This document shows positions 1-60,304 of a DNA stretch of 60,304 nt, one piece after another. A model generated the notes under the pieces. The model did no database searches. It saw only the letters and a list, made by a program, of their open reading frames with translations, and was not told the DNA's origin. The position numbers were made by a program, and so were the translations under genes. Within the stretch, counting starts at the first letter, position 1. Every line of letters begins with the position of its first letter. The stretch comes from an uncultured Pelagibacteraceae bacterium (GTDB taxonomy: Bacteria > Pseudomonadota > Alphaproteobacteria > Pelagibacterales > Pelagibacteraceae): contig CABXYN010000005.1 of NCBI GenBank assembly GCA_902516395.1, forward strand, positions 1-60,304, read 5' to 3'.

Positions 1-231
1 GGCCCAATGTGTGCTTTTTGTGATGCAGCGAAAAGGTTACTGAATAGAAATAATCTTGAATACAAAGTGATTGATGTATCAACTGGAACAGATTTAAGAG
101 ATGAAATGATTAGAAAAGCAAATGGAAAACGTACAATTCCTCAAATCTTTTTTAACGATGAACATATTGGTGGTTATCAAGAACTTAGAGACCTAGAAAA
201 AAATGGTACTTTAGAAGCTTCACTAAAGTAA
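1..231 (+). CDS. grxC: Glutaredoxin (GrxC type), 5' end outside window
   Basis: This is a small dithiol glutaredoxin that reduces protein disulfides and glutathione mixed disulfides in the cytoplasm at the expense of glutathione. The reading frame is open from base 1 (Gly-Pro-Met-Cys), so the Met at base 7 is internal and the N-terminal strand of the thioredoxin fold lies outside the window. The active site reads CAFC, a CxxC motif with Ala where most glutaredoxins have Pro. The cis-proline segment TIPQIF and the glycine pair of GGYQEL, both glutathione-binding elements, follow at the usual spacing. Its stop lies 2 bp from the stop of the convergent DUF1479 gene. The family call is secure; the Ala in the active site is the one departure from the norm. 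Confidence 0.9.
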   Translation, partial: GPMCAFCDAAKRLLNRNNLEYKVIDVSTGTDLRDEMIRKANGKRTIPQIFFNDEHIGGYQELRDLEKNGTLEASLK

Positions 232-233
232 AT

Positions 234-1469
234 TTAATTCCAATCTATTAAACATAATTGTTTTTTTGCTAATTCACTTAAATCATTAATTTTAGTTCTT
301 CCTTTATAATTAACTTCGTAGTCCTCAGCAGCAAAATCTGGTGGACTTTTACCTTCAATAAATTTTTTTGATTGTTTTTTTATGTAATCAATATTTTTTT
401 TACAGTATGGAGTTGCTCCTACATAAATAACATTTGAAAAAGTTTTCCCCATATGTTTTTCCTCAACAGCATGCACAACGTCGGGGTGCCACCAAATAGT
501 ATCTCCAGGATACATTTTTGGAATTGAAATTAAACCTTCTAACAATAAGCTATGATATTTTTCATTTATTGATAAAGCTTTTCCTGCTTTTGAACCGCAT
601 AACTCGTTTTCAGGCACATCATCTAGTAAAGCTCTTGTTAAAACATATGCCATTCCTTTGGCGATAGGAATTAATTGTAAAGTTCCATCATTTGGACCTT
701 GTTCTGTTAAGGCTGTCCATCCTTGGAATGTTCTAAATACATGTGCTACCGCAGGTGACTCAAATTCAATTGTTTCATCTCTATATTTAGCATCAAATGG
801 ATTATAATTTTCGAAATTATCTGAAAAAATATCATTATAAATTTTTTGATATGCATTATCAGTCCATCTTTCAATCGATCCAGCATCACAATGTGGTGAT
901 AACCCCAATGTATCGTCTCCTGGTTCTCTTCTTCTTACTCGATCTGCGTATACAAGTTCTTTATTTGGATCAAAAACACTTTTATCCTTATACTTATAGT
1001 TCCAAAGATTATTTAGCCATTTTTTAACCTTTTCCATTTCTTGAGAGTGTCTAATTTCTGTTTGTGCTTTAGACCAATACAATCCAAAAATTTGAGGTTT
1101 TCCTGATTTGAGCTCACTGAAATATTTATCTACACCTATCTTTTTTTTTTGATCTTCAAAATAATTATTTTCTAAAACATATTTATCTAGGTTTTTATTC
1201 AGATCTTTCATTTTTTTTTTACCAAAAACATTTCTAATTATTACACACCCACGTTTCAGAACTTTCTCATTAATAGTCCTTTCGTTTTCAATTAAAATAT
1301 TTTTAAATTCTATTTCTGGGATAATCGAATTCTCAAAACTTTTAATTATCTCAACTTCTTTTTTGATATATTTCTCAATATTTTTGAAATTACTTAAATA
1401 ATTTTTCGATTTATTTTTTAACTTAATTTTTTCAGAGATAATCTTTTTTTGTATTTCAATTATATTCAT
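234..1469 (-). CDS. DUF1479 / YbiU-family putative 2-oxoglutarate-Fe(II) oxygenase
   Basis: The 411-residue protein aligns by eye along its length with the DUF1479 family (E. coli YbiU). Shared blocks include KRGC near residue 72, YWSKAQ at 131, VFRTFQGWTAL, the ALLDDVPE-ELCG block, and WWHPDVVH near 325-332. The HxD pair H193/D195 and the distal His in the WWH/VVH block form a plausible Fe(II) facial triad of the cupin-like 2-oxoglutarate dioxygenase fold. The substrate is unknown for the family as far as I know. It is the last gene of a minus-strand run, 13 bp after msrB, so it probably shares that transcript. It could act on a small organic acid or an amino-acid derivative, but nothing in the sequence fixes this. 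Confidence 0.8.
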   Translation of the reverse strand: MNIIEIQKKIISEKIKLKNKSKNYLSNFKNIEKYIKKEVEIIKSFENSIIPEIEFKNILIENERTINEKVLKRGCVIIRNVFGKKKMKDLNKNLDKYVLENNYFEDQKKKIGVDKYFSELKSGKPQIFGLYWSKAQTEIRHSQEMEKVKKWLNNLWNYKYKDKSVFDPNKELVYADRVRRREPGDDTLGLSPHCDAGSIERWTDNAYQKIYNDIFSDNFENYNPFDAKYRDETIEFESPAVAHVFRTFQGWTALTEQGPNDGTLQLIPIAKGMAYVLTRALLDDVPENELCGSKAGKALSINEKYHSLLLEGLISIPKMYPGDTIWWHPDVVHAVEEKHMGKTFSNVIYVGATPYCKKNIDYIKKQSKKFIEGKSPPDFAAEDYEVNYKGRTKINDLSELAKKQLCLIDWN

Positions 1470-1482
1470 AATTTGAAATCAA

Positions 1483-1851
1483 TTATTTTGGTTTAAAAAC
1501 TAAGCAAACTCCATTATTACAATATCTTTTTCCTGTTGGTTGTGGGCCATCATCAAATATATGGCCGTGATGTCCTCCACAATTCTTACAATGGTACTCG
1601 GTTCTGGCATAACCGATATGATAATCTGTTGTAGTTTCAAATGCATCAGGTAAAGACTTATAAAATGATGGCCAGCCAGAGCCACTTTCATACTTAGTAT
1701 TAGAGTCAAACAATTTCGCTCCACAGTTTGCACAATGATAACTTCCCTCTCTCTTTTCAAAATTAAGTTCGCTTGAACCTGGTGGCTCTGTTGCTTCCTC
1801 AAATAATACTTTATTTTGTTGATGAGTTAAGTCTGGATTATTTTTTGTCAT
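1483..1851 (-). CDS. msrB: Peptide-methionine (R)-S-oxide reductase
   Basis: MsrB reduces the R epimer of methionine sulfoxide in oxidised proteins, using thioredoxin. The 122-residue protein has the two CxxC zinc pairs (C40/C43 and C88/C91), the SGSGWPSF substrate pocket and the RYC catalytic motif with C111. A second Cys (C116, in NGVC) lies five residues further on. Length is typical of a free-standing MsrB. Its start overlaps the 3' end of the histone-deacetylase-like gene by 14 bp, which indicates translational coupling in a shared transcript. No MsrA is fused or adjacent. Confidence 0.95.
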   Translation of the reverse strand: MTKNNPDLTHQQNKVLFEEATEPPGSSELNFEKREGSYHCANCGAKLFDSNTKYESGSGWPSFYKSLPDAFETTTDYHIGYARTEYHCKNCGGHHGHIFDDGPQPTGKRYCNNGVCLVFKPK

Positions 1852-2743
1852 TTAAATATTTAGCACAATTTTTATGTAAACTTGCGTGTAATTCAATAAG
1901 TTTTTTAAAGTCTTTGTTGTAACCACCACCTAAAACTCCACAAATTGGAACTCTTCTTGAAAAAAAGTTTCTAATAACCATCTCGTCTCTTTTATTAATT
2001 CCATTGTCAGTAATACACAACTTGCCTAATCTATCATCTAAGTGAATATCAACACCTGCGATGTAAAATACGAAATCAAAATTAAAATCGTTTAGAAAAA
2101 TTAAATTTTTTTTTAAAATATCTAAATACTCATCATCTTCCATGTTTTGTTCAAGTTCAATATCCAGATCACTTTTTGATTTAATTGGTGGATAATTCAC
2201 TTTTGTGTGCATACTAAATGTAAAAACGTTATTTTCATTTTTAAATATTTCTGAATTTCCATTGCCTTGGTGAACATCTAAATCAACTATTAGGATTTTG
2301 TTAGCCAACCCTCTATTCAAAAGATATTTTGCAGCAACAGCCACATCATTAAAAACACAAAAACCAGCTCCCTCGTCATAAATAGCATGATGACTTCCAC
2401 CAGCTGTATTACAAGCTATTCCATAATTAATTGCTAATTTAGAGGCCAATACGGTTCCGCCTGTTGCAACTAAAGATCTTCTGACCACACTATCAACTAA
2501 AGGGAAACCTATTTTTTTAACCAATCTTTGCTCTAATGTTTTATTTTTAATTTTTAAAATATACTCCTCCGAGTGAACTTCTTTTAGTGTATCTACTGAG
2601 CATGGATCAGGTTTATAAAACTTCTTAACTACCTTTTCTTTTTTAAGAAAACTTGCTAATTCACCAAACTTTTTAATTGGAAATTTATTATCATCACCAA
2701 TTTTTGCTTCATAATCAGGGTGATTTACAACTGGTAATTCCAC
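1838..2743 (-). CDS. Histone deacetylase / acetylpolyamine aminohydrolase family protein
   Basis: This 301-residue protein belongs to the arginase/deacetylase-fold family that includes histone deacetylases, acetoin-utilisation AcuC and acetylpolyamine amidohydrolases. Visible signatures are GGSHHA with the tandem active-site His (H118/H119), VDLDVHQGNG with zinc ligands D156 and H158, AGVDIH with the third ligand D232, and GGGY at 272-275 carrying the transition-state Tyr. Bacterial members hydrolyse acetyl-lysine, acetyl-polyamine or other amide bonds, and the substrate cannot be read from the sequence. It sits 1 bp after the hydroxyacid dehydrogenase gene and overlaps msrB by 14 bp, so all three are probably co-transcribed. 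It is cytoplasmic, with no signal peptide. Confidence 0.85.
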   Translation of the reverse strand: MELPVVNHPDYEAKIGDDNKFPIKKFGELASFLKKEKVVKKFYKPDPCSVDTLKEVHSEEYILKIKNKTLEQRLVKKIGFPLVDSVVRRSLVATGGTVLASKLAINYGIACNTAGGSHHAIYDEGAGFCVFNDVAVAAKYLLNRGLANKILIVDLDVHQGNGNSEIFKNENNVFTFSMHTKVNYPPIKSKSDLDIELEQNMEDDEYLDILKKNLIFLNDFNFDFVFYIAGVDIHLDDRLGKLCITDNGINKRDEMVIRNFFSRRVPICGVLGGGYNKDFKKLIELHASLHKNCAKYLNDKK

Positions 2744-2744
2744 T

Positions 2745-3695
2745 TTACTTTATTTCTCGAATAGGCTTACCAGCAACGCAGGATTCTAAATTCTCAATCA
2801 TTTGTGTATAGAAAATAGAATAATTTTCAGCTGTGACATAGCCTACGTGTGGAAGCAAAAGTGCGTTAGGCACAAATCTCAATTTATGACCACTGGGTAG
2901 AGGTTCTTTATCATAAACATCGATACCAGCTCCAGCAATTACATTAGTTGAAAGAGCTATAATTAAATCGTCTTCATTTACAATCGGACCTCTTGAAGTA
3001 TTAATTATAAATGCAGATTTTTTCATTTTATCAAATTCAGCAAGCTTTATACAATCCTTGTATCTTACGCCTCCCTGAACATGAATTGAAATAAAGTCAG
3101 AGTTTTGAATAAGATCCTCTTTGCTAGATGGCAAAACATCAAGTTCTTTACACTTATCTAGACTTAAATTTTCACTCCATGCCATAACTTGCATGCCGAA
3201 AGCTTTTGCTATTTTAGCAACCTGGGATCCAACTTTTCCTAAACCAATAACTCCTAAAATTTTACCTTTTAATTCTATGCCTACCGTTGTCTGCCAATAA
3301 CCTTGATACATATTATCAACCTCAACTTTAATATTCCTTGCAAGGCCTAAGATTAAAGCCCATGTTAACTCGCATGTTGGATTTGAATTAATTTGAGTTC
3401 CAGTAACAATAATTTTTGCTTTCTTTGCTGTCTCTAGATCTATTGCTTTATTTCTCATTCCACTTGTTGAAATATATTTTAGTTTTTTTAAATTTTTAAT
3501 GAGATTTGAACTTATTATAGTTCTCTCCCTCATGATAAGTAGAGCTTCAAATTCTTTTAATTTTTCAATAGCATCATCTTCATTTTCAAAGGGTTCACTA
3601 AAAATCTCAATATCAAACTTTGATGAAAGATTTTTCAAATCTATAAATTCTTGAGCAACGTTTTGATAATCGTCTAAAATGGCTACCTTAAGCAT
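2745..3695 (-). CDS. D-2-hydroxyacid dehydrogenase (NAD-binding)
   Basis: The protein has the two-part Rossmann architecture of the D-isomer-specific 2-hydroxyacid dehydrogenases. It has an N-terminal substrate domain, the NAD-binding loop GVIGLGKVGSQVAK, the NTSRGPIVNEDDL helix with the active-site Arg nearby, and a C-terminal LLPHVGY segment with the catalytic His. I chose the Met of MLKVAILDDYQ as start. It gives a normal N-terminus and an 8-bp overlap with the transporter gene; an upstream ATG at 3731 would add 12 residues unlike the family. Annotated relatives are often called phosphoglycerate dehydrogenase-like, but the short form lacks the ACT domain of SerA. It would interconvert a 2-oxo acid and a D-2-hydroxy acid; the neighbours suggest a 2-oxo acid from amino-acid breakdown. 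Confidence 0.85.
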   Translation of the reverse strand: MLKVAILDDYQNVAQEFIDLKNLSSKFDIEIFSEPFENEDDAIEKLKEFEALLIMRERTIISSNLIKNLKKLKYISTSGMRNKAIDLETAKKAKIIVTGTQINSNPTCELTWALILGLARNIKVEVDNMYQGYWQTTVGIELKGKILGVIGLGKVGSQVAKIAKAFGMQVMAWSENLSLDKCKELDVLPSSKEDLIQNSDFISIHVQGGVRYKDCIKLAEFDKMKKSAFIINTSRGPIVNEDDLIIALSTNVIAGAGIDVYDKEPLPSGHKLRFVPNALLLPHVGYVTAENYSIFYTQMIENLESCVAGKPIREIK

Positions 3696-4593
3696 TTTGA
3701 GTTTTTTTGTTCGAGATTGTAATACCAGCAATTATAAAAATTGCACCTAAGAAATGGTAAAATAAAATTTTTTCATTGAAAATTATCATAGCCATTATTG
3801 CACCTAGAATTGGCATCAAATGGAGAAAAACTCCAGATCTATTAGCCCCAATAAGTTTTACACCTTTTATCCAAAACAGAAATGAGATTAGACCAGGAAA
3901 AAAAACAACATAGAATAAAACTAAATAAAAAGAGGATTGTAATTTGATTACACTGCCCAAACTATAATCAATAAAATACATTGGAATTAGAAAAATTACT
4001 CCAAAAGTTATAACGATCTGTAATAGAGAAATTGGAGATAGATTGAATTCCTTTTTTTTCAAAAGAGCTGAATAAAGAGACCATGCAAACATTGCAATTA
4101 ATGCAAAAATATCTCCTTTGTTAAAAGACAAATTTAATAAATTATTTAAATTTGCTTTTGTTATTATAAACAAAACACCTGTAAGTGAGAGAAATACTCC
4201 TATTATTTGAAATGAATTTGTTTTCTCAATTCTAAGTAAAGATGAAAATAATATAATCATAACTGGTACTGTTGAAATCATAAGTACTCCAGTAATAACT
4301 TGGGTATGTCTGAGTGAGTAAAAAAGAGCTGAATTAAAAACTGTCACAGCTAAAATTCCCAACAATGAAAATAAAAAAATATTTTCTATTATAATATTTT
4401 TGTTATTTAATAATTCTTTATAAGTGAACGGAAGTAAAACTAACCAAGCCAAAAACCATCTATAAAAATTTAAGGATATCGGAGGAATATCAATAATGCT
4501 TGCAGCTTTTCCTACTATAAAGTTGCCTGCCCAAAATAAACAAGCTAAAACCAAATAAAGAGATGCTAAATATAAAGGGCTAAGTGTTTTCAT
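3688..4593 (-). CDS. EamA / drug-metabolite transporter superfamily permease
   Basis: This is a 301-residue integral membrane protein with ten hydrophobic segments in two homologous halves, typical of EamA-domain (RhaT/YdcZ-like) transporters. Motifs visible are LFWAGNFIVGK in the first helix and the HLMPILGAIMAM stretch in the second half. Such proteins usually export or import small metabolites such as amino acids; the substrate is not readable. It overlaps the upstream indolepyruvate oxidoreductase gene by 14 bp and the downstream hydroxyacid dehydrogenase by 8 bp, so it belongs to the same catabolic unit. A role in moving an amino acid or 2-oxo acid is a reasonable inference. Confidence 0.85.
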   Translation of the reverse strand: MKTLSPLYLASLYLVLACLFWAGNFIVGKAASIIDIPPISLNFYRWFLAWLVLLPFTYKELLNNKNIIIENIFLFSLLGILAVTVFNSALFYSLRHTQVITGVLMISTVPVMIILFSSLLRIEKTNSFQIIGVFLSLTGVLFIITKANLNNLLNLSFNKGDIFALIAMFAWSLYSALLKKKEFNLSPISLLQIVITFGVIFLIPMYFIDYSLGSVIKLQSSFYLVLFYVVFFPGLISFLFWIKGVKLIGANRSGVFLHLMPILGAIMAMIIFNEKILFYHFLGAIFIIAGITISNKKTQNA

Positions 4594-7500
4594 GAAAAGA
4601 ATTTAGTAAATCTGATCTATAGTTTATAGCTTCTTTTATATTCTTTTCCTTAACATGTCCAAAACCTCTGATTTGATCAGGCACTGATGCTATTTTAACT
4701 GCTGTTTCATAGTTAGATTTATTTATTTTTATTCCTATGTCAGTAATTGTTTCCTTATAATCTCTTATCAATTCTCTCTCTTTTTTTCTTTCATTTAAAT
4801 AACCAAATGGATCAAGCTTTGTACCTCTTAAAAATTTAAATTTAGAGAGTAATTTAAACACATTAAATAACCATCCTCCAAATTTAACTTTTAGCAATTT
4901 CCCATCAACTTTGCTTTTTTTACTAAAAATTGGAGGAGCTAAATAAAAGTTATAATTAAAGTTACCTTCAAAGTTTTTATTTACATCATCTACGAATTTT
5001 TTATTTGTCATTAATCGCGATACTTCATACTCATCTTTGTATGCCATTAATTTGAAGTAATTTTTCAAGACTGCAGTTGAGAATTGACTTCCATTTCCTA
5101 TATTTTTATCTATCTTTCTTGCATAGCTTACAAGATCTCCAAATTTTTCAGCATATTTTATATTTTGATAATCTTCCAAGAACTTAAATCTATTCTTATA
5201 TTTTTCATCAAAACCCACTAGTACTTCTGGTTCATCTTTAATTATATCTACTACTTCCTCTTTTAGATTTTCATAGTGTCTTCCAAATCTGAATGCATCA
5301 ATATTATCTTTTACACTTGCACCATTTAACTTAATTGCTTTTTCAATTGATGAAGCTGAAATTGGTATTAAGCCTGATTGATATGCTACTCCAACATTAA
5401 ACATATTTGATAAAATTGAATTTCCTAAAATCTTTGATGTAATTTTATTTGATGATATAAACTTTATATTTTCTTGACCTGCTATATTAATTAAATTATC
5501 TCTCATTTCATCAAATGGTAAGTAAAAATTTTTGTCCCTTGTAAAATCTCCAGGCATAACTTCATCTGTATTAATTATTAATTTTGAAATTTTTTTATCT
5601 AAGGTTTTTATTATTTCTAAATCATTTGATACAAGTAAATCAAATCCTAGAAGTAAGTTAGTATCGCCATAAGATAACCTTATTGCTCCAACATCTTCTG
5701 GTTTTTCAAAAATTCTTAAGAAACTTTTAACAGCTCCACCTTTTTGTGCTAATCCAGTCATATCTAAAACCCCTGACCCTTTTCCATCTATTTGGGAAGC
5801 GGTTGCAAGCACAGCTCCAATTGTAACAACGCCTGTGCCACCAATTCCAGCAATCATTATTCCAAAAGATTTATTAATTTGAGGTAATATTGGATCATCT
5901 ATCTTTGAATTTATTTTATTAATTAAATTATCGTCATAATTTTTCTTAAGTCTTATATCTCCCTCAAGACTTACAAAACTTGGACAAAACCCATCTACAC
6001 ATGTGTAATCTTTGTTACAAGAAGATTGGTCAATTTGTCTTTTTCTACCATATTCAGTTTCAACAGGTGCAATAGAAACACAATTAGATTGAATTCCACA
6101 ATCTCCACAACCTTCACATAAGTCTTTATTAATAAAAATTTTTTTCTTAGGCTCTTCCAAGATACCTTTTTTTCTTCTCCTTCTTTTCTCAGCTGCACAG
6201 GTTTGATCATAAATTATTACAGTTGTTCCATTAATTTTGCTCAATTCAATTTGAACATCTATAATATTTTTTCTATCATAAACTTTGGAATTTCTCGCAA
6301 AACCTCCTAAGTCGCTATATTTTTCAATTTCATCAGTGATTATTGCAATTTCTTCGACACCTTCTGCTTCAAGTTGTTTAGACATTTGAGCAACTGTTGG
6401 TAATCCATCTAATGCTTGGCCTCCTGTCAAAGCAACTGCATCATTATACAAAATCTTAAATGTCATTTTAGTTTTTGCTGCAACTGCATGTCTTATGGAT
6501 AGAATTCCTGAATGAATGTAAGTCCCATCTCCCATATTTTGAAAAACATGTTCTGTATTACTAAATACGGACTCACCAACCCAAGTTGCACCTTCTGATC
6601 CCATCTGTGAAAAGCCTTCATTATCTCTCTCCATATGTTCTACAAGATAAGCACAACTAATACCTGTAATTGCTCTACTACCTTCAGGTATTCTAGTTGA
6701 AGTATTATGAGGGCACCCAGAACAGAAATGTGGGACTCTTTTTAAAGAAATATTTGAATTAGTTTTTTCTTTTAAAGACTCTAATTTTTTTGAAAGATTA
6801 TTTACTTCATCTGGTAGTTTAAGGTAATTAATTATTTCAAAGATCTTTAAACCTATTTCTCCTGGGTCTAAAGCTCCAGATGAAACAAATAAATCATTAT
6901 TATTTTCATCATTTTTTCCAACAACTTTTACATTTAAATTTTTATTAAATAATATTTCTTTGACTTGTGTTTCAATGATTGATCTTTTTTCTTCAACAAC
7001 AATAATTTTTTCTAAATTTTCAGAAAATTTTTCAATTATTGTTTCCTCTAATGGCCAAGGTATAGCAATTTTAAGAAATTTAATTCCTACTTGATTAGCA
7101 ATATCTTTATTTATTCCTATTTTTTCTAGCCCTAATTTTGTATCTAAAAAAGACTTTCCAGTGCTAATTATTCCAACTTTTGGTTTTTTTGAGTCGAAAA
7201 TAATTTTATTCAAATTATTTATTTTACAAAATTCTTTTACATATTTTATTTTATGGTGGTGTAGCCGATATTCTTTTTCTTGTGCAGTGTCTTTAAGTCT
7301 TATATTTAAACCTTCAGTTGGATAGCTATCACTTAAAACATCAGTAAGTTTTAATCTGTTTTCATCTAAGTCAACTGTCGCTCCAGAACTCACATTATCA
7401 TGAACACACTTTATTCCAACCCAACAACCACTTTTTCTTGATAATTCGATTCCTATTATTCCATAATCTAAAATTTCTTGAACACCACTCGGATTAAAAA

Positions 7501-7999
7501 AAGGTATCATCGCATCAATCATTGCAAGCTCACTTTGATGAGAAGTTGTTGAAGACTCGCATATATGGTCATCTCCCATTAAAGCAATAACACCACCAAA
7601 TTTTGAAGTACCAGCTAAGTTTACATGTTTTAGAGCATCTCCTGCTCTATCTACTCCTGGCCCTTTACCATACCATATGCCAAAAACACCATCGTATTTA
7701 TCTTTTTTTCTAAGATTTACTTGCTGTGTTCCCCATAAAGAAGTTGCAGCAAGTTCCTCATTTATTCCTGGTTGAAAATAAATATTGTTTTCATTCAAAT
7801 ATTTTTTGTTTTTTAAAATCTGCTGATCGTAGCCACCTAGAGGGGATCCTCTATAACCAGATATGTAACATGCGGTATTTAAGTTTTTTTGTTTATCTCT
7901 TCTTGCTTGAACAATTGGAACTCGAACAAGAGCTTGAGCACCAGTTAAAAATCTAGTGCCTTTTCTTAATTTATATTTGTCTTCAAGTTTAATTTCCAC
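4580..7999 (-). CDS. Indolepyruvate ferredoxin oxidoreductase, single-chain fused form
   Basis: The 1139-residue protein carries both halves of an indolepyruvate (2-oxo acid) ferredoxin oxidoreductase in one chain. The N-terminal IorA-like part has a pyrimidine-binding region, HFCSGCPHN near residue 425 and a thiamin-diphosphate GDG segment near 490. A Cys-rich ferredoxin-like section follows at about 620-680 (CEGCGDCGIQSNC, then CNKDYTC and GFCP). Next is the IorB/gamma domain starting with GIGGTGVVTIG near 720, and then a long C-terminal tail of the DUF6537 type. It would decarboxylate aryl-pyruvates (indolepyruvate, phenylpyruvate) to the acyl-CoA while reducing a ferredoxin. It lies 14 bp after a D-amino-acid dehydrogenase gene that can supply the 2-oxo acid. 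Fused long forms are common in proteobacteria. Confidence 0.9.
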   Translation of the reverse strand: MEIKLEDKYKLRKGTRFLTGAQALVRVPIVQARRDKQKNLNTACYISGYRGSPLGGYDQQILKNKKYLNENNIYFQPGINEELAATSLWGTQQVNLRKKDKYDGVFGIWYGKGPGVDRAGDALKHVNLAGTSKFGGVIALMGDDHICESSTTSHQSELAMIDAMIPFFNPSGVQEILDYGIIGIELSRKSGCWVGIKCVHDNVSSGATVDLDENRLKLTDVLSDSYPTEGLNIRLKDTAQEKEYRLHHHKIKYVKEFCKINNLNKIIFDSKKPKVGIISTGKSFLDTKLGLEKIGINKDIANQVGIKFLKIAIPWPLEETIIEKFSENLEKIIVVEEKRSIIETQVKEILFNKNLNVKVVGKNDENNNDLFVSSGALDPGEIGLKIFEIINYLKLPDEVNNLSKKLESLKEKTNSNISLKRVPHFCSGCPHNTSTRIPEGSRAITGISCAYLVEHMERDNEGFSQMGSEGATWVGESVFSNTEHVFQNMGDGTYIHSGILSIRHAVAAKTKMTFKILYNDAVALTGGQALDGLPTVAQMSKQLEAEGVEEIAIITDEIEKYSDLGGFARNSKVYDRKNIIDVQIELSKINGTTVIIYDQTCAAEKRRRRKKGILEEPKKKIFINKDLCEGCGDCGIQSNCVSIAPVETEYGRKRQIDQSSCNKDYTCVDGFCPSFVSLEGDIRLKKNYDDNLINKINSKIDDPILPQINKSFGIMIAGIGGTGVVTIGAVLATASQIDGKGSGVLDMTGLAQKGGAVKSFLRIFEKPEDVGAIRLSYGDTNLLLGFDLLVSNDLEIIKTLDKKISKLIINTDEVMPGDFTRDKNFYLPFDEMRDNLINIAGQENIKFISSNKITSKILGNSILSNMFNVGVAYQSGLIPISASSIEKAIKLNGASVKDNIDAFRFGRHYENLKEEVVDIIKDEPEVLVGFDEKYKNRFKFLEDYQNIKYAEKFGDLVSYARKIDKNIGNGSQFSTAVLKNYFKLMAYKDEYEVSRLMTNKKFVDDVNKNFEGNFNYNFYLAPPIFSKKSKVDGKLLKVKFGGWLFNVFKLLSKFKFLRGTKLDPFGYLNERKKERELIRDYKETITDIGIKINKSNYETAVKIASVPDQIRGFGHVKEKNIKEAINYRSDLLNSFHENT

Positions 8000-8013
8000 A
8001 CTATTAAACTTTA

Positions 8014-9255
8014 TTAGGCAAATCTCACTGAACTGTAAGGTTTTAAATCCATATTAGTATTTTCATTTGCAATCATGCCAGACACTATTTTCCCAGAAAT
8101 TGCACCTAAAGTCCATCCTAAATGATGATGACCAAATGAGTAAAATACATTCTTATAATTTTTTGATGGTCCAATTATTGGTAAAAAATCTGGCAGCGTG
8201 GGTCTAAAACCTAACCACTCATCTTTATGCTCAGGTAATCCGTCAAGCATATCCTTCGCATTTAAAATTAAGTTATTAATCCTAGATTTTGATAAAGCAT
8301 TCTCTAAACCACCAAACTCGACAGTACCAACTACTCTCAAACCTTGATCCATCGGCGACATTCCAAACCCTCTGTTAGAATAAACTACTGGTCTTGATAT
8401 TAAATGATCAAAATCTTTAAAATGAACATGATACCCTCTTTCAGTATCTAATGGTATATTTTCATGAAGTTTATCAGTAAGTTTTTTTGAAAACGCTCCA
8501 CATGCAATAACTAATTTATCAAAAACAAACCTCTGAGTTTCTGATCTTAAAACAGGTTTTTCTTCATCAAAATTCAAATCATGGATATTAAGTTTTAAAA
8601 ATTTACCTCCTTTATTTATGAAATTTTGAAATAACTTAATTAGTATTTTTTTTGGATTTCTTGCGTGTCGTGCATAATCATAAAAAACACCTCCATGATA
8701 AAATGGTTTTAAATTTGGTTCTAAATCATGTATTTCTTTTTTATTTACTACCTGTTGTTTAACACCAAGATCATCTCTAATTTTTATTTCTAATTCTCTA
8801 CTCTTTAAATTTTTTTCATTCCAAACATATAAGATACCATTGTTTTCAACTAAACCTTCTAAATCGATCTCTTCGAATAGTTCATCATAAGCCAGTAATG
8901 ATTGATCTAAAATTTGATGCATATTTTTTGCGGTATGCATCATTTTATCATTAGTACAATTCATTAAAAATTTTGAAAACCAAGGGATCATTTTTGGAAC
9001 ATAATTCCATTTAAGTGCTAAAGGTCCTCTTGAACTCATAAGCATAGATGGCACATCGCTTACAATATCTGGTCTATTTAAAGGAACTGATGCATAAGGA
9101 GAAAAATGACCTGCATTACCATAAGAGGCCGCATTTCCAGGTTCATCTCTATCGAACAAAATTACTTGATAGCCTTTTTTTTGAAGAAATAGAGCATTGC
9201 AGACTCCTTGAATTCCTGCTCCTATTATACCAATTTTTAAAATCTTTTCTGACAC
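8014..9255 (-). CDS. D-amino-acid dehydrogenase-like FAD oxidoreductase (DadA family)
   Basis: The 413-residue protein has an N-terminal FAD-binding Rossmann motif (KIGIIGAGIQGVC) and the DAO-family architecture. It also has the GYH block after the long substrate domain and a C-terminal FGHHHLGWTLGA segment typical of DadA-like enzymes. DadA oxidatively deaminates D-amino acids to 2-oxo acids plus ammonia, passing electrons to the respiratory chain at the membrane. Translation starts at a GTG codon (Met-Ser-Glu-Lys), the only start that keeps the complete FAD motif. It precedes the 2-oxo acid oxidoreductase gene by 14 bp, so product and substrate fit. A glycine/sarcosine-type oxidase activity is an alternative. 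A perfect TATAAT lies 26 bp upstream of the start, without a good -35 hexamer. Confidence 0.85.
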   Translation of the reverse strand: MSEKILKIGIIGAGIQGVCNALFLQKKGYQVILFDRDEPGNAASYGNAGHFSPYASVPLNRPDIVSDVPSMLMSSRGPLALKWNYVPKMIPWFSKFLMNCTNDKMMHTAKNMHQILDQSLLAYDELFEEIDLEGLVENNGILYVWNEKNLKSRELEIKIRDDLGVKQQVVNKKEIHDLEPNLKPFYHGGVFYDYARHARNPKKILIKLFQNFINKGGKFLKLNIHDLNFDEEKPVLRSETQRFVFDKLVIACGAFSKKLTDKLHENIPLDTERGYHVHFKDFDHLISRPVVYSNRGFGMSPMDQGLRVVGTVEFGGLENALSKSRINNLILNAKDMLDGLPEHKDEWLGFRPTLPDFLPIIGPSKNYKNVFYSFGHHHLGWTLGAISGKIVSGMIANENTNMDLKPYSSVRFA

Positions 9256-9280
9256 AAAAAAAATATAGTTGGTAGGAAAA

Positions 9281-9341
9281 ATTATAATAGATGCTATTTG
9301 ATCGCGGCAGATAACTGTTTACAATATCTTAACTGCCGATC
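9281..9341 (-). other. Hairpin and -10-like element between rodA and dadA-like gene
   Basis: The rodA stop codon lies inside an imperfect inverted repeat. CGGCAG at 9305-9310 faces CTGCCG at 9333-9338, with flanking GATC on both sides (9300-9303 and 9338-9341) and a loop of about 22 nt. On the minus strand it could fold as a weak terminator for the mre-rod operon, but no T-run follows directly. Just downstream a perfect TATAAT (complement of 9281-9286) may be the -10 of a separate promoter for the dadA-like gene. No convincing -35 hexamer sits 16-18 bp further up. Confidence 0.3.
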
Positions 9342-10459
9342 GGATCTCGACTGTAAATTTTACAGCTCATTACGATGCTTAAACCTAGCATAATTGATAA
9401 CATAGATGATCCTCCGTATGACATAATAGGAAGAGGTGCTCCAACAATTGGCAACAACCCAACTACCATAGCTATATTTACAAAAATATATAAGAATAAA
9501 GCAGATGCAAAACCAAAACAGTATAGTTTTGCAAAAAATGATCTACTAGAAAAACCAATCCTTATTATTCTGTAAATTAATAAAGTGTATAGTAAAATCA
9601 ATACCATTGAACCAGCAAATCCAAACTCTTCAGAGAAAAGAGTAAAAATGAAGTCAGTGTGTTTTTCAGGTAAGAATTCAAGATAACTTTGCGTACCTTG
9701 CAAGAAACCTTTGCCTAACAATCCTCCTGAACCAATTGCTATTTTAGATTGAATTATTTGATAACCTGCACCTAAAGGATCTCTATCTGGATTAAAAAAA
9801 GTTAATATTCTTGATTTTTGATAAGGTTTTAAAATTGAAATTACAAAAGGTAATGAGACTAATAATATTAATCCTGAATATACAAAATATTTTAAGTTAA
9901 GTCCTGCCAACCAAATAATAACCAACCCACTTCCTGCTATTAAAATTGCCGTTCCTAAATCAGGTTGCGTTATAACTAAATAGCAAGGTATCAACAAAAG
10001 TATAATTGGTTGTAATAAATATTTATAACTTTGTATATCTGAGCTTTGAATACGATGGTAATATCTTGCAAAACAAACTATTACCGCAATTTTCATTAGT
10101 TCTGAAGGCTGAAGGTTCATTATGAAAAGATTTATCCATCGTTTAGATCCTGATGCTGAAATTCCAAAAAAAATTACAAATAATAATAGTAAAATTCCTA
10201 AAATATAAAAACTGTAGGCATGTTTATACCATGCTGAGACCCTTACGAATGACAATACTAAAAACATAGAAAAAAATACCAAAAACCTAATTAAGTGATT
10301 TTTAGTATAAAAAGAAAAGTTTCCACTTTCTGTGGAATAAATTGCAAATACACTTAATGAACCTATTATAGCAACAACTATTATTAAAAAATAATCAACT
10401 GCTTTCAGTTTATCAATAAATGAATAGCTTGAAGAATTTAGTGAGGTTGAAAGTATCAT
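9329..10459 (-). CDS. rodA: Rod shape-determining protein RodA (SEDS glycosyltransferase)
   Basis: RodA is the SEDS-family peptidoglycan polymerase of the elongasome and works with PBP2. The 376-residue polytopic protein has about ten hydrophobic helices. It carries family marks such as GSKRWINL, the QPSELMKIA segment, TQPDLGTA with the functionally essential acidic residue, and the C-terminal PLPIMSYGGSS loop. It is the last gene of the cell-wall operon, and its start overlaps the mrdA stop by 4 bp (ATGA). Length is normal. Confidence 0.96.
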   Translation of the reverse strand: MILSTSLNSSSYSFIDKLKAVDYFLIIVVAIIGSLSVFAIYSTESGNFSFYTKNHLIRFLVFFSMFLVLSFVRVSAWYKHAYSFYILGILLLLFVIFFGISASGSKRWINLFIMNLQPSELMKIAVIVCFARYYHRIQSSDIQSYKYLLQPIILLLIPCYLVITQPDLGTAILIAGSGLVIIWLAGLNLKYFVYSGLILLVSLPFVISILKPYQKSRILTFFNPDRDPLGAGYQIIQSKIAIGSGGLLGKGFLQGTQSYLEFLPEKHTDFIFTLFSEEFGFAGSMVLILLYTLLIYRIIRIGFSSRSFFAKLYCFGFASALFLYIFVNIAMVVGLLPIVGAPLPIMSYGGSSMLSIMLGLSIVMSCKIYSRDPIGS

Positions 10460-12402
10460 GCAATATTTTTTAAATCTTTTCTAATTTTTTCTCTTAATTC
10501 ATGTCTATCTAAAATTTTTTTTATTAATTTGTTTGCTAATGGGGCAGCTGCCTTGCTACCTGAACCTCCATGCTCTATTAAAACACTAAGTGAATATCTT
10601 GGTTTATCATAAGGCGCAAATGCAATAAATAAAGCATGATCTCTACTTTTGTATTCTATCTCTTCAAGGTCTAAATCAAGCTCTCTATCTTGATCAGTTA
10701 TTCTTTTAACTTGAGAAGTTCCAGTTTTTCCAGCAAACTTATACTTATTTATTTCATGTCTAGATCTGAATGAGGTTCCAAATTGTTCATTAGTCGACCC
10801 ATACATTGCATCCAGAACTACCTTTAAATTATTTGGATTTCTGTAAAGTCTTTCATAATGTTTAAATTCATAATCTTTCAAAATATCTTGACTGACAGAT
10901 TTATTTTTTTCACTTTCAATTTTGGATTTAATTTTATCTAAATCTATTTCTTTATCATAAATTAAATTTGGCTTAATCTTATAGCCTCCATTAGCCAATT
11001 GCGCTGTCATCAAACATAATTGAAGCGGAGTTGTTTGAATGTAACCTTGTCCTATTCCAGTAATTACAGTTTCGCCAAGATACCAAGACTGCTCTAAAAC
11101 TTGTTTTTTCCATTTCGTTGAAGGGATAATTCCTTTTTTTTCTTCTGAAAAAAAATCTTCTAAAACTTTTGAACCCAGACCATATCTCTTTGCAATAAGT
11201 GAAAGCTTATCTACACCTAAAAGCCTTGCAACTTCATAAAAATAAATATCACATGACTGTTTAATGGCATTTCTCATACTCATTAATCCATGACCATTTT
11301 TTTTCCAACAATGGTATCTTTCTCCATATAATTCATATGGATGATCATGGCCTTTACAGTTTACTTTAAACTTTGTATCAATTATTCCATATTCCAGAGC
11401 AGCAAGAGCAACTATAGGTTTTATAGTTGATCCTGGAGAATATAAACCTGCTAATGATTTATTTTGCAAAGGTCTTAATTTATTATTTTTAATTTCATTC
11501 CAATCTTTAGTGCTAATTCCATGTGTAAACTTATTTGGATCGTAGGTTGGGGACGATGCCATTGCAATTACTTCGCCTGTATATATATCCATAACACATA
11601 TTGAGCCTGCCTGATTTTTTAATAACCCTTGAGCCAATTGCTGAATTTCTAAGTCTATGGTCGTTCTTAAATTTTTGCCTTGGGTTTCTTTCTTATAACT
11701 AATTTCACTTATTTTTTTTCCTGATGCATTTACTTCATATCTTTTGACTCCATGATTTCCTATTAGGTCATTATCTTTTGAATTTTCAATACCAATTTTT
11801 CCAACTTTTAAACCTGGTACAAAGTTTTCTTCTACTTTATTTTTATTTTGAATATCTGTAGTGGTTGCATCACCAACATAACCAACAACATGTACTAAGT
11901 CATTAGAATAAGGATAATATCTTGAAGTAGATAAAACTGGCTTTGCACCTTCCAATTCATGCAAGTATAAATTTAATTTAGAAAATTCTTTCCATGATAA
12001 ATTTTCAGAAATTATTAAAGTATCCCACGGTTTAGACTTTTCTTTCTTCTCATATATTTTTTTTATTTCATCCTTTTTAAGACTTATAATATTTTTAAGT
12101 CTAAAAATTGAATTATTAAAATTGGAAACTTCTTCAAGAGATAAATGAACTTGATAAACTCTTTGATTATCTGCAATGACATTATTAAAATAATCAGTTA
12201 TTATTCCTCTTTGAGGTGGAGTTTTCCATTCTCTAATTCTATTTTGGTCAGATAAAACCTCATATTTTTGCTTTTCAGAAATTTGAAGATTATATAATCT
12301 TGAAGTAACAATCCCAAGTAACCCAAGCTTTGCACCAACTAAAACAAAAAGTCTTCTACTTATAATTTTATTTTTATTTAAATTACCTATTTTTTTTATC
12401 AT
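10456..12402 (-). CDS. mrdA: Penicillin-binding protein 2, elongation transpeptidase
   Basis: PBP2 cross-links peptidoglycan during side-wall growth and is anchored in the inner membrane by one N-terminal helix (about residues 17-38). The 648-residue class B PBP shows the dimerisation domain followed by the transpeptidase domain. That domain has the SPGSTIKP motif (nucleophile Ser near residue 321), the SCD version of the SxN motif near 382 and the AGKTGTSQV motif near 558. It overlaps mreD by 20 bp at its start and rodA by 4 bp at its end, so expression is tightly coupled to both. All catalytic motifs are intact. Confidence 0.97.
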   Translation of the reverse strand: MIKKIGNLNKNKIISRRLFVLVGAKLGLLGIVTSRLYNLQISEKQKYEVLSDQNRIREWKTPPQRGIITDYFNNVIADNQRVYQVHLSLEEVSNFNNSIFRLKNIISLKKDEIKKIYEKKEKSKPWDTLIISENLSWKEFSKLNLYLHELEGAKPVLSTSRYYPYSNDLVHVVGYVGDATTTDIQNKNKVEENFVPGLKVGKIGIENSKDNDLIGNHGVKRYEVNASGKKISEISYKKETQGKNLRTTIDLEIQQLAQGLLKNQAGSICVMDIYTGEVIAMASSPTYDPNKFTHGISTKDWNEIKNNKLRPLQNKSLAGLYSPGSTIKPIVALAALEYGIIDTKFKVNCKGHDHPYELYGERYHCWKKNGHGLMSMRNAIKQSCDIYFYEVARLLGVDKLSLIAKRYGLGSKVLEDFFSEEKKGIIPSTKWKKQVLEQSWYLGETVITGIGQGYIQTTPLQLCLMTAQLANGGYKIKPNLIYDKEIDLDKIKSKIESEKNKSVSQDILKDYEFKHYERLYRNPNNLKVVLDAMYGSTNEQFGTSFRSRHEINKYKFAGKTGTSQVKRITDQDRELDLDLEEIEYKSRDHALFIAFAPYDKPRYSLSVLIEHGGSGSKAAAPLANKLIKKILDRHELREKIRKDLKNIA

Positions 12403-12913
12403 TCTCTCTAACTAGCACCATATTATCTATCCAAACAAATATTTTGAAAAATATAGGGTAAATTAAAAATGTGACGAATAAACCCAATATTAAACTTTCA
12501 TAGACAATTGAAATTTTAAATATTGAAATTAATATAATGTAATTTATTGATCCTACAATTAAAATTGCTATGAAAAATGAAATCCAATCATAAATTAAAT
12601 TGTAAATGATCGTTCTATTTCTTATAAATGCTCCAATCACAGATAATAATAAATAATCTATGGAGGATATTCCAATTGGTAAACTTTGAACTACATCATT
12701 TATAATTCCTGCAAAAAAAATTAATCCATAACCTAGATGTTCTGGTTTTTTTAAACTCCAGAAGAATACAATTATGTAGCTTAAGTTTATGATAAAATCA
12801 TAGTTTTTATAAATAATATTAAAATTTAAACCTAAAATTACGACTAAAAATAAAATTAAAGTGGGTAAACTTGTAATTGTCTTAGAATAAATTCTGTTAG
12901 CAAATAAACTCAC
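12383..12913 (-). CDS. mreD: Rod shape-determining protein MreD
   Basis: MreD is a small polytopic inner-membrane protein of the elongasome. The 176-residue product is strongly hydrophobic with five or six membrane segments and a charged C-terminus. It resembles MreD more by position and topology than by strong motifs; the GIINDVVQSLPIG loop is the most MreD-like stretch. Its start overlaps the mreC stop by 4 bp and its end overlaps mrdA by 20 bp. The canonical mreB-mreC-mreD-mrdA-rodA order makes the assignment safe. Confidence 0.9.
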   Translation of the reverse strand: MSLFANRIYSKTITSLPTLILFLVVILGLNFNIIYKNYDFIINLSYIIVFFWSLKKPEHLGYGLIFFAGIINDVVQSLPIGISSIDYLLLSVIGAFIRNRTIIYNLIYDWISFFIAILIVGSINYIILISIFKISIVYESLILGLFVTFLIYPIFFKIFVWIDNMVLVRENDKKNR

Positions 12914-13752
12914 TTTTTAAAATAAACCTTAACATATTTAATTTGATCAAAATCTGTAAAAAATTTCACAAATTTTTTGTTATTTTTTATAGTTATTTTG
13001 CCTATGGGTATTCCAGAAGAAATTATTCCATCAGCTCCTGAAGTATAAACAATATGACCCTCTTCAACTTGATTTTTTTCAGGCAGATACTCAATATCAC
13101 CATAAAATTTGCTTCCATTCCCTGAAACTATTGCGCTGGTCCCATTAGGTTCGATTATTATTGGTATCTTGCTATTAAGATCATTTATTAATAAAACTCT
13201 AGATGTTAAGTAATTAACTCCTACTACTTTGCCTATGAAATATGGTCCACTTCTCACAGCTGACCCTATTTTAATATCATGTTTGAAACCTTTGTTGATC
13301 ACAATTGATCTTAAATATGGGCTCTCCTGATCTAATAAAATTTTTGTTATATGATAATTATCTGAAAAGAGCCTTTTTTCTTCAATCAGTGCATTAAGCC
13401 TTATATTTTCTTCTTTTAAAAACTGATTTTCAAATTTTAACTCCTCAATATTTAAATTGATAATCTTAAGTTGTTTATTTTCTTCATTTGATTTTAAAAG
13501 ATTACTAACACCATAATAAGCATTTTTTAATGTTAAAAACGGCAATGATATAAAATAAGAAGTTTTAGAAACAGCATCTTTAGTTACTGCCCTAAATTGA
13601 TTAATAGGACCTGTTTTAAAATATTCTAATGATAAAACAATTAAGGATACTATAATTAAAGTTAAAAGTGAAAATTTTTGTCTGTTACCTTTATTTAAAA
13701 AAATTGAACGAGCAGATATAACCAAATCATCTCTGCCCATTTCTTTAGACAT
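12910..13752 (-). CDS. mreC: Rod shape-determining protein MreC
   Basis: MreC is a bitopic periplasmic scaffold that activates PBP2. The 280-residue protein has a short cytoplasmic N-terminus, one membrane helix near residues 27-45, and a coiled-coil segment around 90-120 (rich in Glu, Leu and Asn). A beta-rich domain follows, containing the family-typical VVGVNYLTSRVLLINDLNSKIP block and a GADGIISSGIPIG-like stretch. It starts 5 bp after mreB and overlaps mreD by 4 bp. N-terminal Arg/Lys content follows the positive-inside rule. Confidence 0.94.
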   Translation of the reverse strand: MSKEMGRDDLVISARSIFLNKGNRQKFSLLTLIIVSLIVLSLEYFKTGPINQFRAVTKDAVSKTSYFISLPFLTLKNAYYGVSNLLKSNEENKQLKIINLNIEELKFENQFLKEENIRLNALIEEKRLFSDNYHITKILLDQESPYLRSIVINKGFKHDIKIGSAVRSGPYFIGKVVGVNYLTSRVLLINDLNSKIPIIIEPNGTSAIVSGNGSKFYGDIEYLPEKNQVEEGHIVYTSGADGIISSGIPIGKITIKNNKKFVKFFTDFDQIKYVKVYFKK

Positions 13753-13757
13753 TTTGA

Positions 13758-16381
<2,624 letters not shown>

Positions 16382-16387
16382 TTAATT

Positions 16388-16430
16388 ATTATAAGCATAC
16401 GTATCATACATGCTCACGCTCAGATTGCAA
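16388..16430 (-). promoter_or_regulatory. Candidate leuA promoter region
   Basis: On the minus strand TTGCAA (complement of 16425-16430), a 16-bp spacer and TATGAT (complement of 16403-16408) form a plausible sigma-70 promoter for leuA. A second, perfect TATAAT (complement of 16388-16393) lies so close to the ATG that it would give a leaderless mRNA. The upstream -10 is inside a small palindrome, GTATCATAC at 16401-16409, flanked by GCAT/ATGC on either side, which could be an operator. No experimental support is visible. Confidence 0.4.
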
Positions 16431-16451
16431 AATAAAATGGCTATTTTAGCC
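16431..16451 (-). terminator. Possible terminator after ilvC
   Basis: On the minus strand a short hairpin GGCTA-AAA-TAGCC (complement of 16439-16451) is followed by ATTTTATTTT. It sits about 20 bp after the ilvC stop and before the leuA promoter candidate. The stem is only 5 bp, so termination may be partial. Confidence 0.4.
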
Positions 16452-16471
16452 CAAATAAAACAATTATTTAT

Positions 16472-17506
<1,035 letters not shown>

Positions 17507-17517
17507 TTAATTTTTAT

Positions 17518-18066
17518 TTATTTAAATATTTCTGACCCTCGAGTCATAGCAACTGCACCTGTTCTTGAAACACTCACCAAACCAAATTTTTTTAAATTTT
17601 TTGACATACTGTCTATTTCTCTTCTTAAGGCTGTAATTTGTATAACATTTGATTTAATTGTTTTATCTAATATTACTGGATTAAAATTTTTGCAAGCTTC
17701 AAAAGCTTTATTTAATTTACCATTGTTTGCAACAAACTTAAATAATGCCATTTCTTTAAAAATAACATTTTTATCTTCTCTTTTAAAATCTGCAACTTTA
17801 TGGACTGGAACTAATTTTTTTAATTGAAGTTTAATCTGATCTACAACTTGTGGTGTACCTGTAGTAACAATTGTTATTCTAGAAATATTTTGTTTCTGAT
17901 CAACTTCTGCCACTGCTAAAGACTCAATATTGTAACCTCTTCCAGAAAATAATCCAACTACACGGGCTAAAACACCAGCCTCATTATCTACCCATACAAC
18001 TATAATATGTGTATCAAGCTTCTGTTTTTTTCCTGCAGAACTATATGCTGATTTTGAGTTTGCCAT
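17518..18066 (-). CDS. ilvH: Acetolactate synthase small (regulatory) subunit
   Basis: IlvH binds valine and controls the catalytic subunit IlvI. The 182-residue protein carries an N-terminal ACT domain (VDNEAGVLARVVGLFSGRGYNIES) and the C-terminal domain typical of small AHAS subunits. About 18 polar residues precede the ACT domain; a later start is not available as ATG, so I keep the first Met. Its start codon shares one base with the ilvI stop (TAATG), a hallmark of coupled subunit translation. Confidence 0.95.
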   Translation of the reverse strand: MANSKSAYSSAGKKQKLDTHIIVVWVDNEAGVLARVVGLFSGRGYNIESLAVAEVDQKQNISRITIVTTGTPQVVDQIKLQLKKLVPVHKVADFKREDKNVIFKEMALFKFVANNGKLNKAFEACKNFNPVILDKTIKSNVIQITALRREIDSMSKNLKKFGLVSVSRTGAVAMTRGSEIFK

Positions 18067-19832
18067 TAAACCAGTGTTCTACCCTTTCCTGTAATCTTTT
18101 TCTCTTTTTGGTCTTTAGGACCAAGTAACATTTGATTATGAGGTTTGCCAGATGGTATCATTGGAAAGCAGTTTTCTTGTTTGTCAACAAGACAATCAAA
18201 TATAACTGGACGATCTGTGTTTAACATTTCAATGATCTTATCATCTAACTCCTCTGGTGTTTTTGCTCTAATACCAACACACCCGTATGCTTCTGCCATT
18301 TTAACAAAATCTGGTAATGCAGCTGTATAACTTTCTGAATAATTTTTATCATGTAGTAATTCCTGCCATTGTCTTACCATTCCCATGTACTCGTTATTCA
18401 AAATAAATATTTTTATAGGCAAATTGTACTGAACTGCAGTTGACATTTCTTGCATAGTCATCAAAACAGATGCCTCACCAGCAATATCAATTACTAATTT
18501 CTTAGGATGAGCAATTTGGACTCCGACTGCTGCTGGTAATCCATATCCCATCGTACCAAGACCTCCAGAAGTCATCCATCTATTTGGTTTATTGAACTTG
18601 TAGTGTTGAGCAGCCCACATTTGATGTTGGCCTACTTCAGTTGTTATATAAGTATCTTTATCTTTAGTTAGCTCGTATAATCTTTCAATCGCATATTGAG
18701 GTTTAATAGTTTCTTCACTACCAATGTAGTCCAATGATCTTTTAGATCTCCATTTCTGAATCTGTTCCCACCATTTAGATATTTGATGTTTGTTTGATTT
18801 AGAAAAATTATTTTTAGATTTTTTAAAAGTTTTTAGCGTTGATGTTAAAACTGACTTAATATCTCCAACAATTGCTAAATCTACTTTTACATTTTTATTT
18901 ATTGATGATGGATCTATATCAATATGAACTTTTTTAGACTTAGGAGAGAACTCATCAATCTTACCAGTAATTCTATCATCAAACCTCGCACCAACATTTA
19001 TCATTAAGTCACATGAATACATGGCGTTATTTGACTCATAAGTTCCATGCATACCCAACATTCCTAAAAACTGATTATCATCAGCAGGGAAACAACCAAG
19101 ACCCTGTAAAGTTGATGTTATTGGAAAACCAGTTGCATACACAAGTTCTCTTAAAAGTTCACTTGCTTTTGTTCCTGAATTTATTACTCCACCTCCTGTA
19201 TAAAAAATCGGTTTTTTTGCTTTTCGAATTAAATTAATTAATTCATCAATATTTTTTTGTGAATAGTTGTCATGAGATTTACCATTTAATTTTTTTTTAT
19301 TTTTATAACTTTTATATTTAGCTTTTTGAAATTGTATATCTTTTGGAATATCAACTAAAACAGGTCCCGGCCTTCCAGTAGTTGCGACTTCAAAAGCTTT
19401 GTGCATTACCTCAGCTAAATCATTAACATCTTTTACTAACCAGTTATGTTTAGTACAGGGTCTAGTAATTCCTGTTGTGTCACATTCTTGAAATGCATCT
19501 GTACCAATTAAGTGAGTTGGAACTTGTCCAGTTATGCAAACTAACGGGACTGAGTCCATGTAAGCATCTGTTAGGGCAGTAACAGCATTGGTTGCTCCAG
19601 GACCTGAAGTAACTAACAAGACACCCGGTTTACCAGTTGATCTTGCATAACCTTCAGCGGCATGTCCTGCACCCTGTTCATGCCTAACTAGAATATGTTT
19701 TACTGAATTAAAATTTTTTAATTCGTCGTATATTGGAAGGACTGCTCCACCAGGATAACCAAATATGTGACTAACATTTTGATCTTCTAAACATTTAAAT
19801 ACTATCTCAGCTCCTGAATATAATTTTGGCAT
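18066..19832 (-). CDS. ilvI: Acetolactate synthase large (catalytic) subunit
   Basis: The 588-residue thiamin-diphosphate enzyme makes acetolactate from pyruvate and acetohydroxybutyrate from pyruvate plus 2-oxobutyrate. Three domains are visible. The N-terminal pyrimidine-binding domain has GYPGGAVLP and the catalytic Glu in RHEQGAGHAAEGYA. The middle FAD-binding domain has GMHGTYESN. The C-terminal domain binds thiamin diphosphate. The usual metal-binding GD(G/A) reads GEAS here, a conservative Asp-to-Glu change, followed by NNEYMG with the second metal ligand. It starts the ilvI-ilvH-ilvC cluster, 52 bp downstream of miaA. Confidence 0.96.
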   Translation of the reverse strand: MPKLYSGAEIVFKCLEDQNVSHIFGYPGGAVLPIYDELKNFNSVKHILVRHEQGAGHAAEGYARSTGKPGVLLVTSGPGATNAVTALTDAYMDSVPLVCITGQVPTHLIGTDAFQECDTTGITRPCTKHNWLVKDVNDLAEVMHKAFEVATTGRPGPVLVDIPKDIQFQKAKYKSYKNKKKLNGKSHDNYSQKNIDELINLIRKAKKPIFYTGGGVINSGTKASELLRELVYATGFPITSTLQGLGCFPADDNQFLGMLGMHGTYESNNAMYSCDLMINVGARFDDRITGKIDEFSPKSKKVHIDIDPSSINKNVKVDLAIVGDIKSVLTSTLKTFKKSKNNFSKSNKHQISKWWEQIQKWRSKRSLDYIGSEETIKPQYAIERLYELTKDKDTYITTEVGQHQMWAAQHYKFNKPNRWMTSGGLGTMGYGLPAAVGVQIAHPKKLVIDIAGEASVLMTMQEMSTAVQYNLPIKIFILNNEYMGMVRQWQELLHDKNYSESYTAALPDFVKMAEAYGCVGIRAKTPEELDDKIIEMLNTDRPVIFDCLVDKQENCFPMIPSGKPHNQMLLGPKDQKEKKITGKGRTLV

Positions 19833-19868
19833 TCAGCCAATCTAGCTGAAGTTGTACTCATTGGTCAA
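19832..19868 (-). promoter_or_regulatory. Candidate ilvI promoter with dyad over the -10 element
   Basis: On the minus strand TTGACC (complement of 19863-19868), an 18-bp spacer and TAGATT (complement of 19839-19844) form a promoter-like pair directly upstream of ilvI. The inverted repeat TTCAGC-N7-GCTGAA (19832-19837 and 19845-19850) brackets the -10 and reaches the A of the ATG. It could be an operator, or in RNA a hairpin hiding the start codon. There is no clear Shine-Dalgarno. Confidence 0.4.
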
Positions 19869-19884
19869 GTTATTGTGAGGATTT

Positions 19885-20793
19885 TTATAATTTTTTTATA
19901 AATTTTGAAAGAGCCTCAGCATCAAATTTTTGCCAATCACCCATTTGACCTCTAGACCAAGTTCGCTGTCTTTTAGCGTATTGTCTAGTTTTTATGACAA
20001 TATTTAGTTTTAAATCATGCATAGAAATTTTTTTATCAATAAATTCTTTAATCTCTCTTATTCCTATAACTTTGAAGATGTTGCTATCACTCTTCAAATT
20101 AAGCTTTAAAAAATCTTTTACCTCTTTGATAGCTCCATCTTTTATCATTTGGTCTACTCTCTTGGAAATTTTGTTAATTAATTCATCTTTAGGATGATCT
20201 ATATAAATTTTAATAAACTCATCATTTTGATAAGATGGTTTTGTTTTCTTATACCATTCAAAAATTGATTTCTTTGAAATCGAAATAACTTCATAAGCTC
20301 TGATTGATCTTTGAGCATCAGTTAGGTCGATTCTATTTTTTACCAATGGATCAATTTTTAAGAGTTTTAAATAAAATTTTTTTTGCCCTAAAATATTTTG
20401 CATCCGTCTTATTTTATTACGAAGAGAGATTGGTATTTTTGGAATTTTAACCAATCCATCAGTCAGAGCTTTGAAATAAAGACCAGTACCACCAACTAAA
20501 ATTGGTATTTTGTTTTTGTCTCTAATTTTTTTGATATTCTTTTTTGCTAATTTTAACCACTCACCTGAAGAAAATTCTTTTTTAACACTTATAAAACTAT
20601 ATAAATGATGATTAATTTTATTCAAATCAGTTTTTGAGGGTCTAGCGGTCAGTATATTTAATTCTTTGTATACCTGCATGCTATCTGCATTAATAATTTC
20701 TCCATTTAACTTGTTAGCAATTTTCAATGCAGCTTTAGACTTGCCTGATGCTGTGGGGCCTGAGATTAATATTATTTTGGACTTAAGGTCCAT
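19885..20793 (-). CDS. miaA: tRNA dimethylallyltransferase
   Basis: MiaA transfers a dimethylallyl group to A37 of tRNAs reading UNN codons. The 302-residue protein has the P-loop GPTASGKSKAA at residues 11-21, the DSMQVYKEL segment with the catalytic Asp, the LVGGTGLYF block and the RQYAKRQRTW motif near the C-terminus. It lies 5 bp after degP and is probably the last gene of the hflK transcript. Its prenyl donor, dimethylallyl diphosphate, comes from the MEP pathway that Dxs, also in this window, initiates. Confidence 0.96.
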   Translation of the reverse strand: MDLKSKIILISGPTASGKSKAALKIANKLNGEIINADSMQVYKELNILTARPSKTDLNKINHHLYSFISVKKEFSSGEWLKLAKKNIKKIRDKNKIPILVGGTGLYFKALTDGLVKIPKIPISLRNKIRRMQNILGQKKFYLKLLKIDPLVKNRIDLTDAQRSIRAYEVISISKKSIFEWYKKTKPSYQNDEFIKIYIDHPKDELINKISKRVDQMIKDGAIKEVKDFLKLNLKSDSNIFKVIGIREIKEFIDKKISMHDLKLNIVIKTRQYAKRQRTWSRGQMGDWQKFDAEALSKFIKKL

Positions 20794-20798
20794 TTTTA

Positions 20799-22196
20799 TT
20801 ATTTTAATTTAACACCAATATATGTTCTTTGATTTTGGTTATTATAAATTGCAATTAGCAAGTTATTTTCATCACTTCTTAACTTCAATTTTACCACATT
20901 ATCAAGATCACCTACTGTGTTAATTTTTTTTCTATTTGCTTCAACAATAATATTATTCACTTGTAAATAGTTTATAGGGCTATCGTTATCTATTTTAGTG
21001 ATGACAACTCCGCTTGTTCCTTTTGGAAGATTTCTTGCCTCAATATCATCTTTACTTAATAATCGAACATCTATTTTCAAACCTTCAATTCTCTTTACTT
21101 TTGGTTTTTCAATTGCTGGTTTTTGTGCTTTAAAATCTTCTGAAGTTTCTAATCTTCCAAGAATTATTTCTTTTGTGATTTCTCGTTTATTTCTCCAAAC
21201 TTTAACAATTACTTTTTTTCCAACATCTGTTTCAGCAACTATTTTAGGTAGTTCCTTCATTTCAATAATAGGTTTTCCATCAAACTCTAAAATTATATCA
21301 CCAGGTTTAATTCCTCCATTATCTGATGGACTATTATCAGCAACACTTGCAACTAAAGCACCTCTTGGTTTATCAAGTTTTTCTGCATCTGCTATTCCTT
21401 GATCTACTTGCTGAATTCTAACACCAAGCCATCCTCTTTTCGTTTCTCCAAATTCAATCAATTGGTCAATAACTTTTTGTGCACTATTAGATGGTATCGC
21501 AAAACCTATTCCGATTGAGCCTGATTGGCCAAGTATGGCTGTATTAATTCCAATAACATCTCCATTCATATTAAATAATGGACCACCTGAATTTCCTTGA
21601 TTTATTGAAGCATCAGTTTGAATATAATCTTCATATCTTGATAATCCTATGCTTCTATTTCTAGCAGAGATTATTCCTGCTGTTACAGTTCCTCCAAGTC
21701 CAAATGGATTGCCTATTGCAATAACCCAATCTCCAATTCTAGCTTTGTCTGAATTTCCAAATTTAACTGGCTTAAATTTTTCATCTGACTCAATTTTTAA
21801 TACAGCAATATCCATACCTGCATCTGCACCAAGCACTTCGGCTTTGTAATCTTCATCTCCATTAACTCTAACAAATATGTCTGACGCTCCCTGTATCACA
21901 TGATTATTTGTTATTACAATTCCATCTTCAGCAATTATAAAACCTGATCCTAGCGCACTAGTCTGTCTTTGTTGAGGTGAGCCAAACATATCTTCAAATG
22001 GAGATCCTGGTGGAAATTCAAATGGCAAAGGATTTGATTTTGTTGTTACTGTTGTGGTCGTTGAAATATTTACAACTGATGGCATTAACTTTTCTGCTAA
22101 ATCAGCAAACGATGATGGAATTTCCTGAGCTTTAGAAATTGTAAAATAATTTAAAGAAATTATTATTATTGAAAAAATTTTAATCAAGTTTTTCAT
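20799..22196 (-). CDS. Periplasmic serine protease, Do/DegP family
   Basis: This is an HtrA-type chaperone-protease with an N-terminal signal peptide (hydrophobic residues 4-20, cleavage after Ala in SKAQE). The trypsin-like domain has the catalytic triad H99 in NNHV, D129 in DIAVLK and S203 in GNSGGP, and two PDZ domains follow. I take the second in-frame Met (MKNLIKIF) as start. It overlaps the upstream DUF2065 gene by ATGA and gives a clean signal peptide; the ATG 15 bp upstream only adds VFKS before it. It degrades misfolded envelope proteins. It is encoded downstream of hflK-hflC-DUF2065, a gene order common in alphaproteobacteria. Confidence 0.95.
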   Translation of the reverse strand: MKNLIKIFSIIIISLNYFTISKAQEIPSSFADLAEKLMPSVVNISTTTTVTTKSNPLPFEFPPGSPFEDMFGSPQQRQTSALGSGFIIAEDGIVITNNHVIQGASDIFVRVNGDEDYKAEVLGADAGMDIAVLKIESDEKFKPVKFGNSDKARIGDWVIAIGNPFGLGGTVTAGIISARNRSIGLSRYEDYIQTDASINQGNSGGPLFNMNGDVIGINTAILGQSGSIGIGFAIPSNSAQKVIDQLIEFGETKRGWLGVRIQQVDQGIADAEKLDKPRGALVASVADNSPSDNGGIKPGDIILEFDGKPIIEMKELPKIVAETDVGKKVIVKVWRNKREITKEIILGRLETSEDFKAQKPAIEKPKVKRIEGLKIDVRLLSKDDIEARNLPKGTSGVVITKIDNDSPINYLQVNNIIVEANRKKINTVGDLDNVVKLKLRSDENNLLIAIYNNQNQRTYIGVKLK

Positions 22197-22378
22197 ACTT
22201 TTAAATACCAAATAATTATAAATCCAATAAGTGCAAATATTAACCCACCTGCTCTTAATTGTTTATCAGCAACCACATCAAGTTTTTTTAACATATTTTT
22301 CATTTTTGATGGAAATAAGGCATACAACACACCTTCAATAAACAAGAAAAGACCAAAAGCTATGATCAATTCTCTCAT
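22193..22378 (-). CDS. DUF2065 family small membrane protein
   Basis: The 61-residue protein has two hydrophobic helices (about residues 4-22 and 44-59) separated by a basic loop, the pattern of DUF2065 (YjeT in E. coli). It occupies the usual place next to hflC, 14 bp after it, and overlaps degP by 4 bp. Its function is unknown; the conserved position suggests a link to HflKC or envelope proteolysis. Confidence 0.85.
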   Translation of the reverse strand: MRELIIAFGLFLFIEGVLYALFPSKMKNMLKKLDVVADKQLRAGGLIFALIGFIIIWYLKV

Positions 22379-22392
22379 CTTAACTAAAATTT

Positions 22393-23253
22393 TTATTTTT
22401 GTTTATTTCCAAAAAATTTAAAGAATTCACTATCTGGTGATAAAATCATTGAAGTTTCTCCTCCGATTAAAGCTTTTTGGTAAGCTTGCATTGCTCTGTA
22501 AAATCCAAAAAATTCTGGGTCTTGTCCAAATGCATCAGCAAAAATTTTATTTTTAAGGCCATCTCCTTCACCTTTCATAATCTCAGATTTTTTTTCTGCC
22601 TCAGCTAAGATAACTGTTACTTCTTTATCTGCTGTTGATGTAATGGTGACAGCCATCTCTGCACCTTTTGCTCTAAATTCTTTAGCTTCTCTTTCCCTTT
22701 CAGTTTGCATTCTTCTAAAAATTGCATCACTGTTTGCTTGAGGTAAATCAGCTCTTTTTATTCTTACGTCAACTATCTTAATACCGAAATTTTCGGCTTC
22801 ATTATTTACACCTTGTTGAATAAGAGCCATTTGTTTAGATCTATCTTCAGATAATAGTGTTTGTAATTTTTGTTGACCTAGTACGTTTCTTATTCTTGAA
22901 TTAATAATCGTTGCTAACCTTGATCTTGCAACTCTTTCATTTCCAACTGAAATGTAGAATTTTAGTGGATCAATAATTTGAAATCTTGCAAAAGCGTCAA
23001 CAATCAGACGTTTTTGATCAGATGCAATGACTTCTTCAGGTGGTGTATCTAAATTTAAAACTCTTTTATCTAAAAATACTACATTCTGAATAAATGGAAG
23101 TTTGAAATTTAGTCCAGGCTTTAAAATAATTCTCTTAGGATCACCAAACTGAAGTACGATAGCTTGGTTTACTTCTTTAACAATGAATATTGAGAAGAAT
23201 AGAGTTGCCCCTATCAAGATAATTATTGGTAATATAAATTTTCCTGCTTTCAT
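22393..23253 (-). CDS. hflC: Membrane protease modulator HflC
   Basis: HflC is an SPFH/prohibitin-family protein that, with HflK, forms a large cage around FtsH and limits its activity. The 286-residue protein has one N-terminal membrane helix (about 6-25), the SPFH domain with QFGDPKRIILKPGLNFKLPF, and a helical C-terminal region with EREREAKEFRAKGAE. Its ATG shares one base with the hflK stop. FtsH, the partner protease, is encoded elsewhere in this window at 49689-51581. Confidence 0.95.
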   Translation of the reverse strand: MKAGKFILPIIILIGATLFFSIFIVKEVNQAIVLQFGDPKRIILKPGLNFKLPFIQNVVFLDKRVLNLDTPPEEVIASDQKRLIVDAFARFQIIDPLKFYISVGNERVARSRLATIINSRIRNVLGQQKLQTLLSEDRSKQMALIQQGVNNEAENFGIKIVDVRIKRADLPQANSDAIFRRMQTEREREAKEFRAKGAEMAVTITSTADKEVTVILAEAEKKSEIMKGEGDGLKNKIFADAFGQDPEFFGFYRAMQAYQKALIGGETSMILSPDSEFFKFFGNKQK

Positions 23254-24350
23254 TAATTTGTTCCTGATTTTAATTCTTGTAATGGAAGATATGGCACAAC
23301 ACCAGATCCTGAATCTTTATCAATTATAATTTTATTGATGTCAGCAAGAACCTGCTCCATTGTCTCTAAATACATTCTTTCCTGAGTTACTTCTTTTGCT
23401 TTATCGTATTCAGTGTAAATAGATAAAAATCTACTAGCTTCACCTTCCGCCTTTGCAACAACTTCTTTTTTATAAGCTTCTGCGGCTTGTAAGATTTTTG
23501 CAGCTTCTCCACGTGCTCTTGGTATTACATCATTAGCATACGCTTCTGCCTCATTTTTTGATCTCTCCATATCAGCTCTCGCAGCTTGTACATCTCTAAA
23601 AGCGTCAATAACCTGATCTGGTGGGTCGGCTTTTTGAGTTTGAACTTGTGTAATTAGTACTCCACTTTCGTATTCATCAAGTATTCCTTGAATAATATCT
23701 TGTGTATCTCTTTCAATAACTGCTCTTCCTTCTGTAAGAATTGGCTGAATATCTGATCTTGCTATAACTTCTCTCATGGCAGTTTCTGCTGCCGCTTTTA
23801 CTGTACCTTCTGGATCTTGGATTTTAAAAAGAAAGTTTCCAGCGTCTTTTATTACCCAAAATACTGAAAAATCTATATTAACAATATTTTCATCACCAGT
23901 TAACATTAAGCTTTCCTCAGGCACATCCGCAACACCGCCGCCCTGACCAAATCCACTGTCTCTTTCTGATCTAAAACCAATGTCCATTCTATTAACCTTT
24001 GTAACTTTAGGAGTTAACACACTTTCTATAGGGAATGGTAGATGATAATTTAATCCTGGTTGAGTAGTGTTTATAAATTTACCAAATCGTAGAACTACCC
24101 CTTGTTCATCAGGTAAAACTCTATATAATCCACTTAACGCCCATATTACCAATAATATGATTAATCCAAATATAATTGGTTTTGATCCACCTTTTCCACT
24201 GCCAGTGAACCTGTTTATCGTGTCTTGTAATTTTTTTATTGTCTCATCCAAATTAGGAGGTGTCGGGCCTCTTCTAAAACCACCACCGTTTCCACTCCCA
24301 CCACTTCCTGGAGGACTACCCCATGGGCTTTGATTTTTGTAAATCGTCAT
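23253..24350 (-). CDS. hflK: Membrane protease modulator HflK
   Basis: HflK is the larger partner of HflC. The 365-residue protein begins with a Gly/Pro-rich disordered tail (about 1-45). One membrane helix (about 60-78) and an SPFH domain (VVLRFGKFINTTQPGLNYHLPFPIE) follow, then a coiled-coil with an Ala/Glu-rich region near 270-310. It is the first gene of the minus-strand unit, facing away from mrp, with a promoter candidate just upstream. Confidence 0.95.
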   Translation of the reverse strand: MTIYKNQSPWGSPPGSGGSGNGGGFRRGPTPPNLDETIKKLQDTINRFTGSGKGGSKPIIFGLIILLVIWALSGLYRVLPDEQGVVLRFGKFINTTQPGLNYHLPFPIESVLTPKVTKVNRMDIGFRSERDSGFGQGGGVADVPEESLMLTGDENIVNIDFSVFWVIKDAGNFLFKIQDPEGTVKAAAETAMREVIARSDIQPILTEGRAVIERDTQDIIQGILDEYESGVLITQVQTQKADPPDQVIDAFRDVQAARADMERSKNEAEAYANDVIPRARGEAAKILQAAEAYKKEVVAKAEGEASRFLSIYTEYDKAKEVTQERMYLETMEQVLADINKIIIDKDSGSGVVPYLPLQELKSGTN

Positions 24351-24351
24351 T

Positions 24352-24379
24352 ATGACATTCTATATAGTGTCTTTATAAT
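24352..24379 (+). promoter_or_regulatory. Candidate mrp promoter
   Basis: ATGACA (24352-24357), a 16-bp spacer and a perfect TATAAT (24374-24379) lie 24 bp before the mrp ATG. An AAGG at 24387-24390 is a weak ribosome-binding site. Confidence 0.4.
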
Positions 24380-24388
24380 CAAAAACAA
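24361..24388 (-). promoter_or_regulatory. Candidate hflK promoter
   Basis: On the minus strand TTGTTT (complement of 24383-24388), a 16-bp spacer and TATATA (24361-24366) precede the hflK ATG with a very short leader. It overlaps the candidate mrp promoter on the other strand. Confidence 0.4.
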
Positions 24389-24403
24389 GGTAAGTGTAAT
24401 TTT

Positions 24404-25228
24404 ATGAATGATAAAAAAGTAGGTCTAAGTGACACAATGAAAGCAAAAACTGAGCCAAAAACCTTTAAAAGAAACCCTATTCTTGGTACAAAATTTACCA
24501 TTGCTGTCTCGAGTGCAAAGGGAGGTGTTGGAAAATCTACTTTTGCCACAAACTTAGCTTTAGCCTTAAAAAAAGTTGGTTGCAAAGTCGGAATTTTAGA
24601 TGCTGATATTTATGGACCATCTTTACCAAAACTATTCTCAATAAATGAAAAACCCGAGAGCGATGGTCAAACTTTGAAACCAATTATAAAGTACGGTATT
24701 CAATGTATGTCCATTGGGTTTCTAACAGATGAACAAACTCCAATGATATGGAGAGGGCCAATGGTAACAAGTGCTATTAAAACTTTTACTCAAAAGGTTG
24801 GTTGGAAAGACTTAGACTTTATTATCGTTGATATGCCTCCAGGCACAGGTGATACTCAGCTCACTTTTGCGCAGGAAATTAAAGTAGATGGAGCAATAAT
24901 TGTTTCAACCCCTCAAGAAATAGCTCTTCAAGATGTAAAAAGAGGAATTAAAATGTTTGAAAAATTAAAAGTGAATATTATTGGATTAATTGACAATATG
25001 AGTCACTTTATCGGAGATGATGGAAAAAAGTATGCAATTTTTGGAGAGAATGGCGTTGAAAGAACTGCAAAAGAATTTGAGAAGAAATTTTTAGGACAAA
25101 TACCAATAAATCCTGATGTTGGAAAATATGGAGATATGGGAATTCCTATTGTTGAGAAAGACCAAGATCATGAAGTTACAAAAATTTATTTAAAATTTGC
25201 TGAGGAAATTAAACAATCTTATCTTTAA
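24404..25228 (+). CDS. mrp: Iron-sulfur cluster carrier ATPase Mrp/ApbC
   Basis: This is a P-loop NTPase of the Mrp/NBP35/ApbC family that binds and transfers Fe-S clusters. Motifs are the deviant Walker [11 protein letters not shown] near residues 38-47, DADIYGPS, the GPMVTSAI block and [11 protein letters not shown]. The 274-residue form starts almost directly with the ATPase domain and lacks the N-terminal DUF59/MIP18 domain that many Mrp proteins carry. The C-terminal CxxC found in many relatives is also not obvious. It stands alone on the plus strand and overlaps the convergent thyX end by 20 bp. Clients in this window could include NadA and the indolepyruvate oxidoreductase. Confidence 0.93.
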
Positions 25229-26156
25229 TTTCAAAAGCTTCCATAAGCTCATTCCACTCTCTTTTTGAAAGTCCAGATTGCTCTAAATTTATTTCCTCAC
25301 CTTTTAATAATTTTTGAATAATAACTTTTCCTTTAGCAGAAACTTCTGTGCCACCTACTCTATAATCCATAAATGCATCATATGTAATAGGAACCCATCT
25401 CTTAAGTGTATCTAACATTATATCCGCATAAACTCTAATTTCATATTGAGCATGATGGTCAGCACGTAATCTTAAAAAATTCATTAAGTTTAAAAGATCA
25501 GTTTTCCAATACCATTGGGTATAAGTATTCAAAGTTAAGTTCATTCTAGCTAACTCTCTAGCTAATCCTTTTTTATTTTCGTCAATTGTAGACCCGTCAA
25601 ATTTCTGATTAAGCATAGTTTCATAATTATCATATGTTCTTTCAGCATCATTTTTTAACAGTTCTAAAACTTCCTTTGCTTGCTCTCCCTCAATCACATC
25701 ACCTCTACCTTGTCTATTTGCAATTGATTGAGCTGCTAAATTTTGTGGATCAGGTAAATAAAATTCTTTATCTAAAATTGAATATCTTGCAGAGTACTCA
25801 TTGACGTTTGCAGTACGATGTCTAATCCATTGTCTTGCTATAAATATTGGTAATTTAACATGATATTTAATTTCACACATTTCGAATGGAGTGCTATGCC
25901 AATGACGCATTAGATATTTTATTAGACCACTATCTGTTGAAACCTGTTTAGTTCCTTTGCCATAAGAAACTCTTGCTGACTGAACAATTGAACTATCATC
26001 TCCCATGTAGTCTATAACTCTTATAAAACCATGATCTAAAGCTGGCATAGCTTCATATAATACTTTTTCTAATTCAGGAGCGGTAACTCTTTTAGTTACA
26101 TTCTTTTGGGATTGTTGATCTTTTATGTCGTTTATTTGTTCTTTTGTAAGTTTCAT
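25209..26156 (-). CDS. thyX: FAD-dependent thymidylate synthase ThyX
   Basis: ThyX methylates dUMP to dTMP using methylene-tetrahydrofolate and reduced FAD. The ThyX motif [15 protein letters not shown] begins at R112 and keeps the pattern RHRx7SxRY, with a TANVN version of the middle. The 315-residue protein is longer than many homologues because of about 35 polar N-terminal residues before the conserved core. Its 3' end overlaps mrp by 20 bp. The gene is divergent from the tmRNA, with 44 bp between its ATG and the predicted tmRNA start. Confidence 0.96.
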
Positions 26157-26166
26157 GAATAAATTA

Positions 26167-26194
26167 TTGAATCTCTCGTATTTGGTTTTATATT
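26167..26194 (+). promoter_or_regulatory. Candidate ssrA (tmRNA) promoter
   Basis: TTGAAT (26167-26172), a 16-bp spacer and TATATT (26189-26194) form a good sigma-70-type promoter. The predicted start, about 7 bp after the -10, falls at 26201, exactly the first base of the 5' hairpin of the acceptor RNA. Confidence 0.6.
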
Positions 26195-26280
26195 AATAGT
26201 GTTGGTTTTCCAACTATGACGATAAACGAATTTCGTAATAACCATTACGGACGTGGGGGCAGTACCCACCACCTCCACCA

Positions 26281-26292
26281 TTTACAACTTAA
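26281..26292 (+). other. tmRNA intervening segment (12 nt)
   Basis: TTTACAACTTAA separates the encoded CCA of the acceptor piece from the first G of the coding piece. In the precursor it forms the loop closing the acceptor stem. It must be removed by tRNA-type processing (RNase P on the coding side) to give two RNA chains. Confidence 0.75.
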
Positions 26293-26374
26293 GGGGGTGA
26301 ATTAGGATCGACGGGTGTCTAAAAGTTGTTCTTTCGTTCGGTATTGTTCCGCCGTGATGGGCTAATTTACAAAT

Positions 26375-26404
26375 GCTAACGAAAGTTACGCACTTGCAGC
26401 TTAA
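26375..26404 (+). CDS. tmRNA proteolysis tag reading frame
   Basis: Starting at a GCT resume codon the frame reads ANESYALAA and stops at TAA (26402-26404). The C-terminal YALAA matches tags recognised by ClpXP and other proteases. The upstream AAAT and the position relative to the 5' signature agree with a resume site. The exact resume codon is inferred by comparison with the E. coli tag ANDENYALAA. A 9-bp perfect hairpin (26401-26420) overlaps the stop codon. Confidence 0.8.
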   Translation, partial: ANESYALAA

Positions 26405-26432
26405 TTAGTTTACTAATTAAGTTACGGGGTTT

Positions 26433-26464
26433 GGGGCACCTGGCAACAGAACGCCCCTTTTTTT
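26433..26464 (+). terminator. Intrinsic terminator of ssrA
   Basis: GGGGC (26433-26437) and GCCCC (26453-26457) form a GC-rich stem followed by seven T residues (26458-26464). The stem may also be the last helix of the tmRNA coding piece. Confidence 0.75.
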
Positions 26465-26482
26465 ATATAAAATATTAATTAA

Positions 26483-26568
26483 TGGTGCGGCCAGAGAGAA
26501 TCGAACTCTCATGAGCTAGGCTCACACGGCCCTCAACCGTGCCTGTCTACCAATTTCAGCATGGCCGC
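26483..26568 (-). tRNA. tRNA-Leu (anticodon GAG)
   Basis: The minus strand folds as a class II tRNA. The acceptor stem GCGGCCA pairs with TGGCCGC, with discriminator A and an encoded CCA. The anticodon arm CACGG-TTGAGGG-CCGTG gives anticodon GAG. The long variable arm has stem TGAGC/GCTCA, and the T-arm GAGAG-TTCGATT-CTCTC is canonical. It reads CUC and CUU leucine codons. It converges on the tmRNA terminator with 18 bp between them. Confidence 0.97.
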
Positions 26569-26582
26569 AAATCATGCGTCAG

Positions 26583-26609
26583 ATTAAATGAATGACAATT
26601 CTATTTCAA
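26583..26609 (-). promoter_or_regulatory. Weak candidate promoter for tRNA-Leu
   Basis: On the minus strand TTGAAA (complement of 26604-26609), a 15-bp spacer and TTTAAT (complement of 26583-26588) lie at a suitable distance upstream of the tRNA 5' end. Spacing is short and the -10 is imperfect. Confidence 0.25.
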
Positions 26610-26626
26610 GTTGATAAGTTTTTATT

Positions 26627-27616
26627 ATGGAATTCACAACTCAAGTTAAAATTGCAACTGATCCTATTTATCAAAAAGTTTCTAAATCCATTCCTGAAAT
26701 TGAGTGGGCCACTCATGCACCTTACATTTATAAAATAAATAAACTTAAAAAAGAGAAGAACGCAGTAATTCTTGCTCATAATTACCAAACTCCTGAAATA
26801 TATCATGGCATATCAGATTTTTCAGCAGATTCGTTAGCCTTAGCAATTGAAGCTGCAAAAACAGAGGCTGATATAATTGTTATGTGCGGTGTACATTTTA
26901 TGGCGGAGACTGCCAAATTAATGAGTCCTGATAAAAAAGTTTTACTACCGGATATGAAAGCTGGTTGCTCTTTATCCTCATCTATAACTGGTGAAGATGT
27001 AAGAAACTTAAAAAATAAATATCCTGGTGTTCCTGTAGTTTCATATGTTAACACTTCTGCAGATGTTAAGGCTGAAACTGACGTTTGTTGTACATCAGCA
27101 AATGCTGTTAAAATCGTAAACTCTTTAGGTGTAAAAAAAGTAATTTTCTTACCTGATGACTATTTAGCAAAATATGTTGCTTCTCAAACTGATGTAGAAA
27201 TTATTTCATGGAAAGGTACATGTGAAGTTCATGAACAATTTAATGATGAAGAGATTAATGAAATAAGAAAAAACAATCCTGGAATTAAAATTATTGCTCA
27301 TCCTGAATGTCCTCCTGATGTAATAGAAGCAAGTGATTTTGCTGGTTCAACAAGTGGTATGATTAAATATGTTAAAGATAATCAACCTGAGAAAGTTATG
27401 ATGGTTACAGAATGCTCAATGAGCGATAATGTTCAAATTGATAATCCTAATGTAGAATTTATTAGACCTTGTAACTTATGTCCTCACATGAAAAGAATTA
27501 CACTGCCAAAAATACTTGATTGTTTAGAAAATGAAACCAACGAATTAATAATGGACCACGAAACAATTGAGAGGGCTAGGAAATCAGTAGAGAGAATGGC
27601 TGAAATAGGCAGATAA
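26627..27616 (+). CDS. nadA: Quinolinate synthase
   Basis: NadA condenses iminoaspartate with dihydroxyacetone phosphate to quinolinate, the precursor of NAD. The 329-residue protein has the three cysteines expected to hold its [4Fe-4S] cluster: C114 in AGCSL, C199 in GTCEVHEQF and C285 in the NLCPHMK segment. It also has the LAHNYQ substrate loop at residues 49-54. It is followed 5 bp later by nadC. No gene for the iminoaspartate supplier (NadB oxidase or an aspartate dehydrogenase) is next to it, so that step must be encoded elsewhere. Confidence 0.96.
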   Translation: MEFTTQVKIATDPIYQKVSKSIPEIEWATHAPYIYKINKLKKEKNAVILAHNYQTPEIYHGISDFSADSLALAIEAAKTEADIIVMCGVHFMAETAKLMSPDKKVLLPDMKAGCSLSSSITGEDVRNLKNKYPGVPVVSYVNTSADVKAETDVCCTSANAVKIVNSLGVKKVIFLPDDYLAKYVASQTDVEIISWKGTCEVHEQFNDEEINEIRKNNPGIKIIAHPECPPDVIEASDFAGSTSGMIKYVKDNQPEKVMMVTECSMSDNVQIDNPNVEFIRPCNLCPHMKRITLPKILDCLENETNELIMDHETIERARKSVERMAEIGR

Positions 27617-27621
27617 ATTCT

Positions 27622-28458
27622 GTGCCAAAAATTCAATTAAGTAAAAATTTTATCCGATCAACCTGTAAGTTAGCTCTTAATGAGGATCTATATCCTTCAG
27701 GAGATATTACAACAAGTCTATTAAATAATAATTCAATTTCAAAAGTTAACCTAATAAGCAATGAACAAGGTATTATAGGTGGATTAGAATTTGCTAAACA
27801 AACATTTAATTTATTAGACAGAGACATTAAATTTCATATAAAAAAAAAAGAAGGATCAAAAATTAGCAAAGGGTCTGTAATTGCTGTAATTGAAGGTAAA
27901 ATTAAAAATATATTAATTGGAGAAAGAGTTGCTCTAAATTTTCTCTCTCATATCTCTGGCATTGCAACTAAAACCAATAAATTTGTAAAAAAGGCAGGCA
28001 AGAAAACAAAAATTTGTTGCACTAGAAAAACAATTCCTAATCTAAGAGTTATTCAAAAATATGCCGTAAAACTAGGAGGTGGTACTAATCACAGATTTAA
28101 TCTAAGTGATGAATTTTTAATTAAAGACAATCATCTAGCCTCATCAAAGAAATTTGAAGAAATAGTAAAAAAAGTAATTAAAAATAAAAAAAAAAGAAAA
28201 ATTACTGTCGAGGTAGATACTTTGAGGCAATTTAAAAGAATTAATGGTCTTAATTTTAATACAGTTTTGTTTGATAATATGAGCCCGAAAACTCTAGGAG
28301 TGGCTATTAAATATGCGAAAGGGAAATATGAGACTGAAGCCTCTGGAGGAATAACTTTAAAAAATGTAAAAAATCTAGCTGCAACAAACGTTGATAGAAT
28401 ATCTGTAGGTGAGTTAACACATAGTATTCAAGCTTTGGATTTAAAATTAGAGATTTAA
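27622..28458 (+). CDS. nadC: Nicotinate-nucleotide pyrophosphorylase (carboxylating)
   Basis: NadC converts quinolinate and PRPP into nicotinate mononucleotide. The 278-residue protein shows EDLYPSGDITT, the RVALNFLSHISGIAT helix, TRKTIPNLR (PRPP/quinolinate-binding basic residues), GGGTNHRFNL and the EASGGIT barrel strand, all in order. Translation begins at GTG, 5 bp after the nadA stop; no ATG fits the family N-terminus. Its 3' end overlaps the convergent ppdK by 4 bp. Confidence 0.96.
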   Translation: MPKIQLSKNFIRSTCKLALNEDLYPSGDITTSLLNNNSISKVNLISNEQGIIGGLEFAKQTFNLLDRDIKFHIKKKEGSKISKGSVIAVIEGKIKNILIGERVALNFLSHISGIATKTNKFVKKAGKKTKICCTRKTIPNLRVIQKYAVKLGGGTNHRFNLSDEFLIKDNHLASSKKFEEIVKKVIKNKKKRKITVEVDTLRQFKRINGLNFNTVLFDNMSPKTLGVAIKYAKGKYETEASGGITLKNVKNLAATNVDRISVGELTHSIQALDLKLEI

Positions 28459-31115
28459 TTTTTTCTTATTTGAGCTTGCGCTGCCGCTAATCTTGCAACT
28501 GGAACTCTGAAAGGTGAACAAGACACATAATCTAATCCAGTTTTTGCACAAAATTCTATACTTTTAGGATCTCCACCATGCTCACCACAAATTCCAAGTT
28601 TAATTTTTTTGTTTTGTTTTCTGCCTTTATCAGTTGCAATTTTTATTAAGTCTCCAACTCCTTCATCAATTGATACAAAAGGATCAATATCAAAAATTTT
28701 GTTCTCGATATAATCATTAAGGAATTTACCACTATCATCTCTACTAATTCCAAATGTAGTTTGAGTTAAATCATTTGTTCCAAAACTAAAAAATTCAGCG
28801 TGTTTAGCTATATCTTTTGCCTTTATTGCTGCTCTTGGCAATTCAATCATTGTTCCAACTAAAAAATCAATTTTAATTTTATTCTCATCTTGAACTTTTT
28901 TTGCAACCCTAATAACTAAATCTTTCATAATTTTTATTTCTGCTTCTGTTGAAACTAAAGGAATCATGATTTCAGGCATAGTTGATTGAATTTTTTGTTT
29001 TTTACATTCCACTAAAGCTTCAAAAATTGCAGTGCACTGCATCTCATAAATTTCAGGGAATGAAATTGCCAATCTACAACCTCTATGACCTAGCATTGGA
29101 TTTTGTTCATGAAGTTCTGAAATTCTAACTTCAAGTTCTTTAATGGGAATATTTAGTGAAACTGCAACATCATTAATTTCGTTATTACTTTTTGGCAAAA
29201 ATTCATGTAGTGGTGGGTCAAGCAACCTTACTGTTACTGGTAAACCTCTCATTATTTTAAATATTTCAATAAAATCCTTTTTTTGATGTGGTAATAACTT
29301 TTTAAGTGCATTAGATCGATCTTCAATTGTTTTTGATAATATCATTTCTCTTACTGATAAAATTCTTTCCTCCTCAAAAAACATATGTTCAGTTCTACAC
29401 AAACCAATGCCCTCTGCACCAAATTCTCTAGCAGTTTTACTGTCTAATGGCGTCTCCGAATTAGTTCTAATTTTTAATTTTCTGAAATCATCAGACCAAC
29501 TCATTATTTTTGAGAAATCACCTGATATTTCTGGTTTAATTGTTTTTATCTCGCCAATAATTATTCTGCCTGTTGAACCATCAATTGTAATTATTTCTCC
29601 CTCTTTAATTACTTTATTTTTTGTTTTGAATAATTTGTTTTCATAATCAATTTCTATTTCACTAGATCCAGAAACACATGGTCGCCCCATCCCTCTAGCA
29701 ACTACTGCGGCATGACTTGTCATACCTCCTCTTGAGGTAAGTATTCCTTTTGCTGCATGCATACCATGTATATCTTCTGGCGAAGTTTCTACACGAACTA
29801 ATATTGTACTTTGCATCATACTATTTAGTCTTTCAGCCTCCTCAGACGTAAAAACAACTTTTCCACTTGCAGCACCGGGTGATGCGGGTAAGCCTGACCC
29901 TATTACTTCTAAGTTTGGTGTCTCATCTAAAGTTGGATGAAGCAAAGTGTCTAAAGAACTTGGTTCTATTCGTAATATTGCATCTTTTTTAGTAATCAAC
30001 TTTTCATTAACCATATCTACAGCTATTTTTACAGCAGATTTAGCTGTTCGTTTTCCAGAGCGTGTTTGAAGCATCCAAAGTTTTTTATTTTCAACTGTAA
30101 ACTCAACATCCTGCATATCTTTGTAATGTTTTTCTAATTTGATTAATATATTTTTTAATTGATTGTATGTCTTTGGCATTGCCTCTTCCATTGACTTAAG
30201 AGTTTCTTTTGATTCAACTCTAGCTTTTTTTGTAATATGTTGTGGTGTTCTAGTTCCAGCAACAACATCCTCTCCTTGCGCATTTATTAAATATTCTCCA
30301 TAAATATTTTTTGATCCATCTGATGGATTTCTAGTAAAGACTACACCAGTTGCACAATCATTTCCCATATTTCCAAAAACCATTGATTGTACATTAACTG
30401 CTGTGCCCCAATTAGACGGTATTTGATTTAATTTTCTATAGACTTTTGCTCTGTGGCTTTCCCAAGATAAAAAAACAGCACTTATAGCTCCTATCAGTTG
30501 TTCATTGACATTTTGAGGAAAATCTTTTTTTGTTTTTTCTTTAACGATGTTTTTAAAATCTTTTATTAAAGCTTGCCAGTCATACTCATCTAATTCTGTG
30601 TCTAATAATACTCCTTTTGTTAACTTATAGTTCTCAATTATATCCTCAAAGTGATAACTTTCTATTCCCAATACAACACTAGAATACATTTGAATAAAAC
30701 GCCTATAGCTATCATTTGCAAATCTCAAATTTGAGGTTTTTTTTGCAAGTGCTATTACTGTATTATCATTTAGACCTAGATTTAAAATTGTATCCATCAT
30801 ACCAGGCATAGAAACCCTAGCTCCAGATCTTACAGAAACTAGAAGAGGATTTTTTAAATCTCCAAATTTTTTTCCTGAGTCTTTTTCAATAAATTTTAAT
30901 TCTTTATTTATTTCATTAAGTATTTTTTTATTTAATTTTTTTTTATTCTTATAAAATAAATCACATACCCCTGTTGATATTGTAAAACCAGGGGGTACAG
31001 GTAGCCCCATTCTTCCCATCTCAGAAAGATTTGCACCTTTGCCACCAAGAATATTTTTTGGTAGTTTAATTTTTTTTATTTTATTTGATTTAAAATTAAA
31101 TATAAATTTTTTCAT
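28455..31115 (-). CDS. ppdK: Pyruvate, phosphate dikinase
   Basis: PpdK interconverts pyruvate, ATP and phosphate with phosphoenolpyruvate, AMP and diphosphate, linking glycolysis and gluconeogenesis. The 886-residue protein has the N-terminal ATP-grasp domain (LGGKGANLSEM, GLPVPPGFT). A swivelling phospho-histidine domain has GGMTSHAAVVARGMG with the catalytic His near residue 467. The C-terminal PEP-binding barrel has GHRGCRL and CGEHGGDP, with the catalytic Cys near 844. It is the last gene of the sppA-glyQ-glyS-ppdK unit, 1 bp after glyS. Confidence 0.97.
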   Translation of the reverse strand: MKKFIFNFKSNKIKKIKLPKNILGGKGANLSEMGRMGLPVPPGFTISTGVCDLFYKNKKKLNKKILNEINKELKFIEKDSGKKFGDLKNPLLVSVRSGARVSMPGMMDTILNLGLNDNTVIALAKKTSNLRFANDSYRRFIQMYSSVVLGIESYHFEDIIENYKLTKGVLLDTELDEYDWQALIKDFKNIVKEKTKKDFPQNVNEQLIGAISAVFLSWESHRAKVYRKLNQIPSNWGTAVNVQSMVFGNMGNDCATGVVFTRNPSDGSKNIYGEYLINAQGEDVVAGTRTPQHITKKARVESKETLKSMEEAMPKTYNQLKNILIKLEKHYKDMQDVEFTVENKKLWMLQTRSGKRTAKSAVKIAVDMVNEKLITKKDAILRIEPSSLDTLLHPTLDETPNLEVIGSGLPASPGAASGKVVFTSEEAERLNSMMQSTILVRVETSPEDIHGMHAAKGILTSRGGMTSHAAVVARGMGRPCVSGSSEIEIDYENKLFKTKNKVIKEGEIITIDGSTGRIIIGEIKTIKPEISGDFSKIMSWSDDFRKLKIRTNSETPLDSKTAREFGAEGIGLCRTEHMFFEEERILSVREMILSKTIEDRSNALKKLLPHQKKDFIEIFKIMRGLPVTVRLLDPPLHEFLPKSNNEINDVAVSLNIPIKELEVRISELHEQNPMLGHRGCRLAISFPEIYEMQCTAIFEALVECKKQKIQSTMPEIMIPLVSTEAEIKIMKDLVIRVAKKVQDENKIKIDFLVGTMIELPRAAIKAKDIAKHAEFFSFGTNDLTQTTFGISRDDSGKFLNDYIENKIFDIDPFVSIDEGVGDLIKIATDKGRKQNKKIKLGICGEHGGDPKSIEFCAKTGLDYVSCSPFRVPVARLAAAQAQIRKN

Positions 31116-31116
31116 A

Positions 31117-33180
31117 TTAGGCTTCTATTTTTGAAAAATTAAAATAGTTATCAAAAGTTTTACACAACATATTTAATAATTCTAATCTATTTTTTTTAAT
31201 TATTATATCTTCATCATTAACAATAACATTATCAAAAAAATCGTTTACCTCATTCTTAATACTTGATAAGATTTTTAAACTCTCCTCGTAATTTTCGTCT
31301 TTTCCAATACTCAAAAAATATTTTCTTATATCATTTATTTTTTTATATAATCTTTTCTCATAATCATTTTTAAATAAACCTGGGTCTGCAAATCCAAGAG
31401 ATTCATTAGACATTTTTTCTTCAGCATTTAATATATTTGACGATCTTTTGTATGCTGCAATAGTTTCAAAGCCGATTTCTTTTTTAATATTTTTATTTAA
31501 ACACAAGGATTTTTTATAAGCCTTTAATATATCATCTAATCCAAGCAAAAATGTTGAGCTTTCAATTATATCTTGTCTTATTTTTTTTTCTTTTAAATAA
31601 TTTTTTAATCTTTCAATTATAAAATCACTTAATTCGTTTTGTATCTTCTTAATATCAAATTCATAGCCCTGATCTCTATATAGTGAACAGGTGTAAACAA
31701 TTAAATCTTTTAGTTTGATTTTTATTTCATTTTCAACAATTAATCTGACAAGACTTATAGCCATTCTTCTAATGGCATATGGGTCTTTTGAACTAGTAGG
31801 TTTCAGATTAATTCCAAAAAAACCAACTAATGAGTCTAGTTTATCACTTAGAGATAAGGCAACACTGTACATTTTTTTTGGTAATTTGCTTTCCATCCCG
31901 TTAGGCAAATATTGTTCAGATACGGCAAGACAAATTTCTTTATCAAACCCTTGAAACCTTGCAAAATGACCTCCAACAATGCCTTGAAGTTCTGGAAACT
32001 CTCCAACAAGATCAGACATTAAATCAACTTTACAAATTGATGAAGCTATTTCAATTTTATCTTTACTAATTAAAAAATCATCAGAAATTAATGATGACAA
32101 CTTTCTCATGCGCTGAATTTTGTCAAAGTATGACCCTAAACCTTTAAAATAATTTATATTTTTTAATTTATCTACTTGTTTAACTAAATTTTGGGTTTTA
32201 TTTTTTTCCCAAAAAAACTCAGCATCGCTTAATCTTGCTTCAATCACTCTCTGATTTCCTAATTTGACAAATCCTTTAGTGTCTTTTATATCTGAAACTA
32301 CAAAAAAATTATTTGTAAGATTATTTTTTTTATCAAAAGTTGGTAAATATTTTTGATGACTCTGCATAGTCGTAATCAATATTTCACTTGGTATATTTAA
32401 AAATTTTTTGTCAAAATCACAAACAATTACCGCCGGCTTTTCAACTATATTTACTATTTCATCTATAAGCCTATCATTCTGTACGATTTTTAAATTTTTT
32501 TTATTAATTATTTCATTAATCTTATTCTGTATTATTTTTTTTCTTAAATCTTGATCAATTAAAATACCTTTTTGTTTAAAAAATTTTAAATACGAATGAA
32601 AGTCGTTAAAAATTTTCATACCTTCTTCTAGTGATTTATCTATATAAGTTTTATTGGAACTATTTATGTGGTTAAAATCAAAATTTAGAGGTTTTTTATT
32701 AAATATTGCTAAAATAGATTTAAGAGGTCTTCCCCAAAAAAGATCATAATTTGCCCATTTCATTGATTTATTCCAAGCAATCTTTTTTAAGATTTCACTT
32801 AAATTTTGTTCTAGTAAATCTGAAACTTTTATTTTTCTAGACTCTTTATTAAAAAAATAAAATTCACCTTTCTCAGTATTCTTTTTAAAGATTTTTTCTA
32901 ATACTGTATTGTTTGATCTAATAAATCCCTCTAATGCTTTTTCAGGAGCATTAACATTTGGGCCTTTAATTTCCTCTGAGCTTAATTTGATTTCATTAGG
33001 GATTTTATCAACATGTAGAGCTAATCTATTTGGTGTTGAATAAACATTGAAATTTTCATTGAATTTGATTTGTTTATCAATAAAAAAATTTTTAATATTT
33101 TTTTTTAATTCATTCCTTGCGTTTACTTGAAGCCTTGAAGGAATTTCCTCACTAAATAGCTCTACAAATAATTCTGACAT
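31117..33180 (-). CDS. glyS: Glycine-tRNA ligase beta subunit
   Basis: This is the large subunit of the bacterial alpha2-beta2 glycyl-tRNA synthetase. The 687-residue protein starts with the family motif ELFSEEIPSR. It has the RHFARFQG-like block GGHFARFQGF and the SLSDKLDSLVGFF segment of the HD-like domain, and it ends in an anticodon-binding-like region. It is Lys- and Asn-rich like its neighbours. Its ATG shares one base with the glyQ stop, so subunits are made in a coupled manner. Confidence 0.97.
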   Translation of the reverse strand: MSELFVELFSEEIPSRLQVNARNELKKNIKNFFIDKQIKFNENFNVYSTPNRLALHVDKIPNEIKLSSEEIKGPNVNAPEKALEGFIRSNNTVLEKIFKKNTEKGEFYFFNKESRKIKVSDLLEQNLSEILKKIAWNKSMKWANYDLFWGRPLKSILAIFNKKPLNFDFNHINSSNKTYIDKSLEEGMKIFNDFHSYLKFFKQKGILIDQDLRKKIIQNKINEIINKKNLKIVQNDRLIDEIVNIVEKPAVIVCDFDKKFLNIPSEILITTMQSHQKYLPTFDKKNNLTNNFFVVSDIKDTKGFVKLGNQRVIEARLSDAEFFWEKNKTQNLVKQVDKLKNINYFKGLGSYFDKIQRMRKLSSLISDDFLISKDKIEIASSICKVDLMSDLVGEFPELQGIVGGHFARFQGFDKEICLAVSEQYLPNGMESKLPKKMYSVALSLSDKLDSLVGFFGINLKPTSSKDPYAIRRMAISLVRLIVENEIKIKLKDLIVYTCSLYRDQGYEFDIKKIQNELSDFIIERLKNYLKEKKIRQDIIESSTFLLGLDDILKAYKKSLCLNKNIKKEIGFETIAAYKRSSNILNAEEKMSNESLGFADPGLFKNDYEKRLYKKINDIRKYFLSIGKDENYEESLKILSSIKNEVNDFFDNVIVNDEDIIIKKNRLELLNMLCKTFDNYFNFSKIEA

Positions 33181-34052
33181 TAACTTTGGCTTTCAATCCA
33201 AACTTTCCCAATTGATTTAGTTAGTTCCCTTATTCTTGCAATATATTCAGCCCTTTGTGCTACACTAATTACCCCTCTTGCATCTAAAATATTGAAGACA
33301 TGACTACATTTTAAACATTGATCATAAGCTGGAAGAGAAATCTTTTTTTCAACTAATAATTTTGTTTCTTCTTCAAGCATCTCAAATATTTTAAATAAAT
33401 TATCAGTATTGGCATATTCAAAATTATATGCTGAAAATTCTTTCTCTGACTGATGAAAAACATCTTTGTAAGTAATTCCTTCATCATTCCAAATTAAGTC
33501 AAAAACACTTCTTTTGTTTTGAATAAACATGCACAATCTCTCTAATCCATATGTAATTTCAACAGATACAGGTTTACATTCAACTCCAGCCATTTGTTGG
33601 AAATAGGTAAATTGCGTAACTTCCATTCCATCACACCAAACTTCCCATCCAAGACCTGCCGCTCCTAATGTAGGACTTTCCCAGTCATCTTCAACAAACC
33701 TTATATCGTGTTCCTCATGATTAATACCTAGTGATGACAAGCTATTTAAATACATCTTTTTTATTTCTTTTGGTGAAGGTTTAATTAAAACTTGGAATTG
33801 ATAGTAATGTTGCAATCTATTAGGGTTGTCACCATATCTTCCATCAGTCGGGCGGCGTGATGGTTGAACATATGCAGTTTTCCATGGTTTTGGGCCAAGT
33901 GATCTTAAGGTGGTTGCTGGATGGAATGTCCCAGCACCGACCTCTAGATCGTACGGTTGTAATATTACACAACCTTTTTTAGACCAGTACTTTTGTAAGT
34001 TAAAGATTGTATCTTGAAAAGATAAAGTTTTTTTTTTTATTTTAGAGACCAT
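33180..34052 (-). CDS. glyQ: Glycine-tRNA ligase alpha subunit
   Basis: GlyQ holds the aminoacylation site of the heterotetrameric glycyl-tRNA synthetase. The 290-residue protein has the typical start [12 protein letters not shown], the GCVILQPYD strand, the [12 protein letters not shown] motif, [14 protein letters not shown] and [17 protein letters not shown]. It overlaps the upstream peptidase gene by 11 bp. I looked for a glycine riboswitch or T-box before this unit and found none. Confidence 0.97.
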
Positions 34053-34851
34053 ACCTCTGCCAGATTGATCTTTCTTCTAATACACTAATTACTTTATCAG
34101 TATAATTTTCAGAAGATGCTAGCTTTTTTGATAACCATCCTTTACTTTTTCCAAATTTCTTAATTTCTAAATCATCTCCGTATTTCTCTCTTAATATTTG
34201 ATCTGCATTTCCTATTCCATCGATTAGCCCTAATTCTTTTGCTTTTTTTCCTGCCCAAAATTCTCCAGAGAAAAGTTCAATACCAGAGTTTTTGTTTAGC
34301 TTTTCTTTTCTGCTTTCTTCAACAACATCTATAAAATCTTGATGAATTTCTAATTGGATATTTTTTAAACGATTAATATCTTCTTCTTTTTCATCCAAAA
34401 AAGGATCTAAAGTACTTTTATTTTTTCCAGCGGTGTAAACTCTTCTTTCAATCCCAATTTTTTCAATTAAATTTTTAAAACCAAATGAAGCAGAAATAAC
34501 TCCGATAGATCCTATGATTGAGCTTGAGTTAGCATAAATTTCATCACCAGCACACGCAATAAGATATCCTCCAGATGCTGCCACATCCTCAGCAAAAATA
34601 ATTACTTTCTTTTTTGTTTTCTTAGATTGTTCTTTTATTAATTTACATATCAAATGTGATTGTACTGGGGATCCACCAGGTGAATTGATTGTAATTGCAA
34701 CGGCTAATGCTTTCTTTACTGAAAAAGCCTTTTTTATAATTTCTTCTTCACTTGAATATTCTATTCCTTGCCTGAACCTTCCAACATTTCCTATAACCCC
34801 TGATAATTTGAGGTGGCTTATTATTTTTTTTTTTTTAAAAAATGAGAACAT
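34042..34851 (-). CDS. Signal peptide peptidase-like S49 family serine protease
   Basis: The 269-residue protein has the ClpP-like crotonase fold of family S49 (SppA/SohB). Motifs are the NSPGG strand, [11 protein letters not shown] with the nucleophilic Ser, IIGSIGVI, and [13 protein letters not shown] carrying the likely catalytic Lys. It is a short half-size form with only a basic N-terminus (FFKKKK) and a weakly hydrophobic stretch, so I see no clear membrane anchor. Members cleave leftover signal peptides or membrane proteins. It leads the unit with glyQ, glyS and ppdK and has a promoter candidate immediately upstream. Confidence 0.88.
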
Positions 34852-34891
34852 TAGAATTGTTATAAGTTTTTTAAATATATTATAAACCCTA

Positions 34892-34919
34892 GTTATAATT
34901 AAAGAATAAGGTGCGTCAA
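34892..34919 (-). promoter_or_regulatory. Candidate promoter for S49 peptidase-glyQS-ppdK unit
   Basis: On the minus strand TTGACG (complement of 34914-34919), a 16-bp spacer and TATAAC (complement of 34892-34897) make a good sigma-70 promoter about 40 bp before the ATG. Confidence 0.45.
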
Positions 34920-34950
34920 TTGATAAGTATATTAATAAATTGGATATAAT
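34920..34950 (+). promoter_or_regulatory. Candidate promoter for polyprenyl synthase gene
   Basis: TTGATA (34920-34925), a 19-bp spacer and a perfect TATAAT (34945-34950) lie just before the ATG at 34962, giving a leader of only about 5 nt. Its -35 abuts the -35 of the divergent promoter. Confidence 0.4.
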
Positions 34951-34961
34951 AGTTTTAATTA

Positions 34962-35975
34962 ATGGGAACTGTAATACAGCTAAAGAAACAAATTAATAAT
35001 TCATATGCAGATTTAAAAAATTCAGTCGATGATAAATTGATTCTAGTTGAAGAAAAAATCAATTCTAGACTAGCAAGTAAAGTGGAATTAGTTCAAAAGA
35101 TGACCAAGTATCATTTAAAAACTGGTGGAAAAAGACTAAGAGCACTCTTAACCTTGCAATGTGCTAAAATTTGTGAATATCAAAAAGGATTAAGAGATGT
35201 AAATCTTGCAGCTTGTGTAGAACTTATACATGCAGCTACTTTAATGCATGACGATGTAATAGATAGTGCTGACATTAGACGAGGTAAAAAAACACTTAAT
35301 ACAATTTGGGGAAATCATTCATCAATTCTGGTAGGTGATTATTTACTTAGTAAATGTTTTGAAATGATGGTAGAGGACGGGAACTTAGAACTATTAAAAC
35401 TTTTAGCAACTACATCATCTGAAATTGCCCAAGGTGAAGTTCTTCAGTTGCAACACAATAAAGAAATAGATATCTTGGAAGAAACATATCTAAATATTAT
35501 TTCATCAAAAACAGCTTCTTTATTTGCAGCGGCTACTAAAGTTGGCGCAATTATTGCTGAAAAAGATTTAAAATATAAAAATGCTTTGGAATTTTATGGA
35601 AAAAACTTAGGGCTTACATTTCAAATAGCAGATGACACATTAGACTATAATTCTGAATTAAAATTATTTGGAAAAAATATTGGCAATGACTTTTACGAAG
35701 GTAAAGTGACTTTGCCTATAATTTTACTTTATCAAAAAGTTGATAAGTTTGAAAAAGAAAAATTAAAATCTTTTTTTGAAAAAGATATTCGTGAAAAGCA
35801 GGATTTAGAATATGTCCTATTTCTAATAAAAAAAAATAATATTATTAATGAGTGTTATAAAAAAGCAGAACATTATATTAATTTAGCTTCTAATTCTTTA
35901 AGTGTATTTGAAGAGTCTGACGAAAAAAATATATTAAAAAACTTAACTTCTTTTAGTATCGAAAGAAATTTTTAA
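34962..35975 (+). CDS. ispB: Long-chain polyprenyl diphosphate synthase (octa/decaprenyl type)
   Basis: This all-trans prenyl transferase makes the ubiquinone side chain from farnesyl diphosphate and isopentenyl diphosphate. The 337-residue protein has the first Asp-rich motif DDVID at residues 97-101, preceded by LMH. That residue pattern is typical of long-chain synthases. The second motif, DDTLD, is near residue 222. The GGKRLRALL block and QGEVLQL helix are also present. It is alone between two divergent units. Chain length (C40 or C50) cannot be read reliably. IspA, which supplies the farnesyl substrate, is encoded at 39617-40486. Confidence 0.9.
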   Translation: MGTVIQLKKQINNSYADLKNSVDDKLILVEEKINSRLASKVELVQKMTKYHLKTGGKRLRALLTLQCAKICEYQKGLRDVNLAACVELIHAATLMHDDVIDSADIRRGKKTLNTIWGNHSSILVGDYLLSKCFEMMVEDGNLELLKLLATTSSEIAQGEVLQLQHNKEIDILEETYLNIISSKTASLFAAATKVGAIIAEKDLKYKNALEFYGKNLGLTFQIADDTLDYNSELKLFGKNIGNDFYEGKVTLPIILLYQKVDKFEKEKLKSFFEKDIREKQDLEYVLFLIKKNNIINECYKKAEHYINLASNSLSVFEESDEKNILKNLTSFSIERNF

Positions 35976-36592
35976 GGACTTAACAATATTTTTTTCCATT
36001 TTTTGGTTCTAATATATTTTAATCTTTCATGAATTCGATTCTGTCCATCTAACCAAAATTCAATTTCTTTAGGCTTAATTCTCCAACCAGACCAATATTC
36101 GGGTCTTGGTATCTTATTTTTGTTTGGGAATTTTTTCTTAAATTTTTCTATGGACTGATATAAATCTTGTCTTTTTTTTAAAATAGAACTTTGCTTTGAG
36201 GCCCAAGCACCAATTCTGCTTCCATAGGCTCTTGAATTGTAATAAGCATCAGCTTCTTTTTTTGTTACCTTGGTAGCAATACCAATTATTCTAATTTGTC
36301 TTTGTAAACTTTTCCAGTGGAAACACATAGAAATTTTTGAGGAATTTTTGATAGCCTTGCTTTTATCACTATTAAGATTTGTGTAGAAAACAAATCCATT
36401 TTTATCAAAATCTTTAAGAAGCACCATTCTAACTGTTGGAAACCCCTTTTTGTTTACAGTTCCAACCGCAAATGCGTTTGGATCATTAATTTCAGTTTTT
36501 TTTGCTTTATTAAACCATTCTTCAAAAAGCTTTATTGGGTTATTATGATCTTTAAAGCAAAGATTTAGTCCAAGTGAGTTTTTTTCGTTCAT
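35972..36592 (-). CDS. pdxH: Pyridoxamine 5'-phosphate oxidase
   Basis: PdxH is an FMN enzyme that oxidises pyridoxine or pyridoxamine phosphate to pyridoxal phosphate. The 206-residue protein has PNAFAVGTVNKKGFPTVRMVLLKDF at the FMN-binding strand, FYTNLNSDKSKAI, the WKSLQRQIRI strand, SRIGAWASKQS and PEYWSGWRIKP. Its 3' end overlaps the convergent polyprenyl synthase gene by 4 bp and it faces aroC with a 32-bp gap. Pyridoxal phosphate serves the many aminotransferases of this metabolism. Confidence 0.96.
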   Translation of the reverse strand: MNEKNSLGLNLCFKDHNNPIKLFEEWFNKAKKTEINDPNAFAVGTVNKKGFPTVRMVLLKDFDKNGFVFYTNLNSDKSKAIKNSSKISMCFHWKSLQRQIRIIGIATKVTKKEADAYYNSRAYGSRIGAWASKQSSILKKRQDLYQSIEKFKKKFPNKNKIPRPEYWSGWRIKPKEIEFWLDGQNRIHERLKYIRTKKWKKILLSP

Positions 36593-36624
36593 AAATTTAA
36601 AAAAATAATTTATACATTAAAATA

Positions 36625-37710
36625 ATGTCATTTAATACTTTTGGAAAGTTATTTAGATTTACTACTTGGGGAGAGTCACATGGTCCGGCTATTGGATGCA
36701 TTGTTGATGGCTGCCCTCCAAATATTCCAATAAAAGACAGCGATATACAAAAAGAACTTAATAAAAGAAAACCAGGACAATCTAAGTTTACAACACAAAG
36801 AAAAGAGGATGATAAAATTAATATTCTATCTGGTATTTTTGAGGGTAGAACAACTGGAACTCCGATTTCTCTTATTATCTATAATAAAGATATGAGATCT
36901 AGAGATTACGAGACAATAAAAAATAAATTTAGGCCAGGACATGCAGATTATACTTATTTTAAAAAATATGGAATTCGGGATTACAGAGGTGGTGGAAGAC
37001 AATCTGCTCGCGAGACTGCTGCTAGAGTCGCGGCCGGTGCTATTGCAAAAGTTGTTTTGAAAAATAAAATTGGTAAGAAGTATCAAGCGGTTGGTGCTGT
37101 CACACAATTAGGAATATTAGGTTGTGACTTAAAGAAATGGAAAGACAAAACAATTTCTAGTAACCCATTTTTTTGTCCTGATAAAACTGTAATTAAACTT
37201 TGGGAAAAATATTTACTTGGGATCAGAAAAGCTGGATCATCTTGTGGAGCAATTATTGAGGTTAGAGCAAGAGGAGTTCCTTTGGGACTTGGAGCACCGA
37301 TATACTCAAAATTAGATATGGATCTTTCAGCAGCAATGATGAGCATTAATGCTGTAAAGGGTGTAAATATTGGATCAGGAATGAACTCTGCAATGTTAAC
37401 TGGTGAGGAAAACTCTGATGAAATTTTGAAGAAAAAAGGTAAAACTAGTTTCAAATCAAATAATGCAGGAGGAATTCTTGGAGGAATATCTACTGGACAA
37501 GAAATAAATGTTTCATTTGCAGTAAAACCAACATCATCTATTTTATCATCAAGGAAAACAATCGACAGATTTGGGAAGAATACGACAATATCTGTAAAAG
37601 GAAGACACGACCCATGTGTTGGAATTAGAGCGGTTCCAATAGGAGAGGCGATGATGCATTGTGTAATTCTTGATCACTATTTAATGAATGCAGCTCAAAA
37701 TAAAATTTAA
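36625..37710 (+). CDS. aroC: Chorismate synthase
   Basis: AroC turns 5-enolpyruvylshikimate 3-phosphate into chorismate with reduced FMN. The 361-residue protein contains the signatures [17 protein letters not shown], the [23 protein letters not shown] block, [16 protein letters not shown] and [18 protein letters not shown]. All three PROSITE-type blocks are intact. It starts 32 bp from the divergent pdxH and its end overlaps dxs by 4 bp. Confidence 0.97.
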
Positions 37711-39620
37711 TTATATTTTTTAATTAAAACTTTTGAATTCAAAGTATCTAATATTTTATTTTCAATACCAATAGAGTCTAAATTAGCAAACTTATACATT
37801 AGCTCTGGTTTATCATGATCAATAAATCTATCAGGTAATATCATTGATCTAAATTTAAGATTACTGTCTAATAAATTTTTTTCACTTAAAAATTGGCTCA
37901 CGTGAGATCCAAATCCCCCTATTGAACCTTCTTCTATTGTAATCAAAACCTCATGTTCTGTAGCGATTTGCCATATTAGGTTTTCATCTAACGGTTTTGC
38001 AAATCTTGCATCAATAATAGAGATATCAATTCCTTTTTTTATTAAATTTTCGGATGCCAAAATACACTCCTGTAATCTTGCTCCAAAGTTTAAAATTGCA
38101 ACTTTTTTTCCTTCTTTAATTATTTTTGCTTTACCCAACTCAATTTTCTCAGTTATTTCAGGTAATTGAACTCCCACACCATTGCCCCTTGGATATCTAA
38201 AAGCTGATGGTCTATCGTTTATATCCATTGATGTATTTATCATTCTTACAAGCTCGGCTTCATCACTTGCTGCCATTACCACAAAATTTGGTAATGTTGA
38301 AAGGTATGTTATATCAAAAGATCCAGCATGTGTTGGGCCATCAGCACCAACTAACCCCGCTCTGTCGATTGCAAATCTAACAGGCAAAGATTGTATGGCA
38401 ACATCGTGGACGACTTGATCGTAAGCTCTTTGAAGAAATGTTGAATATATTGCAGCGTAAGGTTTATACCCTTCAGTAGCCATACCCGCAGCAAAAGTAA
38501 CAGCATGTTGCTCGGCTATCCCAACATCGAACATTCTTTCTGGAAATTTTTTTCCGAATAAATCCATTCCAGTCCCTGATGGCATAGCGGCAGTAATACC
38601 AACGACCTTACTATCTTTTTCTGCATGTTTGATTAATGAATTGGCAAATACTTTTGTATAAGAAGGAGTATTAGATTTAGACTTTTCTTGTTCTCCTGTT
38701 TTTACATTAAATTTCGAAACACCATGAAATTTATCCTCCGATTTTTCAGCAAACGAATAACCTTTTCCTTTCTCAGTTTTAACATGAATTAAAATTGGTC
38801 CATCATAATTAATATCCTTTACATTATTAAATACTGAAACCATTGAGTCAATATCGTGTCCATCAATTGGTCCAATATAGTAAAATCCCATAGAATTAAA
38901 TAATGTTCCACCAGTTACCGCAGATCTTAAAAAATCTTCAGCTTTTCCAGCTTGATTTTTAAATCTTTTTGAAAAAGCAGATATAATTAATTTTAATGTT
39001 TCTCTAAAACTAAAGTAAACTTTCCCAGATAAAATTTTTGCTAGATATTTTCTCATAGCACCAACAGGTTTTGAAATTGACATATCGTTATCATTTAAAA
39101 CAACAATCATCTTTGTTTTGCTGCCACCTGCATTATTCATAGCCTCATATGCCATACCAGCACTTATCGCCCCATCACCTATGACTGCAATTACATTACC
39201 TGATTTATTTGATAACTTATTAGCTACTGCTATTCCCAATGCAGATGAAATAGAAGTTGAACTATGAGCAGCTCCAAATGGATCATACTCACTTTCTGAT
39301 CTTTTTGTAAAACCTGATAATCCTTCACCTTTTCTAAGAGTTCTTATTTGTTTTTTTCTACCAGTTAATATTTTATGCGGATAAGTTTGATGCCCTACAT
39401 CCCAAATTAATTTATCATGAGGAGTATTAAATATATAGTGTAAAGCAACAGTCAATTCTACAACTCCTAGTCCAGCACCTAAATGCCCTCCTGTTTCAGA
39501 AACAACATCAATTAACTCTTGTCGAACTTCGTCTGCCAAAATTTTAATGTCAGATTGTGATAATTTTCTTACATCATCAGGAAAATTGATATTATCTAGA
39601 AATTTATAATTATCGCTCAC
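37707..39620 (-). CDS. dxs: 1-Deoxy-D-xylulose-5-phosphate synthase
   Basis: Dxs condenses pyruvate and glyceraldehyde 3-phosphate, the first step of the MEP isoprenoid pathway. The 637-residue transketolase-like protein has [16 protein letters not shown], the thiamin-diphosphate motif [18 protein letters not shown] with its Asn, [16 protein letters not shown] with the catalytic Glu, and [15 protein letters not shown]. Its ATG overlaps the ispA stop (ATGA), completing the classic xseB-ispA-dxs operon. Confidence 0.97.
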
Positions 39621-40486
39621 TTTGTTCTATTTAAAATATAATTTATTGTTTCTCTAAAATCGTCGCCTTTTTTTCCAAAAATTTTTAAACTTTTAAATAT
39701 TTTTAATTTTAAGTTATCTGCGTATTTAATAGTATTATTAGCGCCTAGTAAACTTATTAAAGTAGCTTTTCCCATTTTTAAATCTTTTTTGGTTTTTTTT
39801 CCTGCACTAGATGTTTTGCCTCTCAAATCAATCAAGTCATCAGCAATTTGAAATAATAGTCCAATTTCGTTACCTATTTTAGTAAACTTATTCAGGTATT
39901 TTATTTTACCAGACATTATAATAGGAGCAACACAACAGAAACTAAATAGTTTTCCAGTTTTTTTAATTTGCATGTTTATAATTTGTTTTTTATTTTTTTT
40001 AATTTTTTCATAACTTAAATCTAAAAACTGCCCACCAGCAATTCCTGTATGTCCCGAGCTTTCGGAAAGTAAGTTTATTAATTCTATTTTTTTATGATCA
40101 ACTAAATTTAATCTTTTTTCACTAAGAATTTGAAATGCAATGGTAAGTAGAGAATTGCCAGCAAGAATTGCCGTTGACTCGCTAAACTTTTTGTGTGTTG
40201 TCAATTTTCCTCTTCTCAAATTATCATTATCCATGCATGGTAAGTCATCATGTATTAATGAATAAGCATGTATACATTCAACTGCTGCTGCAACTTGCAA
40301 AATATTTTTTTTATCAACTTCGAATATAGACCCAATATCAAAGAGTATTTTTGATCTTATTTTTTTACCTCCAGGTAAAAGTCCATAAAGCATTGGTTTG
40401 ATAAGTTTAGTTTTTTTTTGTTTGGAAAAATATTTATAAAGATAATTATTAGTTCTATTAACTATTTTATTTAACTTTTTTTGCAT
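39617..40486 (-). CDS. ispA: Short-chain prenyl diphosphate synthase (farnesyl type)
   Basis: IspA builds farnesyl (possibly geranylgeranyl) diphosphate. The 289-residue protein carries DDLPCMD at residues 80-86, the two-residue-insert form of the first Asp-rich motif found in bacterial IspA. The second motif, [12 protein letters not shown], comes later, and GGKKIRSKI sits near the N-terminus. It overlaps xseB by 20 bp and dxs by 4 bp. The first motif differs from the DDVID of the long-chain enzyme at 34962-35975, separating the two activities. Confidence 0.94.
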
Positions 40487-40721
40487 TTTTATTTGATTTT
40501 ATATCTTTAATTTTAAAATTGGTTTTACGTGATATTTCTTTAAAATTTTTTTGGAATTTTTTTTCTATCAATCTATTAATTTTTAATAAATTTGCGTAAT
40601 CTTCAGATGTATTTTCTAGATTATTTTCAATTTCTAAATTTTTAATAATTTCGTTAGCTAAATCAGTAAGCTCATTTAATGATTTTGACGCAATATCATC
40701 TGGCAAATTTTTTTCATTCAT
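40467..40721 (-). CDS. xseB: Exodeoxyribonuclease VII small subunit
   Basis: XseB is the small helical partner of XseA in the single-strand exonuclease ExoVII. The 84-residue protein has the SLNELTDLANEIIKNLE helix and a second Leu/Ile-rich helix, with a Lys-rich tail. Sequence conservation is weak, but the size and the position before ispA-dxs support the call. Its ATG is only 20 bp from the divergent tsaC start, so promoters for the two genes must overlap coding sequence. Confidence 0.85.
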   Translation of the reverse strand: MNEKNLPDDIASKSLNELTDLANEIIKNLEIENNLENTSEDYANLLKINRLIEKKFQKNFKEISRKTNFKIKDIKSNKNAKKVK

Positions 40722-40741
40722 ATATTAGTTGGTAATATTAT

Positions 40742-41674
40742 ATGAAAAAGAATGATTCAAATATTAAAAAAGCTATAAAATACTTAAATAATAATGAATG
40801 TATAGCGATCCCAACCGAGACAGTCTATGGACTGGCAGGAAATGCGTATTCGGACATAGCAGTTTCTAGAATATATAAATTAAAAAAAAGGCCTAGAAAT
40901 AATCCTTTAATTGCTCACTATTATAGCATTAATGACTTAAAAAAAGATTGTGAAATTGATAATAATTTTATTAAACTTTACAAAAAATTTTGCCCAGGGC
41001 CAATATCATTTGTTTTAAAATTAAAAAAGAAAAGTAAGGTTTCAAAAATCATTACAAATAATTCAAATTCTGTAGCGGTACGATTTCCAAGCCATCCATT
41101 AACTAGAAAACTTCTAAAAAAAATAAATTATCCACTTGCAGCACCTAGTGCAAATATTTCAACAGGTATAAGTCCTATTTCAAAACAGGACGTGGTTGAT
41201 GAATTCGGTCCTAAATTAAAATTTATCTTAGATGGTGGTTCTTCAAAAATAGGTTTAGAATCAACGATTATAAATCTTATTGGAAAACCTTATATTTTAA
41301 GATTAGGGGGAATAAACAGTAAATTAATCTATAAATTAATTAATCCATTAGAAAATAAGAATAAAAAAAGGATTAAAATAAAAGTTCCTGGTACTAGTAA
41401 ATTGCATTATTCACCAGGCATACCTGTGAGGCTAAATGCCAAAAATAATTTTCAAAATGAAGCTTATATCTTGATAAAAAAAAGAATAAAAATTAATAAA
41501 AACTATTTTTATATAAGCAAGACAAGTAATTTGAATGAGGCTGCAAAAAATCTATATAGAACGTTAAGAAAGATAAAAAAAAATGGGTACAAAAAAATTG
41601 CTATTGAAAAAATACCAAATATTAATATTGGTGAAGCTATCAACGATAGAATTTTAAGAGCATCAAAAAAATGA
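40742..41674 (+). CDS. Threonylcarbamoyl-AMP synthase, Sua5 type
   Basis: This enzyme makes threonylcarbamoyl-AMP for the t6A37 modification of ANN-reading tRNAs. The 310-residue protein has the YrdC core: PTETVYGLAGNA, KRPRNNPL, SVAVRFPSHP and the PLAAPSANIS block. After about residue 210 comes the additional C-terminal Sua5 domain, so it is the longer Sua5 form rather than the short TsaC. The HYSP linker motif (LHYSPGIPVRL) is clearly visible. It overlaps the downstream ABC ATPase gene by ATGA. Confidence 0.93.
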   Translation: MKKNDSNIKKAIKYLNNNECIAIPTETVYGLAGNAYSDIAVSRIYKLKKRPRNNPLIAHYYSINDLKKDCEIDNNFIKLYKKFCPGPISFVLKLKKKSKVSKIITNNSNSVAVRFPSHPLTRKLLKKINYPLAAPSANISTGISPISKQDVVDEFGPKLKFILDGGSSKIGLESTIINLIGKPYILRLGGINSKLIYKLINPLENKNKKRIKIKVPGTSKLHYSPGIPVRLNAKNNFQNEAYILIKKRIKINKNYFYISKTSNLNEAAKNLYRTLRKIKKNGYKKIAIEKIPNINIGEAINDRILRASKK

Positions 41675-42408
41675 AAAATTTAATTGAAGTTAAGAATATA
41701 AAAAAAAATTATGGAAAAAAACAAGCAGTAAAAGGTATATCATTTAACGTTGAGGAAGACGAAATTTTAGGTTTGCTTGGTCCTAATGGATCAGGAAAAA
41801 CGACAACCATTGGAATGTTGCTAGGCTTACTTAAACCTACAAGTGGTCAAATATTTATCAATAATCTAAAACTTGAAGAAAATAGAATTGAAATTCTTGA
41901 AATGATAAATTTTATATCCCCATATATTGAACTACCTAAAAAACTTACTGTGAAACAAAATTTATATGTTTACTCCAAACTTTATAAAGTTAAAAATATT
42001 AAGGAACGAATTGAGTATTTGTCGGAAAAACTAAGAATAGGAGAGTTATTAAACAGTATTACTGGGGAGCTTTCATCAGGTCAAAAAAATAGAGTAAGTT
42101 TGGCCAAGGCTTTAGTCAATGAACCAAAAGTTCTGCTGCTTGACGAACCAACTGCTTCTTTAGATCCAGAAGTAGGAGATTTTGTTAGAACATTTTTAGA
42201 AGAATATAAAAAAGAAAAAAAAATTTCGATACTTTTAGCTTCTCACAATATGAATGAAGTCACACGTTTGTGCAAATCTGTATTAATGATGAAAAACGGA
42301 GAAATAATAGACCAAGGTAAACCTGAAGATTTAATTACAAAACATGGAAGAGCAAATCTAGAGGAAGTCTTTTTAAAACTATCAAGGAGTAAAAGTGAGT
42401 TTAACTAG
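41671..42408 (+). CDS. ABC transporter ATP-binding protein (ABC-2 exporter type)
   Basis: The 245-residue ATPase has Walker A GPNGSGKTT near residue 35, a Q-loop region, the signature LSSGQKNRVSLAKAL, Walker B VLLLDEP and the switch His in ASHN. Similarity is to the CcmA/YadG-like group that pairs with ABC-2 permeases and exports lipids, polysaccharides or drugs. It overlaps the upstream Sua5 gene by 4 bp and its own permease by 14 bp. The substrate is unknown. Confidence 0.93.
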   Translation: MKNLIEVKNIKKNYGKKQAVKGISFNVEEDEILGLLGPNGSGKTTTIGMLLGLLKPTSGQIFINNLKLEENRIEILEMINFISPYIELPKKLTVKQNLYVYSKLYKVKNIKERIEYLSEKLRIGELLNSITGELSSGQKNRVSLAKALVNEPKVLLLDEPTASLDPEVGDFVRTFLEEYKKEKKISILLASHNMNEVTRLCKSVLMMKNGEIIDQGKPEDLITKHGRANLEEVFLKLSRSKSEFN

Positions 42409-43186
42409 AATATACGGTTTATTTTTAAGGCATTTTTATCTAATCACTAGATCATTTCCTAGAATATTAGATCTAGTTTACTGGCCATCTATTCAAATTA
42501 CATTATGGGGATTTATATCTAATTTTTTTGCAACACATACAACTTATTACAATAATGCAGTTGGTGTAATCCTTACTTGTGCAATTCTCTATGATTTTTT
42601 GTTTAGGACAAGTATTGGTTTTAACATGCTTTTTTTGGAGGAAATATGGAGTAGAAATTTTACTAATCTTTTCATAGCACCAATGAGAATTGGTGAGATT
42701 TTAACCTCACTTGTTATAACTGCTTTAATTAGATCATTAATTGGTCTTGTTCCAGCAATTTTACTTACATCCCCATTGTTTGGAATTTCAATTTTAGATT
42801 TAGGAATATTTTTATTTTTTCTTTTTTTAAGTCTTTATATTTTTGGAATCACACTTGGCATTTTAGTTTCTTCAGGTTTGCTTAGATTTGGTCCATCATT
42901 TGAAAATATAGCATGGTCAACAATGTTTTTACTAGCACCTTTTGGATGTATTTATTATCCAATAGAAACTCTTCCAGAAATATTTCAAAAAATAGCCTAT
43001 GCACTTCCATTGGTTTACATATTTGAAGAGGCTAGAAATATTTTGATTAATCAAACAGTTAATATCGAAAATGTTTATTATGCATTTATTTGGAACGCTT
43101 TTTATTTTTCTCTTTCAATTGCTTTATTTTATTATTCTTTCAATGCCGCAAAAAATAAGGGGACTTTGATTAATATGGGTGAATAA
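42395..43186 (+). CDS. ABC-2 type transporter permease
   Basis: This is a 263-residue membrane protein with about six hydrophobic helices and the ABC-2 permease layout. An amphipathic N-terminus (RIYGLFLRHFYLITRS) comes first, and LAPFGCIYYPIETLPEIFQKIAYALPL, the family's loop and re-entrant motif, lies near the C-terminal half. Translation starts at GTG (42395), preceded by an AAGGAGT Shine-Dalgarno inside the ATPase gene. It forms the exporter with the preceding ATPase. Its stop codon touches the 3' end of the convergent tRNA-Arg. Confidence 0.92.
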   Translation: MSLTRIYGLFLRHFYLITRSFPRILDLVYWPSIQITLWGFISNFFATHTTYYNNAVGVILTCAILYDFLFRTSIGFNMLFLEEIWSRNFTNLFIAPMRIGEILTSLVITALIRSLIGLVPAILLTSPLFGISILDLGIFLFFLFLSLYIFGITLGILVSSGLLRFGPSFENIAWSTMFLLAPFGCIYYPIETLPEIFQKIAYALPLVYIFEEARNILINQTVNIENVYYAFIWNAFYFSLSIALFYYSFNAAKNKGTLINMGE

Positions 43187-43263
43187 TGGTGCGCCCGCAA
43201 GGAGTCGAACCCTGAACCTCCAGAGCCGAAATCTGGCGCTCTATCCAGTTGAGCTACAAGCGC
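43187..43263 (-). tRNA. tRNA-Arg (anticodon TCG)
   Basis: The minus strand folds as a cloverleaf. The acceptor stem GCGCTTG pairs with CGGGCGC (two G-U pairs), with discriminator A and an encoded CCA. The anticodon arm CCAGA-TTTCGGC-TCTGG gives anticodon TCG, and the T-arm is CAGGG-TTCGACT-CCTTG. It would read CGA-type arginine codons. It directly abuts the ABC permease stop and is divergent from the pseudouridine synthase gene. Confidence 0.96.
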
Positions 43264-43268
43264 ATATT

Positions 43269-43280
43269 ATATAATTATAT
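43269..43280. promoter_or_regulatory. Palindrome with overlapping divergent -10 elements
   Basis: The 12-bp palindrome ATATAATTATAT contains TATAAT on both strands (43270-43275 plus, 43274-43279 minus). It sits in the 21-bp gap between tRNA-Arg and the rluD-like gene, at a plausible distance from both. No good -35 hexamer is visible in either direction. Confidence 0.35.
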
Positions 43281-43284
43281 CAAT

Positions 43285-44262
43285 ATGAAAAGTATTATAA
43301 ATATAAAAGTTAAAAATAAAGAAAAAAATTCAAGAATAGATATTCTTTTATCCAATCAGGATAATAAATTAAGTAGGTCTAGAGTAAAAAGTTTAATTTT
43401 AGAAAATAAATTAAAAATTAATAATATTATTATTACTGATCCCTCTAGGAAAATTAAATTGAATGATGAAATTTATTTTGAGATTTCAGAACCAAAAAAA
43501 GAGACTCTTGAGCCATTTGAATATCCTCTTGATATTATCCACGAAGATAAAGATTTAATAGTTATTAATAAATCTGCAGGAATTTCTATGCATCCTGGAC
43601 CAGGAAATTATGACAACACAATTGTAAACGCATTGATAAATTATGATAGTAAAAATTTATCAAATATCGGAAACGAACTTAGACCAGGAATTGTGCACAG
43701 GATAGACAAGGATACATCTGGATTAATAGTTGTCGCTAAAAATAATATTTCACACGAAAACTTATCTAAGCAATTTTCTGATCATTCTATTACTAGAGTT
43801 TACCAAGCTTTAGTCTGGGGTAAAATAAGACCTCAAAATGGAAAAATAGAAACGTTTATTACTCGAAGTTCAAGAAACAGACAAATGATGGAGGTTTCAT
43901 CTAAGAAAGGTAAAAGAGCTGTGACAAATTATAAAACTTTAGAAATATTTGAGAATAAAAAAATTCCAACATTTAGTCTTGTTGAATGTAAACTAGAAAC
44001 AGGAAGAACGCACCAAATAAGAGTCCATTTGTCTTACAAAGGTAATAATATTTTAGGTGACAAAAAATATAAAAAAAAATACAAAAAATTTGTTAATATT
44101 GATAGTGAACTTGACGAAAGTTTAAATGCACTTAATAGACAATTTTTACACGCAAAAACTATTGGTTTTAATCATCCTAATAATAATGAAAGACTTGAAT
44201 TTACATCAAAATTACCAGCAGATTTAGAACAGATTTTAAAAAAACTAAGAAAAATCAAGTAA
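43285..44262 (+). CDS. rluD: RluA/RluD-family 23S rRNA pseudouridine synthase
   Basis: The protein has an N-terminal S4 RNA-binding domain (SRIDILLSNQDNKLSRSRVKSLI) and the pseudouridine synthase domain. That domain has the catalytic Asp in HRIDKDTSGLIVVAKN and the RTHQIRVHLSYKGNNILGD motif near the end. I start at the Met of MKSIINIKVKN, 13 codons into the longest frame, because earlier codons lie inside tRNA-Arg. The length then is 325 residues. Gene position just before rpoH is typical of RluD in alphaproteobacteria; RluC specificity cannot be excluded. Confidence 0.9.
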   Translation: MKSIINIKVKNKEKNSRIDILLSNQDNKLSRSRVKSLILENKLKINNIIITDPSRKIKLNDEIYFEISEPKKETLEPFEYPLDIIHEDKDLIVINKSAGISMHPGPGNYDNTIVNALINYDSKNLSNIGNELRPGIVHRIDKDTSGLIVVAKNNISHENLSKQFSDHSITRVYQALVWGKIRPQNGKIETFITRSSRNRQMMEVSSKKGKRAVTNYKTLEIFENKKIPTFSLVECKLETGRTHQIRVHLSYKGNNILGDKKYKKKYKKFVNIDSELDESLNALNRQFLHAKTIGFNHPNNNERLEFTSKLPADLEQILKKLRKIK

Positions 44263-44280
44263 TAAAAACATTGTAAAAAT

Positions 44281-44303
44281 TTATTTATTTATTAAATAAA
44301 TAA
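44281..44303 (+). repeat. A/T-only inverted repeat before rpoH
   Basis: TTATTTATTTA and its exact complement TAAATAAATAA flank a single T, ending 5 bp before the rpoH ATG. In RNA it can form a 10-bp A-U stem with a 3-nt loop. It could be a weak terminator for rluD, an upstream promoter element, or a temperature-sensitive hairpin at the rpoH start. No Shine-Dalgarno is visible in the remaining 5 bases. Confidence 0.7.
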
Positions 44304-44308
44304 TCCAG

Positions 44309-45199
44309 ATGAATAAAAATACATATAACTTACCAGCACTTTCAAATGAAGGTGGATTAGCTGCGTATCTTGCTCAAATTAAAAAATTTCCAATGCTTGC
44401 AGCTGAGGAAGAATATATGTTAGCTAAAAATTGGAAATCAACTGGAAATGTAAAAGCAGCGGAAAAACTTGTAACTAGCCATTTGAGATTAGTTGCAAAG
44501 ATAGCGATGGGCTACAAAGGTTATGGTTTGCCTCTTAACGAAATGATATCTGAAGGTAATGTGGGATTAATGCAGGCAGTAAAAAAATTTGAGCCAGAAA
44601 AAGGTTTTAGACTTGCAACTTATGCAATGTGGTGGATCAGAGCTTCAATACAAGAATACATATTAAGGTCATGGAGTTTAGTTAAAATAGGAACAACAAC
44701 TGCGCAGAAAAAACTTTTTTTTAATCTAAAAAAAATTAAAAACCAAATAGCACCACGTTCAGAAGGAGATCTAAGAAAAGAGCACGTTGAGGATATTGCT
44801 AAAAGACTTTCAGTAAGTGAGAGTGAAGTTGTTTCAATGAATAGAAGACTTTCAGGAAAAGAACAATCTTTAAATGCTCCAATAGGTGAAGATGGAGATG
44901 AGTGGCAAGACTGGGTAGTTGATAATGAAATGGATCATGAATTAAAAATCGCACAAAGTGATGAAATGGAACAAAGAAAAGATCTTCTTCAAGACTCAAT
45001 AAAAGTACTAAATGAGAGAGAGAAAAAGATTTTATACTCAAGAAGATTAACAGATGAACCAATAACTTTAGATGAGCTAAGTAAAAAGTATAATATAAGT
45101 AGAGAAAGAGTAAGGCAAATAGAAAATAAAGCTTTTGAAAAGCTTCAAAAACACATGCTTAACTCCGCAAAATCAAAAAACTTACTGCCAGCAAATTAA
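44309..45199 (+). CDS. rpoH: Heat-shock RNA polymerase sigma factor (sigma-32)
   Basis: RpoH directs RNA polymerase to heat-shock promoters. The 296-residue protein has region 2 ([17 protein letters not shown] and [20 protein letters not shown]), the sigma-32-specific RpoH box QKKLFFNL at residues 133-140, region 3, and region 4 with the SREERVRQIE-like helix-turn-helix ([16 protein letters not shown]). It is full length. Likely targets in this window are the envelope and membrane proteases DegP and FtsH. Its 3' end overlaps the convergent purA by 4 bp. Confidence 0.96.
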
Positions 45200-46488
45200 A
45201 GATTAAAAGGATCTTCAATTAAGATTGTATCATTTCTCTCTGGGCTAGTAGAAATACTTGAAATTCTAGTCTCAACAAACGTTTCTAATTCTTTTATATA
45301 ATTTTTTGCATTTTCTGGTAATTCTTTAAATTTTTTTATACCTACTGTTGAAGATTTCCAACCTTTGAAGGATTTGTATATCGGTTTAGCCATAAATTGT
45401 TCATCAACTGAGGCTGGAAGGTAATCATATTTTTTACCATTTATCTCATAAGCAACGCACATTTTAATTTCATCTAATTCGTCTAGCACATCTAGTTTGG
45501 TTAGCGCAATTCCGTCAATGCCCGAAATTTTTAGAGTTTGTCTTACTAGCACTCCATCAAACCAACCACATCTTCTCTTTCGACTTGTGACTGTTCCAAA
45601 TTCCTTTCCTCTTGTTCCAAGCGAATCCCCAATCTCATCTGTTAGCTCTGTTGGAAAAGGACCTTCTCCAACTCTCGTGGTATAAGCTTTTGTAATGCCT
45701 AGAACATAATTAATTGAGTTAATTCCACAGCCTGAGCCAGTCGCAGCTGCCGAAGCGACAGTATTAGAAGAGGTTACAAATGGATAAGTCCCATGATCAA
45801 CGTCTAAAAGAACTCCTTGAGCACCTTCAAATAATATTTTTTTATTTTGAAATTTAAATTCGTCAATTTTTTTCCATACTGGCTGTGAAAATTTAAGTAT
45901 TTGTGGTGCAATATTTAATAGATCTTTTTTTAACTGCTCTTTTTTAAATTCAGTTTTTCCTAAGCCTTTTCTTATTGCATTATGATGACTTAATACGACG
46001 TCTAATCTTTTATCCAAATTATTTTCTGATGCAAGATCCATTACTCTTATTGATCTTCTGCCAATCTTATCTTCATACGCTGGTCCTATTCCTCTTCTTG
46101 TGGTCCCTATTTTAGATTTGCCTGCCGCATCTTCTCTGATCTCATCCATTTCTTTATGGAATGGCAAGATAAGGGTAGCTGCTTCAGATAAGATTAAATT
46201 GTCAGAATTAACTTCTACATTTTTAGATTTAATTTCATAAATCTCTTCTAGGAGTGCCCATGGATCAACCACTACTCCATTTCCTATTATAGATATTTTA
46301 TTTTTTCTAACTATTCCTGATGGCAACAGTCTTAATTTGTAAACTACACCATCTATAACAAGAGTGTGGCCAGCATTATGTCCGCCTTGAAATCTTACTA
46401 TTACATCAGCCTCACTAGAGAGCCAATCAACAATTTTACCTTTTCCTTCATCTCCCCACTGGGAACCGACTACAACGACATTTTTCAT
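45196..46488 (-). CDS. purA: Adenylosuccinate synthetase
   Basis: PurA joins IMP and aspartate with GTP to form adenylosuccinate, the first step to AMP. The 430-residue protein has the P-loop [14 protein letters not shown] at residues 9-22, [43 protein letters not shown] and [12 protein letters not shown]. The GTP base-recognition segment TKLDVLD lies towards the C-terminus. It is the last gene of the long minus-strand unit and overlaps thiD by ATGA. Confidence 0.97.
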
Positions 46489-47297
46489 CTAAAAATTTTT
46501 TTAATTTGTATACTATTTAAATGGTTTACAGGACCGTGACCTTTCCCTAAGTTTGGTTGCGTTCTTAGTGAATGATTTACATATTTAATTGCCATTTCAC
46601 AAGATTTCTTTAAAGTTTTTCCACATGAAAAGTAGGTAGTTATAGCGCTAGAAAGAGTACAACCAGTACCGTGGCTATTTTTTGTATTTATTTTCTTATT
46701 TTTAAAGATTATGATTTCTTTTTTATTCATAAATACATCTTGAATATTTTTATAATTTAAATGACCTCCTTTAATAAGAATATTTTTTGCACCCAATTCA
46801 ATTAGATAGGTACCTGCTAAAATTACATCTTGAATAGTTGATATTTTTGAATTAGTTAAAACTTCAGCTTCAGGTATGTTTGGTGTAATTAAATCTACTT
46901 TAGATAAAAGATTTTTTTTTAAAATTTTAATAGCTAGGTCACTTATTAATTTTTTTCCACCCTTTGCCACCATTACAGGATCTAATATTATTTTTTTTGC
47001 TTTTATCTTTTCTAAGGATTTTATTACTGAATTTATAACTTCTTTTGAATGAAGCATTCCTATTTTAACAGCGTCTGGTTTTATATCTTTTGCTGTAAAT
47101 TCAATTTGATTAGAAATTTCTTTACTATTTACTGGAATAATTGATTTAACACCTGTTGTATTTTGTGATGTTATAGCAGTTATAGCAGTCATGGCATATG
47201 AACCAAGCGATGTAACTGTTTTAATATCTGCTTGTATGCCTGCACCTCCAGAAGAGTCTGAGCCAGCAATAATTAAAATTTTAGATTTTATTTTCAA
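46485..47297 (-). CDS. thiD: Hydroxymethylpyrimidine (phosphate) kinase
   Basis: ThiD phosphorylates 4-amino-5-hydroxymethyl-2-methylpyrimidine twice for thiamin synthesis. The 270-residue ribokinase-fold protein has [18 protein letters not shown] at the start, [21 protein letters not shown] and the anion-hole motif [11 protein letters not shown]. It stands between glmM (1 bp away) and purA (4-bp overlap), with no other thi gene and no TPP riboswitch nearby. It could serve HMP salvage, which is reported for SAR11 bacteria lacking de novo pyrimidine synthesis. Confidence 0.94.
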
Positions 47298-47298
47298 A

Positions 47299-48630
47299 TT
47301 AGATAATTGATTTTTTTACAATATTGACACATTTTGAAAGCATAGTTTTATCTTCAGTTTCACACATTATTCTTACTACTGGTTCTGTTCCAGACTTTCT
47401 AACTAGCATTCTACCTTTTCCTTTTATTAAACTATTTGCTTTTTTAATTGCATTTTTGCACTTAAGATTATTAATTATTGATTTATTTTTTACTTCGACA
47501 TTTTCTAACAATTGAGGAGTTGGTGTAAAATTTTTAAATATTTCACTCGCCTTTTTTCCTTTCCTCATAGAAAAGAGAATTTCTAATGCTACCAATAGAC
47601 CATCACCTGTAGTTGCAAATTTGCCTAGGATGATATGACCAGATTGCTCTCCTCCTAAATTAAATTTACTTTTCTGCATTGCTTCTTTTACGTATCTATC
47701 ACCAACTTTAGATCTAATAAATTTTATCTTATTTTTAGAAAAATATTTTTGTAACCCATAATTTGTCATTAGGGTTCCTACAACACCACCTTTTAAAATT
47801 TTTTTTCTTTTCCATCTTGTTGCTAGCATAGCTATTATTTTATCTCCATCAATAATGTTACCCATTTCATCACAGACTATAATTCTGTCTGCATCGCCGT
47901 CCAATGAAATTCCAATATGAGATTTATTTTTTTTTGTATGATATTTAATTTTATTTGGAAATGTAGAACCACATTTTTTATTTATATTAAATCCATTTGG
48001 AGAGGTTCCAATTTCATGAACTACAGAACCTAATGATCTAAACAATTGAGGTCCTACTTTATATGCAGCTCCATTAGCACAATCTATTGTGATTCTTAAA
48101 CCTCTTAAATTAAATTGTTTAGGAAAATTTGTTTTTAAGATTTCAAGATATCTATTTGATCCATTCTCTAATCTTTTAACTCTACCTAATATTTCAGGAT
48201 TTGATAATTTTTTTGAGACTTTAGAATCGATTAGTCTTTCTATTTTCTTTTCAATATTGTCAGACAATTTTAAGCCATTTGGTCCAAATAATTTTAAACC
48301 ATTGTCATAAAAAGGATTATGCGATGCGGTGATCATGATTCCCATATTGGCTCTCATTTTTTTTGTAAGCATTGCAAGACCATTTGTTGGTAATGGCCCA
48401 AAAGTGAAAACATGCATTCCAGCTGATGTTAAACCAGACACTAATGCTGGTTCTAGCGTATATCCTGATAACCTAGTATCTTTAGCAATTATTGCTATCT
48501 GTTTAGTTTTTTTTTTATTGTTAAAATATGTACCAACTGCCAAACCAAACTTAAAAAACATATCACCATTTATTTTATTTCCATTTACCTTTCCTCTTAT
48601 TCCATCTGTACCAAAATATTTTTTTGTCAT
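47299..48630 (-). CDS. glmM: Phosphoglucosamine mutase
   Basis: GlmM converts glucosamine 6-phosphate to the 1-phosphate for peptidoglycan and lipid A precursors. The 443-residue protein starts with KYFGTDGIRGKVN, carries the phosphoserine loop TASHNPFYDNG near residue 100, the metal loop DGDADRI, the sugar-binding GGEQSGHI and the phosphate-binding RKSGTEPVVRIM. All four alpha-D-phosphohexomutase loops are intact. Its ATG shares a base with the folP stop. The ftsH-folP-glmM order is widespread in proteobacteria. Confidence 0.97.
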   Translation of the reverse strand: MTKKYFGTDGIRGKVNGNKINGDMFFKFGLAVGTYFNNKKKTKQIAIIAKDTRLSGYTLEPALVSGLTSAGMHVFTFGPLPTNGLAMLTKKMRANMGIMITASHNPFYDNGLKLFGPNGLKLSDNIEKKIERLIDSKVSKKLSNPEILGRVKRLENGSNRYLEILKTNFPKQFNLRGLRITIDCANGAAYKVGPQLFRSLGSVVHEIGTSPNGFNINKKCGSTFPNKIKYHTKKNKSHIGISLDGDADRIIVCDEMGNIIDGDKIIAMLATRWKRKKILKGGVVGTLMTNYGLQKYFSKNKIKFIRSKVGDRYVKEAMQKSKFNLGGEQSGHIILGKFATTGDGLLVALEILFSMRKGKKASEIFKNFTPTPQLLENVEVKNKSIINNLKCKNAIKKANSLIKGKGRMLVRKSGTEPVVRIMCETEDKTMLSKCVNIVKKSII

Positions 48631-49682
48631 TAATTTAAATTGAGTTTTTTAAAAACTTTTATTCCTTGGTTAACTTCATTAACATCATGGATCCTAAGTA
48701 TTTGTACTCCTTGTAACATGCTATAGATACTTGAAGACACAGTTCCGCCTATTCTTTCTTTGCTATCATTACTTCCAGATATATCTTTTATAAATCTCTT
48801 TCTAGAAATTCCCAACATTACTGGAAATCCTATAGAATGAAAAATAGAAACATTATTTATTAGGGTAATATTATGTTTCATATTTTTACCAAATCCTATT
48901 CCAGGATCTAAGATAATGTGATTATGTTTGATTCCGCTTTTTCTAATTAATTTTAGCTTATCTTCGAAATAATCATATATATCTAACAACACATTATTAT
49001 AACTCGGATTTTTTTGCATTTTTTCTGTGTTACCTTTCATATGATGTAAAACGAATGGTAATTTATTCTTTTTTAAAAAATTAATTGTCTCTTTATCGTA
49101 ACTAAGGCCAGATACATCGTTAATTAGATCTAGTTTATATTTTGAAGCTTTTTTCATCACAAAACTTTTTCTAGTATCTAAAGAAATTAAAAAATTTTTA
49201 GATTTTAAATAAGTCATAACTTTTTTTACTCTCAACCACTCCTTTGTTTGAAGAATTTCTTTAGAGCCTGGTCTTGTAGACTCACCTCCAACATCAATTA
49301 TCTTTGCTCCATCGACTATTAATTTATTAATCTGTTTTTTTGCAGAACTTTCTTCATTGAATTTTCCGCCATCAGAAAAACTATCTGGCGTAATATTTAA
49401 AACACCCATAAATATTGGTAAATTATCAAATTTTAACTTTGGAATTTTTTTAGCTTTTGATATGTTATTTATATCAATTAAAACTTTTTTTTTAATTTTT
49501 GAGGGAAGATTTTTAATACTTCTAATATTTATTTTTTTTTTATTACTTCTGGTAATTATTTCAATAGTATCAAATGAAAATGATTTATTACCACTAACCG
49601 GAATAGAAATTTTTTTTTTAACTTTTTCTCTAGATATTTTGTTATAATAAAAATTACACGCTCTTGTGTAATATTTTTGCAT
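48630..49682 (-). CDS. folP: Dihydropteroate synthase with N-terminal extension
   Basis: FolP couples p-aminobenzoate to the pterin diphosphate in folate synthesis. The catalytic TIM barrel starts only at about residue 91 (MGVLNITPDSFSDGG). GGESTRPGS, LINDVSG, LHHMKGN, LDPGIGFGK and LGISRKRFI follow. The first 90 residues are Lys/Ile-rich and unlike classical FolP. The alphaproteobacterial homologues I recall carry a comparable extension starting with a Tyr-rich segment, so I keep the first Met. The gene lies 6 bp after ftsH. Confidence 0.94.
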   Translation of the reverse strand: MQKYYTRACNFYYNKISREKVKKKISIPVSGNKSFSFDTIEIITRSNKKKINIRSIKNLPSKIKKKVLIDINNISKAKKIPKLKFDNLPIFMGVLNITPDSFSDGGKFNEESSAKKQINKLIVDGAKIIDVGGESTRPGSKEILQTKEWLRVKKVMTYLKSKNFLISLDTRKSFVMKKASKYKLDLINDVSGLSYDKETINFLKKNKLPFVLHHMKGNTEKMQKNPSYNNVLLDIYDYFEDKLKLIRKSGIKHNHIILDPGIGFGKNMKHNITLINNVSIFHSIGFPVMLGISRKRFIKDISGSNDSKERIGGTVSSSIYSMLQGVQILRIHDVNEVNQGIKVFKKLNLN

Positions 49683-49688
49683 TAATTT

Positions 49689-51581
49689 TTAATGAACAAT
49701 CTTTGGTTTCAATCCCATTGAACCCAAAGCAGAACTTTGGTCATCATCTTCTACTTTCAAATCCTCTTTATTTTTTGGGTATATATTTTTATTTACTATG
49801 TCCTCAATTTCTGCACCTGATAATGTTTCATAAGTAAGTAGAGCTTTAGCTAATTTGTGTAAGTCATCAATTTTTTCAGTCAAAACCTTTTTTGCTCTAT
49901 CATAACCTTGATCAACAAATTTTCTTATCTCGGTATCTACTTTTCTTGCAGTTTCTTCTGACATATTTTGTTGTCTTGCAACTGATCTTCCTAAGAAAAC
50001 CTCCTCTTCATTTTCACCGTAGGCAACTGGACCAAGTTCTTTGCTTAATCCTGCTCTCATCACCATAGCTCTTGCTCTTTTTGTTGCTTGCTCTATGTCG
50101 CTCGCTGCGCCGGTTGTAACTTTATCATCTCCAAATATAATCTCTTCTGCAACTCTACCACCCATTGCAATGGCCATTTGTGCGTGTAATTGTTCTCTTG
50201 TTTGAGATACTTCATCTCTTTCAGGAAGTTGCATAACCATTCCCAATGCTCTACCTCTAGGAATAATTGTTGCTTTGTGTATCGGATATGCTGCTTTTTC
50301 ATTTATAGTAACAATGGCATGACCAGCTTCATGATAAGCAGTCAGTTTTTTTTCTTCCTCACTCATCACCATTGATCTTCTCTCAGAACCCATCATTACT
50401 TTATCCTTTGCCTCTTCGAATTCCATATATGTAACTATTCTTTTATTTTTCCTTGCAGCTAGTAATGCCGCTTCATTTACTAAATTTGCTAGATCGGCAC
50501 CAGAGAAGCCAGGCGTTCCTCTTGCAATCGTTCTTAAGTTTACATCTGGCGCCATTGATATTTTCTTAGCATGCACCTTTAATATTTTTTCTCTGCCAAG
50601 TAAGTCTGGGTTAGAAACTACTACCTGTCTGTCAAATCTTCCAGGTCTTAATAAAGCTGGATCAAGCACATCTGGTCTGTTAGTAGCTGCAATTATTATA
50701 ACACCTTCATTAGTATCAAAGCCGTCCATTTCTACGAGCAATTGATTTAGTGTCTGCTCTCTCTCATCGTTTCCACCGCCTAGACCGGCTCCTCTACTTC
50801 TTCCTACAGCATCAATCTCATCGATAAATATTATGCACGGTGAATGCTTTTTACCTTGTTCAAACATATCTCGAACTCTAGAAGCTCCGACACCAACAAA
50901 CATTTCAACAAAGTCCGAACCTGATATTGTAAAGAATGGCACTCCCGCTTCACCCGCTATTGCTCTTGCAAGTAAAGTTTTTCCTGTTCCAGGAGGTCCA
51001 ACTAAAAGGCATCCACGAGGTATTTTTCCACCTAGTCTACTAAACTTTTTAGGGTCTTTTAAAAATTCTACAACTTCTTCAACTTCTTCTTTAGCTTCCT
51101 CTACGCCAGCCACGTCATTAAAGGTAACTTTACCTTTTAATTCATTCATCATTTTAGCTTTTGATTTGCCAAAACCCATTGCTCCACCTTTGCCACCTTG
51201 CATCTGTCTCATAAAGAAAATCCATACAGCAATTAAAAGTAGCATTGGGAACCATGATAAAAGTACGCCAAATAGTGAAGGCATTTTTTCTTCTAATGGA
51301 CTCGCTGAGATACTAACTCCTTTATCACTTAGTTTTTGAATTAAATTTGGATCATCAGGAGCATAAGTGTTAAACATTTCTCCATTCGACATTACACCTT
51401 TAATATTTTTCCCTTGAATTTCTACTTGTACAACTCTTCCATTATCTACCTGCGTTAAAAACTCTGAAAATATTATATTATTTTTTTTATTTACTGATCC
51501 TTGTGGGTTTTTAAACATGTTATAGAGACCAATAGTAAGAATTACTATTACAGCCCACATGGCAATATTTCTAAAGTTCAT
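49689..51581 (-). CDS. ftsH: ATP-dependent membrane zinc metalloprotease FtsH
   Basis: FtsH is a hexameric AAA protease of the inner membrane that degrades membrane and regulatory proteins, in many proteobacteria including RpoH. The 630-residue protein has two N-terminal membrane helices (about 5-22 and 107-126) around a periplasmic loop. The AAA module follows with Walker A GPPGTGKT near residue 199, Walker [13 protein letters not shown] and the second region of homology [18 protein letters not shown]. The zinc site HEAGH is near 418. Its modulators HflKC are at the other end of the window. Confidence 0.98.
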
Positions 51582-51594
51582 AACTATAAATTAA

Positions 51595-51622
51595 GAATTA
51601 TTATCCATTTAACAAGTGTCAA
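51595..51622 (-). promoter_or_regulatory. Candidate ftsH promoter
   Basis: On the minus strand a perfect TTGACA (complement of 51617-51622), a 16-bp spacer and TAATTC (complement of 51595-51600) sit in the 45-bp gap between tilS and ftsH. The -10 is weak. A heat-shock promoter would be expected for ftsH, but I cannot recognise a clear sigma-32 consensus. Confidence 0.35.
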
Positions 51623-51626
51623 TTTG

Positions 51627-52700
51627 TTACAATTTGGATTTATTATTCGATTTTTCCGGAGAAATAATGACTGAATTCTCAAGTTTTTGAATTATGCATC
51701 CTGAAAGTGTTTTTTTTGAATAATTATTAGAAGATATCAAGTGTTTAATCAAGTTTTCAACTTTGGCTCCTCTAGCAAAAGTATCTCTTTTGCCTACTTT
51801 TTGTATCACTTCTGAAAACGATCTAAAGACTATTTCATCAGGTTGTTTAAGAAAATCATCTTTTAAGATAATTGTTTTGGTTAATTTTAAATAATTTGAG
51901 TTATCATAAATATTTTTTTGAACATAATAATCAATAGCAGAGTTGCTTTTATTAAGATTTTTGAGAGATAATTTAAAGTTGTTAAGTGTTAACCCATAAT
52001 CCTCTAAATTTGAAATTAGTTTCCTTATTTTAACTCTTAAAAACTTATCATTTAAGTTCGAGGGATCGTTAACATTAAAATTAAAAGTTTTTTTTGAAAT
52101 ATATTCTAGATCCTTCTTATTTATATCAAGTAATGGTCTCAAAATAAAAACTTTATCATCAAACTTTAATTTTGATTTAGTCTTACCAAATGAAATCAAA
52201 CCTTTTAACCCCGAACCTCTTAGTAATCTTATAAAAAAGTTTTCAATCAAATCATCAGCATGATGTGCAGTTAAAATCATATCAATTTTTTTATCTAAAC
52301 TTTGATTAATAATTAATTTATATCTATTGTCTCTTGCAAAAGATTGAATATTTTTTGATATTTTATTTTTTTTTTTAATAGTAAGTATATTGCTGTAAAT
52401 TTGAAATAATTTTAGTTTTTTTTTTACTAAATTAGCTTCAAAAGTAGAATCCTTTCTCAATTTATGATCTACGATAAAAAAGTAACATTTTTTGTCATTT
52501 TCAAAAGAGTAACATTTAGCTAAGAATGATAATGCCATACTATCTGCCCCCCCTGAAACAGCTACACAAAAACTGTTTTTAATGTGACCAGATAATTTTT
52601 TTTTGAAATTTAAGTAAATTCTTTTTATTCTTGGATCATCTAATTTCTTGGAATAAAAATTACGAATTTTCTTTTTTACACTCAAATTCTTTTTCTTCAT
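51627..52700 (-). CDS. tilS: tRNA(Ile)-lysidine synthase
   Basis: TilS adds lysine to C34 of the CAU-anticodon tRNA-Ile so that it reads AUA, a codon that is frequent in such A+T-rich genes. The PP-loop SGGADSMALSF, the HADDLIENFFIRLLRGSG motif and the C-terminal region are visible. I take the ATG at 52700 (MKKKNLSVKKK) because upstream in-frame codons run deep into cpoB with no family resemblance. That gives 357 residues and a 41-bp overlap with cpoB. A TTG at 52685 would shorten the overlap to 26 bp. Confidence 0.92.
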   Translation of the reverse strand: MKKKNLSVKKKIRNFYSKKLDDPRIKRIYLNFKKKLSGHIKNSFCVAVSGGADSMALSFLAKCYSFENDKKCYFFIVDHKLRKDSTFEANLVKKKLKLFQIYSNILTIKKKNKISKNIQSFARDNRYKLIINQSLDKKIDMILTAHHADDLIENFFIRLLRGSGLKGLISFGKTKSKLKFDDKVFILRPLLDINKKDLEYISKKTFNFNVNDPSNLNDKFLRVKIRKLISNLEDYGLTLNNFKLSLKNLNKSNSAIDYYVQKNIYDNSNYLKLTKTIILKDDFLKQPDEIVFRSFSEVIQKVGKRDTFARGAKVENLIKHLISSNNYSKKTLSGCIIQKLENSVIISPEKSNNKSKL

Positions 52701-53679
52701 AATACTTTGCTTTCTGAAGTACAGATTGAGTTGCATCAGGATATTGTTTTTTAACACCAGCAATCATCAAGCATCCTTGATCTTTTTCTCCCATCTGAAC
52801 TAATGATACTCCTAGTTTCAATAAATTTTCAGGAGCAATCTTGCTTTTTGGATACTTTTGATAACCTTCCAAATATGCGGTGGCAGCATCGGTGTACATT
52901 TGTCTTATTCTATAAGTTTCTGCATACCAATATTGTGCATTACCCGATAATTCGTTATCAGGATTAATCAATACAAATTCCCTAAATGCTTTTTCAGCAC
53001 TAGCATAATCACCAACTTTTAAAAAATTTCTTGCAAATTGATATTGCTCTTTTGGACTAGCGTCAGGTAATAATTTTTCCTCAGCATTAAAAACTTCTGA
53101 AATTATTGCTTCAGTTTGTTCTACAGACTCTATTGCCTGTGAATCATCACTTGTGGTCATATCTTTATAAGAAATTTCTCCTAACGACTGTGGTTCTGAA
53201 GATCCAGGAAGTATTTTATTTTGTGTTATCTCTTGACTATTTGGGGTTTGTTCATTTTTAGTTTGAGAAGTTAGGGAGTTATTATTTGTATTTAAAAGAG
53301 AAGTTTGTTCAATTTGCTCAAACCTTAGTTGATTATCTTGCTGCACTTTTGAAAGCTTGCTGGAGAGTTTGTCTAATTTAAAATTAATTTCCTCAAATTT
53401 ATTTGTTAATTCTTGAAATTGCATTTCTATTTCACTTAATTTTAATAAATGTTTTGTTAAAGCCTGCTCAGACTCTTTTGTCGAGGCCTTTTGTGTTGTA
53501 TTTTTGTCAGAATTTTCCGAAAATGACTGAGAATAAACTGCTCTTTCTAAAGTTCTAAGATCTTTTTGAATATTCTCTAAAATTTCTCCCACTTCTTGAT
53601 CCTGTGAAAATGAAATACTTGTTGAAAAAAATAATAATGAAAAAAAGTTAACTAAAATTAGCTTAATTAATGATCTCAT
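52660..53679 (-). CDS. cpoB: Tol-Pal system protein CpoB (YbgF)
   Basis: CpoB is a periplasmic protein that links Tol-Pal to PBP1B activity in E. coli. The 339-residue protein has a signal peptide (LILVNFFSLLFFSTSISFSQ), a coiled coil around residues 60-125 rich in Gln and Leu, and a long Ser/Thr/Gln-rich linker. Three TPR-like repeats follow (about 215-335), including FLKVGDYASAEKAFREFV and GNAQYWYAETYRIRQMYTDAATAYLEGY. A terminator-like hairpin separates it from pal, and a TATAAT 14 bp before the ATG suggests its own promoter. Confidence 0.92.
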   Translation of the reverse strand: MRSLIKLILVNFFSLLFFSTSISFSQDQEVGEILENIQKDLRTLERAVYSQSFSENSDKNTTQKASTKESEQALTKHLLKLSEIEMQFQELTNKFEEINFKLDKLSSKLSKVQQDNQLRFEQIEQTSLLNTNNNSLTSQTKNEQTPNSQEITQNKILPGSSEPQSLGEISYKDMTTSDDSQAIESVEQTEAIISEVFNAEEKLLPDASPKEQYQFARNFLKVGDYASAEKAFREFVLINPDNELSGNAQYWYAETYRIRQMYTDAATAYLEGYQKYPKSKIAPENLLKLGVSLVQMGEKDQGCLMIAGVKKQYPDATQSVLQKAKYYEEKEFECKKENS

Positions 53680-53692
53680 AAAAGTATTTGTA

Positions 53693-53754
53693 ATTATAAT
53701 AATGGCAAAAAGAAGACCCTTACTTTACTTGATAAAAAAAGTAAGGGTCTTTTT
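53693..53754 (-). terminator. Bidirectional terminator hairpin after pal, with -10-like element for cpoB
   Basis: A 14-bp perfect stem (AAGACCCTTACTTT at 53713-53726 with its complement at 53738-53751) encloses an 11-nt loop. T-rich tracts follow on both strands (TTTTT at 53750-53754 plus; CTTTTTG beyond 53713 on the minus strand). It should terminate pal transcription. A TATAAT (complement of 53693-53698) downstream may restart transcription for cpoB, though no clear -35 is seen. Confidence 0.75.
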
Positions 53755-53764
53755 GAATTAAGAT

Positions 53765-54316
53765 TTAATTTGCTTTTACTGTTACAGATCTTCTATTTTT
53801 TGACCATGAAAGTGGATTAGAACCTGAGTCAACAGGTCTCTCTTTTCCATAACTTAAAACTTTAATTCGATCAGAAGAAACACCATACGTCATCAAATAG
53901 TCTTTTGCCGCATTAGCTCTTCTTTCGCCTAATGCTAAGTTATATTCTCTTGTACCTCTCTCATCAGCATGACCTTCAACCACCACAGTCACATCTGAGT
54001 TTTGTCTTAACCAAGCTGCCTGCTTTCTTAAAGTCTCTCTTGAAGCTGTTGTTAATATTGTTTCGTTTGTTGCAAAGAAAACTCTGTCAGGAACTCCACT
54101 TGCGAGCTCTCCTACGGTATCAGAGCCTATGTAAACATCGCCCTGCATTAACGCATCTAATTTTTCAATTGGATCTGCTTTTTGAGCCTCTGCTGCTTTA
54201 GTAGTAGATGATGACTCTGTTGTTGTTTTTACAGACTTCTTAGTTGCGCATGCGGTAATAATTAAACCAAATAATACAACAAGAAATGCATTTTTTAAAA
54301 TTTTGACTAGATTCAT
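53765..54316 (-). CDS. pal: Peptidoglycan-associated lipoprotein Pal
   Basis: Pal is the outer-membrane lipoprotein of the Tol-Pal system that binds peptidoglycan and TolB. The 183-residue precursor has a lipoprotein signal ending in the lipobox ITAC (lipidated Cys at 23). An Ala/Ser/Lys linker follows, then an OmpA-like domain with VEGHADERGTREYNLALGERRA, the diaminopimelate-binding motif, and YGVSSDRI. A very good Shine-Dalgarno, GAAGGAG, precedes the ATG, matching a protein needed in high copy number. It lies 95 bp after tolB, unlike its tightly packed neighbours. Confidence 0.96.
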   Translation of the reverse strand: MNLVKILKNAFLVVLFGLIITACATKKSVKTTTESSSTTKAAEAQKADPIEKLDALMQGDVYIGSDTVGELASGVPDRVFFATNETILTTASRETLRKQAAWLRQNSDVTVVVEGHADERGTREYNLALGERRANAAKDYLMTYGVSSDRIKVLSYGKERPVDSGSNPLSWSKNRRSVTVKAN

Positions 54317-54320
54317 TTTT

Positions 54321-54328
54321 GCTCCTTC
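54321..54328 (-). promoter_or_regulatory. Strong ribosome-binding site of pal
   Basis: The minus strand reads GAAGGAGC with the core AGGAG about 6 bp before the pal ATG. Only a few genes in this window have such a complete Shine-Dalgarno, and it confirms the start chosen. Confidence 0.6.
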
Positions 54329-54411
54329 AATAGAATATTATGAACTTAACCATGTAATTAGATGTTTTGTCCAGAAAAATCAACCAAATTTAACAGAATC
54401 CTGTATTTTCT

Positions 54412-55773
54412 CTAATTTCCTAATAAAGAAGACCATGAAGGGTCTGAGGCATCAGTCTCAGTTTTTACCAACCTCTCGTTGTATCCGGTTAAATCAATTG
54501 ACCATAATTTTGCTGAAAATCCCTGGCCTTTTTCATCAGTTTTTGTTTCTCTATAAAATATGATTATTCTTCCGTTCGGAGACCATGACGGAGCCTCTTG
54601 ATAAAAATTTTCTGTGAGTAGTCTCTCTCCAGATCCATCTGTTCTCATAACTCCAATAAAAAATTTACCTTTGTGTAGCTTTGTAAATGCTATTAAGTCT
54701 CCTCTAGGTGACCAAACTGGAGTACCATAAATTCCTTTTCCAAATGATATTCTTTTAACTTTTGATCCATCGCTTCTCATTACATAAATTTGCTGATAAC
54801 CACTTCTATCAGAATTAAATGTAACATATTTCCCATCAGGTGAGTAAGATGGCGAGGTATCAATTGAGGGATGATCAGTTAATTTTTCTTGAATGTTTGT
54901 CTCTAAATTTCTGACCCATATCTCCGAATTACCATCTTTAGCTAAACTCATTATAATTTTTTTTCCATCTGGTGAAAATCTCGGAGCGAATGTCATTCCA
55001 GGAAAATCTCCCACAACCTCTTGCTTTCCTGTTTCGATATTCAAAAGATAAACTCTAGGCATATTTCTGAAGTATGAGAGATAGGTTACCATTTGATTTG
55101 TTGGATTAAATCTTGGAGTTAATACTAGCTCATTTCCTAATGTTAAATATTTTGTATTAAATCCATCTTGGTCCATTATAGCTAATTTTTTTACTCTTTG
55201 GGTCTTGGGTCCCTCTTCTGCTACATATATTATTCTAGTATCAAAATAACCACTTTCTCCTGTTAGTCGTTCATATACTTTATCTGAAATTTTATGACCA
55301 ACTCTTCTCCAGTTAGTTGGTACCGTTGTTAAAGAAAATCCATCAACCATTTTTGCTCCTAAAATATCCCAAAGTTTAAATTCAATCCTAATATAATCTT
55401 TTTTATTTATTATTTTAGAAGTAACTTTGCCAGTGATTAAAACTTGAGACTTAATTAAAGCCCAATCTTCAAATCTTGGTTTTAGATGGGCAATATCTGG
55501 TTTTTGTAAGAAAGATTCTTTATCTAAAGTATCAAATAATCCTGTTTTTCTTAAATTATTCTCAATTACTTTTGAAATTTCTATTCCCAAATTATCTATA
55601 TTTAAATTTTTTTTAATTTTTTCTTTGGAAATTTCATCAGCGAAAAAAGGAGAAACAGAAATTGGTAAAGGATCAAGATTTCCTCTTGTTATATCGATTT
55701 CAACAAGCGAATAAGATATGCCAGGCTTTAAAATTAAACAAAAAATAAATAATAATAAAAATTTATTTCTCAT
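54412..55773 (-). CDS. tolB: Tol-Pal system beta-propeller protein TolB
   Basis: TolB is the periplasmic protein that binds Pal and the Tol inner-membrane complex. The 453-residue protein has a signal peptide (about 1-22), the N-terminal alpha/beta domain ([17 protein letters not shown] onwards) and a six-bladed propeller from about residue 200. The propeller shows repeated motifs such as [40 protein letters not shown] and [12 protein letters not shown]. Its ATG overlaps the tolA stop (ATGA). Pal follows after a 95-bp gap. Confidence 0.97.
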
Positions 55774-56837
55774 CCACCCATCATTTCTATTGGATTAAAT
55801 CTTAATATCATTGTATTCCATTTTTCATAACTTGTTGTTGGAAGATTTTTTATAGGATTACAAAGTCTAATAGCTCTAATTACACTTTGGGCTATTTGAT
55901 AGAAAGCTCCCTCACCAGGTGTATTCATCCTTACATGATCCAACATTTCAAAGTTTTTTACAATTCCATTTTTTTCTAAATTAAGTTTTACAGTAACCAG
56001 TAGATCTTCACTATATGGCAGCCCAGTAGGTACTGACCAACATGAATAAATTTGGTGTCTTACTGCATATTCAGTAGTTACACTCAATTTAGAGAGTTTC
56101 ATAGACTTGTCTTCAGATTGTGTAATTCCATCTACCTTTTTTTTAACTTCACCTACATCCTCATATTGCTTTGCAATTAAGCCTTTAATTTTGTTAACAT
56201 CAATATCTTTTTTTTCATATTCTGACACCTGTTTTGCCTTTTCATCTTTCAAAGGTTTTTTAATTTTTGCAAATTCTTTTATCACTTCATCTTTTTCAAT
56301 TTTTTTTTCAATTTTTTTTCTTTTTTCTTTTTCAACAACTATTTTTTTATCCTCTTTTGAAGGTTGTTGTTCAGTTTCTTGTTTGGTTTCTGTTTTTTCT
56401 GACTTTTTATCAGGCAATGGAACAGTTTCGGATTTCTCTAGTTTAACTTTTTCTTGTTTTTTCTCAGGTACTGGTACTTTTTTTGATTTTGATAAATCAA
56501 TTTCATCTTTTTGATTGTCAAATTTTACTTGTTTTTTTTCCTCTTTTTTTATCTCTTTTGGTGGTGCTTGCTCGGAAAGTAGTTTTTTATTATGATTTTT
56601 TGTCTTTTCTATAATTTTTGCTGCTTTTGGAGCATATGGAATATTGGTTTTCTCAGATATTTGTATCAATTCGACCGATAAGATTGGCATTAGTTCCAGT
56701 GGTTTTTTGGCAACAAATGGAAGAGCAAATATTGTGGCAAAGAATATTGTGCCATGAAAAATAACAGAAAAAAACATTCCAAAAGAAAAATTATTAAATC
56801 CACTTGGAAAAACAATAAATGAAATTTTTTTAAACAA
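55770..56837 (-). CDS. tolA: TolA-like envelope-spanning protein
   Basis: TolA connects the TolQR motor to the outer membrane. The 355-residue protein has a short cytoplasmic N-terminus and one membrane helix (about 20-42). A long Lys/Glu-rich, low-complexity helical domain (about 85-245) follows, with repeated VPxPxKKxEKVK-like units. A C-terminal TolA/TonB-like domain ([22 protein letters not shown]) completes it. Sequence similarity outside the architecture is low, as usual for TolA, so the name rests on domain order and its place between tolR and tolB. Confidence 0.9.
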
Positions 56838-56839
56838 TG

Positions 56840-57256
56840 CTATCTCTCTTTAAAAGGTTCAGATATTAAGGCAACTTTAGTGAAGCCCGAACCTGAAAGT
56901 TTACCCATTACTTCTAACACTCTTCCATAATTAATTGTTTTATCACCTCTTACATAAATCCTAGTATCAGTTCTATTATTAGATACAGCTAAAATTTTTT
57001 TAATTAAGTTATCAAATTCAATTTTTGTTTCTTGAATAAAAACTTCACCTTTAGAGTTTATAGTTAATGTGAGAGGTTCACTTTCTTCTGGTAAAGTATC
57101 AGCTGAAGTCTCAGGTAAATCAACTTGCACTCCGACTGTTAATAAAGGTGCTGTTACCATAAAAATAATTAAAAGAACAAGCATCACATCAACGAAGGGT
57201 GTTACATTTATTTCACTCATCGGTTCTCTTTCTGAGCGCTTTAAGTTAAATGCCAT
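56840..57256 (-). CDS. tolR: Tol-Pal system protein TolR (ExbD family)
   Basis: TolR is the peptidoglycan-facing part of the proton-driven TolQR motor. The 138-residue protein has a cytoplasmic N-terminus (SEINVTPFVDVMLVLLIIFMV) with the proton-carrying Asp at residue 23, one membrane helix, and a periplasmic domain with the IYVRGDKTINYGRVLEVM segment. It follows tolQ by 1 bp and precedes tolA by 2 bp. Confidence 0.96.
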   Translation of the reverse strand: MAFNLKRSEREPMSEINVTPFVDVMLVLLIIFMVTAPLLTVGVQVDLPETSADTLPEESEPLTLTINSKGEVFIQETKIEFDNLIKKILAVSNNRTDTRIYVRGDKTINYGRVLEVMGKLSGSGFTKVALISEPFKER

Positions 57257-57257
57257 A

Positions 57258-57932
57258 TTAGATGATAGAAATAAATCTTTTTGAAAAATTTTCTAATTTT
57301 TGTAAATATTTTTTGGAGTCATTACCAAATTTATTATAAGCAATTACTGCTGGTATTGCTGCTAACAAACCTAGGGCAGTCGCAAATAAAGCTTCGGCAA
57401 TTCCAGGGGCTACAATAGCCAGACTAGTATTTCTTGATATGGCAATTGATTGAAAAGAATTCATTATTCCCCAGACTGTTCCAAATAATCCAATAAACGG
57501 TGCAGTAGATCCTACTGTTGCAAGAAAAGTAAATTTATTATTAACAATATTCATTTGCTTTTCAATGTTCACCTCTAAAATATTTTCAAGTCTTTGACTA
57601 ATGTTCGTTTTAGACCTTGACTTCATAACTGCTTGCATTGAATCTTTAAATAATTGAGCCATTGGATTATCTAATGTCGCCGGTAGACTATTATAAAATG
57701 TTTCTGCTGACTTAGACTTCCAAAACCTTTCTTCAAAATCCTCTGAGTCTTTATTAATTTTTTTAAACATTACAATTTTATCGAAAATGATTGCCCAAGA
57801 GTAAACTGAGCTAGCAATTAGTATTATAATTACAGATTTTACTATCAAGTCAGCTCTCAAAAATAAACTCAAAATTGAAAAATCTGTACTATTTGCTATG
57901 CCAACTGCTTGGGAAGTTATATCTGCATCCAT
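57258..57932 (-). CDS. tolQ: Tol-Pal system protein TolQ (ExbB/MotA family)
   Basis: TolQ forms the pentameric channel part of the Tol motor. The 224-residue protein has three membrane helices (about 28-50, 130-155, 168-192). The conserved loop LATVGSTAPFIGLFGTVWGIMNSFQ and the AVAPGIAEALFATALGLLAAIPAV helix contain the Thr and Ala pattern of the proton path. It starts the tol operon 57 bp after ruvC. The ybgC gene usually found before tolQ is absent here. Confidence 0.96.
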   Translation of the reverse strand: MDADITSQAVGIANSTDFSILSLFLRADLIVKSVIIILIASSVYSWAIIFDKIVMFKKINKDSEDFEERFWKSKSAETFYNSLPATLDNPMAQLFKDSMQAVMKSRSKTNISQRLENILEVNIEKQMNIVNNKFTFLATVGSTAPFIGLFGTVWGIMNSFQSIAISRNTSLAIVAPGIAEALFATALGLLAAIPAVIAYNKFGNDSKKYLQKLENFSKRFISII

Positions 57933-57989
57933 TTAATTGATTTCACACTAAAATGTGTCATGAATTTGTCTTTAAAGGTTAGCTAAAAA

Positions 57990-58478
57990 TTATTTTTCTT
58001 GAGAATTCAGATGATAATTAGCTATTAATATTGCATCTGCTTTGTTGGTGTCTTTTTTTCGAGATAACACTGATGAAAACTTAGGAAACATTTCAATTGC
58101 TTTAACTCTACTCGAATCTTTTTGAGAATTTATTAAATCATAATGCTTTTTCCATTTGGCTGGTCTTACAAAAAAAATTGGTAGTTGCATAGCGGCACAA
58201 ACTCCTTTTAACACTCCAAATGATTGTCCAAAATTAAACATACTAGTAACACCTTGTCCAGGCATTGCTGAAACCTGTTCTACTACTACATTTATATTCT
58301 CAGATTTATGGTTTTGAATCCTCAAAAATATTTCGTTAAAAATTTGGCTACCATTAACTTGCTTTTTATTTTGATTACCAGATGCCATGGTAGGCATATC
58401 AATTACATCCTTTAATTCTCCATCCTCAAAAAAACTAATTGCACCAGTTATCCCAGGGTCTATTCCAATTATTAACAT
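57990..58478 (-). CDS. RuvC-like Holliday junction endonuclease, phage-type branch
   Basis: The 162-residue RNase H-fold protein starts GIDPGITGAI with catalytic D7. The second acidic residue is E67 in VVVEQVSAMPGQG, and D148 is in NKADAILIA. The blocks DMPTM, AMPGQGVTSMFNFGQS and RPAKWKKH resemble the RuvC-like resolvases I know from prophages and some proteobacteria more than cellular E. coli-type RuvC. The residue three before D148, acidic in E. coli RuvC, is Asn here, with D143 nearby. It sits after yebC where ruvC normally lies, but ruvA, ruvB and ybgC do not follow. Junction cleavage is inferred. Confidence 0.82.
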   Translation of the reverse strand: MLIIGIDPGITGAISFFEDGELKDVIDMPTMASGNQNKKQVNGSQIFNEIFLRIQNHKSENINVVVEQVSAMPGQGVTSMFNFGQSFGVLKGVCAAMQLPIFFVRPAKWKKHYDLINSQKDSSRVKAIEMFPKFSSVLSRKKDTNKADAILIANYHLNSQEK

Positions 58479-58487
58479 AAAATTAAA

Positions 58488-59201
58488 TTAATTTGCATTT
58501 GTAAAAACATTTTGAACATCGTCATCTTCTTCCAAAATTTCTAAAAACTTGTTCATTTTTTCTTTGTCCTCTTCATTTAGATTAATTTTATTTGTAGGAA
58601 CCCATTCAATTTCTGTAGATATAAAATTAGAAATCTCTTTTTCCAACAAATTTTTTACATCATATATCTCATCATTATTTGTCTGTATCTCATAATGATT
58701 CTCATGAAATATACAATCATTAGCTCTAGCATCAGTTGCTAGGTTGAAAATTTTTTCCTCATCTATTTCTTCTTTATCAACTTTGATAACTCCAAGTTGA
58801 AGAAAGTTATGAGATGCAGAACCTTGGGTACCAAGTCCACCTCCGTATTTTTGAAATATTGTTCTTATATTTGAGGCAGTTCTATTTTTATTATCTGTTA
58901 AAGTAGTAACTATTATTGCTGTTTTTGCAGGTCCAAATCCTTCATATCTTATATTTTCAAAATTAGAGTCTGCTGCTATTGTCGACTTGTCGATAGCTCT
59001 TTCAATATTATCCTTTGGCATGTTTGCTGATCTGGCAGCTTGGATCGCAGATCTTAATCTTGAATTCATATCTGGATTTTTATCTCCAAGTTTTGCTGCT
59101 ACTGTAATTTCTCTTGATAGCTTAGAAAATATAGCAGATCTTTGCTTATCTGCTTTTCCTTTTTTATGTTTGATGCCTGCCCAATGGGAATGACCTGCCA
59201 T
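58488..59201 (-). CDS. yebC: YebC/TACO1 family protein
   Basis: YebC-family proteins were annotated as transcription regulators and are now linked to translation of difficult peptide stretches. The 237-residue protein starts MAGHSHWAGIKHKKGKADKQR, close to the E. coli sequence. It has the NMPKDNIERAI helix, the YEGFGP strand and GGGLGTQGSASHNF. Full length and intact. It is 3 bp after the ymdB-like gene and 9 bp before the ruvC-like gene. Confidence 0.94.
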   Translation of the reverse strand: MAGHSHWAGIKHKKGKADKQRSAIFSKLSREITVAAKLGDKNPDMNSRLRSAIQAARSANMPKDNIERAIDKSTIAADSNFENIRYEGFGPAKTAIIVTTLTDNKNRTASNIRTIFQKYGGGLGTQGSASHNFLQLGVIKVDKEEIDEEKIFNLATDARANDCIFHENHYEIQTNNDEIYDVKNLLEKEISNFISTEIEWVPTNKINLNEEDKEKMNKFLEILEEDDDVQNVFTNAN

Positions 59202-59204
59202 GAT

Positions 59205-60011
59205 TTAAGATTCTTTCTCAAGTTGACCACCAAATATAAACTGACTTATATTTGCTGCCAAACCAGTATTTGGATTAGCTTCAATAATTGCTCCACAAAG
59301 CGAAGCCTCTCCTTCAGCAGGAAAATGTTTTATAGAATCTCTTTTGTAAAACCTATTAATAGAATTTTCAGCATTCATCCCAATTACTGAATTATAATCC
59401 CCACACATTCCTGCATCTGTTAAATACGCAGTTCCCTTGCTTAATACTCTTCCGTCATTAGTTGGTACATGGGTATGGGTGCCTACAACAAATGTAGCAT
59501 TCCCATCAAAAACGTGTCCAATAGCCATTTTCTCACTTGTAATCTCACCATGAAAGTCAACAATAAGAAAATCATATTTTTCTTTAAGTGCATTTTGATC
59601 TAAAAATTCTTTACTTTTTATAAAGACATCATCAGATTTTTTCATAAAAACATTCCCCATTAAATTTAATACACCAACTTTGTAACCACCTAAAGAATCG
59701 TAAATACCAAAACCATCGCCTGGAACATCACCAGATAAATTTAATGGTCTTAATAATCTCTTTTGATTTTTAATAAATTCAAATGTTTCTTTTTGATCCC
59801 AGACATGATTGCCAGTAGTAATTACATCAACGCCACAACCAAGTAGTTCATTCACTATATTCTCAGTTATTCCAACACCTTCTTTTGCAGCATTCTCTCC
59901 GTTTACAATAACAAAGTTTATTTTCTTTGACTTTATAATTTTTGGTAAAAATTTTTTTATTGCACTACAACCGCTGTTTCCAACTATATCTCCTAGAAAT
60001 AAAATATTCAT
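59205..60011 (-). CDS. YmdB/TIGR00282-type metallophosphoesterase
   Basis: The 268-residue protein has the calcineurin-like phosphoesterase motifs. These are LFLGDIVGNSG with D8, VNGENAAKEGVGI with E39 or nearby ligands, TTGNHVWDQ, DFHGEITSEK and GTHTHVPTND with the metal-binding His pair. B. subtilis YmdB hydrolyses 2',3'-cyclic nucleotides, and the cellular role in alphaproteobacteria is unclear. It overlaps the fthC stop by ATGA and leads into yebC. Confidence 0.9.
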   Translation of the reverse strand: MNILFLGDIVGNSGCSAIKKFLPKIIKSKKINFVIVNGENAAKEGVGITENIVNELLGCGVDVITTGNHVWDQKETFEFIKNQKRLLRPLNLSGDVPGDGFGIYDSLGGYKVGVLNLMGNVFMKKSDDVFIKSKEFLDQNALKEKYDFLIVDFHGEITSEKMAIGHVFDGNATFVVGTHTHVPTNDGRVLSKGTAYLTDAGMCGDYNSVIGMNAENSINRFYKRDSIKHFPAEGEASLCGAIIEANPNTGLAANISQFIFGGQLEKES

Positions 60012-60304
60012 TTTATTATTCCTTTATTTGTTAAAATAAAATCCAATTTTTGATCAAACTTATTTATTGGAATCTTTTTAATTTTTTGAAATGAAAAAGC
60101 AAAGCCAACTGTTAAAACTTTTTTATAATTTAAAAGTTTTCGAATATATCGGTCATAAAATCCGCCCCCATAACCTAATCGGAATTTATTATTATCAAAT
60201 CCAACAAGAGGAACAATTAAAACCTCAGGAAAAACTTTTTTTTTGCTAATTGGCTCTGGAATACCTTGGTAACTTACTTTAAGTGAGTCTTGAAAAGACC
60301 ATTC
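60008..60304 (-). CDS. 5-Formyltetrahydrofolate cyclo-ligase, N-terminal part outside window
   Basis: Only the last 98 codons are inside the window, and the frame is open to the right edge. The segment FRLGYGGGFYDRYIRK is the signature of methenyltetrahydrofolate synthetases (MTHFS/YgfA). FPEVLIVPLVGFD precedes it and a typical C-terminal helix follows. The enzyme recycles 5-formyl-THF to methenyl-THF with ATP. The stop codon overlaps the ymdB-like ATG by ATGA. No 6S RNA, often located near ygfA, is within the visible sequence. Confidence 0.88.
   Translation of the reverse strand, partial: EWSFQDSLKVSYQGIPEPISKKKVFPEVLIVPLVGFDNNKFRLGYGGGFYDRYIRKLLNYKKVLTVGFAFSFQKIKKIPINKFDQKLDFILTNKGIIK

What the first reader, a model, noticed from the sequence alone, without database searches (positions are those of the whole stretch)
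26201..26464. Two-piece tmRNA with a 12-nt insert and a G3-U70 acceptor pair
The gene is permuted: acceptor piece with encoded CCA first, coding piece second. GGGGGTG at 26293 pairs with CACCTCC at 26270-26276, with a G-U third pair, the alanine identity element. Only 12 nt (26281-26292) lie between the pieces, which seems very short compared with permuted tmRNAs I know. With a loop this small the precursor resembles a tRNA acceptor stem closed by a loop, so processing geometry for RNase P and the 3' nuclease is constrained.
Basis: partly seen in the sequence, partly recalled or inferred. Interest (0 to 1): 0.7.

Follow-up and report, generated by a model that had tools for sequence, protein, structure and literature searches.

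The report
SAR11 split tmRNA with short linker
This bacterium's gene for tmRNA, the RNA that frees stuck ribosomes, is written in swapped order with only 12 bases between its two parts, which are likely cut out; that spacing is usual among its SAR11 relatives, and related genes go down to one or two bases, which leaves open how the cutting enzymes reach the site.

Summary
The locus is an ordinary permuted (two-piece) alphaproteobacterial tmRNA gene: Rfam alpha_tmRNA 228.7 bits, acceptor strands 26270-26276 and 26293-26299, encoded CCA, G3-U70, tag ANESYALAA. G3-U70 is present in 29 of 29 genes scored, this one included, so it is not special. The 12-nt insert is short for the class (117 measured genomes: median 32 nt, 25 at 12 or less) but is the usual length in its family (125 of 154 typed inserts); a second SAR11 family has 4-9 nt. 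Rfam-confirmed genes elsewhere have 2 nt, and one viral contig 1 nt. Three points are testable. Precursors with 1-2 nt inserts fold with the encoded CCA in a loop of only 3-6 nt, so cutting should start on a closed loop. The bases before the coding piece are A(-2)U(-1), a published RNase P optimum, in 55 of 117 genomes. In Pelagibacteraceae the insert, predicted to be discarded, carries a conserved CAACT core (145 of 154) that I could not explain. No RNA data were available; excision is inferred.

The parts
26167..26194 (+). promoter-like site TTGAAT-16-TATATT for the precursor
   Evidence: consensus scan, (2 sites found, mean 0.9 in shuffles); similar hexamers can be seen upstream in relatives; not tested
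26201..26216 (+). 5' hairpin GUUGG..CCAAC at the start of the acceptor piece
   Evidence: Rfam RF01849 alignment; inter-genus identity 0.92 for 26199-26216; in 52 of 52 family loci checked
26218..26250 (+). 5' part of the acceptor piece, predicted to pair with the coding piece
   Evidence: Rfam alignments
26251..26276 (+). T arm and 3' strand of the acceptor stem (CACCTCC 26270-26276)
26277..26280 (+). discriminator A and encoded CCA end
26281..26292 (+). 12-nt insert TTTACAACTTAA, predicted to be removed; core CAACT 26285-26289 is conserved in the family
26293..26299 (+). 5' strand of the acceptor stem GGGGGTG; predicted RNase P cut before 26293; G26295-U26274 is G3-U70
26300..26374 (+). coding piece: D-loop region, P2 3' strand and pseudoknot region before the tag
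   Evidence: Rfam alignment, (the names D-loop, P2 and pseudoknot are recalled, not printed by that call)
26375..26404 (+). tag reading frame, ANESYALAA and stop
   Evidence: ARAGORN
26429..26458 (+). conserved 3' end of the coding piece (GGGGC..GCCCC hairpin), followed by a T run
   Evidence: the terminator scan did not report it

Best explanation
The locus is a circularly permuted alphaproteobacterial tmRNA gene (ssrA) whose single transcript is predicted to fold so that the two acceptor strands flank a 12-nt linker (26281-26292), which RNase P likely cuts off the coding piece at G26293 and 3' nucleases likely trim back to the encoded CCA at 26280, leaving a two-piece tmRNA. The two pieces would stay together through the 7-bp acceptor stem and the P2 pairing, be charged with alanine through G3-U70, and add the tag ANESYALAA to proteins on stalled ribosomes. 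Shown: gene order, stem, CCA, tag, SmpB and RNase P RNA genes in the same genome, and conservation across the family. Inferred: both cuts, their order, and that the linker is discarded. Insert length differs between lineages and tends to be shorter in small genomes; 12 nt is the usual value in this SAR11 family, not a new kind of precursor.
For: RF01849 228.7 bits and RF04321 127.6 bits with the same acceptor stem; tag called by ARAGORN; SmpB and class A RNase P RNA in the same genome. The junction with an insert up to 30 nt is in 349 of 397 genomes of the order; insert 12 nt in 125 of 154 typed inserts of the family. In 29 of 31 genes tried by script the acceptor strands form all 7 pairs, G3-U70 in all 29, with the strand pairs GGGGGTG/CACCTCC, GGGGGCG/CGCCTCC and GGGGATG/CATCTCC (the script accepted only stems of at least 6 pairs next to ACCA). 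RNase P signature: N(-2)N(-1) is AU in 55 of 117 class genomes; in the 55 fully typed inserts 27 against 7.9 expected from random positions, 0 of 20,000 draws as high. A(-2)U(-1) is called optimal in PMC9433436 (passages). Two pieces were seen by Northern blot in Sinorhizobium (PMC2245857, passages), Prochlorococcus (PMC1242208, passages) and Orientia (PMC7335160, section 7).
Against: I had no RNA data for this organism or for any SAR11. This gene has A(-2)A(-1), not AU, and 17 of 117 class genomes have one of the pairs GG, GU, CG or UG that PMC9433436 lists as slowest. The 3' nuclease is unidentified: of 4 family genomes RNase PH passes its model's cut-off in 1, RNase Z in 0 and RNase D in 0; weaker hits below cut-off exist for each. 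The CAACT conservation is not explained by simple removal. The minimum-free-energy fold of the precursor keeps the acceptor stem but pairs other parts differently from the Rfam model, and the short stem fragment is matched by 23 of 200 shuffles.
Confidence: 0.93

Rival explanations
1. Only one cut is made, just after CCA, and the coding piece keeps the linker as a 5' leader.
For: A free CCA 3' end is the only cut that charging strictly needs (general knowledge); the linker core CAACT is conserved as if it were kept.
Against: A(-2)U(-1) just before the acceptor strand in 55 of 117 class genomes points to an RNase P cut at G1. Linker length runs from 2 to 61 nt in the class sample and 1 nt in a viral contig, which fits a discarded stretch.
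Confidence: 0.06
2. The short insert is a product of genome streamlining, as in SAR11.
For: Insert length correlates with genome size across 117 class genomes (Spearman 0.38; median 11.5 nt in 26 genomes below 2 Mb, 34 nt in 40 of 2-3.5 Mb, 36 nt in 51 larger). Not corrected for kinship.
Against: 4 of 51 genomes of 3.5 Mb or more have 12 nt or less, and the 0-6 nt scan hit records named Acidicaldus, Belnapia and Accumulibacter (of these only the Acidicaldus locus L037 was put to Rfam). Streamlining would be one cause, not a SAR11 speciality.
Confidence: 0.4
3. The 12-nt insert is a selected processing element, not filler.
For: CAACT in 145 of 154 inserts of the family; genus-weighted consensus frequency 0.99 in the core against 0.54-0.63 upstream of -35, in the promoter spacer and after the 3' end (the window's genus entered with this one sequence). 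A 4-base match of CAAC to GUUG of the 5' hairpin exists in 45 of 52 family loci, and the sister family lacks both (0 of 31).
Against: 9 of 154 lack CAACT; L057 (4 nt) lacks it and is still a tmRNA by Rfam; the sister family lacks it. The hairpin is kept in the 7 of 52 loci without CAAC, and pairing there would have to open it. Pairing with AAGUUGU downstream is kept in 1 of 14 relatives with CAACT; with RNase P RNA at one place in 2 of 4.
Confidence: 0.45

Closest known systems
alphaproteobacterial permuted tmRNA (Rfam RF01849 / RF04321), including that of 'Candidatus Pelagibacter ubique' (PMC2704228)
   Same: gene order, acceptor stem, G3-U70, encoded CCA, tag (window); a ThyX family gene beside it (PF02511 at 25209-26156), as in that paper's Table 1 (passages)
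   Different: insert 12 nt; that paper gives 75-125 bp for the region between the sections, citing tmRDB. My class sample has a median of 32 nt and a largest measured value of 61 (the limit of the search).
circularly permuted pre-tRNAs of algae and Thermofilum pendens (PMC3978253, passages)
   Same: acceptor ends joined by an intervening sequence (1-74 nt there), removal ascribed to RNase P and tRNase Z; the review calls removal of a 1-nt sequence an open question
   Different: those are re-ligated at a second junction into one tRNA; tmRNA stays in two pieces
betaproteobacterial permuted tmRNA (RF01850)
   Same: permuted order; 3-nt inserts in loci L036 and L110, which score on the beta model
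   Different: the window scores on the alpha model, and the clade models describe different surrounding structure (PMC11915505, passages)

Membership tests
alphaproteobacterial permuted tmRNA (RF01849, RF04321) | covariance-model score over the curated threshold | tested here: met
   228.7 bits (threshold 50) and 127.6 bits (threshold 47)
alphaproteobacterial permuted tmRNA (RF01849, RF04321) | acceptor 3' strand with CCA encoded upstream of the 5' strand | tested here: met
   sequence; model alignment
alphaproteobacterial permuted tmRNA (RF01849, RF04321) | G3-U70 alanine identity pair | tested here: met
   G26295-U26274; 29 of 29 scored genes, 2 of 31 not scored
alphaproteobacterial permuted tmRNA (RF01849, RF04321) | tag reading frame ending in a hydrophobic ALAA-type end | tested here: met
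   ANESYALAA
alphaproteobacterial permuted tmRNA (RF01849, RF04321) | SmpB partner in the genome | tested here: met
   PF01668, 187.1 bits in G000
alphaproteobacterial permuted tmRNA (RF01849, RF04321) | mature RNA in two pieces, insert removed | not testable with these tools
   no RNA data; shown for other bacteria in PMC2245857, PMC1242208 and PMC7335160
alphaproteobacterial permuted tmRNA (RF01849, RF04321) | charging with alanine and tagging activity | not testable with these tools
   needs biochemistry
circularly permuted pre-tRNA | bulge-helix-bulge junction and re-ligation into one RNA | not tested
   not expected for tmRNA; considered only as a comparison

The most novel reading that the evidence does not exclude
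Permuted tmRNA precursors are natural closed-loop substrates of RNase P: where the insert is 1-2 nt the encoded CCA is itself the apical loop of the acceptor hairpin, so the first cut is made with no free 3' end; and in Pelagibacteraceae the 12-nt linker is a dedicated processing signal with core CAACT.
Probability: 0.3. Interest if true: 0.55.

Novelty: new member of a known kind. Interest (0 to 1): 0.3.

Why it matters
The gene itself is ordinary. The survey around it turns a remark about geometry into a test: permuted tmRNA genes seen here have inserts from 1 to 61 nt, so nature supplies a length series for asking whether RNase P and the 3' nucleases need a free RNA end. The same question is stated as open for a 1-nt intervening sequence in a permuted archaeal tRNA (PMC3978253, passages). 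A conserved motif in a stretch that is predicted to be thrown away is a second, small, testable puzzle.

Tried and rejected
Insert ACAACUU pairs perfectly with AAGUUGU (26323-26329) in the window, which would make a pseudoknot in the precursor. Rejected: of the 20 relatives, 14 have CAACT and only one of these (L284) keeps AGUUG within 75 nt downstream; L057 keeps the downstream sequence with no CAACT.

Pairing of CAACT with the 3' region, looked at by eye on the flanks printed: the 3' region differs in several genera. Pairing of CAAC with GUUG of the 5' hairpin: judged unlikely, not excluded. Pairing with RNase P RNA: AGUUG lies at the same place in the P RNA of 2 of 4 genomes. Internal promoter TTTACA-16-TAGGAT: a weak consensus match (9 of 12), and the first hexamer varies.

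'12 nt is an outlier': rejected.

Of 9 inserts of 2 nt, two (L043, L114) are not tmRNA by Rfam and are taken as chance; the other seven are confirmed. I put 18 of the 118 short-insert stretches to Rfam; 16 are tmRNA.

Similarity searches of annotated phage records with this gene and with the L358 gene: no match. I found no paper that states a minimum insert length for permuted tmRNA. Of the papers met this way I saw passages, and one section of PMC7335160, never a whole text. Keiler 2000 and Sharkady 2004 are not held; Mao 2009 was not looked up.

Full report
What is there. The finding's coordinates are exact. ARAGORN gives a permuted tmRNA with tag ANESYALAA at 26375-26404. It is the only RF01849 match in a genome of 1,069,573 bases that is 77% complete. 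SmpB and class A RNase P RNA are in the same genome. The neighbours are a ThyX family gene on the other strand (PF02511) and, after a tRNA-Leu, a NadA gene (PF02445). In P. ubique the tmRNA also lies next to thyX (PMC2704228, passages).

G3-U70. In 29 of 31 genes tried by script (the window and L291-L320) the stem could be scored; all 29 have 7 pairs and G3-U70. The script accepted only stems of at least 6 pairs beside ACCA, so the pairing count is not independent; the G-U identity at the third pair was not required. Of the two not scored, L320 differs in the anchor word and L294 has CACCC instead of CACCA, so its CCA is not encoded; both are tmRNA by Rfam. The pair is ordinary.

How short is 12 nt? 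In the order, 349 of 397 genomes carry the permuted junction with an insert of 30 nt or less. Of the 48 without it I tested nine, eight of them over 90% complete; none has an RF04321 match, so missing sequence is likelier than long inserts, though that search scored 99 of 117-168 candidates per genome. In the family, 154 typed inserts (89 rows of the window's genus, the window included, from the printed part; 65 of other genera) are 12 nt in 125, 11 nt in 21, and 9, 10, 13 or 17 nt in the other eight. The 65 were chosen because one search had shown the pattern; eight same-family genomes without it were left out, and the rest of the genus rows were not printed. A second family of the order has 5-9 nt in 30 fetched loci, 7 nt in 22 of them, and 4 nt in G004, which Rfam confirms (L290). 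One Pelagibacteraceae record, L057, has 4 nt and is also confirmed.

Across the class I drew 144 genomes, one or two per family and at least 90% complete apart from the window's own. RF04321 is over its cut-off in 138. The pattern measured 117, of which 55 have 30 nt or less and 62 have 31-61 nt. The median is 32 nt, 25 of 117 have 12 nt or less, and the minimum is 2 nt. At least 21 genomes over the cut-off were not measured, because of longer inserts or other words, so the median may be an underestimate. Length rises with genome size (Spearman 0.38, n = 117): median 11.5 nt in 26 genomes under 2 Mb, 34 in 40 of 2-3.5 Mb, 36 in 51 larger ones. This is not corrected for kinship.

The shortest. 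I put 18 to Rfam; 16 are permuted tmRNA, among them seven of the nine with 2 nt; L043 and L114 are not. Named 2-nt cases include Acidicaldus organivorans (L037) and a Candidatus Odyssella MAG (L079). In viral contigs a scan for 0-3 nt gave 8 contigs, all eight permuted tmRNA by Rfam. L361 has 2 nt, L358 has 1 nt, the other six have 3. The 1-nt case rests on one contig, so an assembly error is possible. Folding puts the CCA in a loop of 6 nt (L037, 2 nt), or, with A73 paired to U(-1), in apical loops of 4 nt (L079, 2 nt) and 3 nt (L358, 1 nt); the window has a 16-nt loop. These short folds are not far from shuffles (10 to 51 of 200 as good), so they show geometry, not proof of structure.

Who cuts. 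Papers ascribe processing to tRNA enzymes (PMC11915505 and PMC3985003, passages). A sequence test agrees for the 5' cut. The two bases before the coding piece are AU in 55 of 117 class genomes, and U(-1) is present in 86. In the 55 fully typed inserts AU is 49% at that place against 9% elsewhere, 27 observed against 7.9 expected, 0 of 20,000 random draws as high. PMC9433436 gives A(-2)U(-1) as optimal, lists AA and AC with it, and lists GG, GU, CG and UG as slowest (passages). Against the reading, 17 of 117 genomes have one of those slow pairs, 12 of them GU, and this gene has AA. The same paper reports that cutting the leader to two bases lowers kcat/Km 5.2-fold, so a 2-nt insert is not excluded by leader length alone. 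For the 3' end I found no clear enzyme: of 4 genomes, RNase PH passes its cut-off in 1 (weak hits in the others), RNase Z in 0 (weak hits in 3), RNase D in 0 (partial hits in 3). These are single-model tests and divergent enzymes may be missed. Two-piece mature RNA has been shown by Northern blot in Sinorhizobium, Prochlorococcus and Orientia (passages or section), not, that I found, in SAR11.

The conserved core. In the family, insert positions -4 to -8 are 95-98% identical and CAACT is present in 145 of 154. In 29 sequences of 8 genera, weighted by genus, the core has a mean consensus frequency of 0.99, against 0.63 upstream of -35, 0.61 in the promoter spacer and 0.54 after the 3' end. In that set the window's genus is represented by the window alone, and the odd inserts of its genus that I had fetched on purpose were left out; with them in, the whole insert has an identity of 0.69 between genera and 0.60 within the genus. 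I found no convincing partner for the core. The best left is a 4-base match to the 5' hairpin, kept in 45 of 52 family loci while both are absent in 31 of 31 of the sister family; the hairpin also stays in the 7 loci without CAAC. I count the core as unexplained.

Verdict. Observation right; interpretation right in kind, overstated in rarity. The wider length series, and the loop-borne CCA in the shortest genes, are the interesting part. I did not find them described in the papers I could search, but founding papers are not held and may mention short inserts.

Noticed in passing
26285-26289, and the same place in relatives: Conserved CAACT core in the insert (145 of 154 typed inserts of the family; 0.99 genus-weighted over 8 genera), no convincing partner found.
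   Followed up: partly
L358:4751-4780: Permuted tmRNA on a 7.3-kb viral contig with a single base between CCA and the coding piece; one record only.
   Followed up: partly
26459 onward: Sequence right after the tmRNA 3' end diverges at once between relatives (identity 0.30 between genera, 0.36 within the sampled genus), as if the site were an insertion or exchange point.
   Followed up: no
L048:3683-7314: Contig titled Thermosynechococcus sp. carries 14 tRNA matches and a permuted tmRNA in one array, which looks phage-like; the binning may be wrong.
   Followed up: no
[not shown]
   Followed up: no
L294:1501-1711: Alphaproteobacterial permuted tmRNA with CACCC instead of CACCA, so CCA is not encoded.
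   Followed up: no
G439, G443, G469: Three of 144 alphaproteobacterial genomes have no RF04321 match under strict filters; G439 is a single contig, 93% complete.
   Followed up: no
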